From Metallosphaera hakonensis JCM 8857 = DSM 7519 (GTDB taxonomy: Archaea > Thermoproteota > Thermoprotei_A > Sulfolobales > Sulfolobaceae), in the NCBI RefSeq assembly GCF_003201675.2, contig NZ_CP029287.2:1054001-1118000 (forward strand): a DNA stretch of 64,000 bases, given 5' to 3'. A program made the translations under genes and the position numbers. Every line of letters starts with the position of its first letter. The stretch's first letter is position 1. This document shows positions 1 to 64,000 of the stretch, piece after piece. The notes beneath the pieces were generated by a model. That model was not told where the DNA came from and searched no databases. It saw only the letters and a list, made by a program, of their open reading frames with translations.

Positions 1-72
1 TTCTGAAAGGTAATGTTAAGTCCAACATTAGGATTCGATAAACGATTCTCGATGAGTAGATATATGATTTTT

Positions 73-140
73 GAGGTCTCCATGTATAGATTTGTAAGAA
101 ACGCCATTTTCAGGTGAAATACACAATTATAGCCGGCTAC
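73..140 (+). repeat. Dispersed repeat family R-A, copy 1
   Basis: A conserved core of about 65 bases, with blocks CATGTATAGAT, GTAAGAAACG and TTTTCAGGTGAAATACA, recurs near 17014 and 44856 on plus and 40415 on minus. All copies are intergenic. It could be a miniature mobile element or a small RNA family. I see no coding potential. Confidence 0.6.
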
Positions 141-529
141 GATTTCCATTCTTTGTATTTCCCTGAAATTATCCTTTTGATCTCAAAAGATTTGGTACTT
201 TAACAATAGTCAAGTTAAATAATGAGCACAATTAATCTCTGTATCACGATAGATTTAGAGCGACTCCCTAACGCATAATTCAGATCCTAATTATAACAAA
301 CTTACCCATTTCAGCTTAATTAAACTGAAAATAATCTAACAGTTCGTCCTTTACGGTATTATTGTCATCACAGATATAACGGGCTTGGATGTTCTCCTCG
401 TACTTTTGTCCTCATTTTCGGAGATCTTCTTAATTTCATCTAATTAATTTAAATATTTACTCCATTTTTTCACGTTGCACTAAAGGCATTCAAATTAAGG
501 ATTGTCTATCGCCTCTTCAAAGAAATCTC

Positions 530-539
530 TTTATTTAAA
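530..539 (+). promoter_or_regulatory. TATA box of foxA
   Basis: The block TTATTTAAAG lies about 35-40 bases before the foxA ATG at 573. This is the usual archaeal TATA position for a very short 5' leader. No Shine-Dalgarno sequence precedes the ATG, which fits a leaderless or nearly leaderless transcript. Confidence 0.5.
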
Positions 540-572
540 GAATTCTCCAGCGTACGAAATAACAGATAGAGC

Positions 573-2333
573 ATGGCTACTCGAGAGGAAATTAGGAGAA
601 TAGAGCAGGAAAAGTTGATGGAATGGGCAAGGAGATACCAGGAAGTACTGAATAGGGAAGCAAAGAGATCCGTGTTTAGTAAGGTCTTATACACTGAAGA
701 GTATAAGACGTTAAGCATAAAGTTGCTACTAACTGCGGTTGCGTGGCTCTTCATAGGAGGAGCCTTTGCCCTCTTCCTGAGGGGACAGGCAGGGCTTAGC
801 AGCACCGGTACCCCGGTGGTCCTAGATCCTGCGTACTACTTCCAGGCGATGACCAACCACGTTATGGACATGGTATTCGGGGCAGCATTCACGGCAGTAT
901 TCTCCCTAGCTTTCTACGTTATACCAGCATTGAACGGCTCCAGGTTGGTCAAATGGCCCAAGGTCGCGAACTTTGGCTTCTGGCTCAATAACCTAGCTCT
1001 TCTTATGATGAACTTAGGAGGAATACAAAATCAATACTTGTTCACTTTCCTGAATCCACTTCAGGCTTCGGTCACCTGGTACATAGGCTATGGTACAATG
1101 GTTATTGCCGAGTGGATGGAAATGGTATCTGTTATAGGCACCAGTTTCGAAGGTAGAGTACCAGGAAGACTAGTACCAACTGCCATAGGCTTCATTGTGA
1201 TGGACATGATAATGATGGCTCTGGCCAATATCTCGGTCTTCATTGCTGACATGTGGAGCCTGTTCTCCCCAATTGGCGGGCTTAACATCTACCTGTTCGG
1301 GATACCCAACGCGGAGGTTTGGAAGGGACTGTTCTGGTTCGCGGACCATCCGCTGGTATACTTCGTACCATATACGCTCTCAGGGTGCATCATTGCAGTG
1401 GCCCCGCTTTACGCTAGGAGGCCCATGTATAGCGTCAGGTTCACGAGATGGCTTATTCCTACGGCATTCGTACTTGGTTCCAGCGTCTACGTGCACCACA
1501 TAGTTGATGATCCCTGGCCGCTGATTCTTAGGGACATATTTGCCCAGACCAGCACGGCACTCGTAGCTGTACCTTTCGCAGCACTCTGGTTACTCTTCTT
1601 CATTACGCTTGGGGATCCTAGGAAGTTGAAGTGGGATGTGGGGCTTGCCTTCATCTATGCAGCTGCAGTCTGGAACATCATAGGCGGTATACAGGCTGAG
1701 CCGACCAACCCGACCCCAGCCCTCGATCCGACCATCCACAACACGGGTTGGATATTCGGTCACTTCCACATAATGTTAGCATTATATTCCGTAGGGGGTG
1801 TCTTGGGGATAGTTTACGTTGCAGGTCCATTCCTTTTAGGGAAGCAATGGTACAGCACGAAACTTGGGTGGCTGCACTTCTGGGGCTGGCAGGCGGGAAT
1901 GGGGCTCTTCGCAGCCGTTTCCAGTGAAGGAGGCCTCTTTGGTCTCATCAGGAGGGAAGTGGCCTGGGCCGGGTTCTACGAGGTCTACTACCAGCTCATA
2001 ATGATAGCCGGGTGGCTGGCGGGATTTGCGACGATTATATTCGCGTACAACCTGATATTGACACTACTATACGGAGAGAAAACCCCGAAGACTGATATAG
2101 ACCTCTGGGCAGTGTATTCCATAGCCCTAGAGAGATACGGTATGAGAAGAGAGGGATACAGAGAGGAGGAGTTACCTTTGATGTTGCCCCCTGACGGAAT
2201 GATTAGAGTTAATGCTGAGACAGCTTCTAGCGGAGGGGGCTCAGGACTTTCGGCCACCAAGTCTGTTACTATAGAGAGACGCCTCCCTAAAAATGAACTA
2301 GAAGTACCTGATGATAGTCAAATAAAACCGTAA
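573..2333 (+). CDS. foxA: FoxA-type heme-copper oxidase subunit I
   Basis: Membrane subunit I of a heme-copper oxidase. Proteins of this type in Sulfolobales are linked to growth on ferrous iron. The 586-residue protein has about 12 hydrophobic segments after a charged N-terminus of some 45 residues. Visible ligands are His96 in NHVMDM (low-spin heme), His259 in DHPLVY with Tyr263, the His308-His309 pair in [10 protein letters not shown] (CuB), and His397/His399 in GHFHIM. The usual GHPEVY motif reads DHPLVY, so Gly and Glu are replaced. The FoxA paralogue at 3221-4972 is the same length class and shares long identical DNA blocks with it. No subunit II gene adjoins it inside the window. Family assignment is firm; the iron-oxidation role is inferred from known Fox clusters. 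Confidence 0.88.
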
Positions 2334-2526
2334 TTCCGTTATCCATAATGAAATCAAGTTATACTTTTTTACGTTTGATATCACATACGTAGTTTGATAA
2401 GTATTATAGACTGGTTGAGGATAATGTGTGCTGTTGCGGACAACTCGCCTGTTCTCTGTGAATTCGGTTCATTCAAAGAGAAGGCAAATTTAATTGAGCA
2501 CTCTCACATTGACTAGGTTAGGGATA

Positions 2527-2600
2527 CACGTTTAAAAGTTTCCTTTATTCAATCTATCCTTAGTCATAATTACAATTAGCAATTAACTCCTGAATTGCCC
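2527..2600 (+). repeat. Dispersed repeat family R-B, copy 1
   Basis: The core has blocks TTTCCTTTATT, CATAATTACAATT and CAATT...AATT and ends near a GCCC. It matches regions near 8222 and 23710. It ends directly against the decayed IS1-type terminus at 2601. Confidence 0.55.
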
Positions 2601-3037
2601 AGGACTGTTCTCATACAGTCATCCTAATTCGAAATATATCTGAAATATTGTATCAGATCGCCTCTATACTTCCTGAGAGTTTAAAGGGCAACGTAACCTT
2701 CTTTGATACATTGAGTTGACTTTGGATGCTACATTGCGCTTTAGACTATGACCAAGTATAATACACTACAATCGCTAAAATAAGGACTCATTTGAGGGAG
2801 TTCTCTATTGTGGAAACAGTCTAGACTTGGGATTTTAAACTCCGCAAGAGCGAAGGACACTACTTGCATCTGTGTTAGGTCCCTCCATCCTTGCAAGTAA
2901 TCGTTTACTGGATTGCATTAGTCCCTTAGATATTCCTAGGTCCTCTGGTGTAAGTACCGTTAAGGGGATAATTTTGGTCATATTCTAATATTTTTACTGC
3001 TGATTATCGAATAAGATTACTGCATAAGGGCATTTCC
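2601..3037. mobile_element. Decayed, transposase-less IS1-family derivative
   Basis: The left edge (2601-2634) resembles the terminal inverted repeat of the intact IS1-family element at 6451-7624 (TGTTCTCAT.CAGTCATC..A). The right edge (3002-3037) resembles its other end (TTATCGAATAAGAT.ACTGCAT). About 370 bases between them hold no transposase ORF. It is most likely a degenerate MITE or a deleted copy. End identity is partial, so age or independent origin is uncertain. Confidence 0.6.
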
Positions 3038-3188
3038 GATTGCGATAGTTTCCACGACCAAGAAAGGAAACAACAACCTACGTCGATATATCATTACCAT
3101 GAAAAACAATTTTAAATACATTACATCCCTAAATTAAAGGGGCCTTCATTATTGTTAAACTTATAACATTAATCTTCGACATGAATCT

Positions 3189-3197
3189 TTTTATACT
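3189..3197 (+). promoter_or_regulatory. TATA box of the second foxA
   Basis: The block TTTTATACT lies about 25-32 bases before the ATG at 3221. This spacing supports ATG 3221 as a leaderless start. An in-frame TTG at 3203 would fall upstream of the expected transcription start. Confidence 0.55.
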
Positions 3198-3220
3198 TCT
3201 TTTTGCTCTCTTTAGTACAA

Positions 3221-4972
3221 ATGGCATCCAAAGAAGAAGTCCGAAGGCAAGATAGAGAAAAACTTTCGGAATGGTCAAGGCAATATCAAGAGGTTCAGGA
3301 AAGGGAGGCAAAAAGAAACCTTTTCATGAAGGTGCTTTATTCTGAGGATTATAAGATTATTGCAATAAAATTAGTGTTTGCTGCCGTAATGTTCCTCTTC
3401 ATAGGAGGAGCCTTTGCCCTCTTCCTGAGGGGACAGGCAGGGCTTAGCAGCACTGGTACGCCAGTAGTTCTAGATCCTGCGTACTACTTCCAGGCGATGA
3501 CCAACCACGTTATGGACATGATATTCGGTGCGGCATTCAATACTGTTTTCGGTGTTGCGTTCTATATGATCCCAGCTATGAATGGCTCCAGGTTGGTGAA
3601 ATGGCCAAAGGTAGCGAACACTGGTTTCTGGCTTAGCATATTGGCCCTATTCATAATGAACCTGGGAGGAATAAAGAACCAATATCTATTCACTTTCTTG
3701 AATCCGTTACAAGCTTCACCGACTTGGTACATAGGTTACGGGCTAATGGTAGTTGGTGAATGGCTAGAAATGGCATCAGTACTAGGGACTTCCTTCCTTG
3801 GTAGAGTACCGGGAAGACTAGTACCAACTGCCATAGGCTTCATTGTGATGGACATGATAATGATGGCTCTGGCCAACATCTCGGTCTTCATTGCTGACAT
3901 GTGGAGCCTGTTCTCCCCAATTGGCGGGCTTAACATCTACCTGTTCGGGATACCCAACGCGGAGGTTTGGAAGGGACTGTTCTGGTTCGCGGACCATCCG
4001 CTGGTATACTTCGCCCCTTACACTCTCACTGGAGCAACGATCGCCATAACTCCACTTTACGCTAGGAGACCCATGTACAGCGTTAGGTTTACGAGATGGC
4101 TGATACCAGTGCTCTTCGTACTTGGTTCCAGCGTCTACGTGCACCACATAGTTGACGATCCTTGGCCGCTGATTCTTAGGGACATATTCGCCCAGACCAG
4201 CACGGCCCTAATCGCCGTACCTTTCGCAGCACTCTGGTTACTCTTCTTCATTACGCTTGGGGATCCTAGGAAGTTGAAGTGGGACCCTGGGTTCGCCTTC
4301 ATCTACGCAGCTGCAGTCTGGAACATCATAGGCGGTATACAGGCTGAGCCGACCAACCCGACCCCAGCCCTCGATCCGACCATCCACAACACGGGTTGGA
4401 TATTCGGTCACTTCCACATAATGCTGGCGATATACTCCGTAGGTGGACTATTGGGCGCGCTTTACGTCGTCGGGCCGGATCTGTTCGGGAAGCAATGGTA
4501 CAGCGTTAAGCTGGGTTGGTTGCATTTCTGGGGCTGGCAGGCGGGAATGGGGCTCTTCGCGATCGCTTCCAGCGAAGGAGGTTTCTTCGGCCTAATCAGG
4601 AGGGAAGTGGCCTGGGCCGGGTTCTACGAGGTCTACTACCAGCTACTGTTGATAGGAGGTTGGCTGGCGGGATTTGCGACGATTATATTCGCGTACAACC
4701 TGATATTGACACTACTGTATGGTGAGAAAACCCCGAAGACTGATGTTCCCATGTGGGCCGTCCAAACTATAGCCCTAGAGAGATACGGCATGAGAAGAGA
4801 GGGTTACAAGGAGGAGGAGTTACCTGTTATGTTACCAGCTGACGGAATGATTAGAGTGGAGGAAAACGGAGGGATATCAAACGGGACACCTATAGGCACT
4901 AGGGCTGCAAGTGATCTAAATAGTCTCCCGAGTAGTAGTCCTGGAGTAAAAGCCGATATGGGTAAAAGCTAA
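3221..4972 (+). CDS. foxA': FoxA-type heme-copper oxidase subunit I, second copy
   Basis: Second subunit I of the Fox-type heme-copper oxidase. I chose ATG 3221 because [10 protein letters not shown] aligns with the [10 protein letters not shown] start of the first copy and the TATA box fits; an in-frame TTG lies 18 bases upstream. All metal ligands of the first copy are present: His in [22 protein letters not shown] and GHFHIM. The N-terminal 120 codons and the C-terminal tail differ clearly from the first copy, while central blocks are nearly identical at DNA level (3800-4013 and 4308-4423), suggesting gene conversion. The C-terminus is a polar cytoplasmic-like tail. Whether the two copies are alternative isoforms or partners in one complex cannot be read from the sequence. 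Confidence 0.87.
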
Positions 4973-5440
4973 CTTAGATTTAAGTAATTTTATTTTTTAC
5001 ATTTCGATTTTTGAAACTATTGATTATTTTCTGAGAAATTTTGGTCAAGGAAGATCTCTAGGTTTTATCATCTGGAGTAAATTATATTTTCTGGATGAAA
5101 AGAGGGCGAGATATTATCATAAGTGCCGTTTTTGTGTGAGACCTCTTATCTTAAATATACATAATGGTTTCTTTGCCTAATTATGTTAATTTATGGAAGG
5201 TCAGAGTATAATCACGTTGCGTGTGCTTTGTAAATTTCTTAAAATTCCTCAAATGAAAAGCTCATTGATTTCTCTTAAATTCTAAATCACAGTAGATTGA
5301 AAAATAGATTTAGCGTTAAACTAGATAAAATTTGTGCTAATTCCCAAGGGATATTATATAAAAAAGCTTAAAATTACAAAGGACCCAGAATTGGGTATGC
5401 AGGATTATGGGAACATTCAGTCAAGATAAAAATTAAAAAA
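4973..5440. other. Intergenic, T-rich 3' end of the second foxA
   Basis: Just after the stop codon a T-rich tract (about 4979-5000, including TTTTATTTTTT) is a plausible archaeal terminator. The remainder is AT-rich and I see no gene or repeat in it. Confidence 0.4.
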
Positions 5441-6190
5441 TTAGATGGAATTTATTGAGGCATATATAAGGTCGCGCTCTGTTATAATGCCCACTAACCT
5501 ATCTTCGACCACGGGCAAAGTTCCTATCCTCTTTTCATCCATAATCTTAACGGCCTTCATTATGGTATCTAATCTTCTAACAACTAACGGGTTCTTAGTT
5601 CCGATCTGAAGAACGGGCTTCGGTTCCGCTCCCTGAGTTAAGCCCTTTACTATATCTGCCGCGGTCACAATCCCAACTATCTTTCCTTCCCTCATTATTG
5701 GTAATCTTCTTACTTTCCTTTCTGTCATTAATTTTGAAGCCTCCAAAGAGTCCGCATTCTCGTCGATGGTAACAAGATTAGTTGACATGATTGAGTCCAC
5801 TAACCCAGAGTACTGCATCTTGGCCATTAGCCTGACCAGATCCCTCTCTGTGAACATCCCAACTATCACATTTCCGTCCATGACCGGGACACCACCTATG
5901 TCATGTGATGCCATCTCACGAAGAACGTTCTGAACAGATTCGTCCACACTAACACTCATTAGCCTCTCACTTCTAAGATCTTTGGCGCCAAGTTCCATCA
6001 AATCCCTTCCGTACTTGGAATATGCTTGAACAATACCTCTAGTAGTTATTATTGCCTCCGGCTTGCCATCCCTTAGGACTAATACCCTACCAGATCTCTC
6101 CCTGCTTAAGGCGTCTAGAATCTCCCTCATGCTGGAATCTGGCCCCACGGAAACTACCACGGGGCTCATTACGTCGGAAACTTTTATCAT
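5441..6190 (-). CDS. Four-CBS-domain protein
   Basis: A 249-residue cytoplasmic protein made almost entirely of four CBS motifs arranged as two Bateman modules. Recurring signatures are VSDVMSP near residue 4, GGVPVMDGNVIVGMFTERDL near 100, RRLPIMREGKIVGIVTAADI near 160 and IGTLPVVEDRLVGIITERDL near 222. CBS modules usually bind adenine nucleotides and sense energy state. No enzyme or transporter domain is attached. It is convergent with the foxA genes. A regulatory link to iron oxidation is possible but not shown. Confidence 0.85.
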   Translation of the reverse strand: MIKVSDVMSPVVVSVGPDSSMREILDALSRERSGRVLVLRDGKPEAIITTRGIVQAYSKYGRDLMELGAKDLRSERLMSVSVDESVQNVLREMASHDIGGVPVMDGNVIVGMFTERDLVRLMAKMQYSGLVDSIMSTNLVTIDENADSLEASKLMTERKVRRLPIMREGKIVGIVTAADIVKGLTQGAEPKPVLQIGTKNPLVVRRLDTIMKAVKIMDEKRIGTLPVVEDRLVGIITERDLIYASINSI

Positions 6191-6450
6191 TATTATAATT
6201 ATGGATTCTATTAACTTAAGCTTTTCCCTTGTGAAATCAGTAATTAAAATATAGTACGATATTAGAATAGCTAGGATAGTAAAGCTTCTTAATTATTAAT
6301 GATGTTTTCTTAATTTTATGCACTCCAACGCAGGATCTCATTCATTAAACATGAGGTTTAGTTCGATTATCGAGAATACTTTCCTCATTTATATTATTCC
6401 TATATAAAAAAGATAGTTCTTATCATGCAAATTACATTTCTGTATACCAA

Positions 6451-7624
6451 GGGAGTGTTCTCATGCAGTCATCTTATTCGATAAGTACCTGTAAAAATAT
6501 TAATGCGAGGCAGAAATCTCTTCAAGGATTTTTGTGGTCCTTACAACGAGTGGACTTGAAGACTTGAGGACGCGTGGGATCGAAAAGACTTATGTGCGAG
6601 GACCTCGAGGTTCTTTAGGTGTATGCCATGAACCTCGTAGCCCTCGCACAACTTATACTTCTCGTTCTAAGAAATTTAAACCTTAAGCCCCGAAAGCACA
6701 GACCGGAGGAAATCGCCTTCGCCCTCGCGGCTTACGTGATGGGAGTGCAGGTCACCAAGCTCAAGATACCTCCCTCCACTTTGTATTATTACATCAAGAA
6801 ACTCGGGATCAAGAGGAGGAAGGACGCGAGGCCGAGATGTCCGTCCTGCAACTCGGACCGCGTGGTCAGGAACGGTTCGTCAAGAGGGAAGAGCAAGTAC
6901 AGGTGTAAGGTCTGCGGGAGGACCTTTTACGGAACTGCGAGTCACAGGATGAGCAGGGAGCAGAGGGAGAGAATCTTGAAGGAGTACACCAACAGGATGA
7001 GCTTGAGGGGAATATCCAAGGTTGAGGGAAGGCCCTTGACCACGGTTTACAGCTTAGTGAAGAGGGCCGGCTTGAAGGCCTACGTTAACCTGTTGATCCT
7101 GCAAGCCCAATTGAAGGCCTTTAGGGCGAAGTTCGCGGTCCTAGACGAGAGCTGGACTTACGTACACGTGAGACGCGGTCCTAGACGACAGAACCTCTGG
7201 ATCTGGAACGCCCTGGTCGACGGAGTTCCCTTCTTCGTCACCGGCGACAGGGACTACAACACCTTCCGCTTCCTCTGGAGTTCTCTTCCCAAGTGCGAGG
7301 TCCACTACACCGACGCCTACTCAATCTATCAAGTCCTAGATCACCACGTCGTGGGCAAGAAGTACACCCACACCGCGGAGAGTTACAACTCGTTCTGTAG
7401 GTCGCACTTAGCTCGGCTAGCCAGGGACACGAAGGCCGTCAACAGGAGCAGAGGGATGACGGACTACAGCCTGGCCCTGTTGAACGTCATGAACCCGCAT
7501 GTTTTCTCGGACGAGGAGACTCCCTTGAACCTGGCCTATTTGAGGGGAGTACAGCATATTAGAGAACATCTGATATAATTTTACAGGTAGTTATCGAATA
7601 AGATGACTGCATGAGAACACTCCC
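6451..7624 (+). mobile_element. Intact IS1-family insertion sequence (ISC1173-like)
   Basis: Terminal inverted repeats of 46 bases with one mismatch lie at 6451-6496 and 7579-7624; the outer tip is GGGAGTGTTCTCATGCAGTC. The element is 1174 bp and encloses one uninterrupted transposase gene. Length and transposase type resemble the IS1-family elements of Sulfolobus. I see no obvious target duplication in the flanks, so the copy may have recombined or its flanks may have drifted. Two decayed relatives lie at 2601-3037 and 15229-15431. Confidence 0.85.
6619..7578 (+). CDS. IS1-family transposase
   Basis: A 319-residue single-frame transposase. The N-terminal half has a helix-turn-helix segment and a zinc ribbon of InsA type: CPSCNSDRVVRNGSSRG near residue 75 followed by YRCKVCGRTFYG. 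The C-terminal half has the DDE-like core, with Asp in LDESWTYV near residue 176 and Asp in HYTDAYSIY near 234. In classical IS1 the gene is split and needs frameshifting; this archaeal version is continuous. The DNA is visibly more GC-rich than the host intergenic DNA. Confidence 0.85.
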   Translation: MYAMNLVALAQLILLVLRNLNLKPRKHRPEEIAFALAAYVMGVQVTKLKIPPSTLYYYIKKLGIKRRKDARPRCPSCNSDRVVRNGSSRGKSKYRCKVCGRTFYGTASHRMSREQRERILKEYTNRMSLRGISKVEGRPLTTVYSLVKRAGLKAYVNLLILQAQLKAFRAKFAVLDESWTYVHVRRGPRRQNLWIWNALVDGVPFFVTGDRDYNTFRFLWSSLPKCEVHYTDAYSIYQVLDHHVVGKKYTHTAESYNSFCRSHLARLARDTKAVNRSRGMTDYSLALLNVMNPHVFSDEETPLNLAYLRGVQHIREHLI

Positions 7625-7655
7625 TAATGATCAAAGTTTGATATTGTTTTCTCTA

Positions 7656-8102
7656 TCAATTATTAAGTCCTGGGTCCCTTCTGTATTCATAAGCTCTCCT
7701 TCCTAAAGAATCTTTTAGGTCAGTTCTTGCTCCGTGTCTAATGAGGAATTCCTTCAGGGAACTGAGACCCAGATATTCCGCCTTATGCAGTATTGTGAAG
7801 CCATCTTTATCAGGAACATTTGGATCCGCCCCTCTCTCTATGAGGATCTTTACTATCTCAAGATTATTGTTGCAGAAGGCCAAATGTATTGGCGTATTCC
7901 CCTCACCATCTCTCTCATTGGGATCAAATCCGGAATCCAGCAGAAAAATCACTATTTCTATTTCGCCTTGGAAGGATGCCTCGTGAAGTAAATTTCTTCC
8001 TCTCTTAGTACATCTTAGCAAATTGATCTTATCCAGGCTTTTGATCATATCTAAGTTTCCTTCAGATATCCACACAAACAGGCTATTGCAAATGTTTTGC
8101 AT
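7656..8102 (-). CDS. Small ankyrin-repeat protein
   Basis: A 148-residue protein with about four ankyrin repeats. Clear units are GRNLLHEASFQGEIEIVIFL near residue 35, GNTPIHLAFCNNNLEIVKIL near 68 and GFTILHKAEYLGLSSLKEFL near 101, each with the typical loop D/G-x-DPN. Ankyrin repeats mediate protein-protein contacts. No catalytic domain or signal peptide is present, so a cytoplasmic adaptor is the safest description. It starts only about 30 bases beyond the IS1 element. Ankyrin proteins are uncommon in archaea, so transfer is plausible. Confidence 0.8.
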   Translation of the reverse strand: MQNICNSLFVWISEGNLDMIKSLDKINLLRCTKRGRNLLHEASFQGEIEIVIFLLDSGFDPNERDGEGNTPIHLAFCNNNLEIVKILIERGADPNVPDKDGFTILHKAEYLGLSSLKEFLIRHGARTDLKDSLGRRAYEYRRDPGLNN

Positions 8103-8473
8103 ATATTTTTTATTAACGGGGTTTATTTAAATCATTATTATAAATGGCCATGTCCATCCGTTCCTTTATCTTCCTTATGATAATGGATCGCTCCCCTAAA
8201 CTGAGATGGGGATTCGCGCTTAACGATTTCCTTTATTTGATTTATCTTTGCATTATTACAATTCACAATTGATACCTGAGTCGCCCCAAGCTGAACCTAC
8301 TTTTCATTCCCTGAATGATGGAATCTATACTATCGAGGGATGGCTGCTTCTCAGCACTTGATTTAGACTCCACTTTAAAACGATGAGAGTATCGGAAACA
8401 AAAATAGAAAGCTCCACTAAACACGCTAAAGGGAAAAAATGATTTTTATAATTTTTTCTTAAAAAGTTCTAGA
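8103..8473. other. Intergenic region with repeat family R-B copy
   Basis: No gene is supported. It contains R-B copy 2 (about 8222-8287). On the right is the T-rich 3' side of the molybdopterin oxidoreductase gene. Confidence 0.45.
8222..8287 (+). repeat. Dispersed repeat family R-B, copy 2
   Basis: Shares TTTCCTTTATTTGA, ATTACAATTCACAATTGATACC and CGCCC with copies near 2527 and 23710. CAATTCACAATTG is a short inverted repeat inside the core. Confidence 0.6.
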
Positions 8474-11400
8474 CTAAGAAGAACTCGAGGAACCTGAATT
8501 TACGTTGAATTCTACAGGTGCTAAGGTTATCTGCTCCAACATTTCCTGTGGAAGAGTCCCTATCTTCTTTATGTTGACCCATGACCACTTAACCATCTGG
8601 TTGTCCGTGGTGGGATCAACTGTAGGAGTTGTAACTTGGTTAGCTCCTGGCTTCACCTCAAATGCCATCGCGATGAACAGTTGACCAGGCGTTACAGTGT
8701 TGGATATCCAGGCTATGCCGTCTAGAGAACCGTAATCGTTATACACCTGGATTATGTCGCCGTTATTTATACCTTCAGCCTGGGCGTCCTGGGCGCTTAT
8801 CTCTATTATGGGCATGGGGACTCTCTGCACTATTTCGGGCACCTGGAAATCTGTCCACCCTGACTGGAATATTATATTCCATCTCCCGTTGTTTGCCCAA
8901 TACTTATACTTACTTTGAAGTTGCGATGCGTAACCAAAGATCCCAACATACGGAACAGGGAAGGGATTGAATCCGTTTATCACTGCCTTAACAAGGGTAT
9001 CGGCGGAGTATCCGAACATTGACGGTACGTCATCCAGGGTAATGTACTGTACTTGCCTGGTTATTAGCGGTATGCTTGTGTTCCCTACAGTTACGGATTG
9101 GTTTGGATTTACCGTGACTCCCTCCACTCTGAACTTTCCATGGATAACTGGTTCGGCATAATTCACGAGTCCCCACAACGTGAAGCTACCGTCTGCGTTA
9201 GTAGTCTTACCCAAGATTGGAAGTTGTACGCCAATCGTCCTAGCCATTTTAAGGTCTTCCAACGTTATTTGGGACCATCCAGGCGGGAAGGCGTGGGGAA
9301 CGAAGTACCCATATGGCCACACAGACGACGAGAAATTCACGGGACCGTTGGCAACATAGTAGGTCCAAAGATCGTTGTAGATACTGAACCAATCGTAATC
9401 GTAATAGTTCTCGGAGTAAGATGGGGCAATGGATAGGGGCTGTGAGTTCTGCATCATATATTTAGAGAGTGTTTGCCACAAGTAGCTGAAGGCGGTGTTA
9501 ATCCTTTGGGCTTGTGGTGAGTTTCCGTTTCCTTCAGATTGATACATCTGATATATAACATAGGCTATCATGGCGTAAGTCCAGATATCTGGCATTGATG
9601 CACCCAAGGGAGAGTGATAGGCGTCATCAAGCCTCAGCCTTCTATCGTGACCGTTCCACCTGATCTCATAGGTTTCGCCGTGATTGGAGGTGGCTGGCAT
9701 TAGAAGATGGGCTGCATTCTCGAAGGCCCTGTTTTGATTAAGAATGATGTCGTGCCCTACTACGAAGAGGGCACCGTTAGTGGAACCTAAACAGCTTATG
9801 ACAGCATTTGCGTAGTCCTGAGGAGTTGGAACGCTGGGCAAGGTTTGACTTACTGCTGACGTATTATAGGAGGAGGTGGGTGTGGTAGTTGTTGAAGATG
9901 GTACGCCCATGCCAGCGCTGTTCTCAACACATTCCTGAAGTAGTCTAGCCCTGTTATCTATAGTTAATCCAAGCTTGGCTCCACTCATGGTCTGCTTGTA
10001 CGGAACTGCAGTGAATATCCAGAGGACTTTACCATATCCGCTGTATATCAAGTAGTCGATAATGGGATTATATTGATAGATCTGTGGAACTAAAGTATTA
10101 GTGTATTGGCTATAGAAGTTCTTAATGAAGTTAACAATGTTAGTGGCATTGACTTGCATACCTTGGGCTTGAAGTTGTTGAGGAACATAGGAGCTCATCT
10201 GTATCCACAATTGTCTTCCCTGACTCAGATTGGATGACCAGGGAGGTGGTGGAGGCAACGGGAAGGCAGCTCCCCTCTGATGACCGAATCCTGTGCTTAG
10301 CCCACATCCAGGTCTACCGGAGAGAGCGCCTGAGATAATAGCTAAATCGGCTAGAGCATAAATTGGAGTGTAATTACCTGACCATATAATACCTTTCTCG
10401 AATTCTATGAGCGTTCTCTTGTAATAGGTATTTCCATTGGCAGTCTTAGGCTTCGCGATGAGGTCGCCCATCTGCATTATGATGTTCTGGGGCACGCCTG
10501 TGATGGACTCTGCCTCAGAGAGCCACTGGCTCAGGGTCTTGGACTGGAGGTAGTCCGTATAGTATTGATAGTTCTGGCTATTGAAGGAAAATCCGTTAGC
10601 ACTAGCAGATTGGTATAGGCTTATGAAGTGATTTACCACGTCCGGATATGTGTAGTAAATATATGCTGCAACCGCATTAATTAGTTCAGCGTCAGTACCC
10701 GGATTTACCTGCACGTAAAGCATGTAACCTCCGCCGTTGTTGCCTGACTGGCTTGTTATTCCAGATTGAGCTTGCTCAACAGTGATTCCCAACTTAGCTG
10801 CAGCTGCCCTCACGGTCTCGTTGGGTCTGGCTTCAACCACTATAATATTCCCAGGTGGTGTAGGTTCGCCTTGATCAAACCATTGTGCCTTTCTGCTAGC
10901 TGTTGCACCAGATATGTTATCAAACATGTGTTGAATGAAGTTCACAGTAGAGGTGGAGTACTCGTTGATCCCCCATAATACCAGCGTGTCCGCTATGCTG
11001 ATATCCAGCATGCTTGCAGTATCGGTTCCGTTCCCGTTCGTGGCCTCCATTAACGCGTCCTCCGTTAGCGAAAATGCCACCTGATAGTGGAATCTCACGA
11101 ATGGCGTAGCTAGCCCCATGTGTAGGAAGAGTCCGGGCGCCATGTTACTGAAAACGCCCCCACCTTGTCCACCGCCGTGATCAGATCTAATGGCCATGAC
11201 CTGAATTGCTGCTGGACCCACAGGGTCTGGATAGTTGAAGTTCTCGTTATCTAGGTAGTATTTGGAGACTGTGGCAGCGACTTGGATAGCATAGCTCCAG
11301 CTAATGGGCTGAAAGCTATTGTTCCATCTAAGCATAGGCGTTTGAATTCTGGATTGATAAATTGCGTACCCTGAAGCTACGTCGGAGAAAGGACTCCAGT

Positions 11401-11845
11401 TTCTTTGAGCGTTCCTACCACCCCTAGTTGAGTAAGTTCCCTCGTTAACCGGACACTCTGAGCTTGGAACCTCTAAGATATAGACGGGTTCCCAGGCCCC
11501 TGTTTGAGTGTTATACTTAACGGTCCTAGTAACCATACCTTCTCCAATCCACGGTGTTCCGTAGTTTGCCCCTAAGGGAATAACAGGTGAAGTATAGTCG
11601 GCTTGGAAATTAGTAAGGTCTCTGTTAAAAACCTGGTCATTTAAATTGTAAACTATGGCGTTCTGACCTTTGGCCGGCCCACCTTCCTTGTATACTGGGA
11701 ATACGAAGATATCATATCCGCATCCCACATTACAAAATCTACATGTGGCATGATATATTTCAGCATCGGGAGGAGGTAATGGGATCCTCCTATTTGGAAC
11801 TGGGCTAGAGGTAGAACTAGAGCTACTACTCATTGAAGATGACAT
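8474..11845 (-). CDS. aioA: Arsenite-oxidase-like molybdopterin catalytic subunit
   Basis: Large Mo-bisMGD subunit of the Aio family, 1123 residues (bacterial AioA has about 825). C35-x2-C38-x3-C42 ([10 protein letters not shown]) with no fourth Cys predicts the [3Fe-4S] cluster typical of AioA. Other family signatures are [45 protein letters not shown] and [12 protein letters not shown]. It lacks a signal peptide, as in bacteria where AioA is exported with Tat-bearing AioB. His253 and His522 match two arsenite-pocket histidines of the Alcaligenes enzyme, but the pocket Arg has no counterpart and the Glu is displaced by one residue, so the substrate is uncertain. Ser-rich tails lie at both ends. 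Its Rieske partner is at 18352 on the other strand. Confidence 0.82.
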
Positions 11846-12179
11846 ATTCTATCGATAACTCATTACCTTTTAATCTTTAAAAATCTTTATATATATGTTT
11901 AGTTTGATTGGTCTTTTCCTTTTCTAGGAAAATTTCAGTTTTATTCCAGATGAACGCGCAGGAGTAAAAATCGCTAATGAAGAGAGGGTAAATTGTTCAT
12001 TTGAAATCTAGATCTTACCTCCTATGATTCTAATGTTATGAGACCACGGTAATTAGACCAAGATCAGTTCAAGGATTAACCGCAAACCGTTGTTTATAAC
12101 CAAATATAAAATGAAGTATCGAGTTTTAACTAATTTACTCTCTTCTTCTGATTAAAATCATAAATTACTGGGAATAAAA
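11846..12179. other. Intergenic, promoter side of the Mo-subunit gene
   Basis: On the minus strand, AT-rich blocks near 11865-11900 (including TTTTAAAGATTAAAAGG and a run of TATATATA) lie just before the ATG at 11845 and are a plausible promoter. I see no gene or repeat in the rest. Confidence 0.4.
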
Positions 12180-12746
12180 TTAAAATATGGCCATGTTTTT
12201 CATCATTCTCGCAATAGTATATACAAGGACTAAATTCATCACCACAAACATCACAATGCCCACCAAGGGCAGGCTCGACGGGCCCCAATTTAGAGAATGA
12301 AATACCTCGTTACTGTACGCCGGATCGCCAATGATGAACAGAATACTGAGAACGGTGTCCCCGAGCATATAGAGAGCTAGAGAAGTTATCTTGATGGTTA
12401 AGTTCATGTTGGGTATGTAGGACCCAGCTAGTATTCCCCCCAAAATAAGGGTTAATTCGCATAGGACTCTCACAGTTACATAGCTTCCGGCTAGGTCGAA
12501 AGGAATTGGAAAGTGCCATAAAGCGGCTATTATGGCTCCAACAATTAGGGAGATTAAGGATCCCTTAAACATCCTATAACCGATTACAGCTCCGGCGAAA
12601 AACATGGCGTAATGATCGAGCATGAACACCACAGGATTGATTGATTGGATTTCTTCTACTAAAGGATTCATGAATACTACAAGAATCACAATGGGGATGA
12701 CTAAAATCTTATACTCCTTTGTTTGTACGCCCTTATAGGACAACAT
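12180..12746 (-). CDS. Membrane protein of DUF1404 type, oxidase-associated
   Basis: A 188-residue integral membrane protein with about six hydrophobic segments. Histidines lie in or next to membrane segments (MLDHYAMFFAG near residue 43, AALWHFPIPF near 75), so heme or metal binding is possible. Its size and pattern fit the archaeal DUF1404 family, which I assign from memory. It is the last gene of a minus-strand unit that begins with the small TM protein at 15146 and continues with oxidase subunits II and I, which suggests a role as accessory subunit or assembly factor. It ends about 330 bases before the Mo-subunit gene starts. Confidence 0.6.
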   Translation of the reverse strand: MLSYKGVQTKEYKILVIPIVILVVFMNPLVEEIQSINPVVFMLDHYAMFFAGAVIGYRMFKGSLISLIVGAIIAALWHFPIPFDLAGSYVTVRVLCELTLILGGILAGSYIPNMNLTIKITSLALYMLGDTVLSILFIIGDPAYSNEVFHSLNWGPSSLPLVGIVMFVVMNLVLVYTIARMMKNMAIF

Positions 12747-12791
12747 AGAATAAAATTTGGGGATAAAATAAAAACTTTTTCCTTTATCTTC

Positions 12792-14381
12792 TTAATTCGA
12801 TTTATTAATATCCCTTAAATCCGAGGACAGATTGCCCGTATTTTGCCCCTCTGGATTTGGATCGTTTTTCTCAGCCATAATACCGGGAACTGAACCTGAG
12901 GCTGAGACTCCAGTGATGCCAGATGTTTCCCAGAAGGCAGAGGTCTTTATGCCCAAAAGCGTAAGGAGAACTGGCAATCCGTACATCACAAAGCTTGCTC
13001 CCATAATCATGGCAAACATGGTCATCCAGTCCATATATGAAAGAAACTTGATCGGATATGCCACCCATCTTCTAATGAGACCCTCATATCCTGCAAAGCT
13101 CATGGTATATCCCAAAAGAAGCGCTCCTATGGTCCACATAATCACTCCACCGTTCACCATTCCAGCACCTAAGCTAGATAGAGTAGCTCCGTTCATTTTA
13201 GAGGATAGCATGTCCAGAAGTATCGATACGTAACCAACAACTATAATGGTCCATATCATTAGATGGAAATGACCAACCACATAGTAGGTGTTATGGACTA
13301 TAACGTTTAGCGGATTCAGTGGAAGAATTAGGGCCTGAAGACCTGCTAGAATAAATCCTATTAACGCTATTAGTGCAGATAACCCTATGGGGTTCTTCCA
13401 TTGATATCCTTTACCAGTGGCGATTGTGAGTCCTAAATTAAGGACTGTGAGCCCTGATCCCGCTGCGAGAATCAACGTTGTGGGAGTAATAAATGCTCTA
13501 AGTATTGTGGGCAATGGCCAAGTCTGTAGGTGATGGACCCAGGCTAACATGCTAAAAGTGAAAAGGAGGACGATGTTATATCGTGCCCATTTCTCGCTAT
13601 ACAGGGACCTCCCCGCGAACTTCGGAATGAAATAGTAGAGGCCTCCGAATACTGTGAACGGAGCATAATAAACCACAGGATGGCCCCAGAACCAGAAAAG
13701 AACCACCCACGTTAATGGATTTACAGGAATAGACGCCCAAAAATATAGGACATACCATAGCTCGGCCGCCGCTAGGGCAAACTCTGTCATGAAGATCAAG
13801 GCACCTCCAAAGGCCATTCCATAGGCCGCGAATACTGGCATCTTACCTTCTTTCGGCCTAGTTCTGTAACCATCTATGAACAGGGTTATGGAGGCCAGTA
13901 TGGCACCGAGAGCGTTCAAGAACATCATGAAATAGGCTAAACCCACCAACTTTCCAGCCAGCGATGATGGAAAAGATCCAAAGTAAATCCAGCTTCCAAG
14001 TTGAAGTGAAAGCGGAGGATACATGTACCAACCTGTAGTTGGGCCTCCAATGAAGGTAATAATCATTGGAATGTTAATCAGGAAAAACGCTAAGGTTAGT
14101 AGCTTGAAGTGTTGAGCGGACATGTTACTTTTATAGAGGGAATAAGCAAATATCGAGAGGCTAATGTCCTCAACAATCATCATCATTGCTATCTGGCCGT
14201 GAAAAGTGACCAGGAAATAGTATAGTGGGGCAATAGCATAGCCCGCAGCCTGGTTCACATGGGGACTCAATAGAATCGTTCTGAACCAGAGAGCTGCTAC
14301 TCCCATTACGGCTAGCCAAACCAGACCTCCTGCGGTATAAAGAAGGGAAACTCCTAAGGTAGTTTTCGGATATGCATTCAC
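12792..14381 (-). CDS. Cytochrome c oxidase-type subunit I (heme-copper oxidase)
   Basis: Subunit I of a terminal oxidase, 529 residues with about 12 membrane segments. Visible ligands are His61 in [10 protein letters not shown] (low-spin heme), His234 with Tyr238 in GHPVVYY, His283-His284 in [10 protein letters not shown] (CuB), and His371/His373 in VGHFHLMI. It starts one base after the stop of subunit II, so translation is probably coupled. Unlike FoxA it keeps the normal GHPxVY motif, though the Glu of GHPEVY is Val, as in B-type oxidases. The C-terminal 50 residues are a polar tail. It belongs to a different oxidase from the foxA genes and is well placed to take electrons from the cupredoxins next door. 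Confidence 0.88.
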
Positions 14382-14382
14382 T

Positions 14383-14919
14383 TCACATCACCCATAGATA
14401 ACCATACATGTAAGAGTGCCCAATTCCACAATATTCGGCGCAATGGAAAGTGTAGTTCCCTGGAGATGAAGGTGCGAAGAAGAAGGAGTAACTGTTTATT
14501 CCTGGGACTATGTTTACGTTTTGAGGACCGTGAGGAAGTCTAATATAGAAAGCGTGAACTACGTTGTTGCTATACAATACCATCTCCACAGGTTGGTTGG
14601 GGTAAACCTTAATGTATGGGAAACCGTTAATGTAGGTTATTACGTTCCCGCTGACTGGGATCTCCATCATGGTCCCGTTAGGAGTATACACAATCTCTGT
14701 TGCGTTCTGTGGAACCCATGCCCATTGAACGCCTTCCATATAAACTACTACAGTACCATTGGGTAGCGGTTTAGGTACCCCGCTTTGTAGAGGTAGCCCG
14801 AACCTATAGGTAGCAGTACTACCAGATACAACTCCAAAAAAAGAGTAGCCTACAAACGCTGCTACAATAACAAGCATTACAATAAACCATATTTTTTCCC
14901 AATCCCTATGCCCTGACAA
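14383..14919 (-). CDS. Oxidase subunit II with complete CuA site
   Basis: A 178-residue protein with one N-terminal membrane anchor (about residues 10-30) and an extracellular cupredoxin domain. The full binuclear CuA ligand set is visible: His122 in VVHAFYI and C160-AEY-C164-GIG-H168-SY-M171 near the C-terminus. A CuA centre means this oxidase takes electrons from a soluble or tethered protein donor rather than directly from quinol. The likely donors are the sulfocyanin-like proteins encoded divergently at 15509 and 16275. It has no separate signal peptide beyond the anchor. Confidence 0.9.
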
Positions 14920-15008
14920 CTTCTGTCAATCTATGTAAACGCTAAATAAAGTTAAAAAGCTTTTCTTCTTTATTACAATACAATGAATTTCTTAGGAATA
15001 AAGAAAAA

Positions 15009-15146
15009 TTAGATAGCGCCCTTCCTCATCAGTAAATAGAAAGCAATTCCTCCCACTATTGCTATGGCAGCCAAACCAAAACCGAACGCCGTTTCAAAAC
15101 TAATACTACTTACAGAAGCATATGTTGACGCTAAGAGAGCTATCAT
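15009..15146 (-). CDS. Tiny single-helix membrane protein, possible oxidase subunit
   Basis: A 45-codon ORF that begins MIALLASTYASVSS, has one hydrophobic segment of about 22 residues (FGLAAIAIVGGIAFYLL), and ends in a positive tail RKGAI. A TATA-like block lies about 20-30 bases upstream on the minus strand (near 15166). It precedes the subunit II gene by about 90 bases in the same direction. Small single-helix subunits are common in terminal oxidases (family knowledge), so an accessory subunit is the best guess. I know of no specific homologue. Confidence 0.55.
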   Translation of the reverse strand: MIALLASTYASVSSISFETAFGFGLAAIAIVGGIAFYLLMRKGAI

Positions 15147-15228
15147 AATAGGTCTTGAGTAAAGATAATAAAATCGAATAAAAGCTTTTCTACAGTAATT
15201 TCATCCTTTATAGCCTGAACAACCATTT

Positions 15229-15431
15229 GAGTGTTCTCATACTAGCACTTCTAATAAGTTCTTGTCTTATTTTGCGTTGTTTAAATGAATGAGGACTTTA
15301 TGGAACTACTAAAGGTGGTCTTGTTTGAAGGGGATATAGTAGTGATCATGTAATGTATATAAATATAATATTATACATATAACGATATTATAGATATTCT
15401 AGAATTAGGATGACAGTAAGAAAACATTCAC
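15229..15431. mobile_element. Short decayed IS1-derived element
   Basis: The left edge GAGTGTTCTCATAC at 15229 and the right edge near 15399-15431 (CTAGAATTAGGATGACAG..AAAACATTCAC) resemble the inverted ends of the intact IS1 element. The span is only about 200 bases and has no ORF. It sits in the divergent region between the oxidase unit and the cupredoxin genes. Similarity is partial, so this is moderate evidence. Confidence 0.45.
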
Positions 15432-15473
15432 AATTTTCTAGCCTACTTCCTACAAGAAAAATAGTATAATGAA

Positions 15474-15487
15474 AAGTTTTTAAAAAG
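15474..15487 (+). promoter_or_regulatory. TATA box of the first cupredoxin gene
   Basis: The block AGTTTTTAAAAAGG lies about 25-33 bases before the ATG at 15509, with no Shine-Dalgarno sequence. This fits a leaderless transcript. Confidence 0.5.
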
Positions 15488-15508
15488 GAAAAAGTTTAAC
15501 TTGAGTTA

Positions 15509-16183
15509 ATGGCAAAAGTAGATACTCCCATGGTAGTGGCCATAGTGATAGCTATAATTTTAGTTGCAGTAGCTGGGTATTATATAGCAGTGAGATCTAC
15601 TCCTATCAACGTTGGGAACGTAACTGAAACTTTGCCTCCTCAAAATGTAACCGTAACCAGCAATGTAACCACACCCTCCACGACCTCAATCAACACAACT
15701 AAGACTTCCACAACTACTTCAACTAATACGTCTCTTCCCTCAGGAGCTGAACCTCTCCCCTATAACTCAGCCAACAAGACGGTCTTCCTCTACGTTGTGG
15801 CTTCGAGCTCTGGTCAACCTTTCAATTTCAACGGGACTAGCAATGGTCAGCTTCACTTCTACATTCCAGCCGGATGGACCGTGATAGTTCACTTCACTAA
15901 CCAGGAGGGATTGGAACATAACTTCTTGATCATACAGAACACAACTGCGACGCCAGGCGACGACGTGGGACAAGATGGCACGATACTTCTAGCTGCCGGA
16001 ACTACAACGTCCAATTACCTGAATCAGGGGATCTCCAGCGGCCAAACAGCGTCAGCTTCAACCACACTGCCAGCAGGTATATATTGGTTCGCCTGTGGTA
16101 TCAGTGGCCACGCAGCCGCAGGTATGTGGGGCGTCATAGTGTCTTCCTCATCAGTGACTACCCCATACTACCTGATAAGCTAA
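15509..16183 (+). CDS. Sulfocyanin-like blue copper protein, copy 1
   Basis: A 224-residue extracellular type-I copper protein. Residues 8-27 form a membrane anchor, followed by a Thr/Ser/Asn-rich linker to about residue 75 with many N-x-S/T sites. The C-terminal cupredoxin domain has ligands His137 (LEHNFLII), Cys196, His201 and Met206 ([13 protein letters not shown]), the C-x4-H-x4-M spacing of sulfocyanin and rusticyanin. It would carry electrons on the outer face at low pH, probably from the Aio-like complex to the CuA oxidase. From codon 69 to beyond the stop its DNA is identical to the next gene. T-rich DNA follows the stop. Confidence 0.85.
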
Positions 16184-16188
16184 TTTTT
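15714..16188 (+). repeat. Perfect 475-bp direct repeat, unit 1
   Basis: This unit is identical, base for base on my reading, to 16453-16927 (offset 739). It covers the cupredoxin domain, the stop codon and a few bases beyond. The identity stops abruptly within the linker codons on one side and in the T tract on the other. Confidence 0.9.
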
Positions 16189-16199
16189 AGTCTTTTTTG
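16181..16199 (+). terminator. T-rich terminator after cupredoxin copy 1
   Basis: Two T runs, AATTTTTAG and CTTTTTTGC, follow directly after the stop codon. This matches the oligo-T signals at which archaeal RNA polymerase terminates. The second copy ends with a similar single T6 run. Confidence 0.4.
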
Positions 16200-16274
16200 C
16201 ATTTAGTTATTAAAAAGTTCTTCTTTGTCAAGCTAAATATATATACCAAAAGAGGTTATGTAGACTGACTAGAC

Positions 16275-16922
16275 ATGAACAAAATAGGGGTAGGAATTAT
16301 CGTTTTAATTTTTGTGGGAACCGCATTTATGATAGGTTTCTTAGCGTATAATTTTTCAGTAGTTAACTTTCCAGTTCCAGTAGTCCATAATGCGAAGCTG
16401 TTAGGTAAGTTAACTGTTACGGCCTCGAATGCAACCACAATTACTTCCACATCTACTTCAACTAATACGTCTCTTCCCTCAGGAGCTGAACCTCTCCCCT
16501 ATAACTCAGCCAACAAGACGGTCTTCCTCTACGTTGTGGCTTCGAGCTCTGGTCAACCTTTCAATTTCAACGGGACTAGCAATGGTCAGCTTCACTTCTA
16601 CATTCCAGCCGGATGGACCGTGATAGTTCACTTCACTAACCAGGAGGGATTGGAACATAACTTCTTGATCATACAGAACACAACTGCGACGCCAGGCGAC
16701 GACGTGGGACAAGATGGCACGATACTTCTAGCTGCCGGAACTACAACGTCCAATTACCTGAATCAGGGGATCTCCAGCGGCCAAACAGCGTCAGCTTCAA
16801 CCACACTGCCAGCAGGTATATATTGGTTCGCCTGTGGTATCAGTGGCCACGCAGCCGCAGGTATGTGGGGCGTCATAGTGTCTTCCTCATCAGTGACTAC
16901 CCCATACTACCTGATAAGCTAA
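16275..16922 (+). CDS. Sulfocyanin-like blue copper protein, copy 2
   Basis: A 215-residue paralogue of the preceding gene. The N-terminal anchor (about residues 5-27, [20 protein letters not shown]) and the shorter linker are unrelated in sequence to copy 1. From the [10 protein letters not shown] segment onward the protein is identical, including the ligands HNFLII and [13 protein letters not shown]. The two genes therefore deliver the same redox domain on different anchors. Identical DNA over 475 bp points to very recent duplication or conversion. Confidence 0.85.
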
Positions 16923-16927
16923 TTTTT
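16453..16927 (+). repeat. Perfect 475-bp direct repeat, unit 2
   Basis: Second unit of the repeat pair with 15714-16188. The 264 bases between the two units hold the end of unit 1's flank and the distinct N-terminus of copy 2. Confidence 0.9.
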
Positions 16928-17013
16928 TGGTTACTCTGAATTTCAAATTAAACTCTTATTAATATATCAGATTCTAATAGATGAAGTATGGTCTCTAAAA
17001 GCAGAAATCTTTC

Positions 17014-17080
17014 GAGGCCTCCCTATATAGATGCGTAGATAACGTTATTTTCAGATGAAATACATAGCTATACCTAGTGC
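17014..17080 (+). repeat. Dispersed repeat family R-A, copy 2
   Basis: Matches R-A at 73-140 with blocks GAGGCCTCCCTATATAGAT, ACGTTATTTTCAGATGAAAT and ACATA. It lies in the gap after the cupredoxin pair. Confidence 0.55.
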
Positions 17081-17208
17081 CCCTTCTTCGTGAATTCAAA
17101 TTTCAGGAGGGTATCAGGTTTAGAGGGATCTAAAAATCTCAAGTGCTTGATACGTATCATGAAACTTCGCAATTTATTTATTTGGGCTAGCACCATCTTA
17201 GTATTATA

Positions 17209-18021
17209 ATGAAACCAAGCAACTTGCGTTACATCGTTGCTTTGATATTCCTTTCACTAAGTTTAACCAGTTACTATGAAGACTTAGGAAAACATTATTC
17301 AATCCCCCTTTCGATTATATCCCCTGTAACATTCTGGATTGGGGTTGGTCTGGCTGTTCCTTTTACCTTTTATGAAGAGAGCTTTTACAAAGTAAAGAAA
17401 GGAGTAGCATATATTATCAGCGCGCTAGTCTATCTGAGTTTCCATATTTTATTGTATGGAATCTTTTATAATATTGTTCTAACTGAAGGTCTAGGTCAGA
17501 GAATCGTATTTTATCCTTTCTTTTCCACTGGGTTCGGGGTAGCAGTTCCCACTCCGCCTATCCTATTTCCATACTGGGTTTCAACCAGTCCTGGTTTTTG
17601 GATATTCATAGGACCTTTCGAAAGCGACGCCACTCCCTACTCCATATTCGTAGGAATACTCCTCTCCATGTTATTAGGAGCGAATGTTGTTAGGTTAATC
17701 AATCTTAGATCTCTTGTCAAGGATCTTAAACGTTCACTGACAATTCTAACAGCTTTACCTACTATTGCAGTAGTATCTGGAACCTCATGTTGTCTTTCGT
17801 TTCCTTCTATAATCATTTACATTGTAGGTATAGCATCTGGCTCGATTTACTCGCTTCTAGGGGTTTTGGCGTCCCCGCTATTCTTCTCCTTATCATACTT
17901 TGGACTTCCAATAGGCTCATTATTGCTTTTATTCATCAACTTAAGGGATATGAACAAATGGATCGATAAATTAGAGAAAAACCTGGGTATCATTTCGAAA
18001 CAAATTGAGAACAAGAGATGA
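17209..18021 (+). CDS. Membrane protein with Ser-Cys-Cys motif, paralogue 1
   Basis: A 270-residue protein with about six to seven hydrophobic segments and a charged C-terminal tail. I do not recognise the family. A conserved segment GTSCCLSFPS (Cys194-Cys195) lies at the start of a membrane helix and recurs as GGSCCISVPL in the protein at 19152. An extracellular loop of about 50 residues rich in Pro, Phe and Tyr lies near residues 100-140 in both. Paired cysteines in a helix recall mercury/metal transporters such as MerT, but overall similarity is not evident. The two paralogues flank the Rieske gene, so they may anchor or serve the Aio-like enzyme. Confidence 0.55.
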   Translation: MKPSNLRYIVALIFLSLSLTSYYEDLGKHYSIPLSIISPVTFWIGVGLAVPFTFYEESFYKVKKGVAYIISALVYLSFHILLYGIFYNIVLTEGLGQRIVFYPFFSTGFGVAVPTPPILFPYWVSTSPGFWIFIGPFESDATPYSIFVGILLSMLLGANVVRLINLRSLVKDLKRSLTILTALPTIAVVSGTSCCLSFPSIIIYIVGIASGSIYSLLGVLASPLFFSLSYFGLPIGSLLLLFINLRDMNKWIDKLEKNLGIISKQIENKR

Positions 18022-18351
18022 TAAATAATACTCTATTTTATCACGTCCACTACTACAAGATATTTATTATATACCAATTTTTAGATGGAATATTTTTATG
18101 AGATACGTAGAGAAATTAATATTTTTAAAAATGAATAACCCCTCTCTGGATCTAAGACCGAGATTCAAGTAGTTTATATTAGATCGAGTTAATTTTTACT
18201 AATCTAAGGTCAGATGTCCTTAGACTTTCTCGAGGCCTCATGCGAATCATAGAGAAACTTTATTTAATAAAAATGGAATTTTTAAATATGTTTGTACCGA
18301 CATATATGTGAAATCTTATTTAAGTAAAAACATCTTTTTTTATGATATGAG
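18022..18351. other. Intergenic region carrying the Rieske gene promoter
   Basis: A TATA-like block TTATTTAA at about 18316-18323 lies 29-36 bases before the ATG at 18352. I see nothing else in this AT-rich stretch. Confidence 0.45.
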
Positions 18352-18975
18352 ATGAGCAAGGACAAAGACAAGGGTTCGGTGGATCCAAACAGAAGAGCGG
18401 TGGTTATAGGTGGTGCGGCCGCTGTTGCAGGAGTAGCGGCAGGTATAGTCATAGGAGGGAACGCGTTTCCGAAACTCCTTAAAGAAACCGTAATTGAGAA
18501 GCAACCGGAAGTTGTCACAAAGACGGTTACTCAAACTCAAACAGTTCAGGTACCAGTGCAACAGACTTATCAAAAACAAATGATCGCTAACTATAACTCG
18601 CTTTCCGTGGGTTCTCCAGTAACTACTACTTATATGGGTTATCCCATAACTGTAGTTAGGACTGGTGTTAAATCAGTTGGTGGGGTTGGACCTAATGGAG
18701 ATGTAGTTGCATTCAGCAACGTGTGCGTTCATATGGGAGGTCCAGTTCAGTATGATCCCAAAACCAACTGTGGAGTATGCCCATATCACTACTCCCAATA
18801 CGATTTCACTAGAGGAGGGACTCAAGTCATGGGGCATCCTAATCAGTTTCTTCCGCAAGTGATCCTAGAATACGACAGTTCCACTGGCAATATATACGCT
18901 CTAGGTTTTAACAGGTTGCTATATGGAGTATATGACAATATAGCGCAAAGTTCTTCGTCGTCATCATCCTCTTGA
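18352..18975 (+). CDS. aioB: Rieske small subunit of the arsenite-oxidase type, Tat-exported
   Basis: A 207-residue Rieske [2Fe-2S] protein. The N-terminus is a twin-arginine signal (Arg14-Arg15, then a hydrophobic stretch to about residue 36), probably retained as anchor. Cluster ligands are C125-V-H127 and C143-P-Y-H146. The two cysteines that form a disulfide in most Rieske proteins are Gly130 and Tyr145 here, as in some bacterial AioB. The C-terminal LLYGVYDN matches the AioB ending LIYGRLSN that I recall. A poly-Ser tail of eight residues closes the protein. Its catalytic partner is at 8474 on the opposite strand, about 6.5 kb away, so the two subunits are not co-transcribed. Confidence 0.83.
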
Positions 18976-19151
18976 TAGGACAAACAGGATGGAGGACACA
19001 GAAATCAGTATAGGAAGTGTGCAATATGTCCTTTTTTTAATGAAGCAGTTTATAATATCTCTGAGGCGGTAGAGTTTTCTTCAATCCCAAACGATATTTT
19101 TACAGGGAAAAACGGGTAAAAGTTTTTAATTTTCTAGTTTCATCACTGTCA

Positions 19152-19925
19152 ATGAACAGATGGGTCTATAGGACATCGATTGCGATTTTAGGACTGTTGC
19201 TGGTTTTTATAGGAGGCTATACATATATGGATAGTTTATCATCATTAGGTAGTCTTGTTTTCTGGATATCTATACTAGTTGCAGGTACTGATCTTCTTAA
19301 GAGCTCGTTAAAGGTTCTTAGAGAGAACCCAACTCTGCCTGTATTCATGCTTCTCACTTCGTATTTGGCGTTACATTTTATTGTATATAGCCTTGCTATA
19401 GAGAAACTTCTCACTAGTATCTATGGGCAATTATTTTCAATTGGTTCTCCTTTCGTCTTAATCTCTACAACTCCATTTCAAGGAAACTTACTACTGGTGG
19501 CGCTGTATAACCTATTGTTTAACCCCTCATTGGTGATTGGCATTCCTCCCAATTTCTACATCGAATTATCGGCATACGCAACAATAATGGGGGTAATCAT
19601 TGGGATTCTAGTTACCTCAATTATTGTTAGAATTTATAAATTATTTGGAAGTTTTAGGAGAATGAAGACAGTATTTCTGGCTCCCCTGTTTGGAGTCATA
19701 GGAGGAGGAAGTTGTTGCATATCAGTTCCCCTATTGTTGAGTACAGCTATTCCGGCAGCTAACGTTATACTCATATCCCCGGTTGGAGACGTTGCACTCT
19801 TAATTGCATATGTTATGTTGCCACCCATTACGGCAGCCGGTTTAGCACTTCACTTTAATGCCCTTGTCCCTAAAACACCTAAGAATTTGAGATTGAATAA
19901 GTTAGGAGAGGGAAACAAGGTTTAA
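19152..19925 (+). CDS. Membrane protein with Ser-Cys-Cys motif, paralogue 2
   Basis: A 257-residue protein with about six to seven hydrophobic segments, related to the protein at 17209. The shared core is GGGSCCISVPL (Cys188-Cys189) in the fifth or sixth helix, preceded by a short positively charged loop (FGSFRRMK). The function is unknown to me. It follows the Rieske gene by about 175 bases in the same direction and has its own AT-rich upstream block (TTTTTAATTTTC near 19123). Confidence 0.55.
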   Translation: MNRWVYRTSIAILGLLLVFIGGYTYMDSLSSLGSLVFWISILVAGTDLLKSSLKVLRENPTLPVFMLLTSYLALHFIVYSLAIEKLLTSIYGQLFSIGSPFVLISTTPFQGNLLLVALYNLLFNPSLVIGIPPNFYIELSAYATIMGVIIGILVTSIIVRIYKLFGSFRRMKTVFLAPLFGVIGGGSCCISVPLLLSTAIPAANVILISPVGDVALLIAYVMLPPITAAGLALHFNALVPKTPKNLRLNKLGEGNKV

Positions 19926-20348
19926 GTGAACTACGCAATCCTTGCTAACTGAAGTCCTTTCTAAGGCCCTCTTGATTTGAGGCGAAGAGTAAAACTTCAT
20001 GCCAGGGTTCACTGTAAGTGGAACTGAACTATTTGGGTCTGAGTAATTGTCTTTGTTGCCACATCCTACTACTTCTTAATTACCGACTGTTCCAACTCTG
20101 CTAGTATAACTACTAAAACGTAATAGTCACTGTCATTTGTCCAATCCTATCTTGGACAAAGGAACATGCGATCTACCAACTTGGTATTACGCGTTATCGC
20201 GACATGAAGCTCAAATTATGTAAACTTATTCTTGATCGAGGTATCTTTAGTTCTCAACTTTAATGAGAAAAATCTCAAATATATCGTTTTTATTATTAGA
20301 AGGGTTAAACGCTAATTTATATCTTTTCGAGACTCTATTATATATAAC
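19926..20348. other. Intergenic region without recognised features
   Basis: No gene or repeat is supported. Near the right end TTTTTATTATTAG and TTTATATC precede the flavoprotein start at 20349; one of these is likely its promoter. Confidence 0.4.
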
Positions 20349-21539
20349 ATGCCTTTCCATAAATATCTTATTATTGGGAGCGGGATTGCCGGTTTCCATG
20401 CCTTCGACGAATTAATGAGTAAGGACATGAACACCGATGTCGTGATGGTTACAAATGACAAGTTTATCCCCTATGATAGACCACCTCTCTCCAAGGAATA
20501 CCTTAGAGGAGAGATTGATAGGAAGTCCCTTTTCTTCAGACGAGCTGAGGAGTACAGAGGTAATCTAGTCACCAACGTTTCTGTGGAGAAGATAACTGGG
20601 AATAAGGCAATTCTATCTGATGGAAGTGAAATTGAATTCGAGAAGGCTCTCATTGCCACAGGCGGTAGACCGAGGAGATTAGGCGTTCCTGGAGAGAACG
20701 ACCGCAGGGTCAGATATCTCAGATCACTGGAAGACGCCGATGCCATCAAGGAATTAGCAAGATCATCAAAGAAGGCATTAATAGTGGGGGCGGGATTCAT
20801 TGGAGTTGAGGTGGCTGCCAGTTTAACGAGGCTGGGAATTGACGTGGAAGTTGTGGAGGTGAAACCGTACATCTGGAGCACCTTCGTCGATGAGGACATG
20901 TCTAAGTTCTTTCAGGACTACTTCGAGAGAAAAGGAGTGAAATTTACGCTCAACGAGTCAGTAAAGGATTTTAGGGGTGGAGATAAGATTAAGATTGAAC
21001 TAACTAAAAAGGAAATTGAGGCCGACTTTGCATTAATAGCCACTGGAATAGCTCCTAACGTGGAGTTGGCTGAAAGGAGCGGTATAACGGTGAACAATGG
21101 TATCGTAGTAGATAGGCAACTGAGGACCAACTTGACCAATGTGTACGCCGCAGGAGATATAGCCAATATCGAGGACCCCATTACTGGGAAGAGGAGAAGG
21201 ATAGAACATTGGAACAACGCGGAGTACACTGGGAGGTTGGCGGCCCGAAACATGATGGGGAGCTCTGAGAATTACAGTTTTCTATCAACAGTATGGTCTG
21301 ACATATTTGACCTTCACATAGAGTCTGCAGGAGAAACTACGGGATACGACGAATACGTGATTAGGGGAAACAGAGATGATCTTTCCTTCTCCGTAATATA
21401 TCTAAAGGAGGGAATTGTACACGGATACGTAGCTGTAAATAGGCCTGGAGAGGAACTCGAAGCCCTTAATTCAATGATTCAAGAGAGGAAGGAAACTAAA
21501 CCAGAGAAGTTGAGGGAAGAAGATCTAGGTAAGAACTAG
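20349..21539 (+). CDS. FAD-dependent ferredoxin-reductase-type oxidoreductase
   Basis: A 396-residue flavoprotein of the BphA4/AIFM3-like class, which transfers electrons between NAD(P)H and ferredoxins, rubredoxins or Rieske ferredoxins. It shows the FAD Rossmann motif GSGIAGFHA near residue 10, DRPPLSKEYL near 43, ATGGRPRRL near 103, an NAD(P)H Rossmann motif GAGFIGVEVAASL near 147, and the second FAD motif VYAAGDIAN near 261. There is no membrane segment. It ends the respiratory island on plus. The partner ferredoxin is not obvious nearby. Confidence 0.85.
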   Translation: MPFHKYLIIGSGIAGFHAFDELMSKDMNTDVVMVTNDKFIPYDRPPLSKEYLRGEIDRKSLFFRRAEEYRGNLVTNVSVEKITGNKAILSDGSEIEFEKALIATGGRPRRLGVPGENDRRVRYLRSLEDADAIKELARSSKKALIVGAGFIGVEVAASLTRLGIDVEVVEVKPYIWSTFVDEDMSKFFQDYFERKGVKFTLNESVKDFRGGDKIKIELTKKEIEADFALIATGIAPNVELAERSGITVNNGIVVDRQLRTNLTNVYAAGDIANIEDPITGKRRRIEHWNNAEYTGRLAARNMMGSSENYSFLSTVWSDIFDLHIESAGETTGYDEYVIRGNRDDLSFSVIYLKEGIVHGYVAVNRPGEELEALNSMIQERKETKPEKLREEDLGKN

Positions 21540-21982
21540 AACCTCAAGAAGTAGTTATATACGAGTTTTCGGTAATATGAGGGACCTAATAGCCCCTAAA
21601 GAGTTATATTTTCGAAGGCCTTTGATTGGAAAACATGAAATCTGAAGCCGAAACATGATTCAATGAAACTGAGATCCAGTTAGAGGAATATCCTACTCTT
21701 ACAACGGGTCTTCTTGGTTATTGAACGATCTCGATCCTCTGCATTATATTGAAGGTTTGCGGAACGGGACCGGTATACGGTTATGATTCCTCAGTCAATA
21801 AAGGTCAAGGTCAGTACAAGTCAACTCATAAGTTAGGAGCTCAAACATGTTTATCATTGAATTTTACCTCAACCCTTTACAACCTGAGCCGGTATAAACA
21901 TGGGGATTTACATTTTTGTGGTGAGCCTCCCTCAGACCTCCGTCATGTTAAGGTTTTTAACATGTGTTTCTTAGGTTATAGC
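21540..21982. other. Intergenic region upstream of the ATPase gene
   Basis: An in-frame extension of the next gene back to 21749 is open but has unconvincing composition (several Cys, no family match), and the conserved ATPase fold begins at ATG 21983. I therefore treat this stretch as non-coding. Confidence 0.5.
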
Positions 21983-23092
21983 ATGATAAAAAGGCTAAAG
22001 ATAATGAATTTTAAAAGCTATCGTGACACTCAATTCGAATTTGGAAAAATTAACGTTGTTGTGGGACCAAACGGCTCTGGTAAAACTAATCTCGTTGATG
22101 CCTTTAGTTTTCTGAAACAACTAATTAGGCCTCTCTCTTATCCACCTTATCCTTTCATTCGATGGGGAGAATACAAGAATGCCGTGTTTATGCAGGATGA
22201 GAGTTTGAACATCTCCTTTGAGATTGACGGTGAGTATAAGGGGAAGAATTATCATTATGAAATTTTATTAAATAATTTTCAGATAAAAAAGGAAGTAATA
22301 GATTTAGATTCCTACGATATGGAAAGGACAGACAAAGTAGTAAAATATGAAAATAGAGAGGTATCTATTCCAAATAATCTAAGCATATTTAACTTATTCT
22401 TCACACAGATGATACCAGGCACCGTAGTCTATAATCTAAATTTTCCCCTTCCCAATGAATTCTTGAATTTTATAACGAATTTCCTAAATGACCTAGGAAT
22501 ATTTAGAATAGTTCCTCAAATAGCAGTATCGCCGGTACACATTACTTACCCAGAAGCATTAGATGAAAACGGTCGTGGATTAGTAAAAGTAATCGCGAAT
22601 AATTTAGATAAAATAATGGGGTCACAGGGTAGAACTACGGAACCAGTTCGTGACTTTTTGTCGGAAAATAACATCTCAATCAGACCTATTTTCACCGAAG
22701 ATGGAAACATAAGACTGCATTTTATTGAAAAAAGTGAAAATAAGGAACTAATTTTGCTACCAACATCAATACCTGATGGTTTCATAAAAATGCTAACAAT
22801 ACTTATCGCAGTTCATCTGTTAGGGTTATCAACCATAGTTATAGACGAGATAGAGAATTCACTTCATCTCAGGTATATTGAAAGACTAATTGATGTCATG
22901 CAGTATTCTGACGCTCAGTTTATAGTGACTACACATTCGCCTTTGATCATTGATTTTATGGATCCATCTAAAATAATACTCCTCGATAAAGAAAAAGGAG
23001 AAACCAAATCTAGTAGAATAGATGAATCTGAAAAACTGAAGGAGAAACTCGTCAAGAATGGCATCTTGTTAAGCGAATGGTTGCTGTACTGA
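21983..23092 (+). CDS. ABC/AAA15-type ATPase of a putative defence pair
   Basis: A 369-residue SMC/RecF-like ATPase. The fold opens with MIKRLKIMNFKSYRD and Walker A GPNGSGKT at residues 28-35. Walker B is TIVIDEIENSLH near 290 and an H-loop-like TTHSPLIIDF follows. This is the architecture of stand-alone ATPases from two-gene phage defence modules (AbiL, RloA, the PARIS ATPase). No coiled-coil arms of SMC length are present. The downstream gene overlaps by 16 bases. The DNA is visibly more AT-rich than its neighbours, consistent with transfer. I chose ATG 21983 because conservation starts there. Confidence 0.75.
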   Translation: MIKRLKIMNFKSYRDTQFEFGKINVVVGPNGSGKTNLVDAFSFLKQLIRPLSYPPYPFIRWGEYKNAVFMQDESLNISFEIDGEYKGKNYHYEILLNNFQIKKEVIDLDSYDMERTDKVVKYENREVSIPNNLSIFNLFFTQMIPGTVVYNLNFPLPNEFLNFITNFLNDLGIFRIVPQIAVSPVHITYPEALDENGRGLVKVIANNLDKIMGSQGRTTEPVRDFLSENNISIRPIFTEDGNIRLHFIEKSENKELILLPTSIPDGFIKMLTILIAVHLLGLSTIVIDEIENSLHLRYIERLIDVMQYSDAQFIVTTHSPLIIDFMDPSKIILLDKEKGETKSSRIDESEKLKEKLVKNGILLSEWLLY

Positions 23093-23610
23093 GGGATTCT
23101 ATAGTGAGTGAAAGAAATAAGAAGAAGCGAATTTATGTTATTACAGAAGATAGTTATGGCTGTAATGCAATTATTGAATTAATAAAAATACTATATAAGA
23201 ATAATATAGTAGACAAGGAGATTATAGCTGATTGTCATTCGGTGGGTGGAAAAGGTAACATAATTTCACCAAAAACTATAAGAATTATAAAGAGTTCACG
23301 TTCTAAGCAATTTGATATAACCATAATTTTTACAGATAGTGATAATGAAGACCCCACTTCTATTGAAAAAAGGATAGAGGACATGCTAAGGAGAAATGGA
23401 GAAGAGACCAACAAGGTTCATTCCATCATCTTTGAACCTCACATAGAAATACTTTTAGTTCCGGATGAGAATAACCCTTCAGAATATTTAAGAAAACATG
23501 AAAGATATCAAAAGAGTGATCTACCTAAACGTATCAGAAATATTGACTTGAAAGCAGTTAGCAAATTGAAATCTTTTCAAAAAATTGTAGGAGTGTTAAA
23601 TGACCCTTAG
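23077..23610 (+). CDS. Toprim/RloB-like partner of the ATPase
   Basis: A 177-residue protein that starts inside the end of the ATPase gene, so the two are translationally coupled. KRIYVITEDSYGCNAIIEL near residue 18 (acidic residue after a strand) and the D-x-D motif in IIFTDSDNED near 84 give a Toprim-like pattern, as in RloB, DUF4276 and the nuclease partners of AAA15 ATPases. The FEPHIEILLVPDE segment near 118 resembles the matching RloB-type segment. The usual EG of the Toprim motif is ED here. The assignment rests on motifs only; the fold needs confirmation. Confidence 0.55.
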   Translation: MVAVLRDSIVSERNKKKRIYVITEDSYGCNAIIELIKILYKNNIVDKEIIADCHSVGGKGNIISPKTIRIIKSSRSKQFDITIIFTDSDNEDPTSIEKRIEDMLRRNGEETNKVHSIIFEPHIEILLVPDENNPSEYLRKHERYQKSDLPKRIRNIDLKAVSKLKSFQKIVGVLNDP

Positions 23611-24164
23611 CTCTTGGACGATTTGCGTCTTCATTGCAAATTCAGTTTATTTAAATATATAGAATGAAAATGAATTTGATTGAACGTCCCTCACATATAA
23701 GGTATGATTTACGCTTTACAATTTCCTTTATTTGAGCTACCTTAACCATAATTACAATTCGCAATTGATACCCGAACCGCCCTAACTCTTTGATTAGATT
23801 CTTTGATGTTAAGTTTGACTCAATGTGGATTAAGGATGCTTAAGATCATGTCCGGATGATTTAAGAGTCCCATACGGTAAGATTGAGTAGTAGATACTAT
23901 ACATCGATTATCAGTTCAGTTTACCGTAAATCAGGGAAAATGGTCAATCTTTAGGAGAAGCCGTGTCCTCGAAAAGATATCTAGATTGAAGGTATCCGGG
24001 CTTTTACAGACACAATTAATGAATAAGATGAAAACAATAAATTAATTTACTAAACATAGATTATTTAAATATTGGGTTCAATGATATTTAACAAAATTTT
24101 TACATTCCTTGAATAAACTGAATTGATCATGGATGCGTAAATTGCACCTATCATCCTTTAGGTA
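23611..24164. other. Intergenic region with repeat family R-B copy
   Basis: R-B copy 3 lies at about 23710-23782. The remainder (to the 3' end of the minus-strand HEPN gene) shows no gene that I can support. Confidence 0.45.
23710..23782 (+). repeat. Dispersed repeat family R-B, copy 3
   Basis: The best preserved copy: TTTCCTTTATTTGA, CCTTAACCATAATTACAATT, GCAATTGATACC and CCGCCC. CAATTCGCAATTG is a 5-base palindrome with a 3-base centre. Confidence 0.6.
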
Positions 24165-24599
24165 TTATTTCTGAGAAGTTATCTCATTAAATAATCTTAA
24201 AGAAAGGTCAAAAACATATCTAGCACCTTCCAACGCTTTTTTACAGTAGCTCTCGGTATATAGTTGTGTAGGAGACAGACCTTCAATCTCATCTCCATAC
24301 ATCGAAGGTTCTCTCTCTGCCCTGAGCCATCTTGATATGTAAACTATGTTATCAATTTCCATCTTTAACCAGTCTGGTAATTTGTCCTTATTCTTATCTA
24401 AAATCTTTCCAGGATCATGGGTTTTAGGATACTCGACACCGACTAGTCTAAGCATCAATTTTATTGACAACTCAACAGTTTCCTGTGACGCTCTAACGCA
24501 AAATGCGAAATCCTTATCCTCGGTGAGACTTAGCTCCGCATATTTCATCCTAATACTTGCCTCTTTAAGGTAACCCTCAGCTAAATCCTTGCTATTCAT
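24165..24599 (-). CDS. HEPN-domain protein (MNT/HEPN pair)
   Basis: A 144-residue all-helical HEPN protein. The family pattern is LAEGYLKEASIRMKYAEL at the start, FCVRASQETVELSIKLML near residue 35, THDPGKIL near 60, and a late basic/acidic segment LRAEREPSMYGDE near 92. It overlaps the MNT gene by 8 bases. HEPN/MNT pairs act as toxin-antitoxin modules in which the nucleotidyltransferase AMPylates or masks the HEPN partner (family knowledge). The canonical R-x4-H ribonuclease motif is not obvious, so RNase activity is unsure. Confidence 0.8.
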   Translation of the reverse strand: MNSKDLAEGYLKEASIRMKYAELSLTEDKDFAFCVRASQETVELSIKLMLRLVGVEYPKTHDPGKILDKNKDKLPDWLKMEIDNIVYISRWLRAEREPSMYGDEIEGLSPTQLYTESYCKKALEGARYVFDLSLRLFNEITSQK

Positions 24600-25059
24600 A
24601 TGTTATAACCTCTCCAGGTTTGACATTGCTCAATGTTACATAGTAGATTCTTCCTAGTCTCTCCCTTTTTGCACCCAACTGGTCCAATTTTTTCCTGACT
24701 CTCTCAAAGGTATTCTTCATTGTGTTGTCTCTATCGAAGAGCAATTTAGCGTCAAAAACTATATCAATATAAAGTGGCCTAAAGACGGTGGCCTGATTGA
24801 CGTCTAGGAAAACGGGAGAGATATAAGGGTCATATCCTTTCTCTCTCAGTTTTGTATACAAGGTGGAGTCCAAAATTTTCTCCACATTAAAGAATTTCTT
24901 GAAGACTTCATATCTATCGTCTATCTTCCTTAGAACCACAAGTAAATCTATGTCACTGTCCTTCCTTTGTTCCCCTCTCGCGTAAGATCCAAACAGAACC
25001 AATGACACTAAGTCATCGCCGTAAATTTTAAGGAACGCATTGACTATCTCTTCGTCCAT
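24592..25059 (-). CDS. MNT-type minimal nucleotidyltransferase
   Basis: A 155-residue protein with the nucleotidyltransferase signature LFGSYARGEQRKDSDIDLLV near residue 24; the two Asp of DSDIDL are metal ligands. A third acidic strand lies in LYIDIVFDAKLL near 97. It is the first gene of the pair with HEPN and the likely antitoxin. The protein is longer than the shortest MNT members, with a C-terminal KRERLGRIYYV segment. Confidence 0.82.
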   Translation of the reverse strand: MDEEIVNAFLKIYGDDLVSLVLFGSYARGEQRKDSDIDLLVVLRKIDDRYEVFKKFFNVEKILDSTLYTKLREKGYDPYISPVFLDVNQATVFRPLYIDIVFDAKLLFDRDNTMKNTFERVRKKLDQLGAKRERLGRIYYVTLSNVKPGEVITYE

Positions 25060-25264
25060 GTGATAGTATAGAGTTAATCACCATAAAAGTGTTCGAGTTG
25101 AGTGTCTCATCCATATCAATTCGTAACTTGGTCTGTTACAATATCCTGATCCTAAGGATCTTTATAATAACGCAATGGAAGGTGAGTCCACACCCGAAAT
25201 TCTCTCACCTTCCATTTAATATCCGAAGAGATGCTACTTCACGGATTTCAGATCTAGTGACGCT

Positions 25265-25789
25265 TCACCCTTTCTCTCCCAATCTCTTTTCAAGATGAGT
25301 CCGACATGTCCTGCAACATGCGTAATAAGTTCTCTTTCCCCTCTTGATCAGGAGAGGTTCACCCGTAATTTCTCCACCGCAATAATCACATTTCAACCCT
25401 CTCTGTTTTACACTTGCGGATCCAACTTTGTTCACAGCGATGAAGTAATTCTCGCTTTTGATCTTAGAAAGGAGATTCTGTACCTCTTCCATGTTTCCTG
25501 ACAGGGTTACCATGAACCTACCGTCTATAAGCTTGTAGCATTCCCCTTCGCTGGCACAGGTATCAGATATTGCGAAAACTGTGATCTTCCCATCCTCATA
25601 ATAGTCAACGGTGAATTTCACCCCTTTCTCCCTCAGTGAATTAATAACTTTGGCCACGGTAGCCCTGCTCAGTCCCAGTTCCTTAGCCAACCTACTTGAG
25701 CTCAACCTGGAGTTTGACCTTAGATACTGTAGCACTTTGTACTCTATTTCACTTAACTCTTTTACGTTTGTCAAATCAGACCCCCGCAT
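25265..25789 (-). CDS. copT: Copper-responsive regulator CopT (HTH plus TRASH domain)
   Basis: A 174-residue DNA-binding regulator. An Lrp/AsnC-type helix-turn-helix occupies about residues 10-60 (LSSSRLAKELGLSRATVAKV). A sensor middle domain follows, and the C-terminal TRASH metal-binding domain has CDYCGGEI and CCRTCRTHLEKR, i.e. Cys pairs for Cu(I). It is divergent from copMA with about 100 bases between. In Sulfolobus, CopT/CopR homologues bind this divergent region and respond to copper (established knowledge). An 8+8-base palindrome in the gap is a likely binding site. Confidence 0.88.
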   Translation of the reverse strand: MRGSDLTNVKELSEIEYKVLQYLRSNSRLSSSRLAKELGLSRATVAKVINSLREKGVKFTVDYYEDGKITVFAISDTCASEGECYKLIDGRFMVTLSGNMEEVQNLLSKIKSENYFIAVNKVGSASVKQRGLKCDYCGGEITGEPLLIKRGKRTYYACCRTCRTHLEKRLGEKG

Positions 25790-25818
25790 TTTTCCTCCGA
25801 TTTGTCACTTTGCTCCCA

Positions 25819-25838
25819 ATCTATTGGAAACAATAGAT
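25819..25838. promoter_or_regulatory. Palindromic operator candidate between copT and copMA
   Basis: ATCTATTG and CAATAGAT form a perfect inverted repeat around a GAAA spacer. It lies about 15 bases upstream of a TATA-like block TATTTAAAC (25854-25862) that serves copM. Position and symmetry fit a regulator site for CopT; the binding itself is inferred. Confidence 0.5.
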
Positions 25839-25853
25839 AGTGTTTACAATGGG

Positions 25854-25862
25854 TATTTAAAC
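25854..25862 (+). promoter_or_regulatory. TATA box of copMA
   Basis: TATTTAAAC lies 29-37 bases before the copM ATG at 25891, which fits a leaderless transcript. Confidence 0.5.
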
Positions 25863-25890
25863 TTTGAGCGCAATATTAAATTGATCAAAC

Positions 25891-26139
25891 ATGATGGACC
25901 CCGTATGTGGAATGGAAGTGGACGAGAAGTCCAATTACAAGACAATGTACAGAGGAAAAATGTACTACTTCTGTAGCTCTCATTGCAAGAGCGCCTTCGA
26001 GAAGGATCCAGAAACCTATCTTAAGGGAGGACCCAAGGGTATGCCCCATGAACACGCTGGTGGCTCAGGGGAATCGAACCGTGAGGGTCACGGGGACCCA
26101 GGACCCCACGGCCTACACGGTGGACATCATGGGTCTTAA
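25891..26139 (+). CDS. copM: Small copper-binding protein CopM (YHS/TRASH domain)
   Basis: An 82-residue protein. The first half is a YHS/TRASH-like metal domain: MDPVCGMEV, YRGKMYYFCSSHCKSAF. The last 30 residues are rich in His and Gly (MPHEHAGGSG, GLHGGHHGS), a likely extra metal-binding tail. It is the first gene of the copper operon and probably acts as a Cu(I) chaperone or buffer for CopA. Its end overlaps the CopA start. MMDPV gives two adjacent ATG starts; either is possible. Confidence 0.85.
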   Translation: MMDPVCGMEVDEKSNYKTMYRGKMYYFCSSHCKSAFEKDPETYLKGGPKGMPHEHAGGSGESNREGHGDPGPHGLHGGHHGS

Positions 26140-28390
26140 TGATAAAAAATCCGTGGAGGAGAAATCGCTTAACCTTAGATTAAGAAAGGAAGAAGAATTA
26201 AAAATACTAGGCATGCATTGCGCCACATGCGAAATGACGGTCACGAAGGCCTTATCTGAAACTCAGGGCGTAACGGAGGCTAAGGTTAACCTGGCCTCTG
26301 GAAATGCGAAGGTGATCCTGGAGGGGGCTAAGCTAAAGGACGTGGTCACTGCAGTAAGGAGGGCCGGATACGACGTTGCCCTTCAGAAATTCACTGGAAG
26401 AATTAGAATAAGTGAGGAAGAGGCACCTAGGCTAAGGGAGGTAATCGAGGAACTGGATGGTGTGGTTTCAGCTAAGATCAATCCCAGCTCCGGCGTTATA
26501 ATAGTGGAATTTAACCCCATGACGACGTCATCGGAGAGGATACAGGAGGAAGTTAGGAAAAGAGGATATACAATAGAGGTAACTGAGGAGAAATTAACTA
26601 GATCCAGTGACTTGAGGGACCTATCCCTCCGCCTCTTAGTGGGAGCAATTGTTTCTCCCTTCACCTTGATTGGAATACCCTTTCTCCAACTTGTCCTTTC
26701 GATACCCGTGGTATTTTTTGCTGGAATGAGGTTCCACTTGGGCGCATATAGGGCTCTCAAGAACAGAACCACTAACATGGACGTACTTGTTTCCCTCTCT
26801 TCTCTCACAGCCTGGACTTATAGTTTGATATCCTTCCTTTTTCTCCACTCTGGGTATTTCTTTGACGCTTCGTCCCTTCTCGTTACCTTTATTCTAGCCG
26901 GGAAGACGCTGGAGGCATACATTAAGGAGAGGTCCAGTGGAGAAACGATAGCTCTTCAATCAGTCAAGGCAACCAAGGTCACTGGAGAGGTTGTGGACTC
27001 TAGGGCGCTAAAGACGGGGGATGCGGTCGTAGTCAAATCTGGAGAGATCATACCTGCTGACGGAGTAGTTGATGACGGTGAGGGATATGTCATGGAGTCA
27101 ATTTATACCGGAGAGCCTTCAGCAGTGAAGAAGAGAAAGGGGGATCCTGTTATTGGCGGTTCCACTTTAGTGTCAGGATTCCTACGCGTATACGTCACGA
27201 GAGCAGGTGATAGAACCTACATGGCTCAGGTCATTGAGGCCTTGAGAGAGGCGGAGGCCGTGAGAATGCCCATACAAGGGCTGGCAGACAGAATATCATC
27301 AGTTTTCGCGCCCTCGATTGTTTTAATATCGTTGGTCTCCTTCCTCTTATGGTTCTATGTGCTTCATGAAACCCTAACCTTTTCTGTTCTAATAGCAGTG
27401 GCCATACTGGCCTCAGCCTGTCCCTGTGGTTTCGGCCTGGCAACTCCCATGGCGGTGATAGTAGGAATAAGGAAACTTCTTAGGAAAGGCATAGTGGTAA
27501 AAAACGGAGAGAGCCTAGAGAAACTCAGGAGTGTGAGAACCTTCGTGTTCGATAAGACCGGAACCATAACGAAGGGCGAAATAACTGTGAGAGAATATCG
27601 GGAAGACGTTCCGGGTGCAATCGCGCTTGCTTCATCCCTTGAAAGGATGAGCAGTCATCCAGTGGCTAAGGCGATATCATCGCTTTCTTCTTCAGTACAC
27701 AAAGTGGAGGACTTCACTGAAATGGAGGGCGGTGTCTACGGGAAGGTAGACGGAGTGGAAGTTCTTGTGGGTAAGCCGGATCTAATAAGAAGGAACTGCG
27801 AAGGAGAACCTAGGGGTGACGTAGCGGTTTGCATTAATTGGAAAGTGGGAGCTAACCTATGGCTCAGCGACTCGATAAGAGGAGGGGTAAGGGAGATGAT
27901 TGCGGAATTGAAGGAACAATACAGGATAATCATAGCCACCGGAGACTCCAGCGTCTTCGCAGATAGAGTAGCCCAGGAACTAGGGGTCGAGCTTAAGAAG
28001 GGCCTAACTCCCGACGATAAGGTGGAGCTAATCAGGCAACTAAAATCGCAGGGTGGAGTGGCCTTCGTGGGAGATGGTATAAATGATGCCCAAGCATTGA
28101 GGGAAGCCGATGTGGGTATAGCAGTGTCCAGCGGTACTGATATTGCCAAATATGCAGGAGACATTGTGATACCCAACCTGACGTTCCTGAAGTTCCTTCT
28201 AAAACAATCCTCCAGGACCGTGAGGAAGATCAAGGAGAACATTGCTTGGGCGTTAACATATAACGCAATCCTAGTACCCATTGCAGCGGGGGTCCTGTAC
28301 CCATTAGGTATAATACTTCCACCAGAGTATGCTGCAATAGGAATGGCAATGAACAGCGTGAGCGTGGCTCTGTGGAGCTTTGTGCAATAG
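26129..28390 (+). CDS. copA: Copper-exporting P1B-type ATPase CopA
   Basis: A 753-residue copper-translocating ATPase. An N-terminal heavy-metal domain has GMHCATC (Cys31, Cys34). A second HMA-like segment follows without cysteines. The ion-binding helix has CPCGFGLATP, the catalytic Asp lies in FDKTGTITKG, the HP motif is SSHPVAKAIS, and the hinge is GDGINDAQAL. The MHCATCEMT style is usual for Cu(I) pumps. I chose ATG 26129, overlapping copM by 11 bases; the frame stays open upstream inside copM, but that stretch has no domain. It would export Cu(I) from the cytoplasm. Confidence 0.92.
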   Translation: MGLNDKKSVEEKSLNLRLRKEEELKILGMHCATCEMTVTKALSETQGVTEAKVNLASGNAKVILEGAKLKDVVTAVRRAGYDVALQKFTGRIRISEEEAPRLREVIEELDGVVSAKINPSSGVIIVEFNPMTTSSERIQEEVRKRGYTIEVTEEKLTRSSDLRDLSLRLLVGAIVSPFTLIGIPFLQLVLSIPVVFFAGMRFHLGAYRALKNRTTNMDVLVSLSSLTAWTYSLISFLFLHSGYFFDASSLLVTFILAGKTLEAYIKERSSGETIALQSVKATKVTGEVVDSRALKTGDAVVVKSGEIIPADGVVDDGEGYVMESIYTGEPSAVKKRKGDPVIGGSTLVSGFLRVYVTRAGDRTYMAQVIEALREAEAVRMPIQGLADRISSVFAPSIVLISLVSFLLWFYVLHETLTFSVLIAVAILASACPCGFGLATPMAVIVGIRKLLRKGIVVKNGESLEKLRSVRTFVFDKTGTITKGEITVREYREDVPGAIALASSLERMSSHPVAKAISSLSSSVHKVEDFTEMEGGVYGKVDGVEVLVGKPDLIRRNCEGEPRGDVAVCINWKVGANLWLSDSIRGGVREMIAELKEQYRIIIATGDSSVFADRVAQELGVELKKGLTPDDKVELIRQLKSQGGVAFVGDGINDAQALREADVGIAVSSGTDIAKYAGDIVIPNLTFLKFLLKQSSRTVRKIKENIAWALTYNAILVPIAAGVLYPLGIILPPEYAAIGMAMNSVSVALWSFVQ

Positions 28391-28838
28391 GGATTTGATA
28401 GGACTTCGAGATAGAGTCTCGTTATAACGAATTGGTGCCTGACACGCAGTTGATTGGTTTCACCGTAAACCTTATGGTTCTAACACTGATAGTGCTTTAC
28501 GGGAATCACTAGGTCTAGACAATTTTTATACAAGTAGAGTTTTTGATTAAAAGTTACTATTAGAGCTCCATAATATCTTATTATAGACGTTGAAATACAG
28601 AATAAATATTAAAGTGATTATTCATGACAATTATGATGTGAAACGATTTTTCCCATAAGGGATCCACTGAGTGTCTTAGTTAGTTTGTATCGCTAATGAT
28701 CCAAATTCTCAGTATACCCTCTCCGAGCAGTGGTCCAACGCGATACGACATCAGTATGACAAGTTACTTCAGGGTAGTTCAAAAGATGAGCAGTTCGCTA
28801 TAGCTGAACCTTATTAGGAAAAGCGCCCATTTAATATC
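28391..28838. other. Intergenic region with repeat family R-C copy
   Basis: R-C copy 1 lies near 28484-28657. Apart from this and a short AT block before the next gene I see nothing. Confidence 0.45.
28484..28657 (+). repeat. Dispersed repeat family R-C, copy 1
   Basis: About 170 bases align with 57838-58009, with shared blocks TTTACGG, AATTTTTATA, TAAAAGTT, GATTATTCATGA and ACGATTTT. There is no coding potential. Both copies are intergenic, one after copA and one next to the ABC transporter. Confidence 0.55.
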
Positions 28839-30014
28839 ATGGAACCAGAACGGATTTACGAGGAGTCAAAATCAATTGAGGACCAAGTTATAAATCTAAG
28901 AAGACAAATTCATTCAAACCCAGAACTGTCTTACCAGGAATATGAGACTGCCAGGTTAGTGGCGAACTACCTTAGATCTCTTGGCTTAGAAGTGAGAGAG
29001 AAGGTTGGTTTAGAAACAGGCGTAGTGGGTATTATTAAGGGAAGGAAAAAGAAAGTTATAGGGCTGAGGGCAGATATGGATGCCTTACCGGTAATGGAGG
29101 AGACAGGGTTACCCTTTTCCTCTAAGAGACCGGGAGTTATGCATGCCTGTGGTCATGACGCACACACTGCCATGCTTCTAGGTGTCGCCAAGATCCTATC
29201 AGAGCACCTGGAGGATATCGGAGAGGTCAGACTCATTTTCCAACCCGCTGAAGAGGACGGTGGTAGGGGTGGGGCTCTTCCGATGATAGAGGCAGGAGTA
29301 ATGGAAGGGGTGGATTACGTCTTCGGTCTTCACGTAATGTCGGGTTATCAATCGGGAGTGCTCGCCACGCGCCAGGGACCTCTCATGGCATGTCCAGATT
29401 CCTTCAAGGTGAGGGTAGTTGGAAAGGGTGGGCACGGCTCAGCCCCTCATGAGACCATAGATCCGGTTTATGTAACTGCTATGCTGATCAATGGGTTACA
29501 GGGAATAAGATCTAGACAGATAAACCCCTTAGAACCCTTTGTCCTATCAGTGACAAGTGTACACACTGGTACCAAGGATAACATCATACCCAATGAGGCT
29601 GTCATGGAAGGAACCATAAGAACCTTAAGCAATGAGACAAGAGAGAAGGCATTGGCCTCGTTTAGAAATATTGTTAGATCGATCTGCGAGGCATATGGGG
29701 CAGAATGTAAGGTGGAATTTAAGGAAGACGCGTATCCCATAACCATAAACGATCCAGCTACTACGAAAAGAGCCATGGAGATACTGAGGGAGTTACCTGG
29801 AGTCGAGGTAAAGGAAACTTCCCCAGTAATGGGTGGAGAAGACTTCTCTAGATTCCTTCAAAAAGCAAAAGGTTCCTTTATTTTCCTAGGAACCAGGAAT
29901 GAGGAAAAGGGAATAGTTTATCCAAATCACAGCTCAAAGTTCACTGTAGATGAGGGCTCTCTCAAGATAGGAGTAGCGTCATTAGCTTTATTGGCGATGA
30001 GGTTTTCCTCATGA
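28839..30014 (+). CDS. cpsA: M20-family metallocarboxypeptidase/amidohydrolase (CpsA-like)
   Basis: A 391-residue metallohydrolase of the M20D family. Metal and catalytic signatures are GLRADMDALPV near residue 76, HACGHDAHTAM near 98, PAEEDGGRGG near 130, GLHVMSG near 158 and the late His in YPNHSSKF near 369. The dimerisation domain follows with GKGGHGSAPH near 197. Length and motifs match CpsA, the thermostable zinc carboxypeptidase of Sulfolobus. N-acyl amino acid or indole-amide hydrolases are alternatives within the family. It is cytoplasmic with no signal peptide. Confidence 0.82.
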   Translation: MEPERIYEESKSIEDQVINLRRQIHSNPELSYQEYETARLVANYLRSLGLEVREKVGLETGVVGIIKGRKKKVIGLRADMDALPVMEETGLPFSSKRPGVMHACGHDAHTAMLLGVAKILSEHLEDIGEVRLIFQPAEEDGGRGGALPMIEAGVMEGVDYVFGLHVMSGYQSGVLATRQGPLMACPDSFKVRVVGKGGHGSAPHETIDPVYVTAMLINGLQGIRSRQINPLEPFVLSVTSVHTGTKDNIIPNEAVMEGTIRTLSNETREKALASFRNIVRSICEAYGAECKVEFKEDAYPITINDPATTKRAMEILRELPGVEVKETSPVMGGEDFSRFLQKAKGSFIFLGTRNEEKGIVYPNHSSKFTVDEGSLKIGVASLALLAMRFSS

Positions 30015-30225
30015 TCCTTGAAGTGAAAGTGGCAACAGGGATTGTCGTGAATCTATCTAGATAATCGTTTATGGCCATCTAGGTAGAAAACCCCAAGAGT
30101 GACTCCGACTCCTATATTACGGGCATGACGCGAACCTTCATAAGCCCCAGTCTGCAAAGGCGTCTTCAATCGTCCGATAAATTGCCTTATGAAACTGATT
30201 TTAAGGTCCACGCAATATTTCAGTT

Positions 30226-31155
30226 ATGAGGCAAATAGATGCCCTTAAATCCCCTAGGTTTGCACAGATTTCGACTTACGCTAGGCTCCCCCTATGCGGG
30301 GATGAAAGACCTGACGCTATTTTCATGGGCATTCCCTTCGATGACGCTACAACCTATAGACCTGGAGCTAGATTCGGACCCATTGGAATAAGGGATGGGT
30401 CTAGATTATTGAGACCATACAATCCATTTCAGAAGGTTTATCCACTGGACAAGCTATCCGCCTGCGATGGAGGAGACGTTGATGTTATCCCTGGTCATAT
30501 TGAAGACACCATGTCCCGTATCCAAGAGGCCCTAGTGGACTACATGAAAAGGTCAACCGTATTCATTGCCGGGGGCGATCATTCAATAACCTTGCCTGTC
30601 CTTAGAGCTATAAATAAAGTTCACGGCAAGGTCAACCTAGTTCACTTCGATTCTCACTATGATTTCTGGGATTCCCATTGGGGTAAGAAATACGATCATG
30701 GAACTTGGTTGAGGAGAGCGCTTGAAGAAGGTCTTTTGAATACCGTTGTTCAGATAGGCATCAGAGGCTCTCTGTTCTCTCATGAAGACGTCGAGGACTC
30801 TAAAAGGCTAGGTATAACCTCCTTTAACGTGAGGGAAGCGAAGCTCCAGCCAGAAAGGATATTGAATAAGCTTAACGAAATCCAAGGAAAAACCTATATC
30901 TCCTTTGATATTGACGTTGTAGACCCCGCCTTCGCGCCAGGCACTGGAACTCCAGAAGTGGGTGGATTATCATCCTTCGAAGCACTGGAGTTCATAAGAT
31001 CGATGAATATAGACTTAGTGGGATTCGACGTGGTGGAGGTATCTCCTCCCTATGACGTCAGCGAAATAACCTCCATGCTAGCGGCTAACCTAGTATATGA
31101 AGCCATGAGTCTCAAGGCTAGGACAATGATAGGGAAAGAACTTAAAGCAAACTAG
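30226..31155 (+). CDS. Arginase/agmatinase-family ureohydrolase
   Basis: A 309-residue ureohydrolase, which splits urea from a guanidino compound such as agmatine or arginine with two Mn ions. Motifs are FIAGGDHSITLPV near residue 113, VHFDSHYDFWD near 135, and SFDIDVVDPAFAPGTGTPE near 225. The usual DAHxD reads DSHYD, a conservative change, with both Asp and the His kept. By length and N-terminus it resembles agmatinases. It is adjacent to the carboxypeptidase on the same strand with a 210-base gap and is probably separately transcribed. The exact substrate cannot be read. Confidence 0.82.
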   Translation: MRQIDALKSPRFAQISTYARLPLCGDERPDAIFMGIPFDDATTYRPGARFGPIGIRDGSRLLRPYNPFQKVYPLDKLSACDGGDVDVIPGHIEDTMSRIQEALVDYMKRSTVFIAGGDHSITLPVLRAINKVHGKVNLVHFDSHYDFWDSHWGKKYDHGTWLRRALEEGLLNTVVQIGIRGSLFSHEDVEDSKRLGITSFNVREAKLQPERILNKLNEIQGKTYISFDIDVVDPAFAPGTGTPEVGGLSSFEALEFIRSMNIDLVGFDVVEVSPPYDVSEITSMLAANLVYEAMSLKARTMIGKELKAN

Positions 31156-31542
31156 CCAGTCGTTCCAGACAAGGTTTTCAACTTTAGAGTCCAGCCTGAC
31201 GCAGTGATAAGCTTTGGATAAAGAGGGAAGTCCTACAAATTGCTCATTCTGCCCGCGATGAAGCTCTACATAAGTTTTTCTCCTGTTAATATTATTCAAT
31301 CTTATCGCTATCTAGAAAAACCATACTAGAGCTTTTATAAGAGACTATCCTTAACAGTTACATAATATTCGAAGCAGAGAATTTACATTAACATTTAAGA
31401 TATAAGAGAGCCAAGGTAAGCTACTAACGTTTACCTTTCAATTAAAATTTTATATCTAATTTAAAATCATGATGACCATAATTCCCATGATAATTTGGTT
31501 GTTTAAAAAAGTGAAATTTTTGAAAGCATGAATTCAAAAAGG
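31156..31542. other. Convergent intergenic region
   Basis: It lies between the 3' ends of the ureohydrolase and odsN genes. T-rich and A-rich tracts on both sides could be terminators (for instance 31440-31470). No gene or repeat was seen. Confidence 0.4.
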
Positions 31543-31833
31543 TCACTCAATTTGTTGTAGGATTCTATGTGTCGGTCTCCCGTCTATTATTGTTTTCCCG
31601 TAACTTGTCGTATCCCTATACGCCTGACTCGTAACGAATTTCCTAAAGGTGTCTAAGCTATCCCACTCGCTGTATATGAGATATTCCTGTGGATCTGATA
31701 CACTTCTATAGAGCTTCGCGTCTCTAAAGCCGGGGAAATTCTTCTTTAAATACTCCAATACCCCTGAAAACGAGTCTTCGAATTCTTTCTCATGGCCCTT
31801 CTTTACTCTATAATAGAAACCGACGTTTATCAT
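31543..31833 (-). CDS. odsN: OdsN-like ABM-fold protein of the SoxLN-Cbs cluster
   Basis: A 96-residue dimeric alpha+beta barrel protein of the antibiotic-biosynthesis-monooxygenase/heme-degrading type (GFYYRVKKGHEKEFEDSFS at the start, YLIYSEWDSLDTFRKFVTS near residue 50). It starts 33 bases after soxN and is the last gene of the run. In Sulfolobales this small protein, OdsN, accompanies soxLN and cbsAB. Its function is unproven; heme-related chemistry or a maturation role is plausible. Confidence 0.75.
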   Translation of the reverse strand: MINVGFYYRVKKGHEKEFEDSFSGVLEYLKKNFPGFRDAKLYRSVSDPQEYLIYSEWDSLDTFRKFVTSQAYRDTTSYGKTIIDGRPTHRILQQIE

Positions 31834-31865
31834 AGTTTGTAAAAAGGGGGAAAAAGATTAAAAAA

Positions 31866-33509
31866 TTATTCTTCCTTCTCGATTGGCTTTTTATAAACAA
31901 CATAGTGGTATAGTGAGATCACTTCTCCCAGCATTAGGAAGACTAAACCTAGATCAACTCCAAATAAGTTAGAGGCGTAACCTGTGGGAGGTATCGTCCA
32001 CATCTGAGCCACTATGATTACCACTAGTATGAACAAGACGCTCATTAAAATTTCCGCGAATTTCTTCTTAGTTTCATTGGACGCAGATACCTCCGCGGTC
32101 TTAACCTCTGGGACAGCGTTATTTGGTATCCTTTGGCTCAAGACCAACTTACCCATGGTTTTACTTCCCAAGAAGAATAAAGATCCCATGAAAGCTGTTA
32201 TGGCGAAAGTAAATAGATTGGGATAATCTATTAGCTGTACCACAGAGCCCGCAAATAACAACGAGACAATAACGAACAGAATTCCAGTCATTGGGGAAAT
32301 GCCTCTCGTCAACTTCATCTGGTCGTTCATGGGTTTTATGAATGTCAAACCTAGAGCTACGATAATTGCTGGTATCAAGTAAGCGACGACCTGATCCTTA
32401 ACACTAACTTCCACTCCTGGAGCTAAGTCGCCCCATAGTGAAGTTTGTATCAAGTAGGTAATCATTAGAATCCCTATACCTGTGAACACTTTCCTCCTCA
32501 GCGGATGTAGTTCATCTGATCTGTCTATGAATGGAAGTATTATTAAGTAAACCAAGGGTATGATAACCCCAATCATTAGGAAAACCACCACGTCACTGGT
32601 GAAGTCCGCTATTTTGTAGAGGAACAAGAAGAACCAGGGGGGATACGTAGTGATATGTGCAGCAGCAGGACTATTAGGCGGTGGAGCAGGCTTGGGGTTC
32701 ATGAAAGGATTGAAGTATTGCGGTAAACCGTTCAGGTAAGCCAAGGCATTGGGGATAGCGAGTATGAATCCCCACGTCATGAAGATTAGGGACGACATGT
32801 AAACGAAGTTCCTCGGCCACCATGGGTTAAACTTTGACCACTCTTCTTTTGTGTATACTGCGGGAGCCTTTGGTTTAACTTTCCTTGAAGGCATCATTCC
32901 GTAGCTCTCAGCAAGGAAGAAGTGAAACACGAAGAGCAGACCAATCAGGGCAACTAGAATAATGTGTAATGCTAAGACCCTGGTGTAGTCTCCCGTGTCG
33001 TAGTTTCCAAAGATGATTGGAATTAGAAAGGAAAGTTGCGGGATCGAAGTAATTATTCCTGCCCCCACATCTACTGCGCTGACTGCTAACGCATCTCCTA
33101 TCAGGCTATAACCTAGGAAAGACGCTCCTAGAGTAAGGACCAACATCAACACTCCAAGGATCCACAAGAGCTCTCTTGGCTTCTTATACGCCCCAGCAAA
33201 GTAATTCCTAAACATATGAACGTAAGCTAAGATAATCATCGCATACGAGCCATAAAGGTGACTGTATAGAACCACGGAGCCGTAGGGGATCTGATTAATG
33301 ATGGTTTCGGTTGACTGATACCCTGCAGCTGCGTTGTAGTAGAGGAGGAGAATGAGGCCGGAAATTACAGTGTAGATAAAGGAGGCAGCCACAAGTGCCC
33401 CTAGCCACTCATTAACGTGGTACATGTAGTCTGGAGTCTTAAAGAAGGGAAGGTCATTTAGCCCCAATCTTTCGGAGAACCAATTTGAGACCCTTTTACT
33501 TAGACTCAT
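31866..33509 (-). CDS. soxN: SoxN, di-heme cytochrome b of the bc1-like complex
   Basis: A 547-residue cytochrome b with about 12 hydrophobic segments. Four heme ligands are visible as two pairs with 13-residue gaps: His84/His98 (YSHLYGSYAM ... YVHMFRN) and His182/His196 (LALHIILVA ... VFHFFLAE). The quinol-site motif of bc1 (PEWY) appears as a PPWF segment near residue 263. It would oxidise or reduce caldariellaquinone and pass electrons to the Rieske protein encoded upstream, 45 bases away. The C-terminal extension adds several helices to the classical b6-like core. Confidence 0.87.
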   Translation of the reverse strand: MSLSKRVSNWFSERLGLNDLPFFKTPDYMYHVNEWLGALVAASFIYTVISGLILLLYYNAAAGYQSTETIINQIPYGSVVLYSHLYGSYAMIILAYVHMFRNYFAGAYKKPRELLWILGVLMLVLTLGASFLGYSLIGDALAVSAVDVGAGIITSIPQLSFLIPIIFGNYDTGDYTRVLALHIILVALIGLLFVFHFFLAESYGMMPSRKVKPKAPAVYTKEEWSKFNPWWPRNFVYMSSLIFMTWGFILAIPNALAYLNGLPQYFNPFMNPKPAPPPNSPAAAHITTYPPWFFLFLYKIADFTSDVVVFLMIGVIIPLVYLIILPFIDRSDELHPLRRKVFTGIGILMITYLIQTSLWGDLAPGVEVSVKDQVVAYLIPAIIVALGLTFIKPMNDQMKLTRGISPMTGILFVIVSLLFAGSVVQLIDYPNLFTFAITAFMGSLFFLGSKTMGKLVLSQRIPNNAVPEVKTAEVSASNETKKKFAEILMSVLFILVVIIVAQMWTIPPTGYASNLFGVDLGLVFLMLGEVISLYHYVVYKKPIEKEE

Positions 33510-33554
33510 ATTCTCACCATCGAAATCATGGGAATTAAATCTTGGACGTTGAAC

Positions 33555-34535
33555 TCATGATCCTGAGAACGGGTTAGTCGATGCTTGTACTTGCGTCTTG
33601 TCACCCACAGAGCTTCCGTACTGAGAAGTGTCAAGGTCTTTTGTGGGATCTTGGGATGGAACTCCGTCCGCCCCTTCTGGATACGTGGCTACACCCAACG
33701 CTCCTATTGCGTATAGGTAATCCGTTGAACTATCGTATTCAAGGAGGACTGTGGGAAGAGGCCTCTGGGTTGGACCCGTTAATACTGCTCCTCCCTTATA
33801 CGGATCGTAGGTGGATCCGTGACAATCACAGTGTATCAAAGCTGGAATGTCAGCTTGCTTCGCAGCCAACAATGCCTGAGCAGTGAGAGTATCGGGCTCT
33901 GGTGCGGTTAACTGAGATGGACCCACGTAATTGGGTGGGTAGAAGTGAATATATGGAGGTGTGCAACCCAAGTGCTGACAGATGGCGGAATATGAAACGA
34001 TAGAGTTATTTGGACCTACACCTCCTGGGAACTTGTAAGTCTTCCCGGTCTGAGGTACTACGACCTCAACTGGGGATATGGAGACTGGGTTTCCATTCTT
34101 ATCTCCCAAGTTTAAGAGGAAGTTCGGTTCACCTGTTAATGGATATTCATAAAGTGTAATAATTGGGCTGTTAACTGGAATGGATGATGCCTTTAGCGGA
34201 TTTCCCGAGGAATCTAACAACAGTGATTTGGGGAAACCGCTGACCTGCTCCACAGGGGGGACTAATACCCTTAGGCCGGGGATGACTCCCACAACAGTTG
34301 CCGCGGCTACTCCTATAACTATGCCCTTTAGGAAGTTTCTTCTTCCCTCGTCTATTCCTCCCACGTTCTTTCCCACATAGTTGAAAAGATAGTCCTGTCC
34401 TTTCTCTAAGAACTCCCTACTATCAAATCTGGTCTTTGGATTTCTCATGGTCTTTAGTAATTTTTGAATAAAGTAAAGATCGGAACTTTTTAGGACTCTC
34501 CTTTCACCATTTCCCAATCTTATCTTTAGCCCCAT
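33555..34535 (-). CDS. soxL2: SoxL-type Rieske protein of the bc1-like complex
   Basis: A 326-residue Rieske [2Fe-2S] protein with a late Tat motif (Arg65-Arg66 in GRRNFLKG) followed by a membrane anchor. The long 60-residue N-terminal extension is typical of SoxL. Cluster ligands are C186-Q-H188 and C236-x-C238-H239; Cys191 and Cys238 or Cys236 provide the normal disulfide (CQHLGC and CDCHGS). It is the usual high-potential type, unlike the disulfide-free Rieske at 18352. It forms a unit with soxN and takes electrons from quinol to an external acceptor such as CbsA or a cupredoxin. Confidence 0.88.
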   Translation of the reverse strand: MGLKIRLGNGERRVLKSSDLYFIQKLLKTMRNPKTRFDSREFLEKGQDYLFNYVGKNVGGIDEGRRNFLKGIVIGVAAATVVGVIPGLRVLVPPVEQVSGFPKSLLLDSSGNPLKASSIPVNSPIITLYEYPLTGEPNFLLNLGDKNGNPVSISPVEVVVPQTGKTYKFPGGVGPNNSIVSYSAICQHLGCTPPYIHFYPPNYVGPSQLTAPEPDTLTAQALLAAKQADIPALIHCDCHGSTYDPYKGGAVLTGPTQRPLPTVLLEYDSSTDYLYAIGALGVATYPEGADGVPSQDPTKDLDTSQYGSSVGDKTQVQASTNPFSGS

Positions 34536-34904
34536 TGCTTTTTCACATCGTTAATATACTGGCAGATTTATATTAAGACTTTACCGTTGGACTGATTATC
34601 AATTTCATTTTCTATTCGTGGTTCGCATGGCCTGTAAAACTTCCTGCGAAGAGCTGAGAAATGTGTCATAGATGAAACTTTCAAGACACTGGATCTCGGG
34701 AAGAGCTGGGGACTGATTGAGATGTCTTGTTGCTAGTTCTTTCAATTTGAACCAAGTAATACTTTTGTGAAAATCACGTCTTTATATATTATACAATCTT
34801 CTATTTCTCTGAGTATCTGCCCGAGGAAACTTAGTACATTTAAGATATAGAGTGAGAGAGATTTACATTACCTTGCGATAAGGTGGATGTCGGATAGACT
34901 CGGC
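34536..34904. other. Intergenic region between cbsB and soxL
   Basis: The 370-base gap suggests soxL-soxN-odsN has its own promoter. On the minus strand, AT-rich blocks near 34555-34580 lie just before the soxL start. No gene or repeat was recognised. Confidence 0.4.
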
Positions 34905-35831
34905 TTAAAAATGCCTTATTTTATCTAGAACCTTTTCTTCAGTCCTCTTCATATTCATTAAGATCGCACCTACAAGCGGATATATCATATAAAGAATTAA
35001 ATGATATCCGTTGACTCCTAAGAACACCGTGGTAATAACCATGAAATATCCCAGACCGGCATAGGGATTCTTTCCTATAGCCACCACCACCGAAAGATAG
35101 AGGGCTATAGCTAAGGAAATAACAAACACGGGTAAAGAGTATGGATTGCTAAGTACGATGCCGAACACGGATGGCATAACCATGTTCATAATTATCTCCA
35201 TGAACCTGTTACTTGACACCAGGAAATAGATGGGAAGAAACACAAAAAGAGAGGGGATGGAGACTGCATAGGATATTGCGGCCCTCCTCAGGGAGAGATG
35301 CTTAGAAGACCATGCAATTGTATAAACAAGGAAACTGATGAGAGATATTTCAAATATCAGGAGGTAATTAATGAAAAGTTCTATGTGAGAGATGTCCACA
35401 AGAAGACCAGCAACTATTAAGATAACCACCATAATTGCCGTAGGAAGGTTCAAGAGGGAAAGAACCGAACCTTCCAAGAGGCTCTCTCCTATACCAGCTA
35501 TACCTATCATAGCAATAATGACCTCATACATTATCCAAAGCGGAGAAGTGAAGTAATTCGGAACTAAGGTAAACACTGGCGATATTAAGAGTAAGACTCC
35601 GAGAGGTAAAAGAGCCTTAACCGATCTCCAGGAAAGGAGAGAGAAGATACCGATGGACAGGTATCCGAGGTAGAGGCCAATTTGGCCTAGTTTAGTTAAG
35701 GCTGACTGAAACGGAATCTGAATAGGTAAATACGAAACTGAGAGAATGAATTGAAGAATGAATTGAAATATAGATGCGATAGCTAAAAAAACCAAGATTA
35801 ACTTTATGGTGTCCCCTTTAAGTGAGCTCAT
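34905..35831 (-). CDS. cbsB: CbsB membrane subunit of cytochrome b558/566
   Basis: A 308-residue very hydrophobic protein with about nine to ten membrane segments and no soluble domain. It overlaps cbsA by four bases (ATGA), so the pair is translationally coupled. Position and topology match CbsB, the partner of the glycosylated heme protein CbsA in Sulfolobus. It has few ionisable residues in the membrane; His in DISHIELF near residue 146 and in NGYHLILY near 274 could bind heme. Confidence 0.8.
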
Positions 35832-37252
35832 CTCCTAAACACCACGTATAGAGCTAGAAGTGCTATAATTGCAACTATGGCACCAACTACGGTTACATCA
35901 AGGGTAACGTTACCTACACTAGAGGAGGAAGAAGTGGTGGTAGTATTTGAGGTTGTGGTCGTGGTTGTTGTAGTTGTTGTAGTTGTGGTTGAAGTTGGGG
36001 CGGAGTTGGATAACGTAAATTGAAGGAAGCCGGAGGTTATGGACTTATCAAACAGTGTCTCCCCAAGTTTACCCTGCCAAACTGCGAAGGCCACGTAATA
36101 TGTGTTCCCCACGGTGAAGTTCGGCATCCAATTTGCGTAGGCCTGAGGAACTTGAAGTGGTCTAACGTATTCTACGGTCCAGAACCCGTTGGAGTAGGTT
36201 GCTCCAGTCTTTACGAAGAAGAGAGAGCCATTTAATCCTGAGGAGCTCACTGGGGCATACCATATTCCTGCCGTGTCAACTTCGTACATGTTAGTGTTAT
36301 TGGTATAGAGGGGAACCGCAAATCCCTGGTTTCCCGGATCAGTGTAAGAGAGACCGGTTAAGGATTCGTTTTGCCACAAGTTCGCTGCAAAGGCCGGATC
36401 ATATGTTTTATTGTTCCATGTTGCCCCAGACACCCACATCCATATATTTGCTGCCCCTCCTTGCTGTTGCAATGATCCGCCAGCGTCCTTTAGAGTAAAG
36501 CCGTCGAACTCCTGTCCAGGGGCCTTACCGCCTATATTCATACAGTCGCTAGTGGGTGGAATCACTGTTCCCATGTACCACATAATTGCAGCTCTATCTG
36601 GATAGTACCATGTATTATTAGTATAGTAACCATAGAACATTCCATTGTTGTAAAGTAGATCTTCCATAGGTCTCAACGAATGATAGAGGACAATACTGCC
36701 GTTTGACAATACTTGGATCTGGGTCATATTGGGGGTCGGTAGTGTAATGCCCGAGTAGTTGAGAATTAATCTGCCTGGCTCCTGCTTCCCGTTAACTATC
36801 GCAAAGTAGCTCTTATATGATGTATTTAGAGTGTAGGTAACCCCTGGTGTCAATAATATTTGCCTGAATAGTCCTGGACCTGTTGCTGAGGGATCTAGAG
36901 CTCCCGCAGCGGCTGACCATGCACCAAAGGCCGGATCAGGGGCAGGCCAACTCATTAACACCATTAGGTCGGTTCCGTTCCATGCCGTCTTCACAAGGAC
37001 GTAGTGTGTTATACCCGAGGTAGGAGCTTGAGGGATATTGGCTGTCAACGAAATGTTATCCCAAGGGATCTTGGACCAGAAGCTTTCACTACCTGGTGCG
37101 TTCAAGTTCGCTGAACCCGAGATCTTGTAAGCAACCACTTGCGGGGTCGTTTGGGCCATAGGAATACTTACAAACCCCATTATCAAGGAAGCTACCAATA
37201 ATCCTATACCAAGAATGATTAAGATTTTCCTGTTATCGACTCTGCGCATCAA
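35828..37252 (-). CDS. cbsA: CbsA, glycosylated cytochrome b558/566 subunit A
   Basis: A 474-residue extracellular heme protein. It has an N-terminal signal/anchor (about residues 8-30), a large domain like the heme subunit of ethylbenzene-dehydrogenase type enzymes, a Thr/Ser stalk (13 Thr in a row, then Ser runs, near residues 420-445) and a C-terminal anchor ending VVFRR. More than ten N-x-S/T sites fit the known heavy glycosylation of CbsA. Met and His residues such as [11 protein letters not shown] near 198 are candidate heme ligands. It would carry electrons on the outer face in partnership with SoxLN. Confidence 0.85.
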
Positions 37253-37323
37253 CTCTGTTCACGAAATATGGTTGCGTCCAAAAATAATAAACTTAAGAAG
37301 TTGGACTGATTATCAATTCAACT

Positions 37324-39684
37324 TCAGATTAACTTTAGGAACATAACCTTGATTTGATCGAATATTAAATTGAAAATGAACGCAATCGCCAATACTGTTA
37401 GAACGGACCATATGGGTACTGGGCTCACTAAAATTCCGGCCGAAGAGATTAGGGTCACGGCTATGATATCTGCTATTGAAGATACTAAGAGAGGTTTACT
37501 GGGCATGGAATTCCATAGATGGCCTCTTTCTCTCAGAAGGTATACCGTAAACTGTCCTGTAAAAACTAGCATATCAAAGATTAAAGTGTGAATCTCGTTC
37601 AAGGTTAAATCGAGATGTAGGGTAAGCCAAAGCACGAAGAAGGACTCAACCAAAATCAGGATAGCAATAGTTAGTGACGACCTAACTATCCTGTTTACGT
37701 TCCACCTTTCCGGTTTAGGCGAGTAACGAACGTTATCAGTTGCAATGGACATGGTAACGAAGTCATTAAAGAAGAGAAGGAGTATCACGTCGAAAGGAGT
37801 TGTCACGAAGAATCTTGCGACAAAGAAGGAAAAGGTAAGAAAGAAGACTATCTGAAGAGTTTTCACGATTTTATTCATAGTATAAGTTAACATTCTCTGA
37901 TAAATTTTTCTACCTGTCTTTATTGCCTCCACAATGTCAATGAGCCCCTCGTGAGTTAAAACCATGCTAGCTGAGGCCTTCGCGACGTCAGTGGAATTAA
38001 ATACGGCAATGCCAACCTCAGCCTGTTTAAGGGCAGGAGCGTCATTTACGCCATCTCCAGTCATTCCAACTATGTGACCCAAGTCTTGAAGAGATTTTAC
38101 AATGGTGTATTTGTCCTCTGGGAAAACCTCGGCGAAAACCTCACATTCCTCAACGAGTTTTGCCCTAACCTCTTCCTTAGCCTCAGAGACCTCCTTCATG
38201 CTACAAACCCTATCGCCAATGCCCACCTCTTTAGCTATCTCAATTGCTATGAGGGAGTTGTCGCCCGTAACCATCTTGGGCTTAACTCCAAGTTCCTTTA
38301 TCTCCTGAACGAATTTGGGGCTATCCGGCCTAGGCCTATCATAAAGGGGTAGTAGACCTATTATTTCTAGTTTATCCTTTCCTGCAGCGACAGCTATTAC
38401 CCTATAGCCTTTCGCCGACAGGTTCCTAATTTGACTCTCGTACCATCCTGGATCCACGCTGGAAATTTGGGCTATCACCTGTGGTGCACCCTTAGCCACT
38501 CTTATCTCTCCGCTGGAAGTGGAGATTATTGCTTCCGTTCTCTTCTTGGAGGGATCAAAGGGTTCAAAGTGCAACCTAGAGAGATTAGACTTAACGCCTT
38601 TCTCCTTGGAGCATTCAATAACTGCGATATCTATGGGATCCTGGGTAGCCTCGTCTGAGGCTAAGAGGGCATATTCCAATACCTCCTTCTCTGTGTGATT
38701 AGGGGCAGGAATAGGGTCTCCAACTCTTAACCTGTTCTCGGTTAAAGTACCCGTCTTATCCAAGTTCAAGACGTCCATACTTGCAGCGTCCTCTGAGGCA
38801 TTGAGCCTTGTCACTAAGATGCCCTTTCTCGAAAGCTCCTCTGCTCCAAGAGCCATTGCAATGGTAAACGTGGCGGGTAGAGCTACAGGAACAGAGGCTA
38901 TCAGAACTACGAGGGAAAATGGAAGAGTGTCCCCAAGGTTGACTCCGGTCAACAAGGCGAATACGGACAGAACAACCACTAGGGCTACGTCCACAAGCAC
39001 TAAGTACCTTACTATATTCATAATAATATCTTGAATGTGGGATTTGGCCCTGGCCTCTTGAACCAGTTGAGTCGTCTTTCCAAAATAGGTTCTTTCTCCA
39101 GTTCCCACGACAATAGCCTTGGCCTCACCCCTTTTAATCACCGAGCCAGAGTAAATTTCATCTAGGTATCTCTTTTCTACGGGCTGAGATTCGCCTGTTA
39201 GAGCCGATTGATCGACTAGGACTTGTCCCTCTACTATGCGGGCATCAGCGGGGACTATGTCACCTAGCCTCACTGCAATTAAATCTCCAGGTACAATATC
39301 CCTAGCGTGGATCATGATCCATTTTCCATCACGCCTCACTTTAGCCATAACCCTCAATTTCGATTTGAGTAATTCCACGGCATTCTCAGCCCGATACTCT
39401 TGAATAAAACTTATAATAGAGTTAAAAACCAGTAGAAAGAGAATAATTTCCATGTCTAAATATTTATGTAGAATAAACGTGAGAATCGCAGTAATCTCGA
39501 GCATCCAGGGGACAGGAGCCCAGAACTTTTGGAGGAAGTTAACTAAGGGATTTCTCTTTTTCTCTTTTACCTCATTGGGCCCGTATTTCTGGAGCCTTTG
39601 CTCAACTTCGTCTGAAGTTAGTCCGTCTAGACTTGTATTAAACCTGGTGAGAATCGATTCTAGTGTCTCACTGTCACTTGACAT
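37324..39684 (-). CDS. P3A-type proton-translocating ATPase
   Basis: A 786-residue P-type ATPase similar to plasma-membrane proton pumps. Motifs are TGES at 163-166 (actuator), PVALPATFT at 266-274 (ion-path helix), phosphorylated Asp309 in [10 protein letters not shown], and the hinge [10 protein letters not shown]. There are no heavy-metal N-terminal domains. It has about eight to ten membrane segments. It lies directly upstream of cbsA on the same strand, with 71 bases between, so it may share regulation with the respiratory complex. A pump that extrudes protons fits pH homeostasis in an acidophile; other monovalent ions cannot be excluded. Confidence 0.87.
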
Positions 39685-39721
39685 GAACTAATATTATTGA
39701 ACTATCGTATATTAAAGTGCC

Positions 39722-40282
39722 CTATTGTGTTCTTTCACAAGAGATTTCTATTTCTTTTTCTCTATTTTTCTCAAATATCTGGTCACTAGGTATCTTGAAG
39801 AAGGGAGCATTCCTAATTAGGTTCCTTCTCATGGAAGCCATCACCTCCCTCCACGCCTCCCTGGGGTTGAGCTTATTGATCTGAACTCCTGATTCCTTCG
39901 CCACTAACTTTAGGTAATTTATACACAAGGATCTCACGGAGCAGGTTCTACACGAGTAATCATCCCTCTCCATGTCCATAACTAAAAGCTCTTTGTCGTT
40001 AGTTACATACATTAATTTTTCTTTTAATTCCACTTTATCTCCTTTCATATCGTAGGAGATCACGGCCTTGAAAGCTATACCGTTATCAGACATCAAACCC
40101 ATTTCTCGCATTTTATCTAAAATAAAGTAAAAATAGCTCTTGCTCATGTCGACTCTCTGATGGGTTGAGAGTACCTTTAGGAATCTATCATTACCTATTT
40201 TTTCAAATTTTTCTTTATGTAATAAAACAACGTTCCTTTCTATAATTGGCCTGTCAATTTTAGAAATATTTAAGTAACACAT
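39722..40282 (-). CDS. Cys-motif protein with HTH-like N-terminus, paralogue 1
   Basis: A 186-residue protein of a family I do not recognise. Cys2 follows the start Met, and a C-x2-C-x5-C cluster lies at 111-120 (CRTCSVRSLC). The same four-Cys layout recurs in the paralogue at 50394. Residues 45-65 (MSKSYFYFILDKMREMGLM) resemble the recognition helix and wing of a winged-helix domain. Four conserved cysteines could hold a [4Fe-4S] cluster or zinc. A redox- or metal-sensing regulator is my inference. It starts right behind the proton ATPase gene in the same direction. Confidence 0.6.
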   Translation of the reverse strand: MCYLNISKIDRPIIERNVVLLHKEKFEKIGNDRFLKVLSTHQRVDMSKSYFYFILDKMREMGLMSDNGIAFKAVISYDMKGDKVELKEKLMYVTNDKELLVMDMERDDYSCRTCSVRSLCINYLKLVAKESGVQINKLNPREAWREVMASMRRNLIRNAPFFKIPSDQIFEKNREKEIEISCERTQ

Positions 40283-40552
40283 AATCTCAATGTATCAATC
40301 TCGAACCTAGGAAAAAAACCTTTCATTTGTAAAAGTAAAAGAACATTAAAAAACGTGATTAACTAAGTTAAGTTTCCAACGATCTCCCTGCCCTGTTAGA
40401 CATAATTGCCCATGTAGGTGCTACCGGCTATGAATGTGTTTTCACGAAAAGACGTCTCTTACACATCTATACAGGGAACCTCCATGAAGTGGAACATCGT
40501 CCCTAAGGTCTGGATAGTTCACATTTTGAAACTTGAGGTCCTCTAACGGAAA
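40283..40552. other. Intergenic region with repeat R-A copy
   Basis: R-A copy 3 (minus orientation) occupies about 40415-40483. No gene was seen. Confidence 0.45.
40415..40483 (-). repeat. Dispersed repeat family R-A, copy 3
   Basis: Read on minus it gives GAGGTTCCCTGTATAGATG, GTAAGAGACG and CGTGAAAACACATTCATAGCC, matching the copies at 73, 17014 and 44856. Confidence 0.55.
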
Positions 40553-41737
40553 TTAGTCACTCGACTTAATCTTCTCTCCTATTACATCAGCGATTTCCAT
40601 CAATCTATCTGGTCCTATGCTATCTTCTGATTTAGGAGGTTCCTCCAATATTCCCACCAATCCTGCCCTAGGAATTCCGAAGTCTCTTATCCTCTCTATG
40701 GCCCTTCTGGTCTCGCTTTCTGTAAACTTATTCTTAAGCTCGTATGCAATGAACGGTTTTCCTTTCCTTGATAGGACTATGTCAATATCCCCTTGTGGAG
40801 TATAGGCTAACTCAGCGTCATAATATTCGGCCAACATTTCTCCGATGGCAAACTGAATCTCCTTGGAGATGGGGTAAGTTAAATCTACGGATTTCACTCC
40901 TTCTGAAATCCTATATTTAGCCTCGGCATAGAAAGTCACACTCATTATTGGAGAATCTAGGTCGTAATACCACTCGCTACCCTTTCCTCCTTTGTAGACT
41001 TTGATTTTCTTTATGAGACCCATTTTAAACAGGGTTGTTAAGTAAGAGGATACCTTAGAAGGGTTAATATCCATTCTGGACTGGAGTTTTGCAGAAATCA
41101 TTGTGGAGTTCCACATTCCCTCTGATACCTCCAATAATATCGCCTCATATATTTGCGTCAATTTCCTCTCCTCTTCCTGAAATACTTCCCCTACTAATCC
41201 TTTAGTAATATAATAAAAGGACTGAGGATTTCTTTTTACATAATCCCAATCATTTGCATGTTCTGTAATCCAAGGGTCTCTGAAAAGTAGGGCCTTGTAT
41301 GGGTCCCTGACACTAAGAAGAGCATCACTAAACTTGATTATTCCCATCCTATAAGGCACTACTAAACCTAAGAAGGGGCTATTGCTCTCAATGACCTTAT
41401 TAATTACTCCTAAGGAACTCGCTAACAGGATCAGGGTACCCCTAGGATAAGCAGTGGATAGTAAATCTAGGTACTTTTCAGGTAATCTCTGAAATTCGTC
41501 AAGTATGACAGTTCTTCCATTTTTGAGTGACGATATGATTCTACTGACTCCTTCATGGAGTGGCAATTCCTTATCCTCGTAAATTATGGATAGAGTTCTA
41601 GAAATTAAATAATATTCATCGAAATTAAGGCATTTCCTCGCAAGGTAAGTCTTTCCTACTTTTCTCCTACCGTAAATTAACCTCCAACCTTTTAAACTTC
41701 TTATTTCATCGCACTCTCTTCTTCTAATCTCAAGCAT
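40553..41737 (-). CDS. Archaeal AAA ATPase with C-terminal DUF234-like region
   Basis: A 394-residue ATPase of the archaeal ATPase_2 type common in Sulfolobales. Walker A is RRKVGKTYLA near residue 24, Walker B is TVILDEFQRL near 75, and a winged-helix region near 230-250 (SKVSSYLTTLFKMGLIKKI) follows. The last 100 residues contain an Asp/Glu-rich PD-(D/E)xK-like segment (DIDIVLSRKGKPFIAYELK near 321), as in DUF234 domains with nuclease-like fold. Its role is unknown; members are often linked to mobile or stress genes. It stands alone on minus. Confidence 0.75.
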   Translation of the reverse strand: MLEIRRRECDEIRSLKGWRLIYGRRKVGKTYLARKCLNFDEYYLISRTLSIIYEDKELPLHEGVSRIISSLKNGRTVILDEFQRLPEKYLDLLSTAYPRGTLILLASSLGVINKVIESNSPFLGLVVPYRMGIIKFSDALLSVRDPYKALLFRDPWITEHANDWDYVKRNPQSFYYITKGLVGEVFQEEERKLTQIYEAILLEVSEGMWNSTMISAKLQSRMDINPSKVSSYLTTLFKMGLIKKIKVYKGGKGSEWYYDLDSPIMSVTFYAEAKYRISEGVKSVDLTYPISKEIQFAIGEMLAEYYDAELAYTPQGDIDIVLSRKGKPFIAYELKNKFTESETRRAIERIRDFGIPRAGLVGILEEPPKSEDSIGPDRLMEIADVIGEKIKSSD

Positions 41738-41922
41738 ATATTCCCTAATATATATTCACGAATATAAAAATGTAGGTTTCTTGCAATCTCTTGATGCCTT
41801 AGACCAATTTACTGATTCCTCTTGGACAAATAAGAAGGAAAATAAAAGGTATTGTTCACGAGTCCTTTTAATAACTAAGGCATTCCCTTAGCGAACATCC
41901 TGAACCTCGTTAAACAGGTTGC

Positions 41923-42798
41923 TTAACTATTACTGGACTCCATCTTAGCAAGCCACTCCCACATTTCGTCCACTTCCTGTTGAATAGTTCCCTTTTCCTC
42001 TTCCGTAAGTTCACTGAACCTTCCCTGTAATTTTAAGTACTCTGTAACGGGCTTCCTTTTCTTTTTATCTAGAAGGGTTTTGCTAATACTAGTTAGTCTA
42101 AACTTACCTTTTTCAACTTCGTATAGAGGCCATATTCCTGTTTCTACGGCTACTTTAGCTATTTCCACGGTTAGACTGGAGTCATACCTCCACCCTGGAG
42201 GACAGGGAGAGAGAAGGTGAATGTAGCGAAAACCTAAAATGTCCTTTGCTTTTCTCACTTTAGCCTGATAGTCGAAGACGTAAGCAATAGATGCAGTCGC
42301 TACATATGGTACACCATGCTCAGCTATGAGCTGTGGTAAAGGCTTTTTCCTTTCCTTCTTTCCAAGGGGTGTTGTGGTAGTCCATGCGCCAAAGGGTGTT
42401 AAACCTGACCTTTGGATACCAGTGTTCATATAGGCCTCGTTATCGTAACAGACGTACAATATATCCTCGTTTCTCTCTGCCGCTCCACTGAGCGACGCGA
42501 AACCGATGTCCCCTGTTCCTCCATCACCTGCCCAAACAACCACTGTAGCCTTCTCCCCCCTGGCGTTAAGAGCCGCCTTCAATCCAGACGCTATGGCAGG
42601 GGATGCCGCAAAGGCGCTATGAACTACTGGAACCTTAGACGGCATTCCCCTATTGTCCCCTAAAATTACCGTTGTACATGACGCAGGTACAACTAGAACT
42701 GTCTTCTCTCCTGTCACCTCAAGAAGGGCATCTAACTCCCTTGGAATAGGGCATCCTGGGCATGCCGCGTTTCCTCTCATAAACATCATAACAACCAC
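41923..42798 (-). CDS. porB: 2-oxoacid:ferredoxin oxidoreductase beta subunit
   Basis: A 291-residue TPP-binding beta subunit of pyruvate/2-oxoacid:ferredoxin oxidoreductase. The TPP motif is [12 protein letters not shown] near residue 107 to the DNEAYMNTG segment near 136. The cysteines in ACPGCPIP near residue 12 and Cys61 (VVPASCTT) provide most of the proximal [4Fe-4S] cluster. It is last in the operon porG-porD-porA-porB and overlaps porA by 13 bases. It oxidises pyruvate or another 2-oxoacid to the acyl-CoA with reduction of ferredoxin. Most Sulfolobales enzymes have two subunits; the four-subunit form here is notable. Confidence 0.88.
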
Positions 42799-43946
42799 CT
42801 CTCGTCCTCAAGGGCGTTCGAATACGCGTCGTCGAGAGCCTTTTCCATATGAAGAGGTCTAACATCTTTTCCACCCAATCCTCCGATCACGCTATGTATG
42901 GGAACGTCCAAGCCATAAGACGCCGATCTTACCTCGGAGGCAAGAACGCCTCCAGAACCGTAGGACACTGCTCTATCCATGACAATAACCTTCCTGACCT
43001 TCTTCACAATGTCCCTTACACGTTCCTTTGGGAAAGGCCTAAATGTCCTAATCTTCAGTAGTCCGGCCCTTATCCCCCTAGACCTAACTCTGTCCACCGC
43101 GACGCGAGCATCTCCTGTCCATGCCCCCATGGAAGCAAGCAGGTATTCAGTATCGTCGCATAGATAACACTCAATTGTTCCATACGTCCTTCCAGATATC
43201 GCCTGAAACTCCCTACTAATCTCGTCTATAATTCCCTTAGCTCTCTCCATGGCTCTCTGGGCCTGGTGCCTGTAGAATATGTAGTCCTCGGGCGTAGCAA
43301 CTGGACCTATTCCCACGGGATCAGTGAAGTCCACTAGGTTGAATTCCCGCGGTGGTATAAAGGAATCCACGATCTCATCTGGAAGAACTTCAACTCTTTC
43401 CATTGTGTGAGTCAGGATGAACCCATCGAAACCCATCATCACAGGGAGCAATACGTTCTGATTTTCGGATATCTTGAATGACTGAAGTGTGAGATCGTAG
43501 GCCTCCTGCACGTTTTCGGCCATCATCTGAATCCAAATGGCGTCCCTTTTACTCACGAAGTCCTGATGGTCATCTAATATGGACCACGGAGACGCTATGG
43601 CTCTAGTGGCTATAGCTGCCACCAAGGGAACCCTCTGACCTCCTGCCCAATTTATCATTTCGGTCATATAGAGAAGACCCTGAGAGGCGGTTGCAGTGAA
43701 AACCCTTGCCCCTGCCACAGCTGCACCGTATATTGAGGCCATGGCCGAATGCTCGCTCTCAACTCTAATCATTCTGGCCTTTAACTTCCCAGTCTCCACA
43801 TATTCAGATAACTTCTCTAACATGGTTGTTTGAGGAGTGATGGGATATACTGCGAGTACCTGCGGCTTGGCTTGCATCACTGCGTAAGCCACGGCGTGGT
43901 TTCCCACCATCGCCCTTACCATGTTCCGAGCAGAAATTTTTTGCAT
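42786..43946 (-). CDS. porA: 2-oxoacid:ferredoxin oxidoreductase alpha subunit
   Basis: A 386-residue alpha subunit. The N-terminal pyrimidine-binding domain starts with [20 protein letters not shown] and YPITPQTTM (the YPITP motif that contacts substrate). ESEHSAM near residue 64 and [10 protein letters not shown] near 86 are typical. The C-terminal domain has a Rossmann-like [20 protein letters not shown] segment near 282. It starts directly after porD with no gap. The substrate is likely pyruvate, by analogy with the gamma-delta-alpha-beta type. Confidence 0.9.
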
Positions 43947-44213
43947 TCACTTCACCTCTCTGACCATCTCAATCGCCGCAGTAGGGCATACCTGTGCACA
44001 TACGCCACAGCCCTTACAGTACTCATAGTCTACTCTAGGATACAGATTCTTCTCTAAATCTATGGTATTCTCGACGCAGTAGAAGTAACATAACCTGCAT
44101 CTGGTACATTTGTCATAGTGGATAACTGGCTTCAGTATTCTCCATGTCCCCGTAGAGCCCGCTGATCCTAAGGTAGGCCTGGCCAATGGGACGTCTAACG
44201 GCACCTTAATCAA
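43947..44213 (-). CDS. porD: 2-oxoacid:ferredoxin oxidoreductase delta subunit (2[4Fe-4S])
   Basis: An 88-residue ferredoxin-like subunit. Two clusters are marked by CTRCRLCYFYC (near residues 36-46) and CKGCGVCAQVCP (near 66-76). It relays electrons from the catalytic subunits to external ferredoxin. It overlaps porG by 8 bases. Confidence 0.92.
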   Translation of the reverse strand: MIKVPLDVPLARPTLGSAGSTGTWRILKPVIHYDKCTRCRLCYFYCVENTIDLEKNLYPRVDYEYCKGCGVCAQVCPTAAIEMVREVK

Positions 44214-44748
44214 GGGCTTTCACCTCCTTCCAACCCAAGTAGATCGCCTTGGCATTGAGCTCTCCTAACTTACCTGGAAAGGTTTCCTTGACCGATTCCT
44301 CAACAAGCTCTGGTTCCACGACCTTGGTAACCTGAACCAAAGCACCTAACATGGCGGTGTTTACAACGCTCCATCCAGCAACCACCAGACCCAAGGATCT
44401 GGCTATATCGGTTGCGTTTAAATAGAACGTATTTTTCCAGTATTTCTTAGGATTATCTGAATTTATTAGAAGAATTCCGTTATCCTTTATCCCCTCAAGC
44501 GGGTTCATCAACGAGATTAACGTTGTGTCAAATACGGTGACCACGTCGGGATTATAGACTCTCCTATGAAGCGAAATGGGTTCGTCCGAGATTCTAACCT
44601 CACTGCTTACCGGTGCTCCTCTCCTCTCTCCTCCAAAAAAGGGAATCGATTGAGCGTATTTCCCCTTAGCTATCACAGCCCTAGTGAGGAGCTCTCCAGC
44701 TGTTACTACTCCTTGACCGCCTCTACCCTTTAATGAGATCTCGATCAT
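44206..44748 (-). CDS. porG: 2-oxoacid:ferredoxin oxidoreductase gamma subunit
   Basis: A 180-residue gamma subunit. The N-terminus IEISLKGRGGQGVVTAGELL is the standard GRGGQG signature, and PFFGGERRGAPVSSEVRISD near residue 37 follows. It is the first gene of the operon; AT-rich DNA upstream (44748-44790, ATTAATATATCC) can supply the promoter. Confidence 0.9.
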   Translation of the reverse strand: MIEISLKGRGGQGVVTAGELLTRAVIAKGKYAQSIPFFGGERRGAPVSSEVRISDEPISLHRRVYNPDVVTVFDTTLISLMNPLEGIKDNGILLINSDNPKKYWKNTFYLNATDIARSLGLVVAGWSVVNTAMLGALVQVTKVVEPELVEESVKETFPGKLGELNAKAIYLGWKEVKALD

Positions 44749-44855
44749 AAATTAATATATCCAAACTTGAAAATAAGGGAGTGACTTCTCAAAACCTCGT
44801 CCAATATTGTTAACATGGTTAATACCAAGTTCGACCGTTCACCTCCCCGCAGTTA

Positions 44856-44920
44856 AGGTTTCCGTGTATAGATGTGTAGGAAACGCTGTTTTCAGGTGAA
44901 ATACATAACTACGACCCTAG
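44856..44920 (+). repeat. Dispersed repeat family R-A, copy 4
   Basis: GTGTATAGATGTGTAGGAAA, CGCTGTTTTCAGGTGAAATA and ACATAACTA match the other R-A copies. It lies between the por operon and the radical-SAM operon. Confidence 0.6.
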
Positions 44921-44933
44921 AGTCCTTCATCGG

Positions 44934-46061
44934 TTAGGTCTCGGTGGAAGGGATCAAATTGTTTCCCTTGTTTCTATCGTCAATTTCAGCTATCCAGTCT
45001 AAATAACAAGATGGATCCTTCTCCCATAGATCACCAGTTACCGCCAGAGCTCTTCCCCTTAACCCTCCATTACACACATCGAAGAACTTACACGAAGAAC
45101 ATTTTACCAAGGTCCTCCTTTTCCTCAGCTTTTCAACCATGGGATGAGGTTGATCCCATATATCCCTCAACTTCTCTACCCTTCCCAGGGGAACCGGGGT
45201 GAACTGGTCAGGGTAAACCACGCCGTCTGGGGTAACATCCGCTATCCTTTCTCCAGATTTGTTTCCTCCGTTTTTCCTTAACAGTTCCAGGATCCCTGGA
45301 TTTCTTGTCAAACTGTAGACCAATACACCATCTACCGGGTTATCCGCAGTTAGAACCTCCCACTCGCCTCTCTTTGCATACTCAATTATCTTGGTTACCA
45401 GACCCACCCTCATTGAATTGTCTATATCCAGCTTTCGATCTGCCCTTCCAGCGTATGCCAGATGGTAGAAGCAGACTCTATTGATTCCTTCTTTCATCAT
45501 TAGATCAAACACGAAATCCACATACTTGTAGTTCTCCCTTGTCAGTGTGAATCTTAATCCAGTCTTTATACCCATCTCCCTTGATGTTCTTATTCCCTTT
45601 ATGGCCTTTGAGAAAGCACCCTCTACCCCTCTGAACCTATCGTGTACAGGTTCGGGGCCATCAATACTCACTCCTACGTAATCCACATATCTCCTAAGCT
45701 CCTCTAGCCTCTCTCTCGTTAACATGGTACCATTTGTTGATAACTCGACTCTTATCCCTCTCTCCCACGCCTCCTTAGCGATAAGATGAACGTCTCTCCT
45801 AGCCAGAGGTTCCCCGCCGGAGAGCAGAATATGCTTGACTCCCATATCCGAAGCTTGTTTCACCGCATTCAGCCACGTACTAAGTGGGAGATCTTGAAAT
45901 AGCTGAGTGCCAGATCCTGAGTAGCAATGAACACATCTCAGGTTGCAGTTCCTCGTCACATTGAAGACAAGAACTGAGGGATATCTGTCCTTTAGACCCG
46001 AATATCTTACCCTATCACCTTCCTCGGCTCTCTTTGAAATAAGTCTAGAGACACTTATCAT
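44934..46061 (-). CDS. Radical SAM/SPASM enzyme, second in operon
   Basis: A 375-residue radical SAM protein. C39-x3-C43-x2-C46 (CNLRCVHCYS) binds the catalytic [4Fe-4S]. GGEPLARRDVH near 86 is the SAM motif, and SIDGPEPVHDRFRGVEG near 133 is typical of PqqE/NirJ-type enzymes. The C-terminal SPASM region has CSSCKFFDVCNGG, for auxiliary clusters. I chose ATG 46061, which overlaps the upstream radical-SAM stop as ATGA; an in-frame upstream start 36 bases earlier also exists. Peptide or tetrapyrrole side-chain modification is the usual job of this class. The exact substrate is unknown. Confidence 0.85.
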   Translation of the reverse strand: MISVSRLISKRAEEGDRVRYSGLKDRYPSVLVFNVTRNCNLRCVHCYSGSGTQLFQDLPLSTWLNAVKQASDMGVKHILLSGGEPLARRDVHLIAKEAWERGIRVELSTNGTMLTRERLEELRRYVDYVGVSIDGPEPVHDRFRGVEGAFSKAIKGIRTSREMGIKTGLRFTLTRENYKYVDFVFDLMMKEGINRVCFYHLAYAGRADRKLDIDNSMRVGLVTKIIEYAKRGEWEVLTADNPVDGVLVYSLTRNPGILELLRKNGGNKSGERIADVTPDGVVYPDQFTPVPLGRVEKLRDIWDQPHPMVEKLRKRRTLVKCSSCKFFDVCNGGLRGRALAVTGDLWEKDPSCYLDWIAEIDDRNKGNNLIPSTET

Positions 46062-47101
46062 ACTCTCACCCTTAACGCCCTTGGAACGTATAGGCAAAAC
46101 GGATCTTCGTCCATTAAGCCCTCAGTTAAACTGAACGCCCTTGCTCTACATCCTCCACAAACTGACCTATACTCACAGACTCCGCATTTTCCTCTAAGTT
46201 TCGATGGATCTCTCAATAATTTGAAAACCGGTGACTCATCATAAATCTGACTGAACTTCCTAAATCTGATGTTTCCCGCAGGCGTTGGAAGGAAACCGCA
46301 GGGATAAACGGTACCGTCATACGCTATAAAGGCGTAACCGTTGCCGGCCATGCATCCTCTAGCTCCACTTACACTTCTCCTCCCGTAGTTTTTATCAGGG
46401 GGTAGGGGCCTTGTAATTCCCATTTCATTCATTACTCTCACCAAGTAAGGGGCGCAGGTCATCCTTACGTTTAAGCCCTCCACCCTCCACTTGGCTATGG
46501 TTCTCATGACCTGTTCAGCTTCGGCTGGAGAGACCATCATGTCTCTCGTTGCCCTCCCTGTGGGAATTAGCATGAAGACGTCCCAAAACACCGGCCTTAA
46601 TTTTTCAATTGTTTCTCTAAGTTCCTGTAGTCTATCCACATTGTATTTGCTTATGGTGGAATTTATCTGAACTGGAAGACCGGCGCTTTGAAGAGACTTT
46701 ACTGCCTCGATGGCCATTTTGAAAGCCCCTTGAACTCCTCTAAACTGATCGTGAATCTCCTCCGGTCCATCGATACTTATGGAAACCATGTTAACTCCAG
46801 TGTCCCTGATCTTTTTGGCGACCTCGGGATTTATTCTGCTCCCGCTAGGTGAGAGGGCAGTTGTAATCCTCCTGGAGGAGTACTCCAGGATCTCGAAGAT
46901 ATCGTCCCTCTTCAATGCGTCCCCTCCGCTGATTACAAAGAGTTTAACACCTGAGGACGATAGGTCGTCCACCAGTCTCTTGATTTCCTCGATAGTTAAC
47001 TCCCCCGGTAACCTATTGGGTATGGCCTTAGCTCTGCAATGCCTACAAGCCAAATCGCAAGCCTTTGTGCTCTCCAGGACTACGACATATGGAGCTACCA
47101 T
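46058..47101 (-). CDS. Radical SAM/SPASM enzyme, first of the tandem pair
   Basis: A 347-residue radical SAM enzyme. C15-x3-C19-x2-C22 (CDLACRHCRAKA) is near the start, ISGGDALKRDD near 57 replaces the usual GGEP, and SIDGPEEIHDQFRGVQG is near 107. SPASM-type cysteines are CGFLP near 268 and CGVCEYRSVCGGC near 308. It is coupled to the genes on both sides by overlaps of 7 and 4 bases, so the operon is U32-like, MBL, radical SAM, radical SAM. The type resembles heme-d1/PqqE-type or TIGR04053-like enzymes. Confidence 0.85.
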   Translation of the reverse strand: MVAPYVVVLESTKACDLACRHCRAKAIPNRLPGELTIEEIKRLVDDLSSSGVKLFVISGGDALKRDDIFEILEYSSRRITTALSPSGSRINPEVAKKIRDTGVNMVSISIDGPEEIHDQFRGVQGAFKMAIEAVKSLQSAGLPVQINSTISKYNVDRLQELRETIEKLRPVFWDVFMLIPTGRATRDMMVSPAEAEQVMRTIAKWRVEGLNVRMTCAPYLVRVMNEMGITRPLPPDKNYGRRSVSGARGCMAGNGYAFIAYDGTVYPCGFLPTPAGNIRFRKFSQIYDESPVFKLLRDPSKLRGKCGVCEYRSVCGGCRARAFSLTEGLMDEDPFCLYVPRALRVRV

Positions 47102-47796
47102 TTGTTCACCACCTCGCCATGATAAGGGATCAAAAAGGAGAAGGGAAGAGAAACTAAACTATGAAAAGAGGCTATTGCGGACTCGTAGTTCCAGGAAAAG
47201 AACCTCAATGGAGGTGTTAACGAACCGTTTACCCCTCTTACAGCGTCCCCTGTTACGAGGTAGTTTCCATCAAACAAAGCAATATGACCCTTTGTATGCC
47301 CTGGAACATGAATAACCTTAAACCCTGAGAGTGTCTCCCCTCCATTTAAGGGGACGTCAACGATAACTGGTTGATATTTTAGACCGTTGATCCTCTCAAT
47401 CGTTTCTTTGAACTCCTTCCCTGAAACCTTCAGCTCTTCCTTCGCTTCACTAAAGGATATCTCATAGTTTGGAGGGTTAATTAAACTTGGAATTTCCTCC
47501 CTGTGGGCATATATCTTGGCACCGCTCAGCCTCTTGATTTCTGAAGCATTTCCGGCATGATCGTGATGCCAATGCGTCACAACTATGTCGGATATGTCCT
47601 CTAACTTGTATCCCCATGCGTTTAAAAAGGCCTCTATTTTATCCAGTGATCCTGGAAGACCTGTGTCAATCATCATTAAACCTCCTAACGGTCCCCTCTC
47701 CACTACTACGATATTGTGATTCAGAGTGCTCCCAAAGAAATCCGGCTCCAGAAGCTCCATGACCCTGATTCGTCCTATCCTAACCATTTCCACCAA
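47095..47796 (-). CDS. Metallo-beta-lactamase-fold hydrolase
   Basis: A 233-residue MBL-fold protein. [10 protein letters not shown] at 74-83 is the H-x-H-x-D-H metal motif; a later His lies in [12 protein letters not shown] near 168, Asp in VTGDAV near 186, and the last His in IPYHGEV near 226. It overlaps both operon neighbours, by 17 and 7 bases. PqqB of PQQ synthesis is also MBL-fold and works with a SPASM radical SAM enzyme; this parallel is the main hint to a role in cofactor maturation. A general glyoxalase-II-like hydrolase is the alternative. Confidence 0.8.
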
Positions 47797-48904
47797 ACCT
47801 CGTGATTAGGTCAAAGGGAACCTGTATTTTCTTGAGTTCTAGGCTTGCAAATTCCTTGTTGCCGACTCTTATTACCTCCCTAGCTACGGCAGGGCAATAG
47901 GCGCATTCCGAGCAACTCCTTCCCTCGCAATCGTTATATTTAAAGAAATTAAGCCAGTTTGGAGGGAACTTCGTGTTATCCACATAAACTTCTCTTAGAA
48001 TTTCGTAGTCCCTTGGCCCGTTCACTTTCTCCATTACCTTGGGCACTGCCCTTCCCTGAGGGTAACTTACAATGTCCAGTAGGTTGCCCTCATATCTCCT
48101 CTCAGAGTAGGCCTTTACTGCCCTAACTATCCACTCTGTCCTCTTGTTCCTGCCCGCGATCTTAAACCTATCAAATCCCAAACCCTCATACACGGGAAGA
48201 TCTTCTGGCCTGATCCACCTCATTCTAATGATATTAGAGAGATCGTTCCTAACGTCTGTAGCACAGAACAGAATGGGATATTCGAACCATGCGTTGATTC
48301 CTCCCTCTACTGAGCTCTGAGATGATACTATATCGTGAGTCCTCCTGTAAACGCAGCCCCACAAACAGGAATTATTGGTAATAAGTTCAAAGTCCGCCCT
48401 CCTCATCAATTTCTGAAGCGACCGCAACAACCTGAAGTTCCTATTGTCATCCTCGTGGAGAATTATAGTATCTGCTCCTAAATCTACAAAGTTCTCCACT
48501 TCCCTTATGTTATATACTCTTGCATATGAAGAAATTGAGACCTCTAAATCGGGGTGTTGTGCCTTAATCAGTTTCACCAGATAAGGTAAGGCAACAATGA
48601 AACCGTCTACTCCCTGGTCTACTAATTTCTCCACTTCCTCAGATAATCTCTTCACAAACTTCTCAGAGTATTCTCCACCGTTCAAGGTTGCAGTATTCAT
48701 AGTGTATAGGAACTTGATTTTTCTGGCGTGCGCCGCATCCAGATGAACCTTAAATCTCTCATCGTCTACGTTGGGTAGAACGAACGATGCCCTCCCATGA
48801 CCGGTTAAGGTCTTAGTATGACTTCCGAAGACGTGGGTTACAGGATATTCCTTGATTTTATCTATTAACTCATCGTCGAAATTTGTTCCAACAACAAGCC
48901 TCAT
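47780..48904 (-). CDS. Peptidase-U32-like iron-sulfur protein
   Basis: A 374-residue protein of the U32/UbiU-UbiV-like fold ([20 protein letters not shown] and [14 protein letters not shown] near residues 120-150). Cysteines in [11 protein letters not shown] near 177 and [12 protein letters not shown] near 328 can bind a [4Fe-4S] cluster, as in UbiV. Such proteins help oxygen-independent hydroxylation in quinone synthesis or tRNA/rRNA modification (family knowledge). It is the first gene of the operon, with a TATA-like TTTAAAT on minus about 25-31 bases upstream, so it is probably leaderless. Confidence 0.75.
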
Positions 48905-48928
48905 GAAATTTAGATCATTTTTATTGTA

Positions 48929-48935
48929 TTTAAAC
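48929..48935 (-). promoter_or_regulatory. Promoter of the U32-MBL-radical-SAM operon
   Basis: On minus, GTTTAAATAC lies about 25-31 bases before the ATG at 48904, a standard leaderless arrangement. Confidence 0.5.
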
Positions 48936-49021
48936 TTGTTATACGATTAACTGCCTTTAACGTGTGTTATAATGGAATCATTGTAAGAAGAGAAATAGAG
49001 GAATAGGGCATCATTCCCACA

Positions 49022-49099
49022 ATGCAGGAACAAAAAAAGGTAATCAGAATCCAGAGAAGGACCGGGAGATGCGGTTACTCCCCTAGCTGGGGGGAGTGA
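49022..49099 (+). CDS. Candidate precursor peptide (25 codons) for the radical SAM enzyme
   Basis: A 25-residue ORF, not previously assigned to my knowledge. It starts at ATG 49022, shortly after an in-frame TAG at 49004, and ends at TGA 49097-49099. The N-terminal half is basic and polar (MQEQKKVIRIQRR), and the tail contains TGRCGYSPSWGE with one Cys, Tyr and Trp. The stop codon sits in the Shine-Dalgarno region of the radical-SAM gene, which starts 13 bases later. Because Sulfolobales reserve strong Shine-Dalgarno sites mostly for internal genes, this supports a translated first cistron. Shape and position fit a RiPP or PQQ-type precursor. Expression and conservation are unproven. Confidence 0.55.
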   Translation: MQEQKKVIRIQRRTGRCGYSPSWGE

Positions 49100-49105
49100 G
49101 GTGAT
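49098..49105 (+). promoter_or_regulatory. Strong Shine-Dalgarno site before the radical-SAM gene
   Basis: GAGGTGAT is a full complement of the anti-Shine-Dalgarno 3' end of archaeal 16S rRNA (AUCACCUC), with 6 bases to ATG 49112. It indicates an internal cistron and decides the start of the radical-SAM gene. Confidence 0.75.
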
Positions 49106-49111
49106 CTCCCA

Positions 49112-50314
49112 ATGGTCCTATCCAAGTTCAATATTTTTATTGATAATTTCTTGTTTAATACCCTCACAGGTTACGCAATTGAACTGGACCCATGGGAGAT
49201 TGAAAAGGTGAAAAGCGGAGAAATTCCAGCTCACCTTAAGGAGGTAATTGAGGAAGGCTTTTCCAGCACTGATGACGACCTTGAGAAAGTCGTAGAGGGC
49301 TTGCTAAAGAAACCTGTCCTAGAACCCACATTGGTTTTAACCTATAAATGTAATTTCGATTGCGTTTACTGTTTCCAGAAGGGATTTAGGAGAGAAACAT
49401 CGGTTTCAGACAGGACAGTGAAAGGTTTCGTTAATTACGTTAGGAGAAACGAAAAGGGTAGAAAAGTCAGGGTCACGTTCTTCGGTGGTGAACCTCTCCT
49501 AGAGCTCAAGAGAATTGAGGAGGTGTCTAGAGCACTCCTAGACCTAAAATACTCTTTCAGTCTAGTAACCAACGGTTCCATGCTCACAGGGAGCGTAGTT
49601 CAGAGACTGAGTTCCTTAGGTTTATCACATGTCCAGATAACCTTGGACGGGCCCAAGGAAATCCATGACAAAAGGAGATACTATATAGATGGTAGGGGAT
49701 CCTTTGATGTTATAATCAACAACTTGAGAGTTATCCAAGATATGGTGAAAGTTGTGCTAAGGATAAATATTGACGTAAATAACCTTACTGAGGTGGATCA
49801 GCTACTCGATGAATTGAGAAGAGAAGAAATAACCAAGGTTAGACTGGATCCTCATTTCGTCCACACAAACATGTTCAGAAACGAGTGGTGGGATAACGTG
49901 ATACCAAAGGACCTTGAGGCGGAAGTAATGAGGAAGTTCTGGGAGAGCGCTAAGGATCATGGCTTCGATATTCCCCACGACATCTTCAGGCTGGGAATTT
50001 GCGTGGCACATATAGATGAAGACATAGTGGTGGACCCAGAAGGTAGAATTTACCCATGTTGGGCATTCACGGGAAATCCGCTCTACGTTAAAGGGGAGCT
50101 TAATGAAGACGGTACAGTGAAAGTTGTCAACCCCTCTTTACTAGGAAGGAACAGTCTCAAGATACATGATCAATGCAGATCCTGTCCCTTCCTTCCCCTA
50201 TGCATGGGTGGATGTAGGTTCCTTTCTGTTCTAGATAAGAAGGGATACCACGGACTTGATTGCCGTAGGGAAACTTACGAGAAAATAGCTAAGCTAGTTA
50301 AGTTACTCCGGTAA
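49112..50314 (+). CDS. Radical SAM/SPASM peptide maturase candidate
   Basis: A 400-residue radical SAM enzyme with an N-terminal 70-residue domain before the cluster, as in peptide-modifying maturases. C80-x3-C84-x2-C87 (CNFDCVYCFQ) binds the catalytic cluster, and GGEPLLELK is near 127. LGICVAHIDED (near 294) and PCWAFTG near 315 start the SPASM region, and CRSCPFLPLCMGGCR near 353 is a seven-Cys-type SPASM ending. It is downstream of the 25-codon ORF in the same transcript and divergent from the U32-MBL-radical-SAM operon. Thioether or C-C crosslinking of the peptide is the inferred reaction. Confidence 0.8.
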   Translation: MVLSKFNIFIDNFLFNTLTGYAIELDPWEIEKVKSGEIPAHLKEVIEEGFSSTDDDLEKVVEGLLKKPVLEPTLVLTYKCNFDCVYCFQKGFRRETSVSDRTVKGFVNYVRRNEKGRKVRVTFFGGEPLLELKRIEEVSRALLDLKYSFSLVTNGSMLTGSVVQRLSSLGLSHVQITLDGPKEIHDKRRYYIDGRGSFDVIINNLRVIQDMVKVVLRINIDVNNLTEVDQLLDELRREEITKVRLDPHFVHTNMFRNEWWDNVIPKDLEAEVMRKFWESAKDHGFDIPHDIFRLGICVAHIDEDIVVDPEGRIYPCWAFTGNPLYVKGELNEDGTVKVVNPSLLGRNSLKIHDQCRSCPFLPLCMGGCRFLSVLDKKGYHGLDCRRETYEKIAKLVKLLR

Positions 50315-50393
50315 ACCCCGTTAAAGGAAAATACGCTTGTCTAGTGTAAATTCATTTTTTTAACTTTGATAATAACTAAGAGTTGTGGGTACA

Positions 50394-50927
50394 ATGTGCG
50401 ACTATAGAATCTTCAACACCGAGAGACCAGTTAAAAGCACGGAGAAAATAATTATGGTCTCAAGGGAGAACTTCAACAAGCTTGGGACCGAAAATTACAT
50501 CAAGGTTATGTCCACGGATAGAAGAGAAACCCTGGGGTTGAGCAAAAGCTATTACTACTTCATACTTGAGGACTTAAAGAGAATGGGACTCGTTGAGGAC
50601 AATGCGATTGCGTTTAAGGCAGTTATCCCCTTTATTCCAAGGGAGAATTCCCTCGAAGTGGACACTGGGGTACTGTACACGTCTAAGAACCATTTAATAT
50701 TCATTGACATGGGTTCCTCTAAATACGAATGTGTTACATGTCCAGTTTACGCCGAATGCATTTACGGGATTAAGAGGATAGCCACTGAGATGAGGCTGAA
50801 GACTGGTGTGGTGGATAGTGAGGAATCTAGGGCCCATAGGATTCCCTCTATTGTCTGGAACAAACTAGTAAAAGGAATTTTCGCTAAGAATATAGTTAGA
50901 CTTGAAGTAATACCTGTAAAGAGTTAA
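50394..50927 (+). CDS. Cys-motif protein with HTH-like N-terminus, paralogue 2
   Basis: A 177-residue paralogue of the protein at 39722. I chose ATG 50394 because MCDYRIF aligns with MCYLNIS of the paralogue; a GTG nine bases upstream is possible. Cys2, Cys113, Cys116 and Cys122 (CVTCPVYAEC) repeat the conserved layout, and LSKSYYYFILEDLKRMGLV near 50-67 the winged-helix-like segment. TATA-like TTTTTTTAAC is about 30 bases upstream. It follows the radical-SAM gene by about 80 bases but probably has its own promoter. A cluster-based sensor is inferred; the family is unknown to me. Confidence 0.6.
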   Translation: MCDYRIFNTERPVKSTEKIIMVSRENFNKLGTENYIKVMSTDRRETLGLSKSYYYFILEDLKRMGLVEDNAIAFKAVIPFIPRENSLEVDTGVLYTSKNHLIFIDMGSSKYECVTCPVYAECIYGIKRIATEMRLKTGVVDSEESRAHRIPSIVWNKLVKGIFAKNIVRLEVIPVKS

Positions 50928-51305
50928 ATGGACCATTCTTAGCGGCTGTAGATATTGTACCCTTGATCTGATAATCCATCCCCGTGGTAGGGATCTTCCA
51001 CCTATTTGAGCCTCGCAAAGATAAAATATCATGAATAATGTAATAATGGTATTTTACATCATATCTCTTTATTTTGGTATAAAAGTAATAAGGTAACTAG
51101 TCTCCCTTCTTTTATTTTCAAATCATTCAATATTATGCTTTGTGGATTATTTCAAATTTCATATGGACCAATGCTAAACTTGATTCAAATCAACGGTTGA
51201 TCTAGAATTAAAGAGAAATCTATGAGCTTAACACTTAAGAAAATTGAAGAGATCCACAAAGCATCCAAAGCATCAATACTATCCACCGGTAATCCAACAT
51301 ATCAC
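50928..51305. other. Intergenic region with a 130-bp inverted-repeat element
   Basis: Contains the small element at 51135-51264 (separate entry). Otherwise no gene was recognised between the Cys-motif gene and the IS630 element. Confidence 0.45.
51135..51264. mobile_element. 130-bp MITE-like element
   Basis: ATGCTTTGTGGAT at the left edge (51135-51147) and its reverse complement ATCCACAAAGCAT at the right edge (51252-51264) form perfect 13-base ends. The similarity continues inward (TTCAAATTTC versus TTCAATTTTC). A copy of the left end with about 60 related bases lies at 55861. No ORF fits inside, so it is a non-autonomous element whose parent is not in this window. Confidence 0.6.
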
Positions 51306-52354
51306 TAGTATTTCCGAAAAGTTTAAAACGTTCTGTAATGATTTAGAAGAATGGAAAATTTAGTAGAGGCTTACGAGAGGGAGAAGGACGTCAAGGTGAG
51401 GGAGAGGATACTAGCAGTCAAGATGCACGTAGTGGACGGGATGAGGGAGGTGGAGGTCGCGAAGGTCCTCAACAAGGGTTACTCCACGGTGAGGACGTGG
51501 GTGAGGAAGTTCAGGAAGGGAGGGGTAGAGGCCCTCAGGGATAGGCCCAGGTCCGGGAGGCCCAGAAAGGCCGGGAAGGAGGATGTGAAGAGGGTCCTGG
51601 AGGACGGGCCCAGGAACTACGGGATCGAGCAGGACTTCTGGACGGTCAAGGCGCTCAAGGTTGTACTCCTGAAGAGGGGAGTGGAGTACAGGAAGTCCAG
51701 GCTGTACGAGCTGGTCCACGAGCTCGGGTACGAGCTGGTGACGCCCAGGCCCACAAACGTGAAGGCTGAAAGGGAGAAGTGGGACGATTTTAAAAAAAGT
51801 GAAGGAGTTGGCAGACGAAGCGGTGAACTTCTTCGACGAGTGCAGGGCCGTGATCAGCACCCTGGTGAAAAGAGTCCTGGCGAGACGAGGGAGTAAACCA
51901 GTCCTCAGGGTCAACACGGGCTTCTCCTCGACCTACGTCCTCCTCGCTGTTAATGCGTGGACAGGGGAGGTCGTGTTCACAGTTGCTGACAGGCCCAACT
52001 CCGAGTCCGTGAAGTACTTCCTGCGCTACTTCAAGAGGAGGGTTGGGAAGGGTAGGAGTTACCTCTTCATGGACAACGCGTCTCCCCACAAGACCCAGGG
52101 AGTCCGGGAGGTCTCCTCCAAGAAGGGGATACACCTGGAGTACATCCCCAAGTACTCCCCTGAGCTCAACTTGGCGGAAGCCGTCTTCAAACAGCTCAAG
52201 GCTTACCTGTCCAACAGGCTCTTCAGCTCGCTGGACGAGCTGAGGGACTGCATCCTGAAGTTCTTCGCGGAAAATAACTACAAGTTCAACCTTAATGCAG
52301 TAAAATACTTGGGACTTGATAAAATTGAGCGTTCATAACTTTCCGGAAATACTA
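51306..52354 (+). mobile_element. IS630-family insertion sequence (ISC1048-like)
   Basis: Ends are TAGTATTTCCGAAAAGTT at left and the reverse complement of TAGTATTTCCGGAAAGTT at right. The inserted piece of about 1.05 kb starts and ends at TA, the target typical of IS630/mariner elements. The size is close to ISC1048. It carries one transposase gene in two frames. Its GC-rich coding style differs from the surrounding AT-rich DNA. Confidence 0.8.
51351..52338 (+). CDS. IS630-family transposase, split by an A7 frameshift site
   Basis: The N-terminal 150 residues (51351-51798) hold helix-turn-helix segments (VAKVLNKGYSTVRTWVRKF). The DDE domain continues in another frame from about 51799 to 52338: Asp in VNFFDECRAV, Asp in YLFMDNASPHKT and Glu in ELNLAEAVFKQLK. 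The frame change is at a run of seven A (51792-51798). Losing one A gives a continuous ...DDFKK-VKELADE reading. This may be programmed slippage or simple mutation. Read from the first frame alone the product stops after 181 residues without a catalytic domain. Confidence 0.75.
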
Positions 52355-52463
52355 ACGTATCTCCTTTCACTCATGTAGAAATCATGCATAGTTTACAGTT
52401 CCATATATAGGTTTTATGGAATATTTATATATTTGAGAGTATCATTATAACTTAGGTGTAAGA

Positions 52464-53471
52464 ATGTCCCTAGATTTCAATAGGAAACCCGAGTTTCCTC
52501 CTTACAACGTTTACCCACCTAAGTGGAGTTTCGATAATGAGAAAGCTTGGCAACTGTACAGGAGGGCCAAAAGAGAGCAGTGGGACGAGCAGGACATAAA
52601 CTGGGACAGGATAAAGGAGATTGCCTCAGGGTTAGACAGAAAACAAAGGTTAGCTATAGCTTACTGGTGGTCATTACTCTCGACCTTTGACAACGCCACC
52701 CCAGTTTTCGCTTACGCCTTAGTTAAGTCTCATGAATTACATCTAGACACTGCCGTTAAGGGCGTTATAACTACGATAACCTACGACGAAAACAGACACA
52801 ATGTTATGTGTGGTCTAGCAATTAATAGCATACTTCCAGGCTATCCATTCGAGTTTAAACCCCAAGACGACCTAGAAAGAAAGGCAATGCTGAACACGCT
52901 CTGGGCGTGGTATAATGGCTCTAGATACTGGAAGGCCTATCTAGAGGCTTATAGCAAGTATACTATGGACGTCCTCTTTACCTCTTTCATGATGGGAGAG
53001 GCTGCTGCTACTACAGTGTTCTCCACAATGTCAAAGGCATCCAAGATCAAGGAATTTGGAGAAGCCTTCAAGAACACCGCAATTGACGAGACTAGACATT
53101 ATGCCTTTACTCACCTTATCATGACCAGTAACGCCTCAACCATGAGTGAGGAAAGAAAGAAGCTAGTATCCAAGCAGGTTAGAGCGGGCTTTGTATTCCT
53201 CTCCTTAATAACATACAAGCCGCCTAAGGATTTCTGGAGATTACCTCCGTGGTATCAAGAGGTGACGGACGAAATGGAGAACCTAGCTAGAAGTGCTGGC
53301 TTTTACATCCCTGAACTCAACGAGAAAGAGAACGCATGGAGGACCGCAATAATGAGAGTTGGAGCTACCCTGGCCAGATACGGAGTTCCAATGCCTGCAA
53401 TTCCAGAATTGGGCATAACTGGAGAGGAGATAAAGGATCTGAAGGAGGACGATTTCGTTCCTGTATTTTAA
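52464..53471 (+). CDS. Ferritin-like diiron oxidase
   Basis: A 335-residue helical protein of the ribonucleotide-reductase-R2/AurF-like superfamily. Diiron ligands visible are Glu109 and His112 in DENRHN, Glu179 in MMGEAAATT, and Glu209 with His212 in DETRHY; the first ligand is probably Asp76 or Glu91. It is shorter than the R2 of class I reductase and no R1 gene is near, so an oxygenase or N-oxygenase/ligand oxidase role is more likely. It lies between two IS elements with a ParA-like gene directly after it. TATA-like TTTATATATT is about 40 bases upstream. Confidence 0.7.
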   Translation: MSLDFNRKPEFPPYNVYPPKWSFDNEKAWQLYRRAKREQWDEQDINWDRIKEIASGLDRKQRLAIAYWWSLLSTFDNATPVFAYALVKSHELHLDTAVKGVITTITYDENRHNVMCGLAINSILPGYPFEFKPQDDLERKAMLNTLWAWYNGSRYWKAYLEAYSKYTMDVLFTSFMMGEAAATTVFSTMSKASKIKEFGEAFKNTAIDETRHYAFTHLIMTSNASTMSEERKKLVSKQVRAGFVFLSLITYKPPKDFWRLPPWYQEVTDEMENLARSAGFYIPELNEKENAWRTAIMRVGATLARYGVPMPAIPELGITGEEIKDLKEDDFVPVF

Positions 53472-53541
53472 AAACCTTGAAAGATAGAGTTTTTTTAATC
53501 TGGAGTTTCTAACTTCATCGCGAAAAGAGGTTAAATCTGAT

Positions 53542-54321
53542 TTGAGAGTAGTAATTTTAGGAGTTAAGGGAGGAGTCGGAAAATCTACGATAGGACTTTT
53601 ACTGGCAAAGGAACTATGCGAAAGGGGTAAGAGAGTTCTCTTTGTGGATAGGGATCAGATGGGATATGCTTCTTGGATAGCAGGTATCAAGGGGAAGGGA
53701 CTAATAGCAAGCATAGTTGATGAGCAGCGAAGTGACTACTTCACTGAGATTGGTGTGGGTAAGGGGAGACTAACTGTCCTCAAGTTTTACGGCGATGGGT
53801 TCAGACTAAAGAAGGACCTTGAGGTTATTAACCTTGATCAAAGACGACGGGAACTCTTCGCCAGACTTTATGGTGAAGTTCTCAGGCTGGGTCACGACGT
53901 CGTTATCTTAGACAACAAATCTTCCACATTCCCATGGTCAGAAGAGATCAGTCTTGAATTGATGACATACCTTAAAATGTTTCCAGGAACTCCCTCATTT
54001 AGGATTTTTATAACTGATCCCTTTATATTCAATATAGAAAACACTATCTCCTTCGCCAGAAGACTTAACGATAAGAAAACGGGAGGAAGTTTACCAATGA
54101 AAGTGATTGAACAGATTATGCTAATCAATATGGTCCCTTTCACAAAGCTTGAGGAAATTAGAAACCTGACAGTAGGACGTGACTTGTTTGCCTCTGTAAA
54201 GCTAATTCCTTATTTTGACCAGTTGTTTGAGTTTACGGGGAGTGTGGACAAACTTCCTCGTTTACAAGAGATAAAGGATATAGCGGATGAAATAGAGAGG
54301 GTATCATATAGATCTAGTTAG
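53542..54321 (+). CDS. ParA/MinD-like ATPase
   Basis: A 259-residue deviant-Walker ATPase. KGGVGKSTIGLLLA near residue 9 is the signature Lys-Gly-Gly P-loop, LFVDRDQMG near 34 is the A' motif, and VVILDNKSS near 116 a Walker B variant. It starts at TTG 53542, supported by GAGG about 10 bases upstream (53527). It follows the diiron gene by 70 bases. No ParB partner or plasmid origin is nearby. ATPases of this type also act in metal-cofactor assembly, which would fit the neighbour. Confidence 0.7.
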   Translation: MRVVILGVKGGVGKSTIGLLLAKELCERGKRVLFVDRDQMGYASWIAGIKGKGLIASIVDEQRSDYFTEIGVGKGRLTVLKFYGDGFRLKKDLEVINLDQRRRELFARLYGEVLRLGHDVVILDNKSSTFPWSEEISLELMTYLKMFPGTPSFRIFITDPFIFNIENTISFARRLNDKKTGGSLPMKVIEQIMLINMVPFTKLEEIRNLTVGRDLFASVKLIPYFDQLFEFTGSVDKLPRLQEIKDIADEIERVSYRSS

Positions 54322-54439
54322 CGGTCTTAGAAATCGGTATTCGAATCTCGAAATTTCTTATTTCGAAAAATTATATCAACGCAGAGATTAACTTATCACA
54401 TTAAGCATTTATCTTCATTGGGGGGTTCAAAGGGGACGG

Positions 54440-55813
54440 GACGTTGTCCAGGTTAAGCAAAATTGAAATATTATTATAACTATAATATTTCGAATCATGT
54501 TATTATACACTAAATATAATCGTGATGAACAATATAATCCGGGTTAACGAATTTGATTTAAATAATTATGCAGGGGGCAATAAATTCTCTGAACGAGTTG
54601 AACGGGTCGTCGAGGTCGGAACCTCAATTTGAGGGTAATATTAATAGGGGATTGGGTCGAGGTAATATCATGGAAAAGGTGCTCCATACCGAGAAGGACG
54701 TCCTGTTGAAGGCGAATGGGGTTTTCCCGTGGGAGAAGTTCAGGGAGAGGTTGGAGTCGCTCTACCGCAGAAAGCCCAAGTGGGACGTGATCCTGCTCTT
54801 CAAGACCCTCCTGATCAAGTACGTCTACGACATATCCTGGAACAACCTGGAGGGGGAGATAAGGGATAGTCAGAAGTTCAGGGAGTTCCTTGGGGAGAAG
54901 GTACCTCCCAAGAGCACGGTCTTCCTGTTCTACAAGAAGCTTCATGAGACCGTGAAGGGAGAGGAGGTCATGTGGACCACGCTCATGGTCGAGCTCAACT
55001 CGGCCCTCGATGAGGTCATAAAAAGGTACCAAGAGAAGGGCTTCGAACTGCAGGTGGGGAGAGAAAAAACGACGAGTACGAAGAGTACTACGTGATGGAC
55101 ACGTTCTTCCGGGAGGCCTATCCAGGAAAGAGGAGCCTCCAGACAGGGCTCGAGAAGATCTCCCTTGACATAAGGGAGACCCGGTTCCCAGACGAACTAT
55201 CCCTCATGGCCCACTCGGTCAACAAGCTCAAGCACTTCGCGACCTCAAGGAAGTACAGGGGGAGTTGGGGCATGAAGCGGGGCAAAGCCTACTACGGTCA
55301 TAAGGTATGCAACCTTGTGGAGAGGAAAACTAACCTGGTGAGGGACTTCAAGGTAGGGTTAGCGAACCTCAGCGACCTCAAGTTCTCCTTCCCCAAGGAC
55401 AAGCTCATGGGGGACAGGGCGTGGTCCTCGAGGAAGGACGTCCTGGTCAAGGGAGTGAGCGCTGCGAGACTACCTGTGGAGGGGAGCGGTGTGAGGATCA
55501 GGGAAGGCGTGGCCTCTTCGACCACCGAGAGGGGAGAGGTCGTGGAGGTCTTCTTCCTGAACCTCTATCGCGACCTCGAGGTACTCCTGACCAGGATCAG
55601 GACTAAGATCGCGATCAATTGACGTACGCCTCCTCGAGGTCCTCCTCAGCCAGGGGCATTGAAAAATTTATCTCAAAATTGTACAATTATTTCTATATGA
55701 TCTAAAGAATATAGATTATATTACTCGTTATGGTTAAATTTTATACATAATTACATGAAATGAAATATTATAGTCACGATAATATTTCAATTTTGCTTAA
55801 CCTGGACAACGTC
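54440..55813 (+). mobile_element. IS5/IS4-type insertion sequence with 4-bp target repeat
   Basis: Terminal inverted repeats GACGTTGTCCAGGTTAAGCA at left and its complement at right extend about 33 bases to AAATTGAAATATTAT. ACGG on both sides (54436-54439, 55814-55817) looks like a target duplication. The element is 1374 bp and holds a transposase in two frames. The intact ends and target repeat indicate a fairly recent insertion. Confidence 0.82.
54568..55622 (+). CDS. IS5-type transposase, split by an A6 frameshift site
   Basis: The first frame (54568-55095, 175 residues) holds the DUF772-type N-terminal domain (DVILLFKTLLIKYVYDISW). The second frame (to 55622) carries the DDE domain: Asp in YYVMDTFFREAYPG, Asp in LMGDRAWSS and Glu in EVVEVFFLNLYR. 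The change occurs at GAGAAAAAACG (A6, about 55061-55066), where a -1 shift or one added A joins RE to ERKNDEYEEYY. A separate ATG in the second frame at 55095 would make only the C-terminal part. Whether the shift is programmed is unproven. Confidence 0.75.
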
Positions 55814-55860
55814 ACGGAAGACCCTACCCGTGAAGTCGGAGAACGGATAGCCCCCTTTAT

Positions 55861-55920
55861 ATGCTTTGTGGATCGCTTCAAATTTTATCAAGACCAACGT
55901 CAGACCTACTTTTGAATCTA
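55861..55920 (+). repeat. Truncated copy of the 130-bp element's left end
   Basis: ATGCTTTGTGGATCGCTTCA and the following 40 bases match 51135-51195 imperfectly. No matching right end is seen downstream, so it is a fragment or single-end relic. Confidence 0.5.
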
Positions 55921-56021
55921 CATATTCACTAAGTTCCCAGGACACTTTGAACCTCATTCGCTACTTAGCTGTATCTAGCCTTTCCTAATAGACATATCCC
56001 TGACGGTAACCTGCAGCTAGA

Positions 56022-56861
56022 TTATGGGACTCTCTTCGGGATGTCTCTTGAAAGGAGACTCATAAAGGCTAGAACAAAGGAAATCCCAGAATATCCTAGT
56101 GTCAGTACAATGGCGTCTATACCCGTTCCAGGGATAGCAGGAAAGATCTCTAAGGCCTGCACAATGAGTGAAGCATTGGGAATGGAACTGGCGTATAGGA
56201 ACGGTAATTCAGTTGCACCCCAAGAGGGAAGACCTATAGCAATAGAATTAAAGATCGGATCATTGGTCAATCTAGCCACGAAAACCAAGACTGCACCGAT
56301 CAGAATAGAACCAATTAAGATAGAGCTGGAGACCAAAAAGGCTAGGCTACTTCTCCTTAATAACTCCCCTGACATGAACGCTACCGCGAAGAACGTCAGT
56401 GAAGAGAATATTACTGAGGCCACTAGACCTGGGAGAAAACCTAGATCTATCTGAGAGCCGAACAGAAGTTCGGACAAAGCTAACGCTAGTGCGACCATCA
56501 ATAGGTATATTCCTATAACTAAAATGTAACCGCCTATTAACTTACTAAGACCGAATTTTAATCTTGTTATAGACTTTGTCAGAAAGAAATCTACGGTTCC
56601 TTGTTCGTACTCTTCCGATAGTGACCCAGAGGCTATTGAGATAGCAATGAAGTGAAGCAATAAACTTTGAGGAAGAAGAACTCCGGCTAACCACAAAACT
56701 GGCTGAATGGGAGAGATCAACTGTTCTATTCTAGGACTTCTCACTTGCGATAGAGCTACGTAAACCCCAACTTCGAACAGCACTGTTATCGCTATGAGTG
56801 AGATTACTTTTTTCCTGGCAACTGACCTCCTCAATTCGTAGCCTATCAGATCCCACATCAT
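56022..56861 (-). CDS. ABC-2 type transporter permease
   Basis: A 279-residue membrane protein with six hydrophobic segments. The first is at 18-37 after a charged start ([11 protein letters not shown]), and [20 protein letters not shown] near residue 83 is the typical ABC-2 intracellular motif before the second helix pair. It overlaps the ATPase by four bases. The substrate is unknown; this class exports drugs, peptides or polysaccharides, or assembles membrane proteins. Confidence 0.82.
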
Positions 56862-57763
56862 TTCCCATCAGCCTCCTTGATGGCTCTCTCGTATGCCTGC
56901 TCTAGATCCTGATCAAGATAGAAAGCCTTTACTTTCACACCTCTTAGGATAAGTTCCTTTAGGAGCTCTTCCCTTGCATCCCTAACCAGTTCCACCGAGA
57001 TCTTCTCCTTGTACATCTCTACTCCCTTAACATAATCTAAGTCCTTCAATACTGATAGAAGGTTTTCCTTATCATCAGTCTCCAAGATTACTCTGACTCC
57101 GATAAATCTCAAGATAAGTTCCTCTGTAGTCCCCTCGAAAAAGACTTTCCCGCGGTATATGAGAAACACTTTATCCGCAAGTTTCTTAACTTCCTCAAGC
57201 TCATGAGAGGTCATCACGATAGTTGTTCCATTTTTCACCATCTCGTTTAGAATGTCTCTCATTCTCAGATTAAGAATTGGATCAGTCCCGACATTGGGCT
57301 CATCCATTATTAGAATCTCTGGGTTACCGAGGAAAGCCTCAGCCAACGCTATCCTTTGTATCATTCCCTTACTATATTTAGCAATTTTCTTGTTAGCATT
57401 CTCTGTCATCCCTACCATTTCGAGAACTCTCTTCACGTCTTCCTTAGGGACTGATTTAAGCCTGGCTGATAACTCAAGAAGTTCCCTCCCCGAGAGAAAT
57501 GGAGGTAAATTAGGAAGCTCCTGCACGTAGCCGATCCTATTAAACACCTTCTTCTCCTTGAAAGGATCTTCCCCAAAGAGAAAGACATTTCCCTTATCTG
57601 GGAAAATTAAGGTCGTGATTATTCTGATGAGTGTAGTCTTTCCAGCTCCGTTGGGTCCTAAGATGGCTGTGATGAGACCGCTTGGGGCCTGAAGTGAAAC
57701 GCCGTTAAGAGCAGTTTTATCTCCGTAGCGTTTCTCTAAGTTCTCTACCCTTATCGCTTCCAT
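56858..57763 (-). CDS. ABC transporter ATP-binding protein
   Basis: A 301-residue ATPase. Walker A is [12 protein letters not shown] near residue 37, the signature is [17 protein letters not shown] near 128, Walker B is [13 protein letters not shown] near 153 and the H-loop is [15 protein letters not shown]. The C-terminal 80 residues form the extension typical of ABC-2 exporters. It is upstream of the permease in the same operon. Confidence 0.88.
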
Positions 57764-58265
57764 TGTGAATTGAACACTTCCTCTAAGGATTTAAGAATGT
57801 GCCAAAGTTTACATTGTGAGTATTTTTAGAATCTCACTGGATAGTGTTTTACGGAAATTTCTAGAGATGGCTAATTTTTATATAATCAGAACTTTGGCTA
57901 AAAGTTTCTATTATAACTCCATAGCGTCTTGTCATAAACCTTGAAAGACAGAATAGACATCAAGGCGATTATTCATGATAATTACAGTATAGAACGATTT
58001 TCCGATAAAGACTAATCTGGATATTGGTTACCTGTTAGAGTTACTTGTTTCTAGGTAAGATTTTTCAGAATGACGAGAAGGAGATTCGATTCGAATATCT
58101 TTACATTCTAAAGAAACTTTCTAGGGAAGGGTTACTGGCCTCTATGCCTAAATTATATGGTCCTTGAGGAAGGTGAAGAAGTTCAAGAGCCGCATCTGCG
58201 TAATCCTGGCCAGGAACATCTTGATTTCCGTGATAAAGCGCTCAAGTGGAGGAGTGTACCGGAGT
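57764..58265. other. Intergenic region with repeat R-C copy and a possible transposase remnant
   Basis: R-C copy 2 is at about 57838-58009. Near 58158-58271 an open frame on plus reads like an internal GC-rich coding remnant (KKFKSRICVILARNILIS), different in style from the AT-rich surroundings. This suggests a fossil of a transposase end, but I cannot name it. Confidence 0.35.
57838..58009 (+). repeat. Dispersed repeat family R-C, copy 2
   Basis: Aligns over about 170 bases with 28484-28657, with shared GATTATTCATGA, ACGATTTT and TAAAAGTTTCTAT/TAAAAGTTACTAT. Confidence 0.55.
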
Positions 58266-58631
58266 TCATAGGAACCTGTTAGCCAGCACCGCTATTAATA
58301 TCAACACGGCCGGCGTATCGTCAGCCATGTCTCCTGGATCTCGGGACTCTATGACCGCCCAGGTCAACTTCAAGACTAACGCCACCGCGAAGATTCCTAG
58401 GTAAACGTTCTCCAGCTTTGACAGAGTAGGTTCGTCGTTTCTCTTCATGAGGAAGTAGAGGAGTATACCTATAACCCCTATTATTATCATGGCGATATCG
58501 TCTACTGCATAAAGAGGATTATCGTGCATCTCTGGAGCTATATCTAACCCGAAAACCAAGGCCACTATAGAGGAGAAAAGGAAAACCCTCCTCCTGGAGA
58601 CCAACTTCTCCACTCGTTCCCCGCTGCTCAT
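58266..58631 (-). CDS. Small four-helix membrane protein
   Basis: A 121-residue protein with about four hydrophobic segments (near residues 15-30, 42-60, 75-95 and 105-118). A polar N-terminus with SRRR precedes the first. I do not recognise the family. It stands alone on minus with an AT-rich promoter-like region upstream (58632-58660, including TTTAAATATTAG). Function unknown. Confidence 0.55.
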   Translation of the reverse strand: MSSGERVEKLVSRRRVFLFSSIVALVFGLDIAPEMHDNPLYAVDDIAMIIIGVIGILLYFLMKRNDEPTLSKLENVYLGIFAVALVLKLTWAVIESRDPGDMADDTPAVLILIAVLANRFL

Positions 58632-58952
58632 ACCTTTAATTGTTAATGCTAATATTTAAATATTAGCTTTATTTTCACAATGAAATATCTCATTAGGCTA
58701 ACTGTTATTAAAACAGGTATAAATTCATTCTCCGTAAAAAAGTAAGGTTATAGAGAATAATTTTAGATAGCTGTAAAGTTTGTATCAAATGAATACAAAT
58801 TTTTACACCAGGCCACACATGAGAGGGGTTCCAGGGAGCGTGGATCCCATATAATTCATCATTTAGATTATCATGGAAATTCAATAAATCCATAAAGAAC
58901 TTTTTGTAAAAATCCTTTTAACCTTGTATTACCCTTTTATTAGTGGAGTCGT
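58632..58952. other. Intergenic region between membrane protein and regulator genes
   Basis: An ORF of about 60 codons on minus exists here but has no supporting features. TTTTTGTAAAAATCC and TTTTAACCTTG upstream of 58953 are a likely promoter for the regulator. Confidence 0.35.
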
Positions 58953-59510
58953 ATGGCAAAAAAGAGAACAGCCTTCGATATTGTTAGAGACATGCTAAGC
59001 TTGTGTGAGAATGGAATAAAGAAGACTAACTTAATGTCTGGATCGAGAATCAGCTTTGAATTACTCAAAAAATATCTGGAAATCTTAACTAATTCAGGTT
59101 TAATAGTGGAGAAAAATAAGACCATATTTCTCACTCCCAAGGGAGTGATGACGCTTCGACTCCTAAGGAGACTTGATGAGCTAAGAAGAGAGGAGAGTGC
59201 TTTGATGAATCAAATAAATGGACTACTTCCGCTCAGGGAGAAGTTTGAGGAATCGATATTTGATAACATTAAAGAACTGTTAGCAGAGAATGGAATCATT
59301 TACAAAGCAGTTGGGAATTCTATCCTTGTAGGAGATTTAGAGATATGTGATGAAGAGAAGTGTCGTAAAGGGAATCTCTTCAGTAGCACACCCAGGTTAA
59401 TAATAGGTAAAAGGTTATCCGTGTACTCGAACGGGAGGGAAATCATTATTGTTGAAAACAGGAATATTAAATCAATTTTAGAAAAAATTTTAAGTTCCGT
59501 CAAGGAGTAG
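58953..59510 (+). CDS. Winged-helix transcription regulator (HTH_45-like)
   Basis: A 185-residue regulator. The N-terminal 80 residues form a winged helix of the small archaeal PadR/HTH_45-like type: FDIVRDMLSLCENGIKKTNLMSGSRIS, then LLKKYLEILTNSGLIVEKNK and FLTPKGVMTL. A coiled-coil-like segment follows (LRRLDELRREESALMNQING), and the last 80 residues contain CDEEKCRK near 130, a lone Cys pair. It would bind DNA as a dimer. The target is unknown; it stands as a single gene between unrelated neighbours. Confidence 0.72.
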   Translation: MAKKRTAFDIVRDMLSLCENGIKKTNLMSGSRISFELLKKYLEILTNSGLIVEKNKTIFLTPKGVMTLRLLRRLDELRREESALMNQINGLLPLREKFEESIFDNIKELLAENGIIYKAVGNSILVGDLEICDEEKCRKGNLFSSTPRLIIGKRLSVYSNGREIIIVENRNIKSILEKILSSVKE

Positions 59511-59845
59511 GGATAATAAGGGTCTCTGGACTTATCTTAGGTTGAGGGGCGGAATGCTCCATTTATCTGAAGATAGATAGCTCATTATATCGAACTCTTA
59601 TAATTTGTAGAATGAGGGAGGAGCAACTACCTACATCTCTTTACTAGTATCATTAGATCTGTAAGGTATTTGATGAAGGTCCCTATTTTTCAGATGGGAG
59701 GGACCTCTGACTTTCTCGATTGTTCACCAAATAAGAGATGTAAAACCCAGATCCATGAGGGTAAAGATGAAGATGTAAGCTTTACGATTTAATGGTGCTG
59801 TCATAGACTACAAGAGAAAAGTTCACTTAATTTGCGCATGATTCC
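59511..59845. other. Convergent intergenic region
   Basis: It lies between the 3' ends of the regulator and aminopeptidase genes. No gene, repeat or clear terminator hairpin was seen. Confidence 0.4.
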
Positions 59846-62212
59846 TCACTCTTGCTTCGATTGGACTTTCCCCAAGGAATATAGTTTTCTCATTGCCAGT
59901 GCTCTTATCCTACCATCTTCGCTTTCATTCCCTAGAACTGCTTGAAGTACTGGTATAGCCCTCACGCTAGATGTGTCAGCTAGGGCCTCCACAGCGGAAG
60001 ACCTAACTCTAGGAAACTTGTCCTTGACCAGGACTGAGAGAGGCTCCACTGCTCTCTCCCCGAACTTTCCTAACCATCTCGTGGCAGACTCCCTTACTGG
60101 AAGACTTTCACCCTTGAATGCCTTCTCCATGAGTAACTCGTAGTCTTCCTGCGAGCCCAAATGGGCTAATGCCTCTATCACTGAAGATTTAATTACATCA
60201 AGATGGCTATCCTCCGAGTAATGAGACTTAATCTCCTCCCTGTATTTCTGTATTCCAATCTTGCCTAGACTCCTTATTAACTCTGCCCTAACGTAATAGC
60301 TATCTTCATTCTTAAGCAAGGAAACAGCAATCGCCGATGCCTTTTCATCATATTTGAACTCTGATAGTGCCTTAGCTAATCCCCTCCTTGCCTTGGGATT
60401 TGGATGTATATGCCTGGAGAGTTCTTCTAGGGCCTCCTTGGTTTTCACTTTGCCAAGGCTTATTGAGGCTTCGTAGGACACGCCCCAGAACAGGTCATCA
60501 ATCAATCTACCTAAGGTCTTAATTGCCCTCTCATCACTATACTTTGAAAGAGAGAGAGAAGAACGTATTCTACACATTATGTCCCTATCCTCAGATTCGG
60601 CGAGCAGGAGTTCCTCTCCTTGGTTATCATGGATTACAACAAACGTGTTAAACTTTGGGTCTACACATACATACTTAAGATTAGGAACTGGTAACTCCAT
60701 CCTTGGGGAGTTGAACTGAACGTGTCTAATTTCCTCACCTGAGTCTGTGACCAGCTTAATTTCCAAGTCAAGAGGGTACGTCACTTGGCCTTGCTCAAGG
60801 ATAACAGTGGGACTCCCAGAATACTGAACGGACACTGATATCTCAGGATGCCCCGCAGAATAAACGTAAAGATCGAAAAATTGGGTTAAATCCCTTCCAG
60901 ATACCTCTTCCATAGCCTTTCTAAAGTCCTCAGTGTCCACCGACTTACCGGAGTGTTTCTCAAGGTAAGTCCTGATTCCCTTTCTGAACTCGTCATCTCC
61001 TAACAAACTTCTGAGCGCGTGGAGAACCATGGCTCCCTTTTGGTACGTATGCCTATCGAACAGTTCATCGGCCCACTTGTAGTAACGAGAAACAATGGGC
61101 CTGGAGTACTCGTTGTATTCCTCTAAATAGGTCTTCAACTTGGTATACATGTCGTAAATGAACTCCTCTGTTCCCTTATCCTTCTCAGTGAATAGAGCCT
61201 GGAAATAGGTAGCGAAACCCTCGTTAAGCCATATGTTAGCCCAGTCTTTAGTCGTTACAAGATCGCCAAACCATTGATGGGCCAATTCGTGAGCAATAAG
61301 CGAGTCTGCGGAGTAATCAACGTCCGCCCTCTTATCATGAATCACTCTCCATGTGAGATGGGTACTAGTAATGTACTCCATGCCTCCATTCATGCCATAA
61401 AGAACGACTTGGGCGTATTTCTTGAAGGGATATCTTACCCCAGTATAGGAGGAGAAGAACTCCATGGCTCTCTTAGTGCTCTCCAGGTTCCAAGCGTACT
61501 CCTCAATCCCCTTGGGTAGGTAATATTCTAAATTAACTCCGTCTACCTGTTCCCTAAAGACTGAGAATTCCGCCACCGCAATGCTCGTGAGATAGAAAGA
61601 ATGAGGAAAATCCATTACCCAATGATACTCAGTCCAGTCTCCTAAGTCCTTGGTCTCCACCAGCTCTCCATTGGATATTGCCAACAAAGGCTTTCTAACC
61701 ATGACGAAGATCTCTGTGGAAGTCTTTATCCCAGGCTCAGAAATTGATGGAATCCAATACACCGGATTACTGGTCTCTCCCGTAGAGGAGACCTCAGCTC
61801 TATCCTCAAGAAATTGAAGAGAACCGGTGGCTGAAGTTCGGTAACCTATCTTGACATGATTCTCCCCATCATCAACTTCAAATTTGAAATGGTTTCCATC
61901 ATAATGGAAGTTATTTCTCCCGTTTACGGAGAACTTTAGTACATTGAAATGTTTACCCTCTAACGTCATCTGCCCCTTTCTACATTCCAAGACTAGATCT
62001 GCTTCTCCCTCAATTTTGGATCTATCAATCTTTAGAAAGTAAGTTGCTTTTTTAAAATTACACGGAAAATTGATAGGATAATTCTTAACGTGTTCCCTAA
62101 GGACATAACCTCTTCCAAGCCTTATCTGATCTGAGTCTGCCGGAGGGATGTAACTCATGCCAGATAGATAAATTGCCCAAGTTAAATCATTGTCTCCAAA
62201 ATCTACAAACAT
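59846..62212 (-). CDS. M1-family aminopeptidase with HEAT-like tail
   Basis: A 788-residue zinc aminopeptidase of the tricorn-interacting-factor/APE2 type, which completes peptide degradation after the proteasome. GGMEYITSTH near residue 275 is the exopeptidase motif, and HELAHQWFGD near 310 with NIWLNEGFATY is the HExxH-x18-E zinc site. The last 240 residues are helical repeats of HEAT type (ALEELSRHIHPNPKARRGLA, SAVEALADTSSVRAIPVL), more than in the shorter family members. No signal peptide is evident, so it is probably cytoplasmic. It stands alone on minus. Confidence 0.88.
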   Translation of the reverse strand: MFVDFGDNDLTWAIYLSGMSYIPPADSDQIRLGRGYVLREHVKNYPINFPCNFKKATYFLKIDRSKIEGEADLVLECRKGQMTLEGKHFNVLKFSVNGRNNFHYDGNHFKFEVDDGENHVKIGYRTSATGSLQFLEDRAEVSSTGETSNPVYWIPSISEPGIKTSTEIFVMVRKPLLAISNGELVETKDLGDWTEYHWVMDFPHSFYLTSIAVAEFSVFREQVDGVNLEYYLPKGIEEYAWNLESTKRAMEFFSSYTGVRYPFKKYAQVVLYGMNGGMEYITSTHLTWRVIHDKRADVDYSADSLIAHELAHQWFGDLVTTKDWANIWLNEGFATYFQALFTEKDKGTEEFIYDMYTKLKTYLEEYNEYSRPIVSRYYKWADELFDRHTYQKGAMVLHALRSLLGDDEFRKGIRTYLEKHSGKSVDTEDFRKAMEEVSGRDLTQFFDLYVYSAGHPEISVSVQYSGSPTVILEQGQVTYPLDLEIKLVTDSGEEIRHVQFNSPRMELPVPNLKYVCVDPKFNTFVVIHDNQGEELLLAESEDRDIMCRIRSSLSLSKYSDERAIKTLGRLIDDLFWGVSYEASISLGKVKTKEALEELSRHIHPNPKARRGLAKALSEFKYDEKASAIAVSLLKNEDSYYVRAELIRSLGKIGIQKYREEIKSHYSEDSHLDVIKSSVIEALAHLGSQEDYELLMEKAFKGESLPVRESATRWLGKFGERAVEPLSVLVKDKFPRVRSSAVEALADTSSVRAIPVLQAVLGNESEDGRIRALAMRKLYSLGKVQSKQE

Positions 62213-62822
62213 GAAAAGGTTTCAGGATTACTAAATATCCAGTCTACCAAAAGAGGATACGAACTTATTTAAGGAAGATCTCATTTTATGTGGTGTAATG
62301 TTTTAGTTCAGCTACCCTGGGCTAGCGGATAGTCCATTATCGTCTCACGAGAGTAACTTCCCGCTTATCTTAGTAACAATTTAATAATCTCCATAGCAAA
62401 AGTTCAGTTGAACGGAACTACTCGGTCACGCTCCGCAAAGGAGAAGGGTTGCGGAGTACCTATCCTTCACATGCTTGAATTCGCCCAGCCCTTAGCCTAT
62501 CACCCAGCTCTTTCAGTCGAGTTTTATGATAAGCTAGCTTCTCTTACTTGAAGATTCTTTAGTGACATGACTATCCACATGAAGTAGACTCCGACTCTAT
62601 TCCCCCTAGGCAATTATCAGTTCTTCTCAATCTCATCTTATTGTCTCTTCATCCTACCCATAGAAATATGATCTTTTAGAAATATATAATTTAAGCTTTT
62701 CTCACTATTCTTAAATACGTATCTACGGTATGTTTTCACGATTTGATAATTTTTGCTTATATAGCAACTATCAACAACTAGGAGTGAAACTCCTTATTAA
62801 TATATAGTTACATATTGTAAAG
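62213..62822. other. 610-bp intergenic region with a stable hairpin
   Basis: CTCCGCAA at 62431-62438 pairs with TTGCGGAG at 62449-62456 over a 10-base loop, in a locally GC-rich patch (62420-62500). The rest has no gene that I can support. Near 62700-62820, AT-rich TTAATATATAG precedes the next gene and is a likely promoter. Confidence 0.45.
62431..62456. other. Hairpin in non-coding DNA
   Basis: A perfect 8-base stem with GC-rich arms. It may be part of a small RNA or the end of a decayed IS200/605-type element. There is no further evidence. Confidence 0.35.
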
Positions 62823-63665
62823 ATGTATCCTGCACAAGTGGGGTATTACAAACCCGAGAGCCTAGGAGAAGCGTTGGATTTTCTTGAGAAACATGAGTCC
62901 AAGATTATAGCAGGCGGGCAGAGTCTAATACCAATGTTGAAGTTGAGGATTCTAAACCCCAAATATCTCGTGGACATTGGTGACCTCAAGGAGCTGTCCT
63001 TCATCAGGGAAGGAGATGTTATATCGATTGGGGCTACAACCAGACACAGCGAATTGGTGTCTAAAAGATTACCTGGTGCTGAGATAATCCAAGAAACTGC
63101 GTCAAAAGTGGGCGATGTACAAGTTAGGAATATGGGCACGGTCGGAGGGAGCGTAAGTAACGCTGACCCCTCGGCGGATTACCCAGCAATGTTTTCCGCA
63201 TTGGAAGCAACGATGGTAATAAGGTCTAAGGCTGGGACCAGAGAGGTCAATGCACTGGACTTCTTCAAGGGACCGTTCAATACCGCCCTTGGACAATCGG
63301 ACATCTTAGAACAAGTCAAGGTGAAGCCTTTGAGAGGATATAAACAAGTTTATAGGAAAATTGTAAGGAGAGCGGGAGACTTCGCATTGGTTGGTCTCGC
63401 ATTGGTCCTGAAGGCTAATGCTGGTGTAGTGGAGGACGTAAGGATTGCCTTCACCGGAGTTAGTGATAAACCTTACAGGGCAATTAAGGCTGAGGAGGCC
63501 CTCAGAGGCTCAAAGCTGGATAGCTCCAGCATCTCCAAGGCCTCAGAGATCGCAGTTGAGGGAGTAAACCCTCCATCTGATTCACGGGGATCTTCCATGT
63601 ATAGAAAGGAAGTAATGAAAAGGTTGTTAAGAAATACCCTGGAGGAGATGAAAGATGCTAGCTGA
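62823..63665 (+). CDS. FAD-binding medium subunit of CO/xanthine-dehydrogenase-type enzyme
   Basis: A 280-residue FAD subunit of the molybdenum hydroxylase family (CoxM/CutM-like). [14 protein letters not shown] near residue 31 and [17 protein letters not shown] near 102 are the two FAD-binding motifs. It overlaps the next gene by about 11 bases. Together with the [2Fe-2S] subunit and presumably a Mo subunit beyond the window, it would oxidise CO, an aldehyde or a purine. In Sulfolobales such enzymes are often glyceraldehyde or aldehyde oxidoreductases. The exact substrate is not readable. Confidence 0.88.
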
Positions 63666-64000
63666 ACCTGGACAAAGGGTCAAGATAAAGGTAAAAGTAA
63701 ACGGTGTGGAGTACGAGGAAGAGGTAGAGCCCAGGAAATTACTAGTGGACTTCCTGAGAGAGAACTTGAACCTCACGGGAACAAAGATAGGATGCGATAC
63801 AACAACCTGTGGGGCATGTACAGTATTGGTTAACGGAAAGTCTGTAAAGTCGTGTACAATGCTTGCAGTTCAGGCCAACAACAAGGAAGTGGTAACTATC
63901 GAGGGTTTATCTACGGACTCGAGGTTGAGCGTAGTTCAGCAGGCCTTCAAGGACAACTTCGCCTTACAATGCGGGTTCTGCACCGCTGGAATGATAGTCC
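63655..64000 (+). CDS. [2Fe-2S] small subunit of CO/xanthine-dehydrogenase-type enzyme (partial)
   Basis: The first 115 codons of an iron-sulfur subunit (CoxS/CutS-like); the gene runs off the window. The plant-type cluster motif [16 protein letters not shown] is near residue 48 with a further Cys in CTMLAV. The second cluster begins with [12 protein letters not shown] at the window edge. The ATG at 63655 lies inside the end of the FAD-subunit gene, so translation is coupled. A large Mo subunit is expected outside the window. Confidence 0.9.

Follow-up and report, generated by a model that had tools for sequence, protein, structure and literature searches.

A conserved 25-codon gene and its radical-SAM/SPASM neighbour as a putative peptide precursor–maturase pair in thermoacidophilic archaea

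The products of ranthipeptide maturases are Cys-to-beta/gamma-carbon thioethers, and the SCIFF precursor contains six Cys residues. In the SCIFF ranthipeptide system CteA/CteB (PDB 5WGG/5WHY), an RRE, a radical-SAM core, and a SPASM domain are combined in one maturase chain, and the precursor leader binds to the RRE in the form of a beta strand. Further described systems are those of the geopeptide maturases of Geobacter and Geotalea (TIGR04280) and the Cys-every-fifth system of CefB (NF038107). The PQQ and mycofactocin pathways (PqqA/PqqE/PqqB and MftA/MftC) each start from a single, very short conserved precursor that is accompanied by a radical-SAM/SPASM enzyme and a partner of the metallo-hydrolase fold; the PQQ precursor carries a Glu-X3-Tyr motif, and the mycofactocin precursor ends in Val-Tyr. 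PqqA is 23–29 aa long (PMC2294125), and PapB, the radical-SAM/SPASM maturase of the ranthipeptide PapA, carries out leader-guided Cys cross-linking (PMC9413430). In archaea, experimentally validated RiPPs had been limited to lanthipeptides of Haloarchaea according to one survey, which also reports, in general terms, many uncharacterised radical-SAM RiPP clusters (PMC12144867).

The window analysed here, a stretch of 64,000 nucleotides from Metallosphaera hakonensis JCM 8857 = DSM 7519, contains a 25-codon gene immediately upstream of a radical-SAM/SPASM gene (Table 1). With a probability of roughly 0.9, judged from sequence comparison, the two genes would encode the precursor and the maturase of a radical-SAM-modified ribosomal peptide (RaS-RiPP). 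The pair displays all of the RaS-RiPP features compared here at the sequence level, namely the adjacency of the genes, a CxxxCxxC motif together with a seven-Cys SPASM domain, and a predicted RRE, and modification of the peptide by its neighbour is what these features point to. A precursor–maturase pair had already been proposed by the first-pass annotation, and the proposal is supported by an invariant peptide, adjacency in 15 of 15 loci, joint loss of the two genes, the predicted RRE and SPASM domain, and a leader motif common to the peptides of distant relatives.

Table 1. Features of the locus, with positions in the window, and upstream peptides of distant maturase relatives
Feature	Position	Strand	Basis or sequence
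Metallo-beta-lactamase-fold hydrolase, HxHxDH at 75–80; candidate third component	47095..47796	-	Present in every peptide-bearing genome
Peptidase U32-family protein, divergent neighbour	47780..48904	-	In most of the family, shares an operon with the hydrolase
Putative precursor peptide gene, 25 aa, MQEQKKVIRIQRRTGRCGYSPSWGE + stop	49022..49099	+	Sequence reading; 15 orthologs, pN/pS 0.20
Leader part, residues 1–14, motif [KR][VIL][VIL]x[LI][EQ][RK]	49022..49063	+	Motif common to upstream peptides of distant relatives, 5/5 cases
Predicted mRNA fold across peptide core and maturase start	49058..49119	+	Helices 49058–49063/49114–49119, 49064–49070/49104–49110, 49075–49084/49090–49099
Core part, residues 15–25, GRCGYSPSWGE	49064..49096	+	G15 R16 C17 Y19 S20 P21 S22 W23 G24 invariant in 15 orthologs
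Shine-Dalgarno-like TGAGGTGATC, overlapping the peptide stop codon	49097..49106	+	Direct reading; this or a similar site in most congeners
Putative radical-SAM/SPASM peptide maturase, 400 aa	49112..50314	+	PF04055, Cys motifs, fold comparison
180-aa protein, four invariant Cys	50385..50927	+	Starts 70 bp after the maturase gene in the window's genus
Upstream peptide, G374			TRIIVLEK...NFCGPYCSLVCG
Upstream peptide, G384			SKVIVLER...NFCGTFCRTVCG
Upstream peptide, G183			KKIIILEK...NFCGPYCSLVCG
Upstream peptide, G473			PRVIVLER...NFCVTFCRTVC
Upstream peptide, G368			SRVLVLER...NFFCGSFISP

The 25-codon frame lies exactly where the first-pass annotation had placed it, and its ATG follows an in-frame stop as described there, with the correction that 15 bases, not 16, separate this TAG (49004–49006) from the ATG at 49022. 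The basic leader and the short Cys/Tyr/Trp tail are likewise present: the whole peptide has a calculated pI of 10.3, with a basic N-terminal half, and its tail reads RCGYSPSWGE. The view that this tail is fused to the leader of the radical-SAM gene did not hold, as the frame closes with a TGA at 49097–49099 and forms a cistron of its own, 12 nt ahead of the maturase ATG at 49112; an N-terminal extension of the maturase was rejected for the same reason, a stop separating the two frames in 15/15 loci. The TGA provides the first three bases of TGAGGTGATC, whose match to a Shine-Dalgarno site was judged against the general archaeal consensus; no archaeal SSU rRNA was found in the copy of the genome analysed. 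This overlap, which had been put forward as a typical trait, is real in the window and is found only in some lineages, whereas the spacing of 1–12 nt between the end of the peptide and the maturase start is universal among the 15 loci, where the peptide measures 23–28 residues.

Orthologs were sought with the radical-SAM protein as the query in 60 genomes around the window's own, and full-length orthologs (57–75% identity) were found in the window's genus and in other genera of the family. In all 15 loci of Sulfolobaceae-type archaea with upstream DNA available, the peptide stands in frame upstream of the intact maturase gene, so that the conserved appearance noted in the single sequence is matched by the alignment of related genomes; in one further genome (G023), the contig starts inside the maturase gene and the upstream region is missing, which places it outside the 15 loci. 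The orthologs follow the consensus KK[VI]VxIERKxGRC[GN]YSPSWG[EDQ], with I10 and R12 invariant in addition to the nine fixed core residues. Over the last 20 codons, synonymous sites are near saturation (pS 0.777) and nonsynonymous change is low (pN 0.157), which answers the suggested check for synonymous-site bias; 19 of the 20 third positions vary, compared with 8 first and 6 second ones, and the Ser22 codon belongs to the AGY set in some genomes and to the TCN set in others. Near-saturated synonymous change together with 11 fixed residues indicates selection on the peptide itself; a chance reading frame is thereby ruled out, and the frame is, on this comparative evidence, a real and strongly conserved gene.

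Inheritance of the two genes is also linked. The system is present in 16 of 31 family genomes, about half of the sample, and no genome carries an intact peptide gene without an intact maturase gene. A frameshift or stop in the peptide beside an intact radical-SAM gene, which the first-pass annotation had named as the finding that would count against it, was sought in the relatives and was not found; at both decayed loci, the maturase was lost as well. In G018, only MERRVVKIERKMGRC is left, fused to the final quarter of the maturase, and in G002 only a 37-residue maturase remnant persists beside transposase-like sequence, so that decay took both partners. Split transposase-like frames also lie downstream of the locus in the window (51351–52338 and 54568–55622), consistent with the patchy distribution. 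In G029, a second peptide gene with the other type of core (MDPKKVVKIERKMGRCNYSPS...; L136, 1441–1563) is a remnant, interrupted inside its core and near transposase-like sequence, which suggests that this genome apparently once carried both variants. A weak second peptide-like copy in G017 was discarded because it overlaps a larger unrelated frame.

The protein encoded downstream matches PF04055, and its radical-SAM core motif is C80xxxC84xxC87. Its C-terminal part contains the full seven-Cys SPASM motif (C297-X13-G311-X4-C316, C355-X2-C358-X5-C364-X3-C368, and C384), in agreement with the definition CX9-15GX4C-gap-CX2CX5CX3C-gap-C (PMC6231123). The AlphaFold2 model (mean pLDDT 84, pTM 0.84) begins with three strands and three helices (E7-10, E13-16, E21-24, H27-34, H40-47, H54-64), which is the arrangement of an RRE, a three-stranded sheet with three helices (PMC8326336); residues ~1–66 are thus predicted to be the leader-binding element, with moderate model confidence over these 66 residues (pLDDT ~60–77). 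Among solved structures, CteB is the nearest whether the comparison is made by sequence (E 9e-50), by Foldseek, or by VIA-align (Z 27.0, rmsd 6.1 over 357 residues, covering model residues 2–400).

Among curated families, the best scores come from RiPP maturases, most of them of the thioether type, and all of these stay far under their cut-offs: the geopeptide model TIGR04280 is the best (239.5 bits over residues 14–391, cut-off 400), and CefB (NF038107, 220 bits, cut-off 600), PapB (NF047865, 145.8 bits, cut-off 340), and SCIFF (TIGR03974, 96.7 bits, cut-off 425) score lower, so that assignment to any of these four was rejected. The peptide gave no direct match in NCBIfam or Pfam, and neither partner matches a curated family at its cut-off. 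The warning that so small a frame is easily missed was apt, as it is too short for the usual gene callers and is covered by no Pfam or NCBIfam model. A search of plasmids returned remote radical-SAM proteins only.

The maturase shares with CteB the three domains in one chain and, presumably, the docking of the leader as a beta strand, but it is only ~20% identical to CteB, and its peptide has a single Cys, unlike the SCIFF precursor and also unlike the Cys-every-fifth precursor of CefB. The small reading frames beside Geobacter-type relatives (MENETVELEVLDEG...CC...) do not resemble the peptide, despite the top score of the geopeptide model. The Cys-Xn-Asp/Glu motif of PapA (n = 0–6) is absent, since Cys17 is separated from residue 25 by seven residues and residue 25 can be Gln. 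The PQQ and mycofactocin systems resemble the present one in their very short precursor, their radical-SAM/SPASM enzyme, and their metallo-hydrolase-fold partner; however, Glu-X3-Tyr occurs in 0 of the 15 peptides, the C-terminal Val-Tyr is lacking, an RRE is predicted within the maturase chain here, and the other pathway genes are no part of the conserved unit. The best reading of these sequence comparisons is a new RaS-RiPP family, outside all of the described subfamilies tested.

In the proposed mechanism, peptide and maturase would be made from one mRNA by coupled translation, and the KKVIRIQRR-type leader would dock as a beta strand on the N-terminal RRE of the maturase. The enzyme would then use a 5′-deoxyadenosyl radical and its SPASM Fe–S clusters to install a cross-link in the core GRCGYSPSWGE. 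The core contains no known cross-link motif of the Cys-X3-Asp/Glu kind. The most likely product would be a thioether between Cys17, the only Cys and an invariant one, and a residue close to it; this chemistry is favoured by the kinship of the maturase, and by analogy we give it about an even chance. A C–C link with Trp23 (in Trp23-Gly24-Glu25) or Tyr19 as the aromatic partner is the next best product and a tentative one, a sub-case of the same precursor–maturase pair whose likelihood is not to be added to that of the pair. Trp23 and Tyr19 are both invariant, and the C-terminal W-G-[E/D/Q] has the spacing of three-residue cyclophanes; set against this, the single Cys is invariant too, the maturase scores far higher with the thioether-type maturases PapB and TIGR04334 (138 bits) than with the cyclophane enzyme YhhB (70 bits), and it is CteB that heads the fold neighbours.

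A small reading frame immediately upstream is also found beside maturase relatives (~30–35% identity) from other Thermoproteota families, and five of these frames combine the same leader motif with a different core (Table 1). The motif strand is proposed to be the one that binds the RRE. Among background small frames, the motif occurs in 15 of 1611, a set that includes genuine loci, and four of the five distant peptides come from one genus, which leaves two or more independent cases. Maturation guided by an RRE would be expected to keep the leader constant while the cores are exchanged, as is seen here. The replacement of the core in distant relatives, together with the invariant Cys/Tyr/Ser/Pro/Trp core within the family, fits a substrate and speaks against the idea that the peptide remains unmodified and acts as a stable small subunit, or as a partner, of the maturase or some other enzyme. 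Conservation over most of the length, an uncommon trait in a leader destined for removal, and the lack of a protease gene universal across the loci would suit such a subunit, but enzymes of this class (an RRE with a seven-Cys SPASM domain, CteB-like) modify peptides encoded next door (PMC8326336), and we regard the unmodified subunit as highly improbable.

Beyond the five motif-bearing relatives, the upstream peptides are unrelated; in Geobacter, Brockarchaeota, Culexmicrobium, and Thermococcus, the small Cys-containing frames upstream differ from this peptide, and these relatives were set aside. At L166, L167, L168, L173, and L165, a sister precursor family with the core NFC[GV]xxCxxVC was observed in another family of the order, with one looser relative, and it apparently also lacks a family model.

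The mRNA of the window's genus is predicted to enclose the Shine-Dalgarno site and the maturase start in a long hairpin, paired with the peptide's own codons. The fold has a z of -3.45 in the window, of -3.90 and -2.94 in two congeners, and of about -1.45 in the other two, and four pairs are changed on both sides among these five species, as against a shuffled mean of 1.8, in a sample that is small and related. The enclosure of both sites implies coupled translation in the window's genus, at the level of the model: a ribosome moving along the peptide frame would unwind the structure around the maturase start. Such a fold would also be expected if the frame were a regulatory leader peptide (a uORF or attenuator), whose translation controls the mRNA fold at the maturase start and whose product is discarded. 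However, little or nothing of the fold is seen in L006, L009, and L013, the further lineages tested, where the peptide is nevertheless conserved to its last residues with synonymous sites near saturation, which makes the fold a lineage feature and the peptide the constant. The frame contains no run of sensor codons, and the same leader motif stands beside distant maturases with different cores; a purely regulatory role is thus given very little weight. A fold for coupling and a peptide that serves as substrate can coexist.

Beside the precursor and its maturase, the neighbourhood offers a candidate third component. The metallo-beta-lactamase-fold hydrolase occurs in 16/16 genomes with the system versus 7/15 without it (Fisher p = 0.0008, not corrected for phylogeny). 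In four genomes of another genus, it is encoded next to the maturase, directly after it in G019, G027, and G029 and divergently in G030; the first three group with the window's genus, apart from their genus mate G030, in the trees of the maturase (100/100) and of the hydrolase (93/95) alike. This congruence suggests that peptide, maturase, and hydrolase moved together as a set. The hydrolase is likely to belong to the system and probably acts late, for example in trimming. It is not exclusive to the system, as it pairs elsewhere with a U32-family gene, including in genomes without the peptide, and so has at least one other context; the U32-family protein is a possible accessory. These two genes are part of a divergent operon (44934–48904), kept within the genus and, in part, across the family, that also encodes two radical-SAM/SPASM proteins, one TIGR04053-like (355 of 395 bits) and one NirJ1/AhbC-like, and that is possibly a cofactor pathway of its own.

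The role of the 180-aa protein encoded downstream of the maturase is uncertain. It gave no family match, its structure model was unusable (mean pLDDT 39.6), and its gene is kept beside the decayed loci of G002 and G018, so that it is not tied to the peptide. Like the product of 39998–40282, it is a member of a protein family with an N-terminal Met-Cys and a CxxCx5C motif, likewise without a family match, of which several copies per genome lie near radical-SAM or oxoacid oxidoreductase genes.

Across the loci compared, no consistent transporter or immunity gene and no universal dedicated protease gene was found. Given the full-length invariance and single copy of the peptide, and with no such transporter or immunity neighbour, an intracellular product of the cofactor-like or housekeeping kind is more plausible than a diversifying antimicrobial. 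A more specific proposal, that thermoacidophilic archaea make a new peptide-derived redox cofactor analogous to PQQ or mycofactocin from this precursor, is unlikely but worth stating: cross-linking of the Cys/Tyr/Trp core by the maturase would be followed by completion of the cofactor by the metallo-hydrolase, possibly helped by the U32 protein. The U32 family includes oxygen-independent hydroxylases.

Neither the peptide nor the system was found in the literature or family libraries searched, and the maturase gene may already be among the antiSMASH calls of the archaeal survey (PMC12144867). The shared leader motif is a handle for finding more such pairs in Thermoproteota, and the locus would represent a compact, conserved peptide–maturase pair from extreme thermoacidophiles, which may supply a thermostable radical-SAM enzyme together with its defined substrate.
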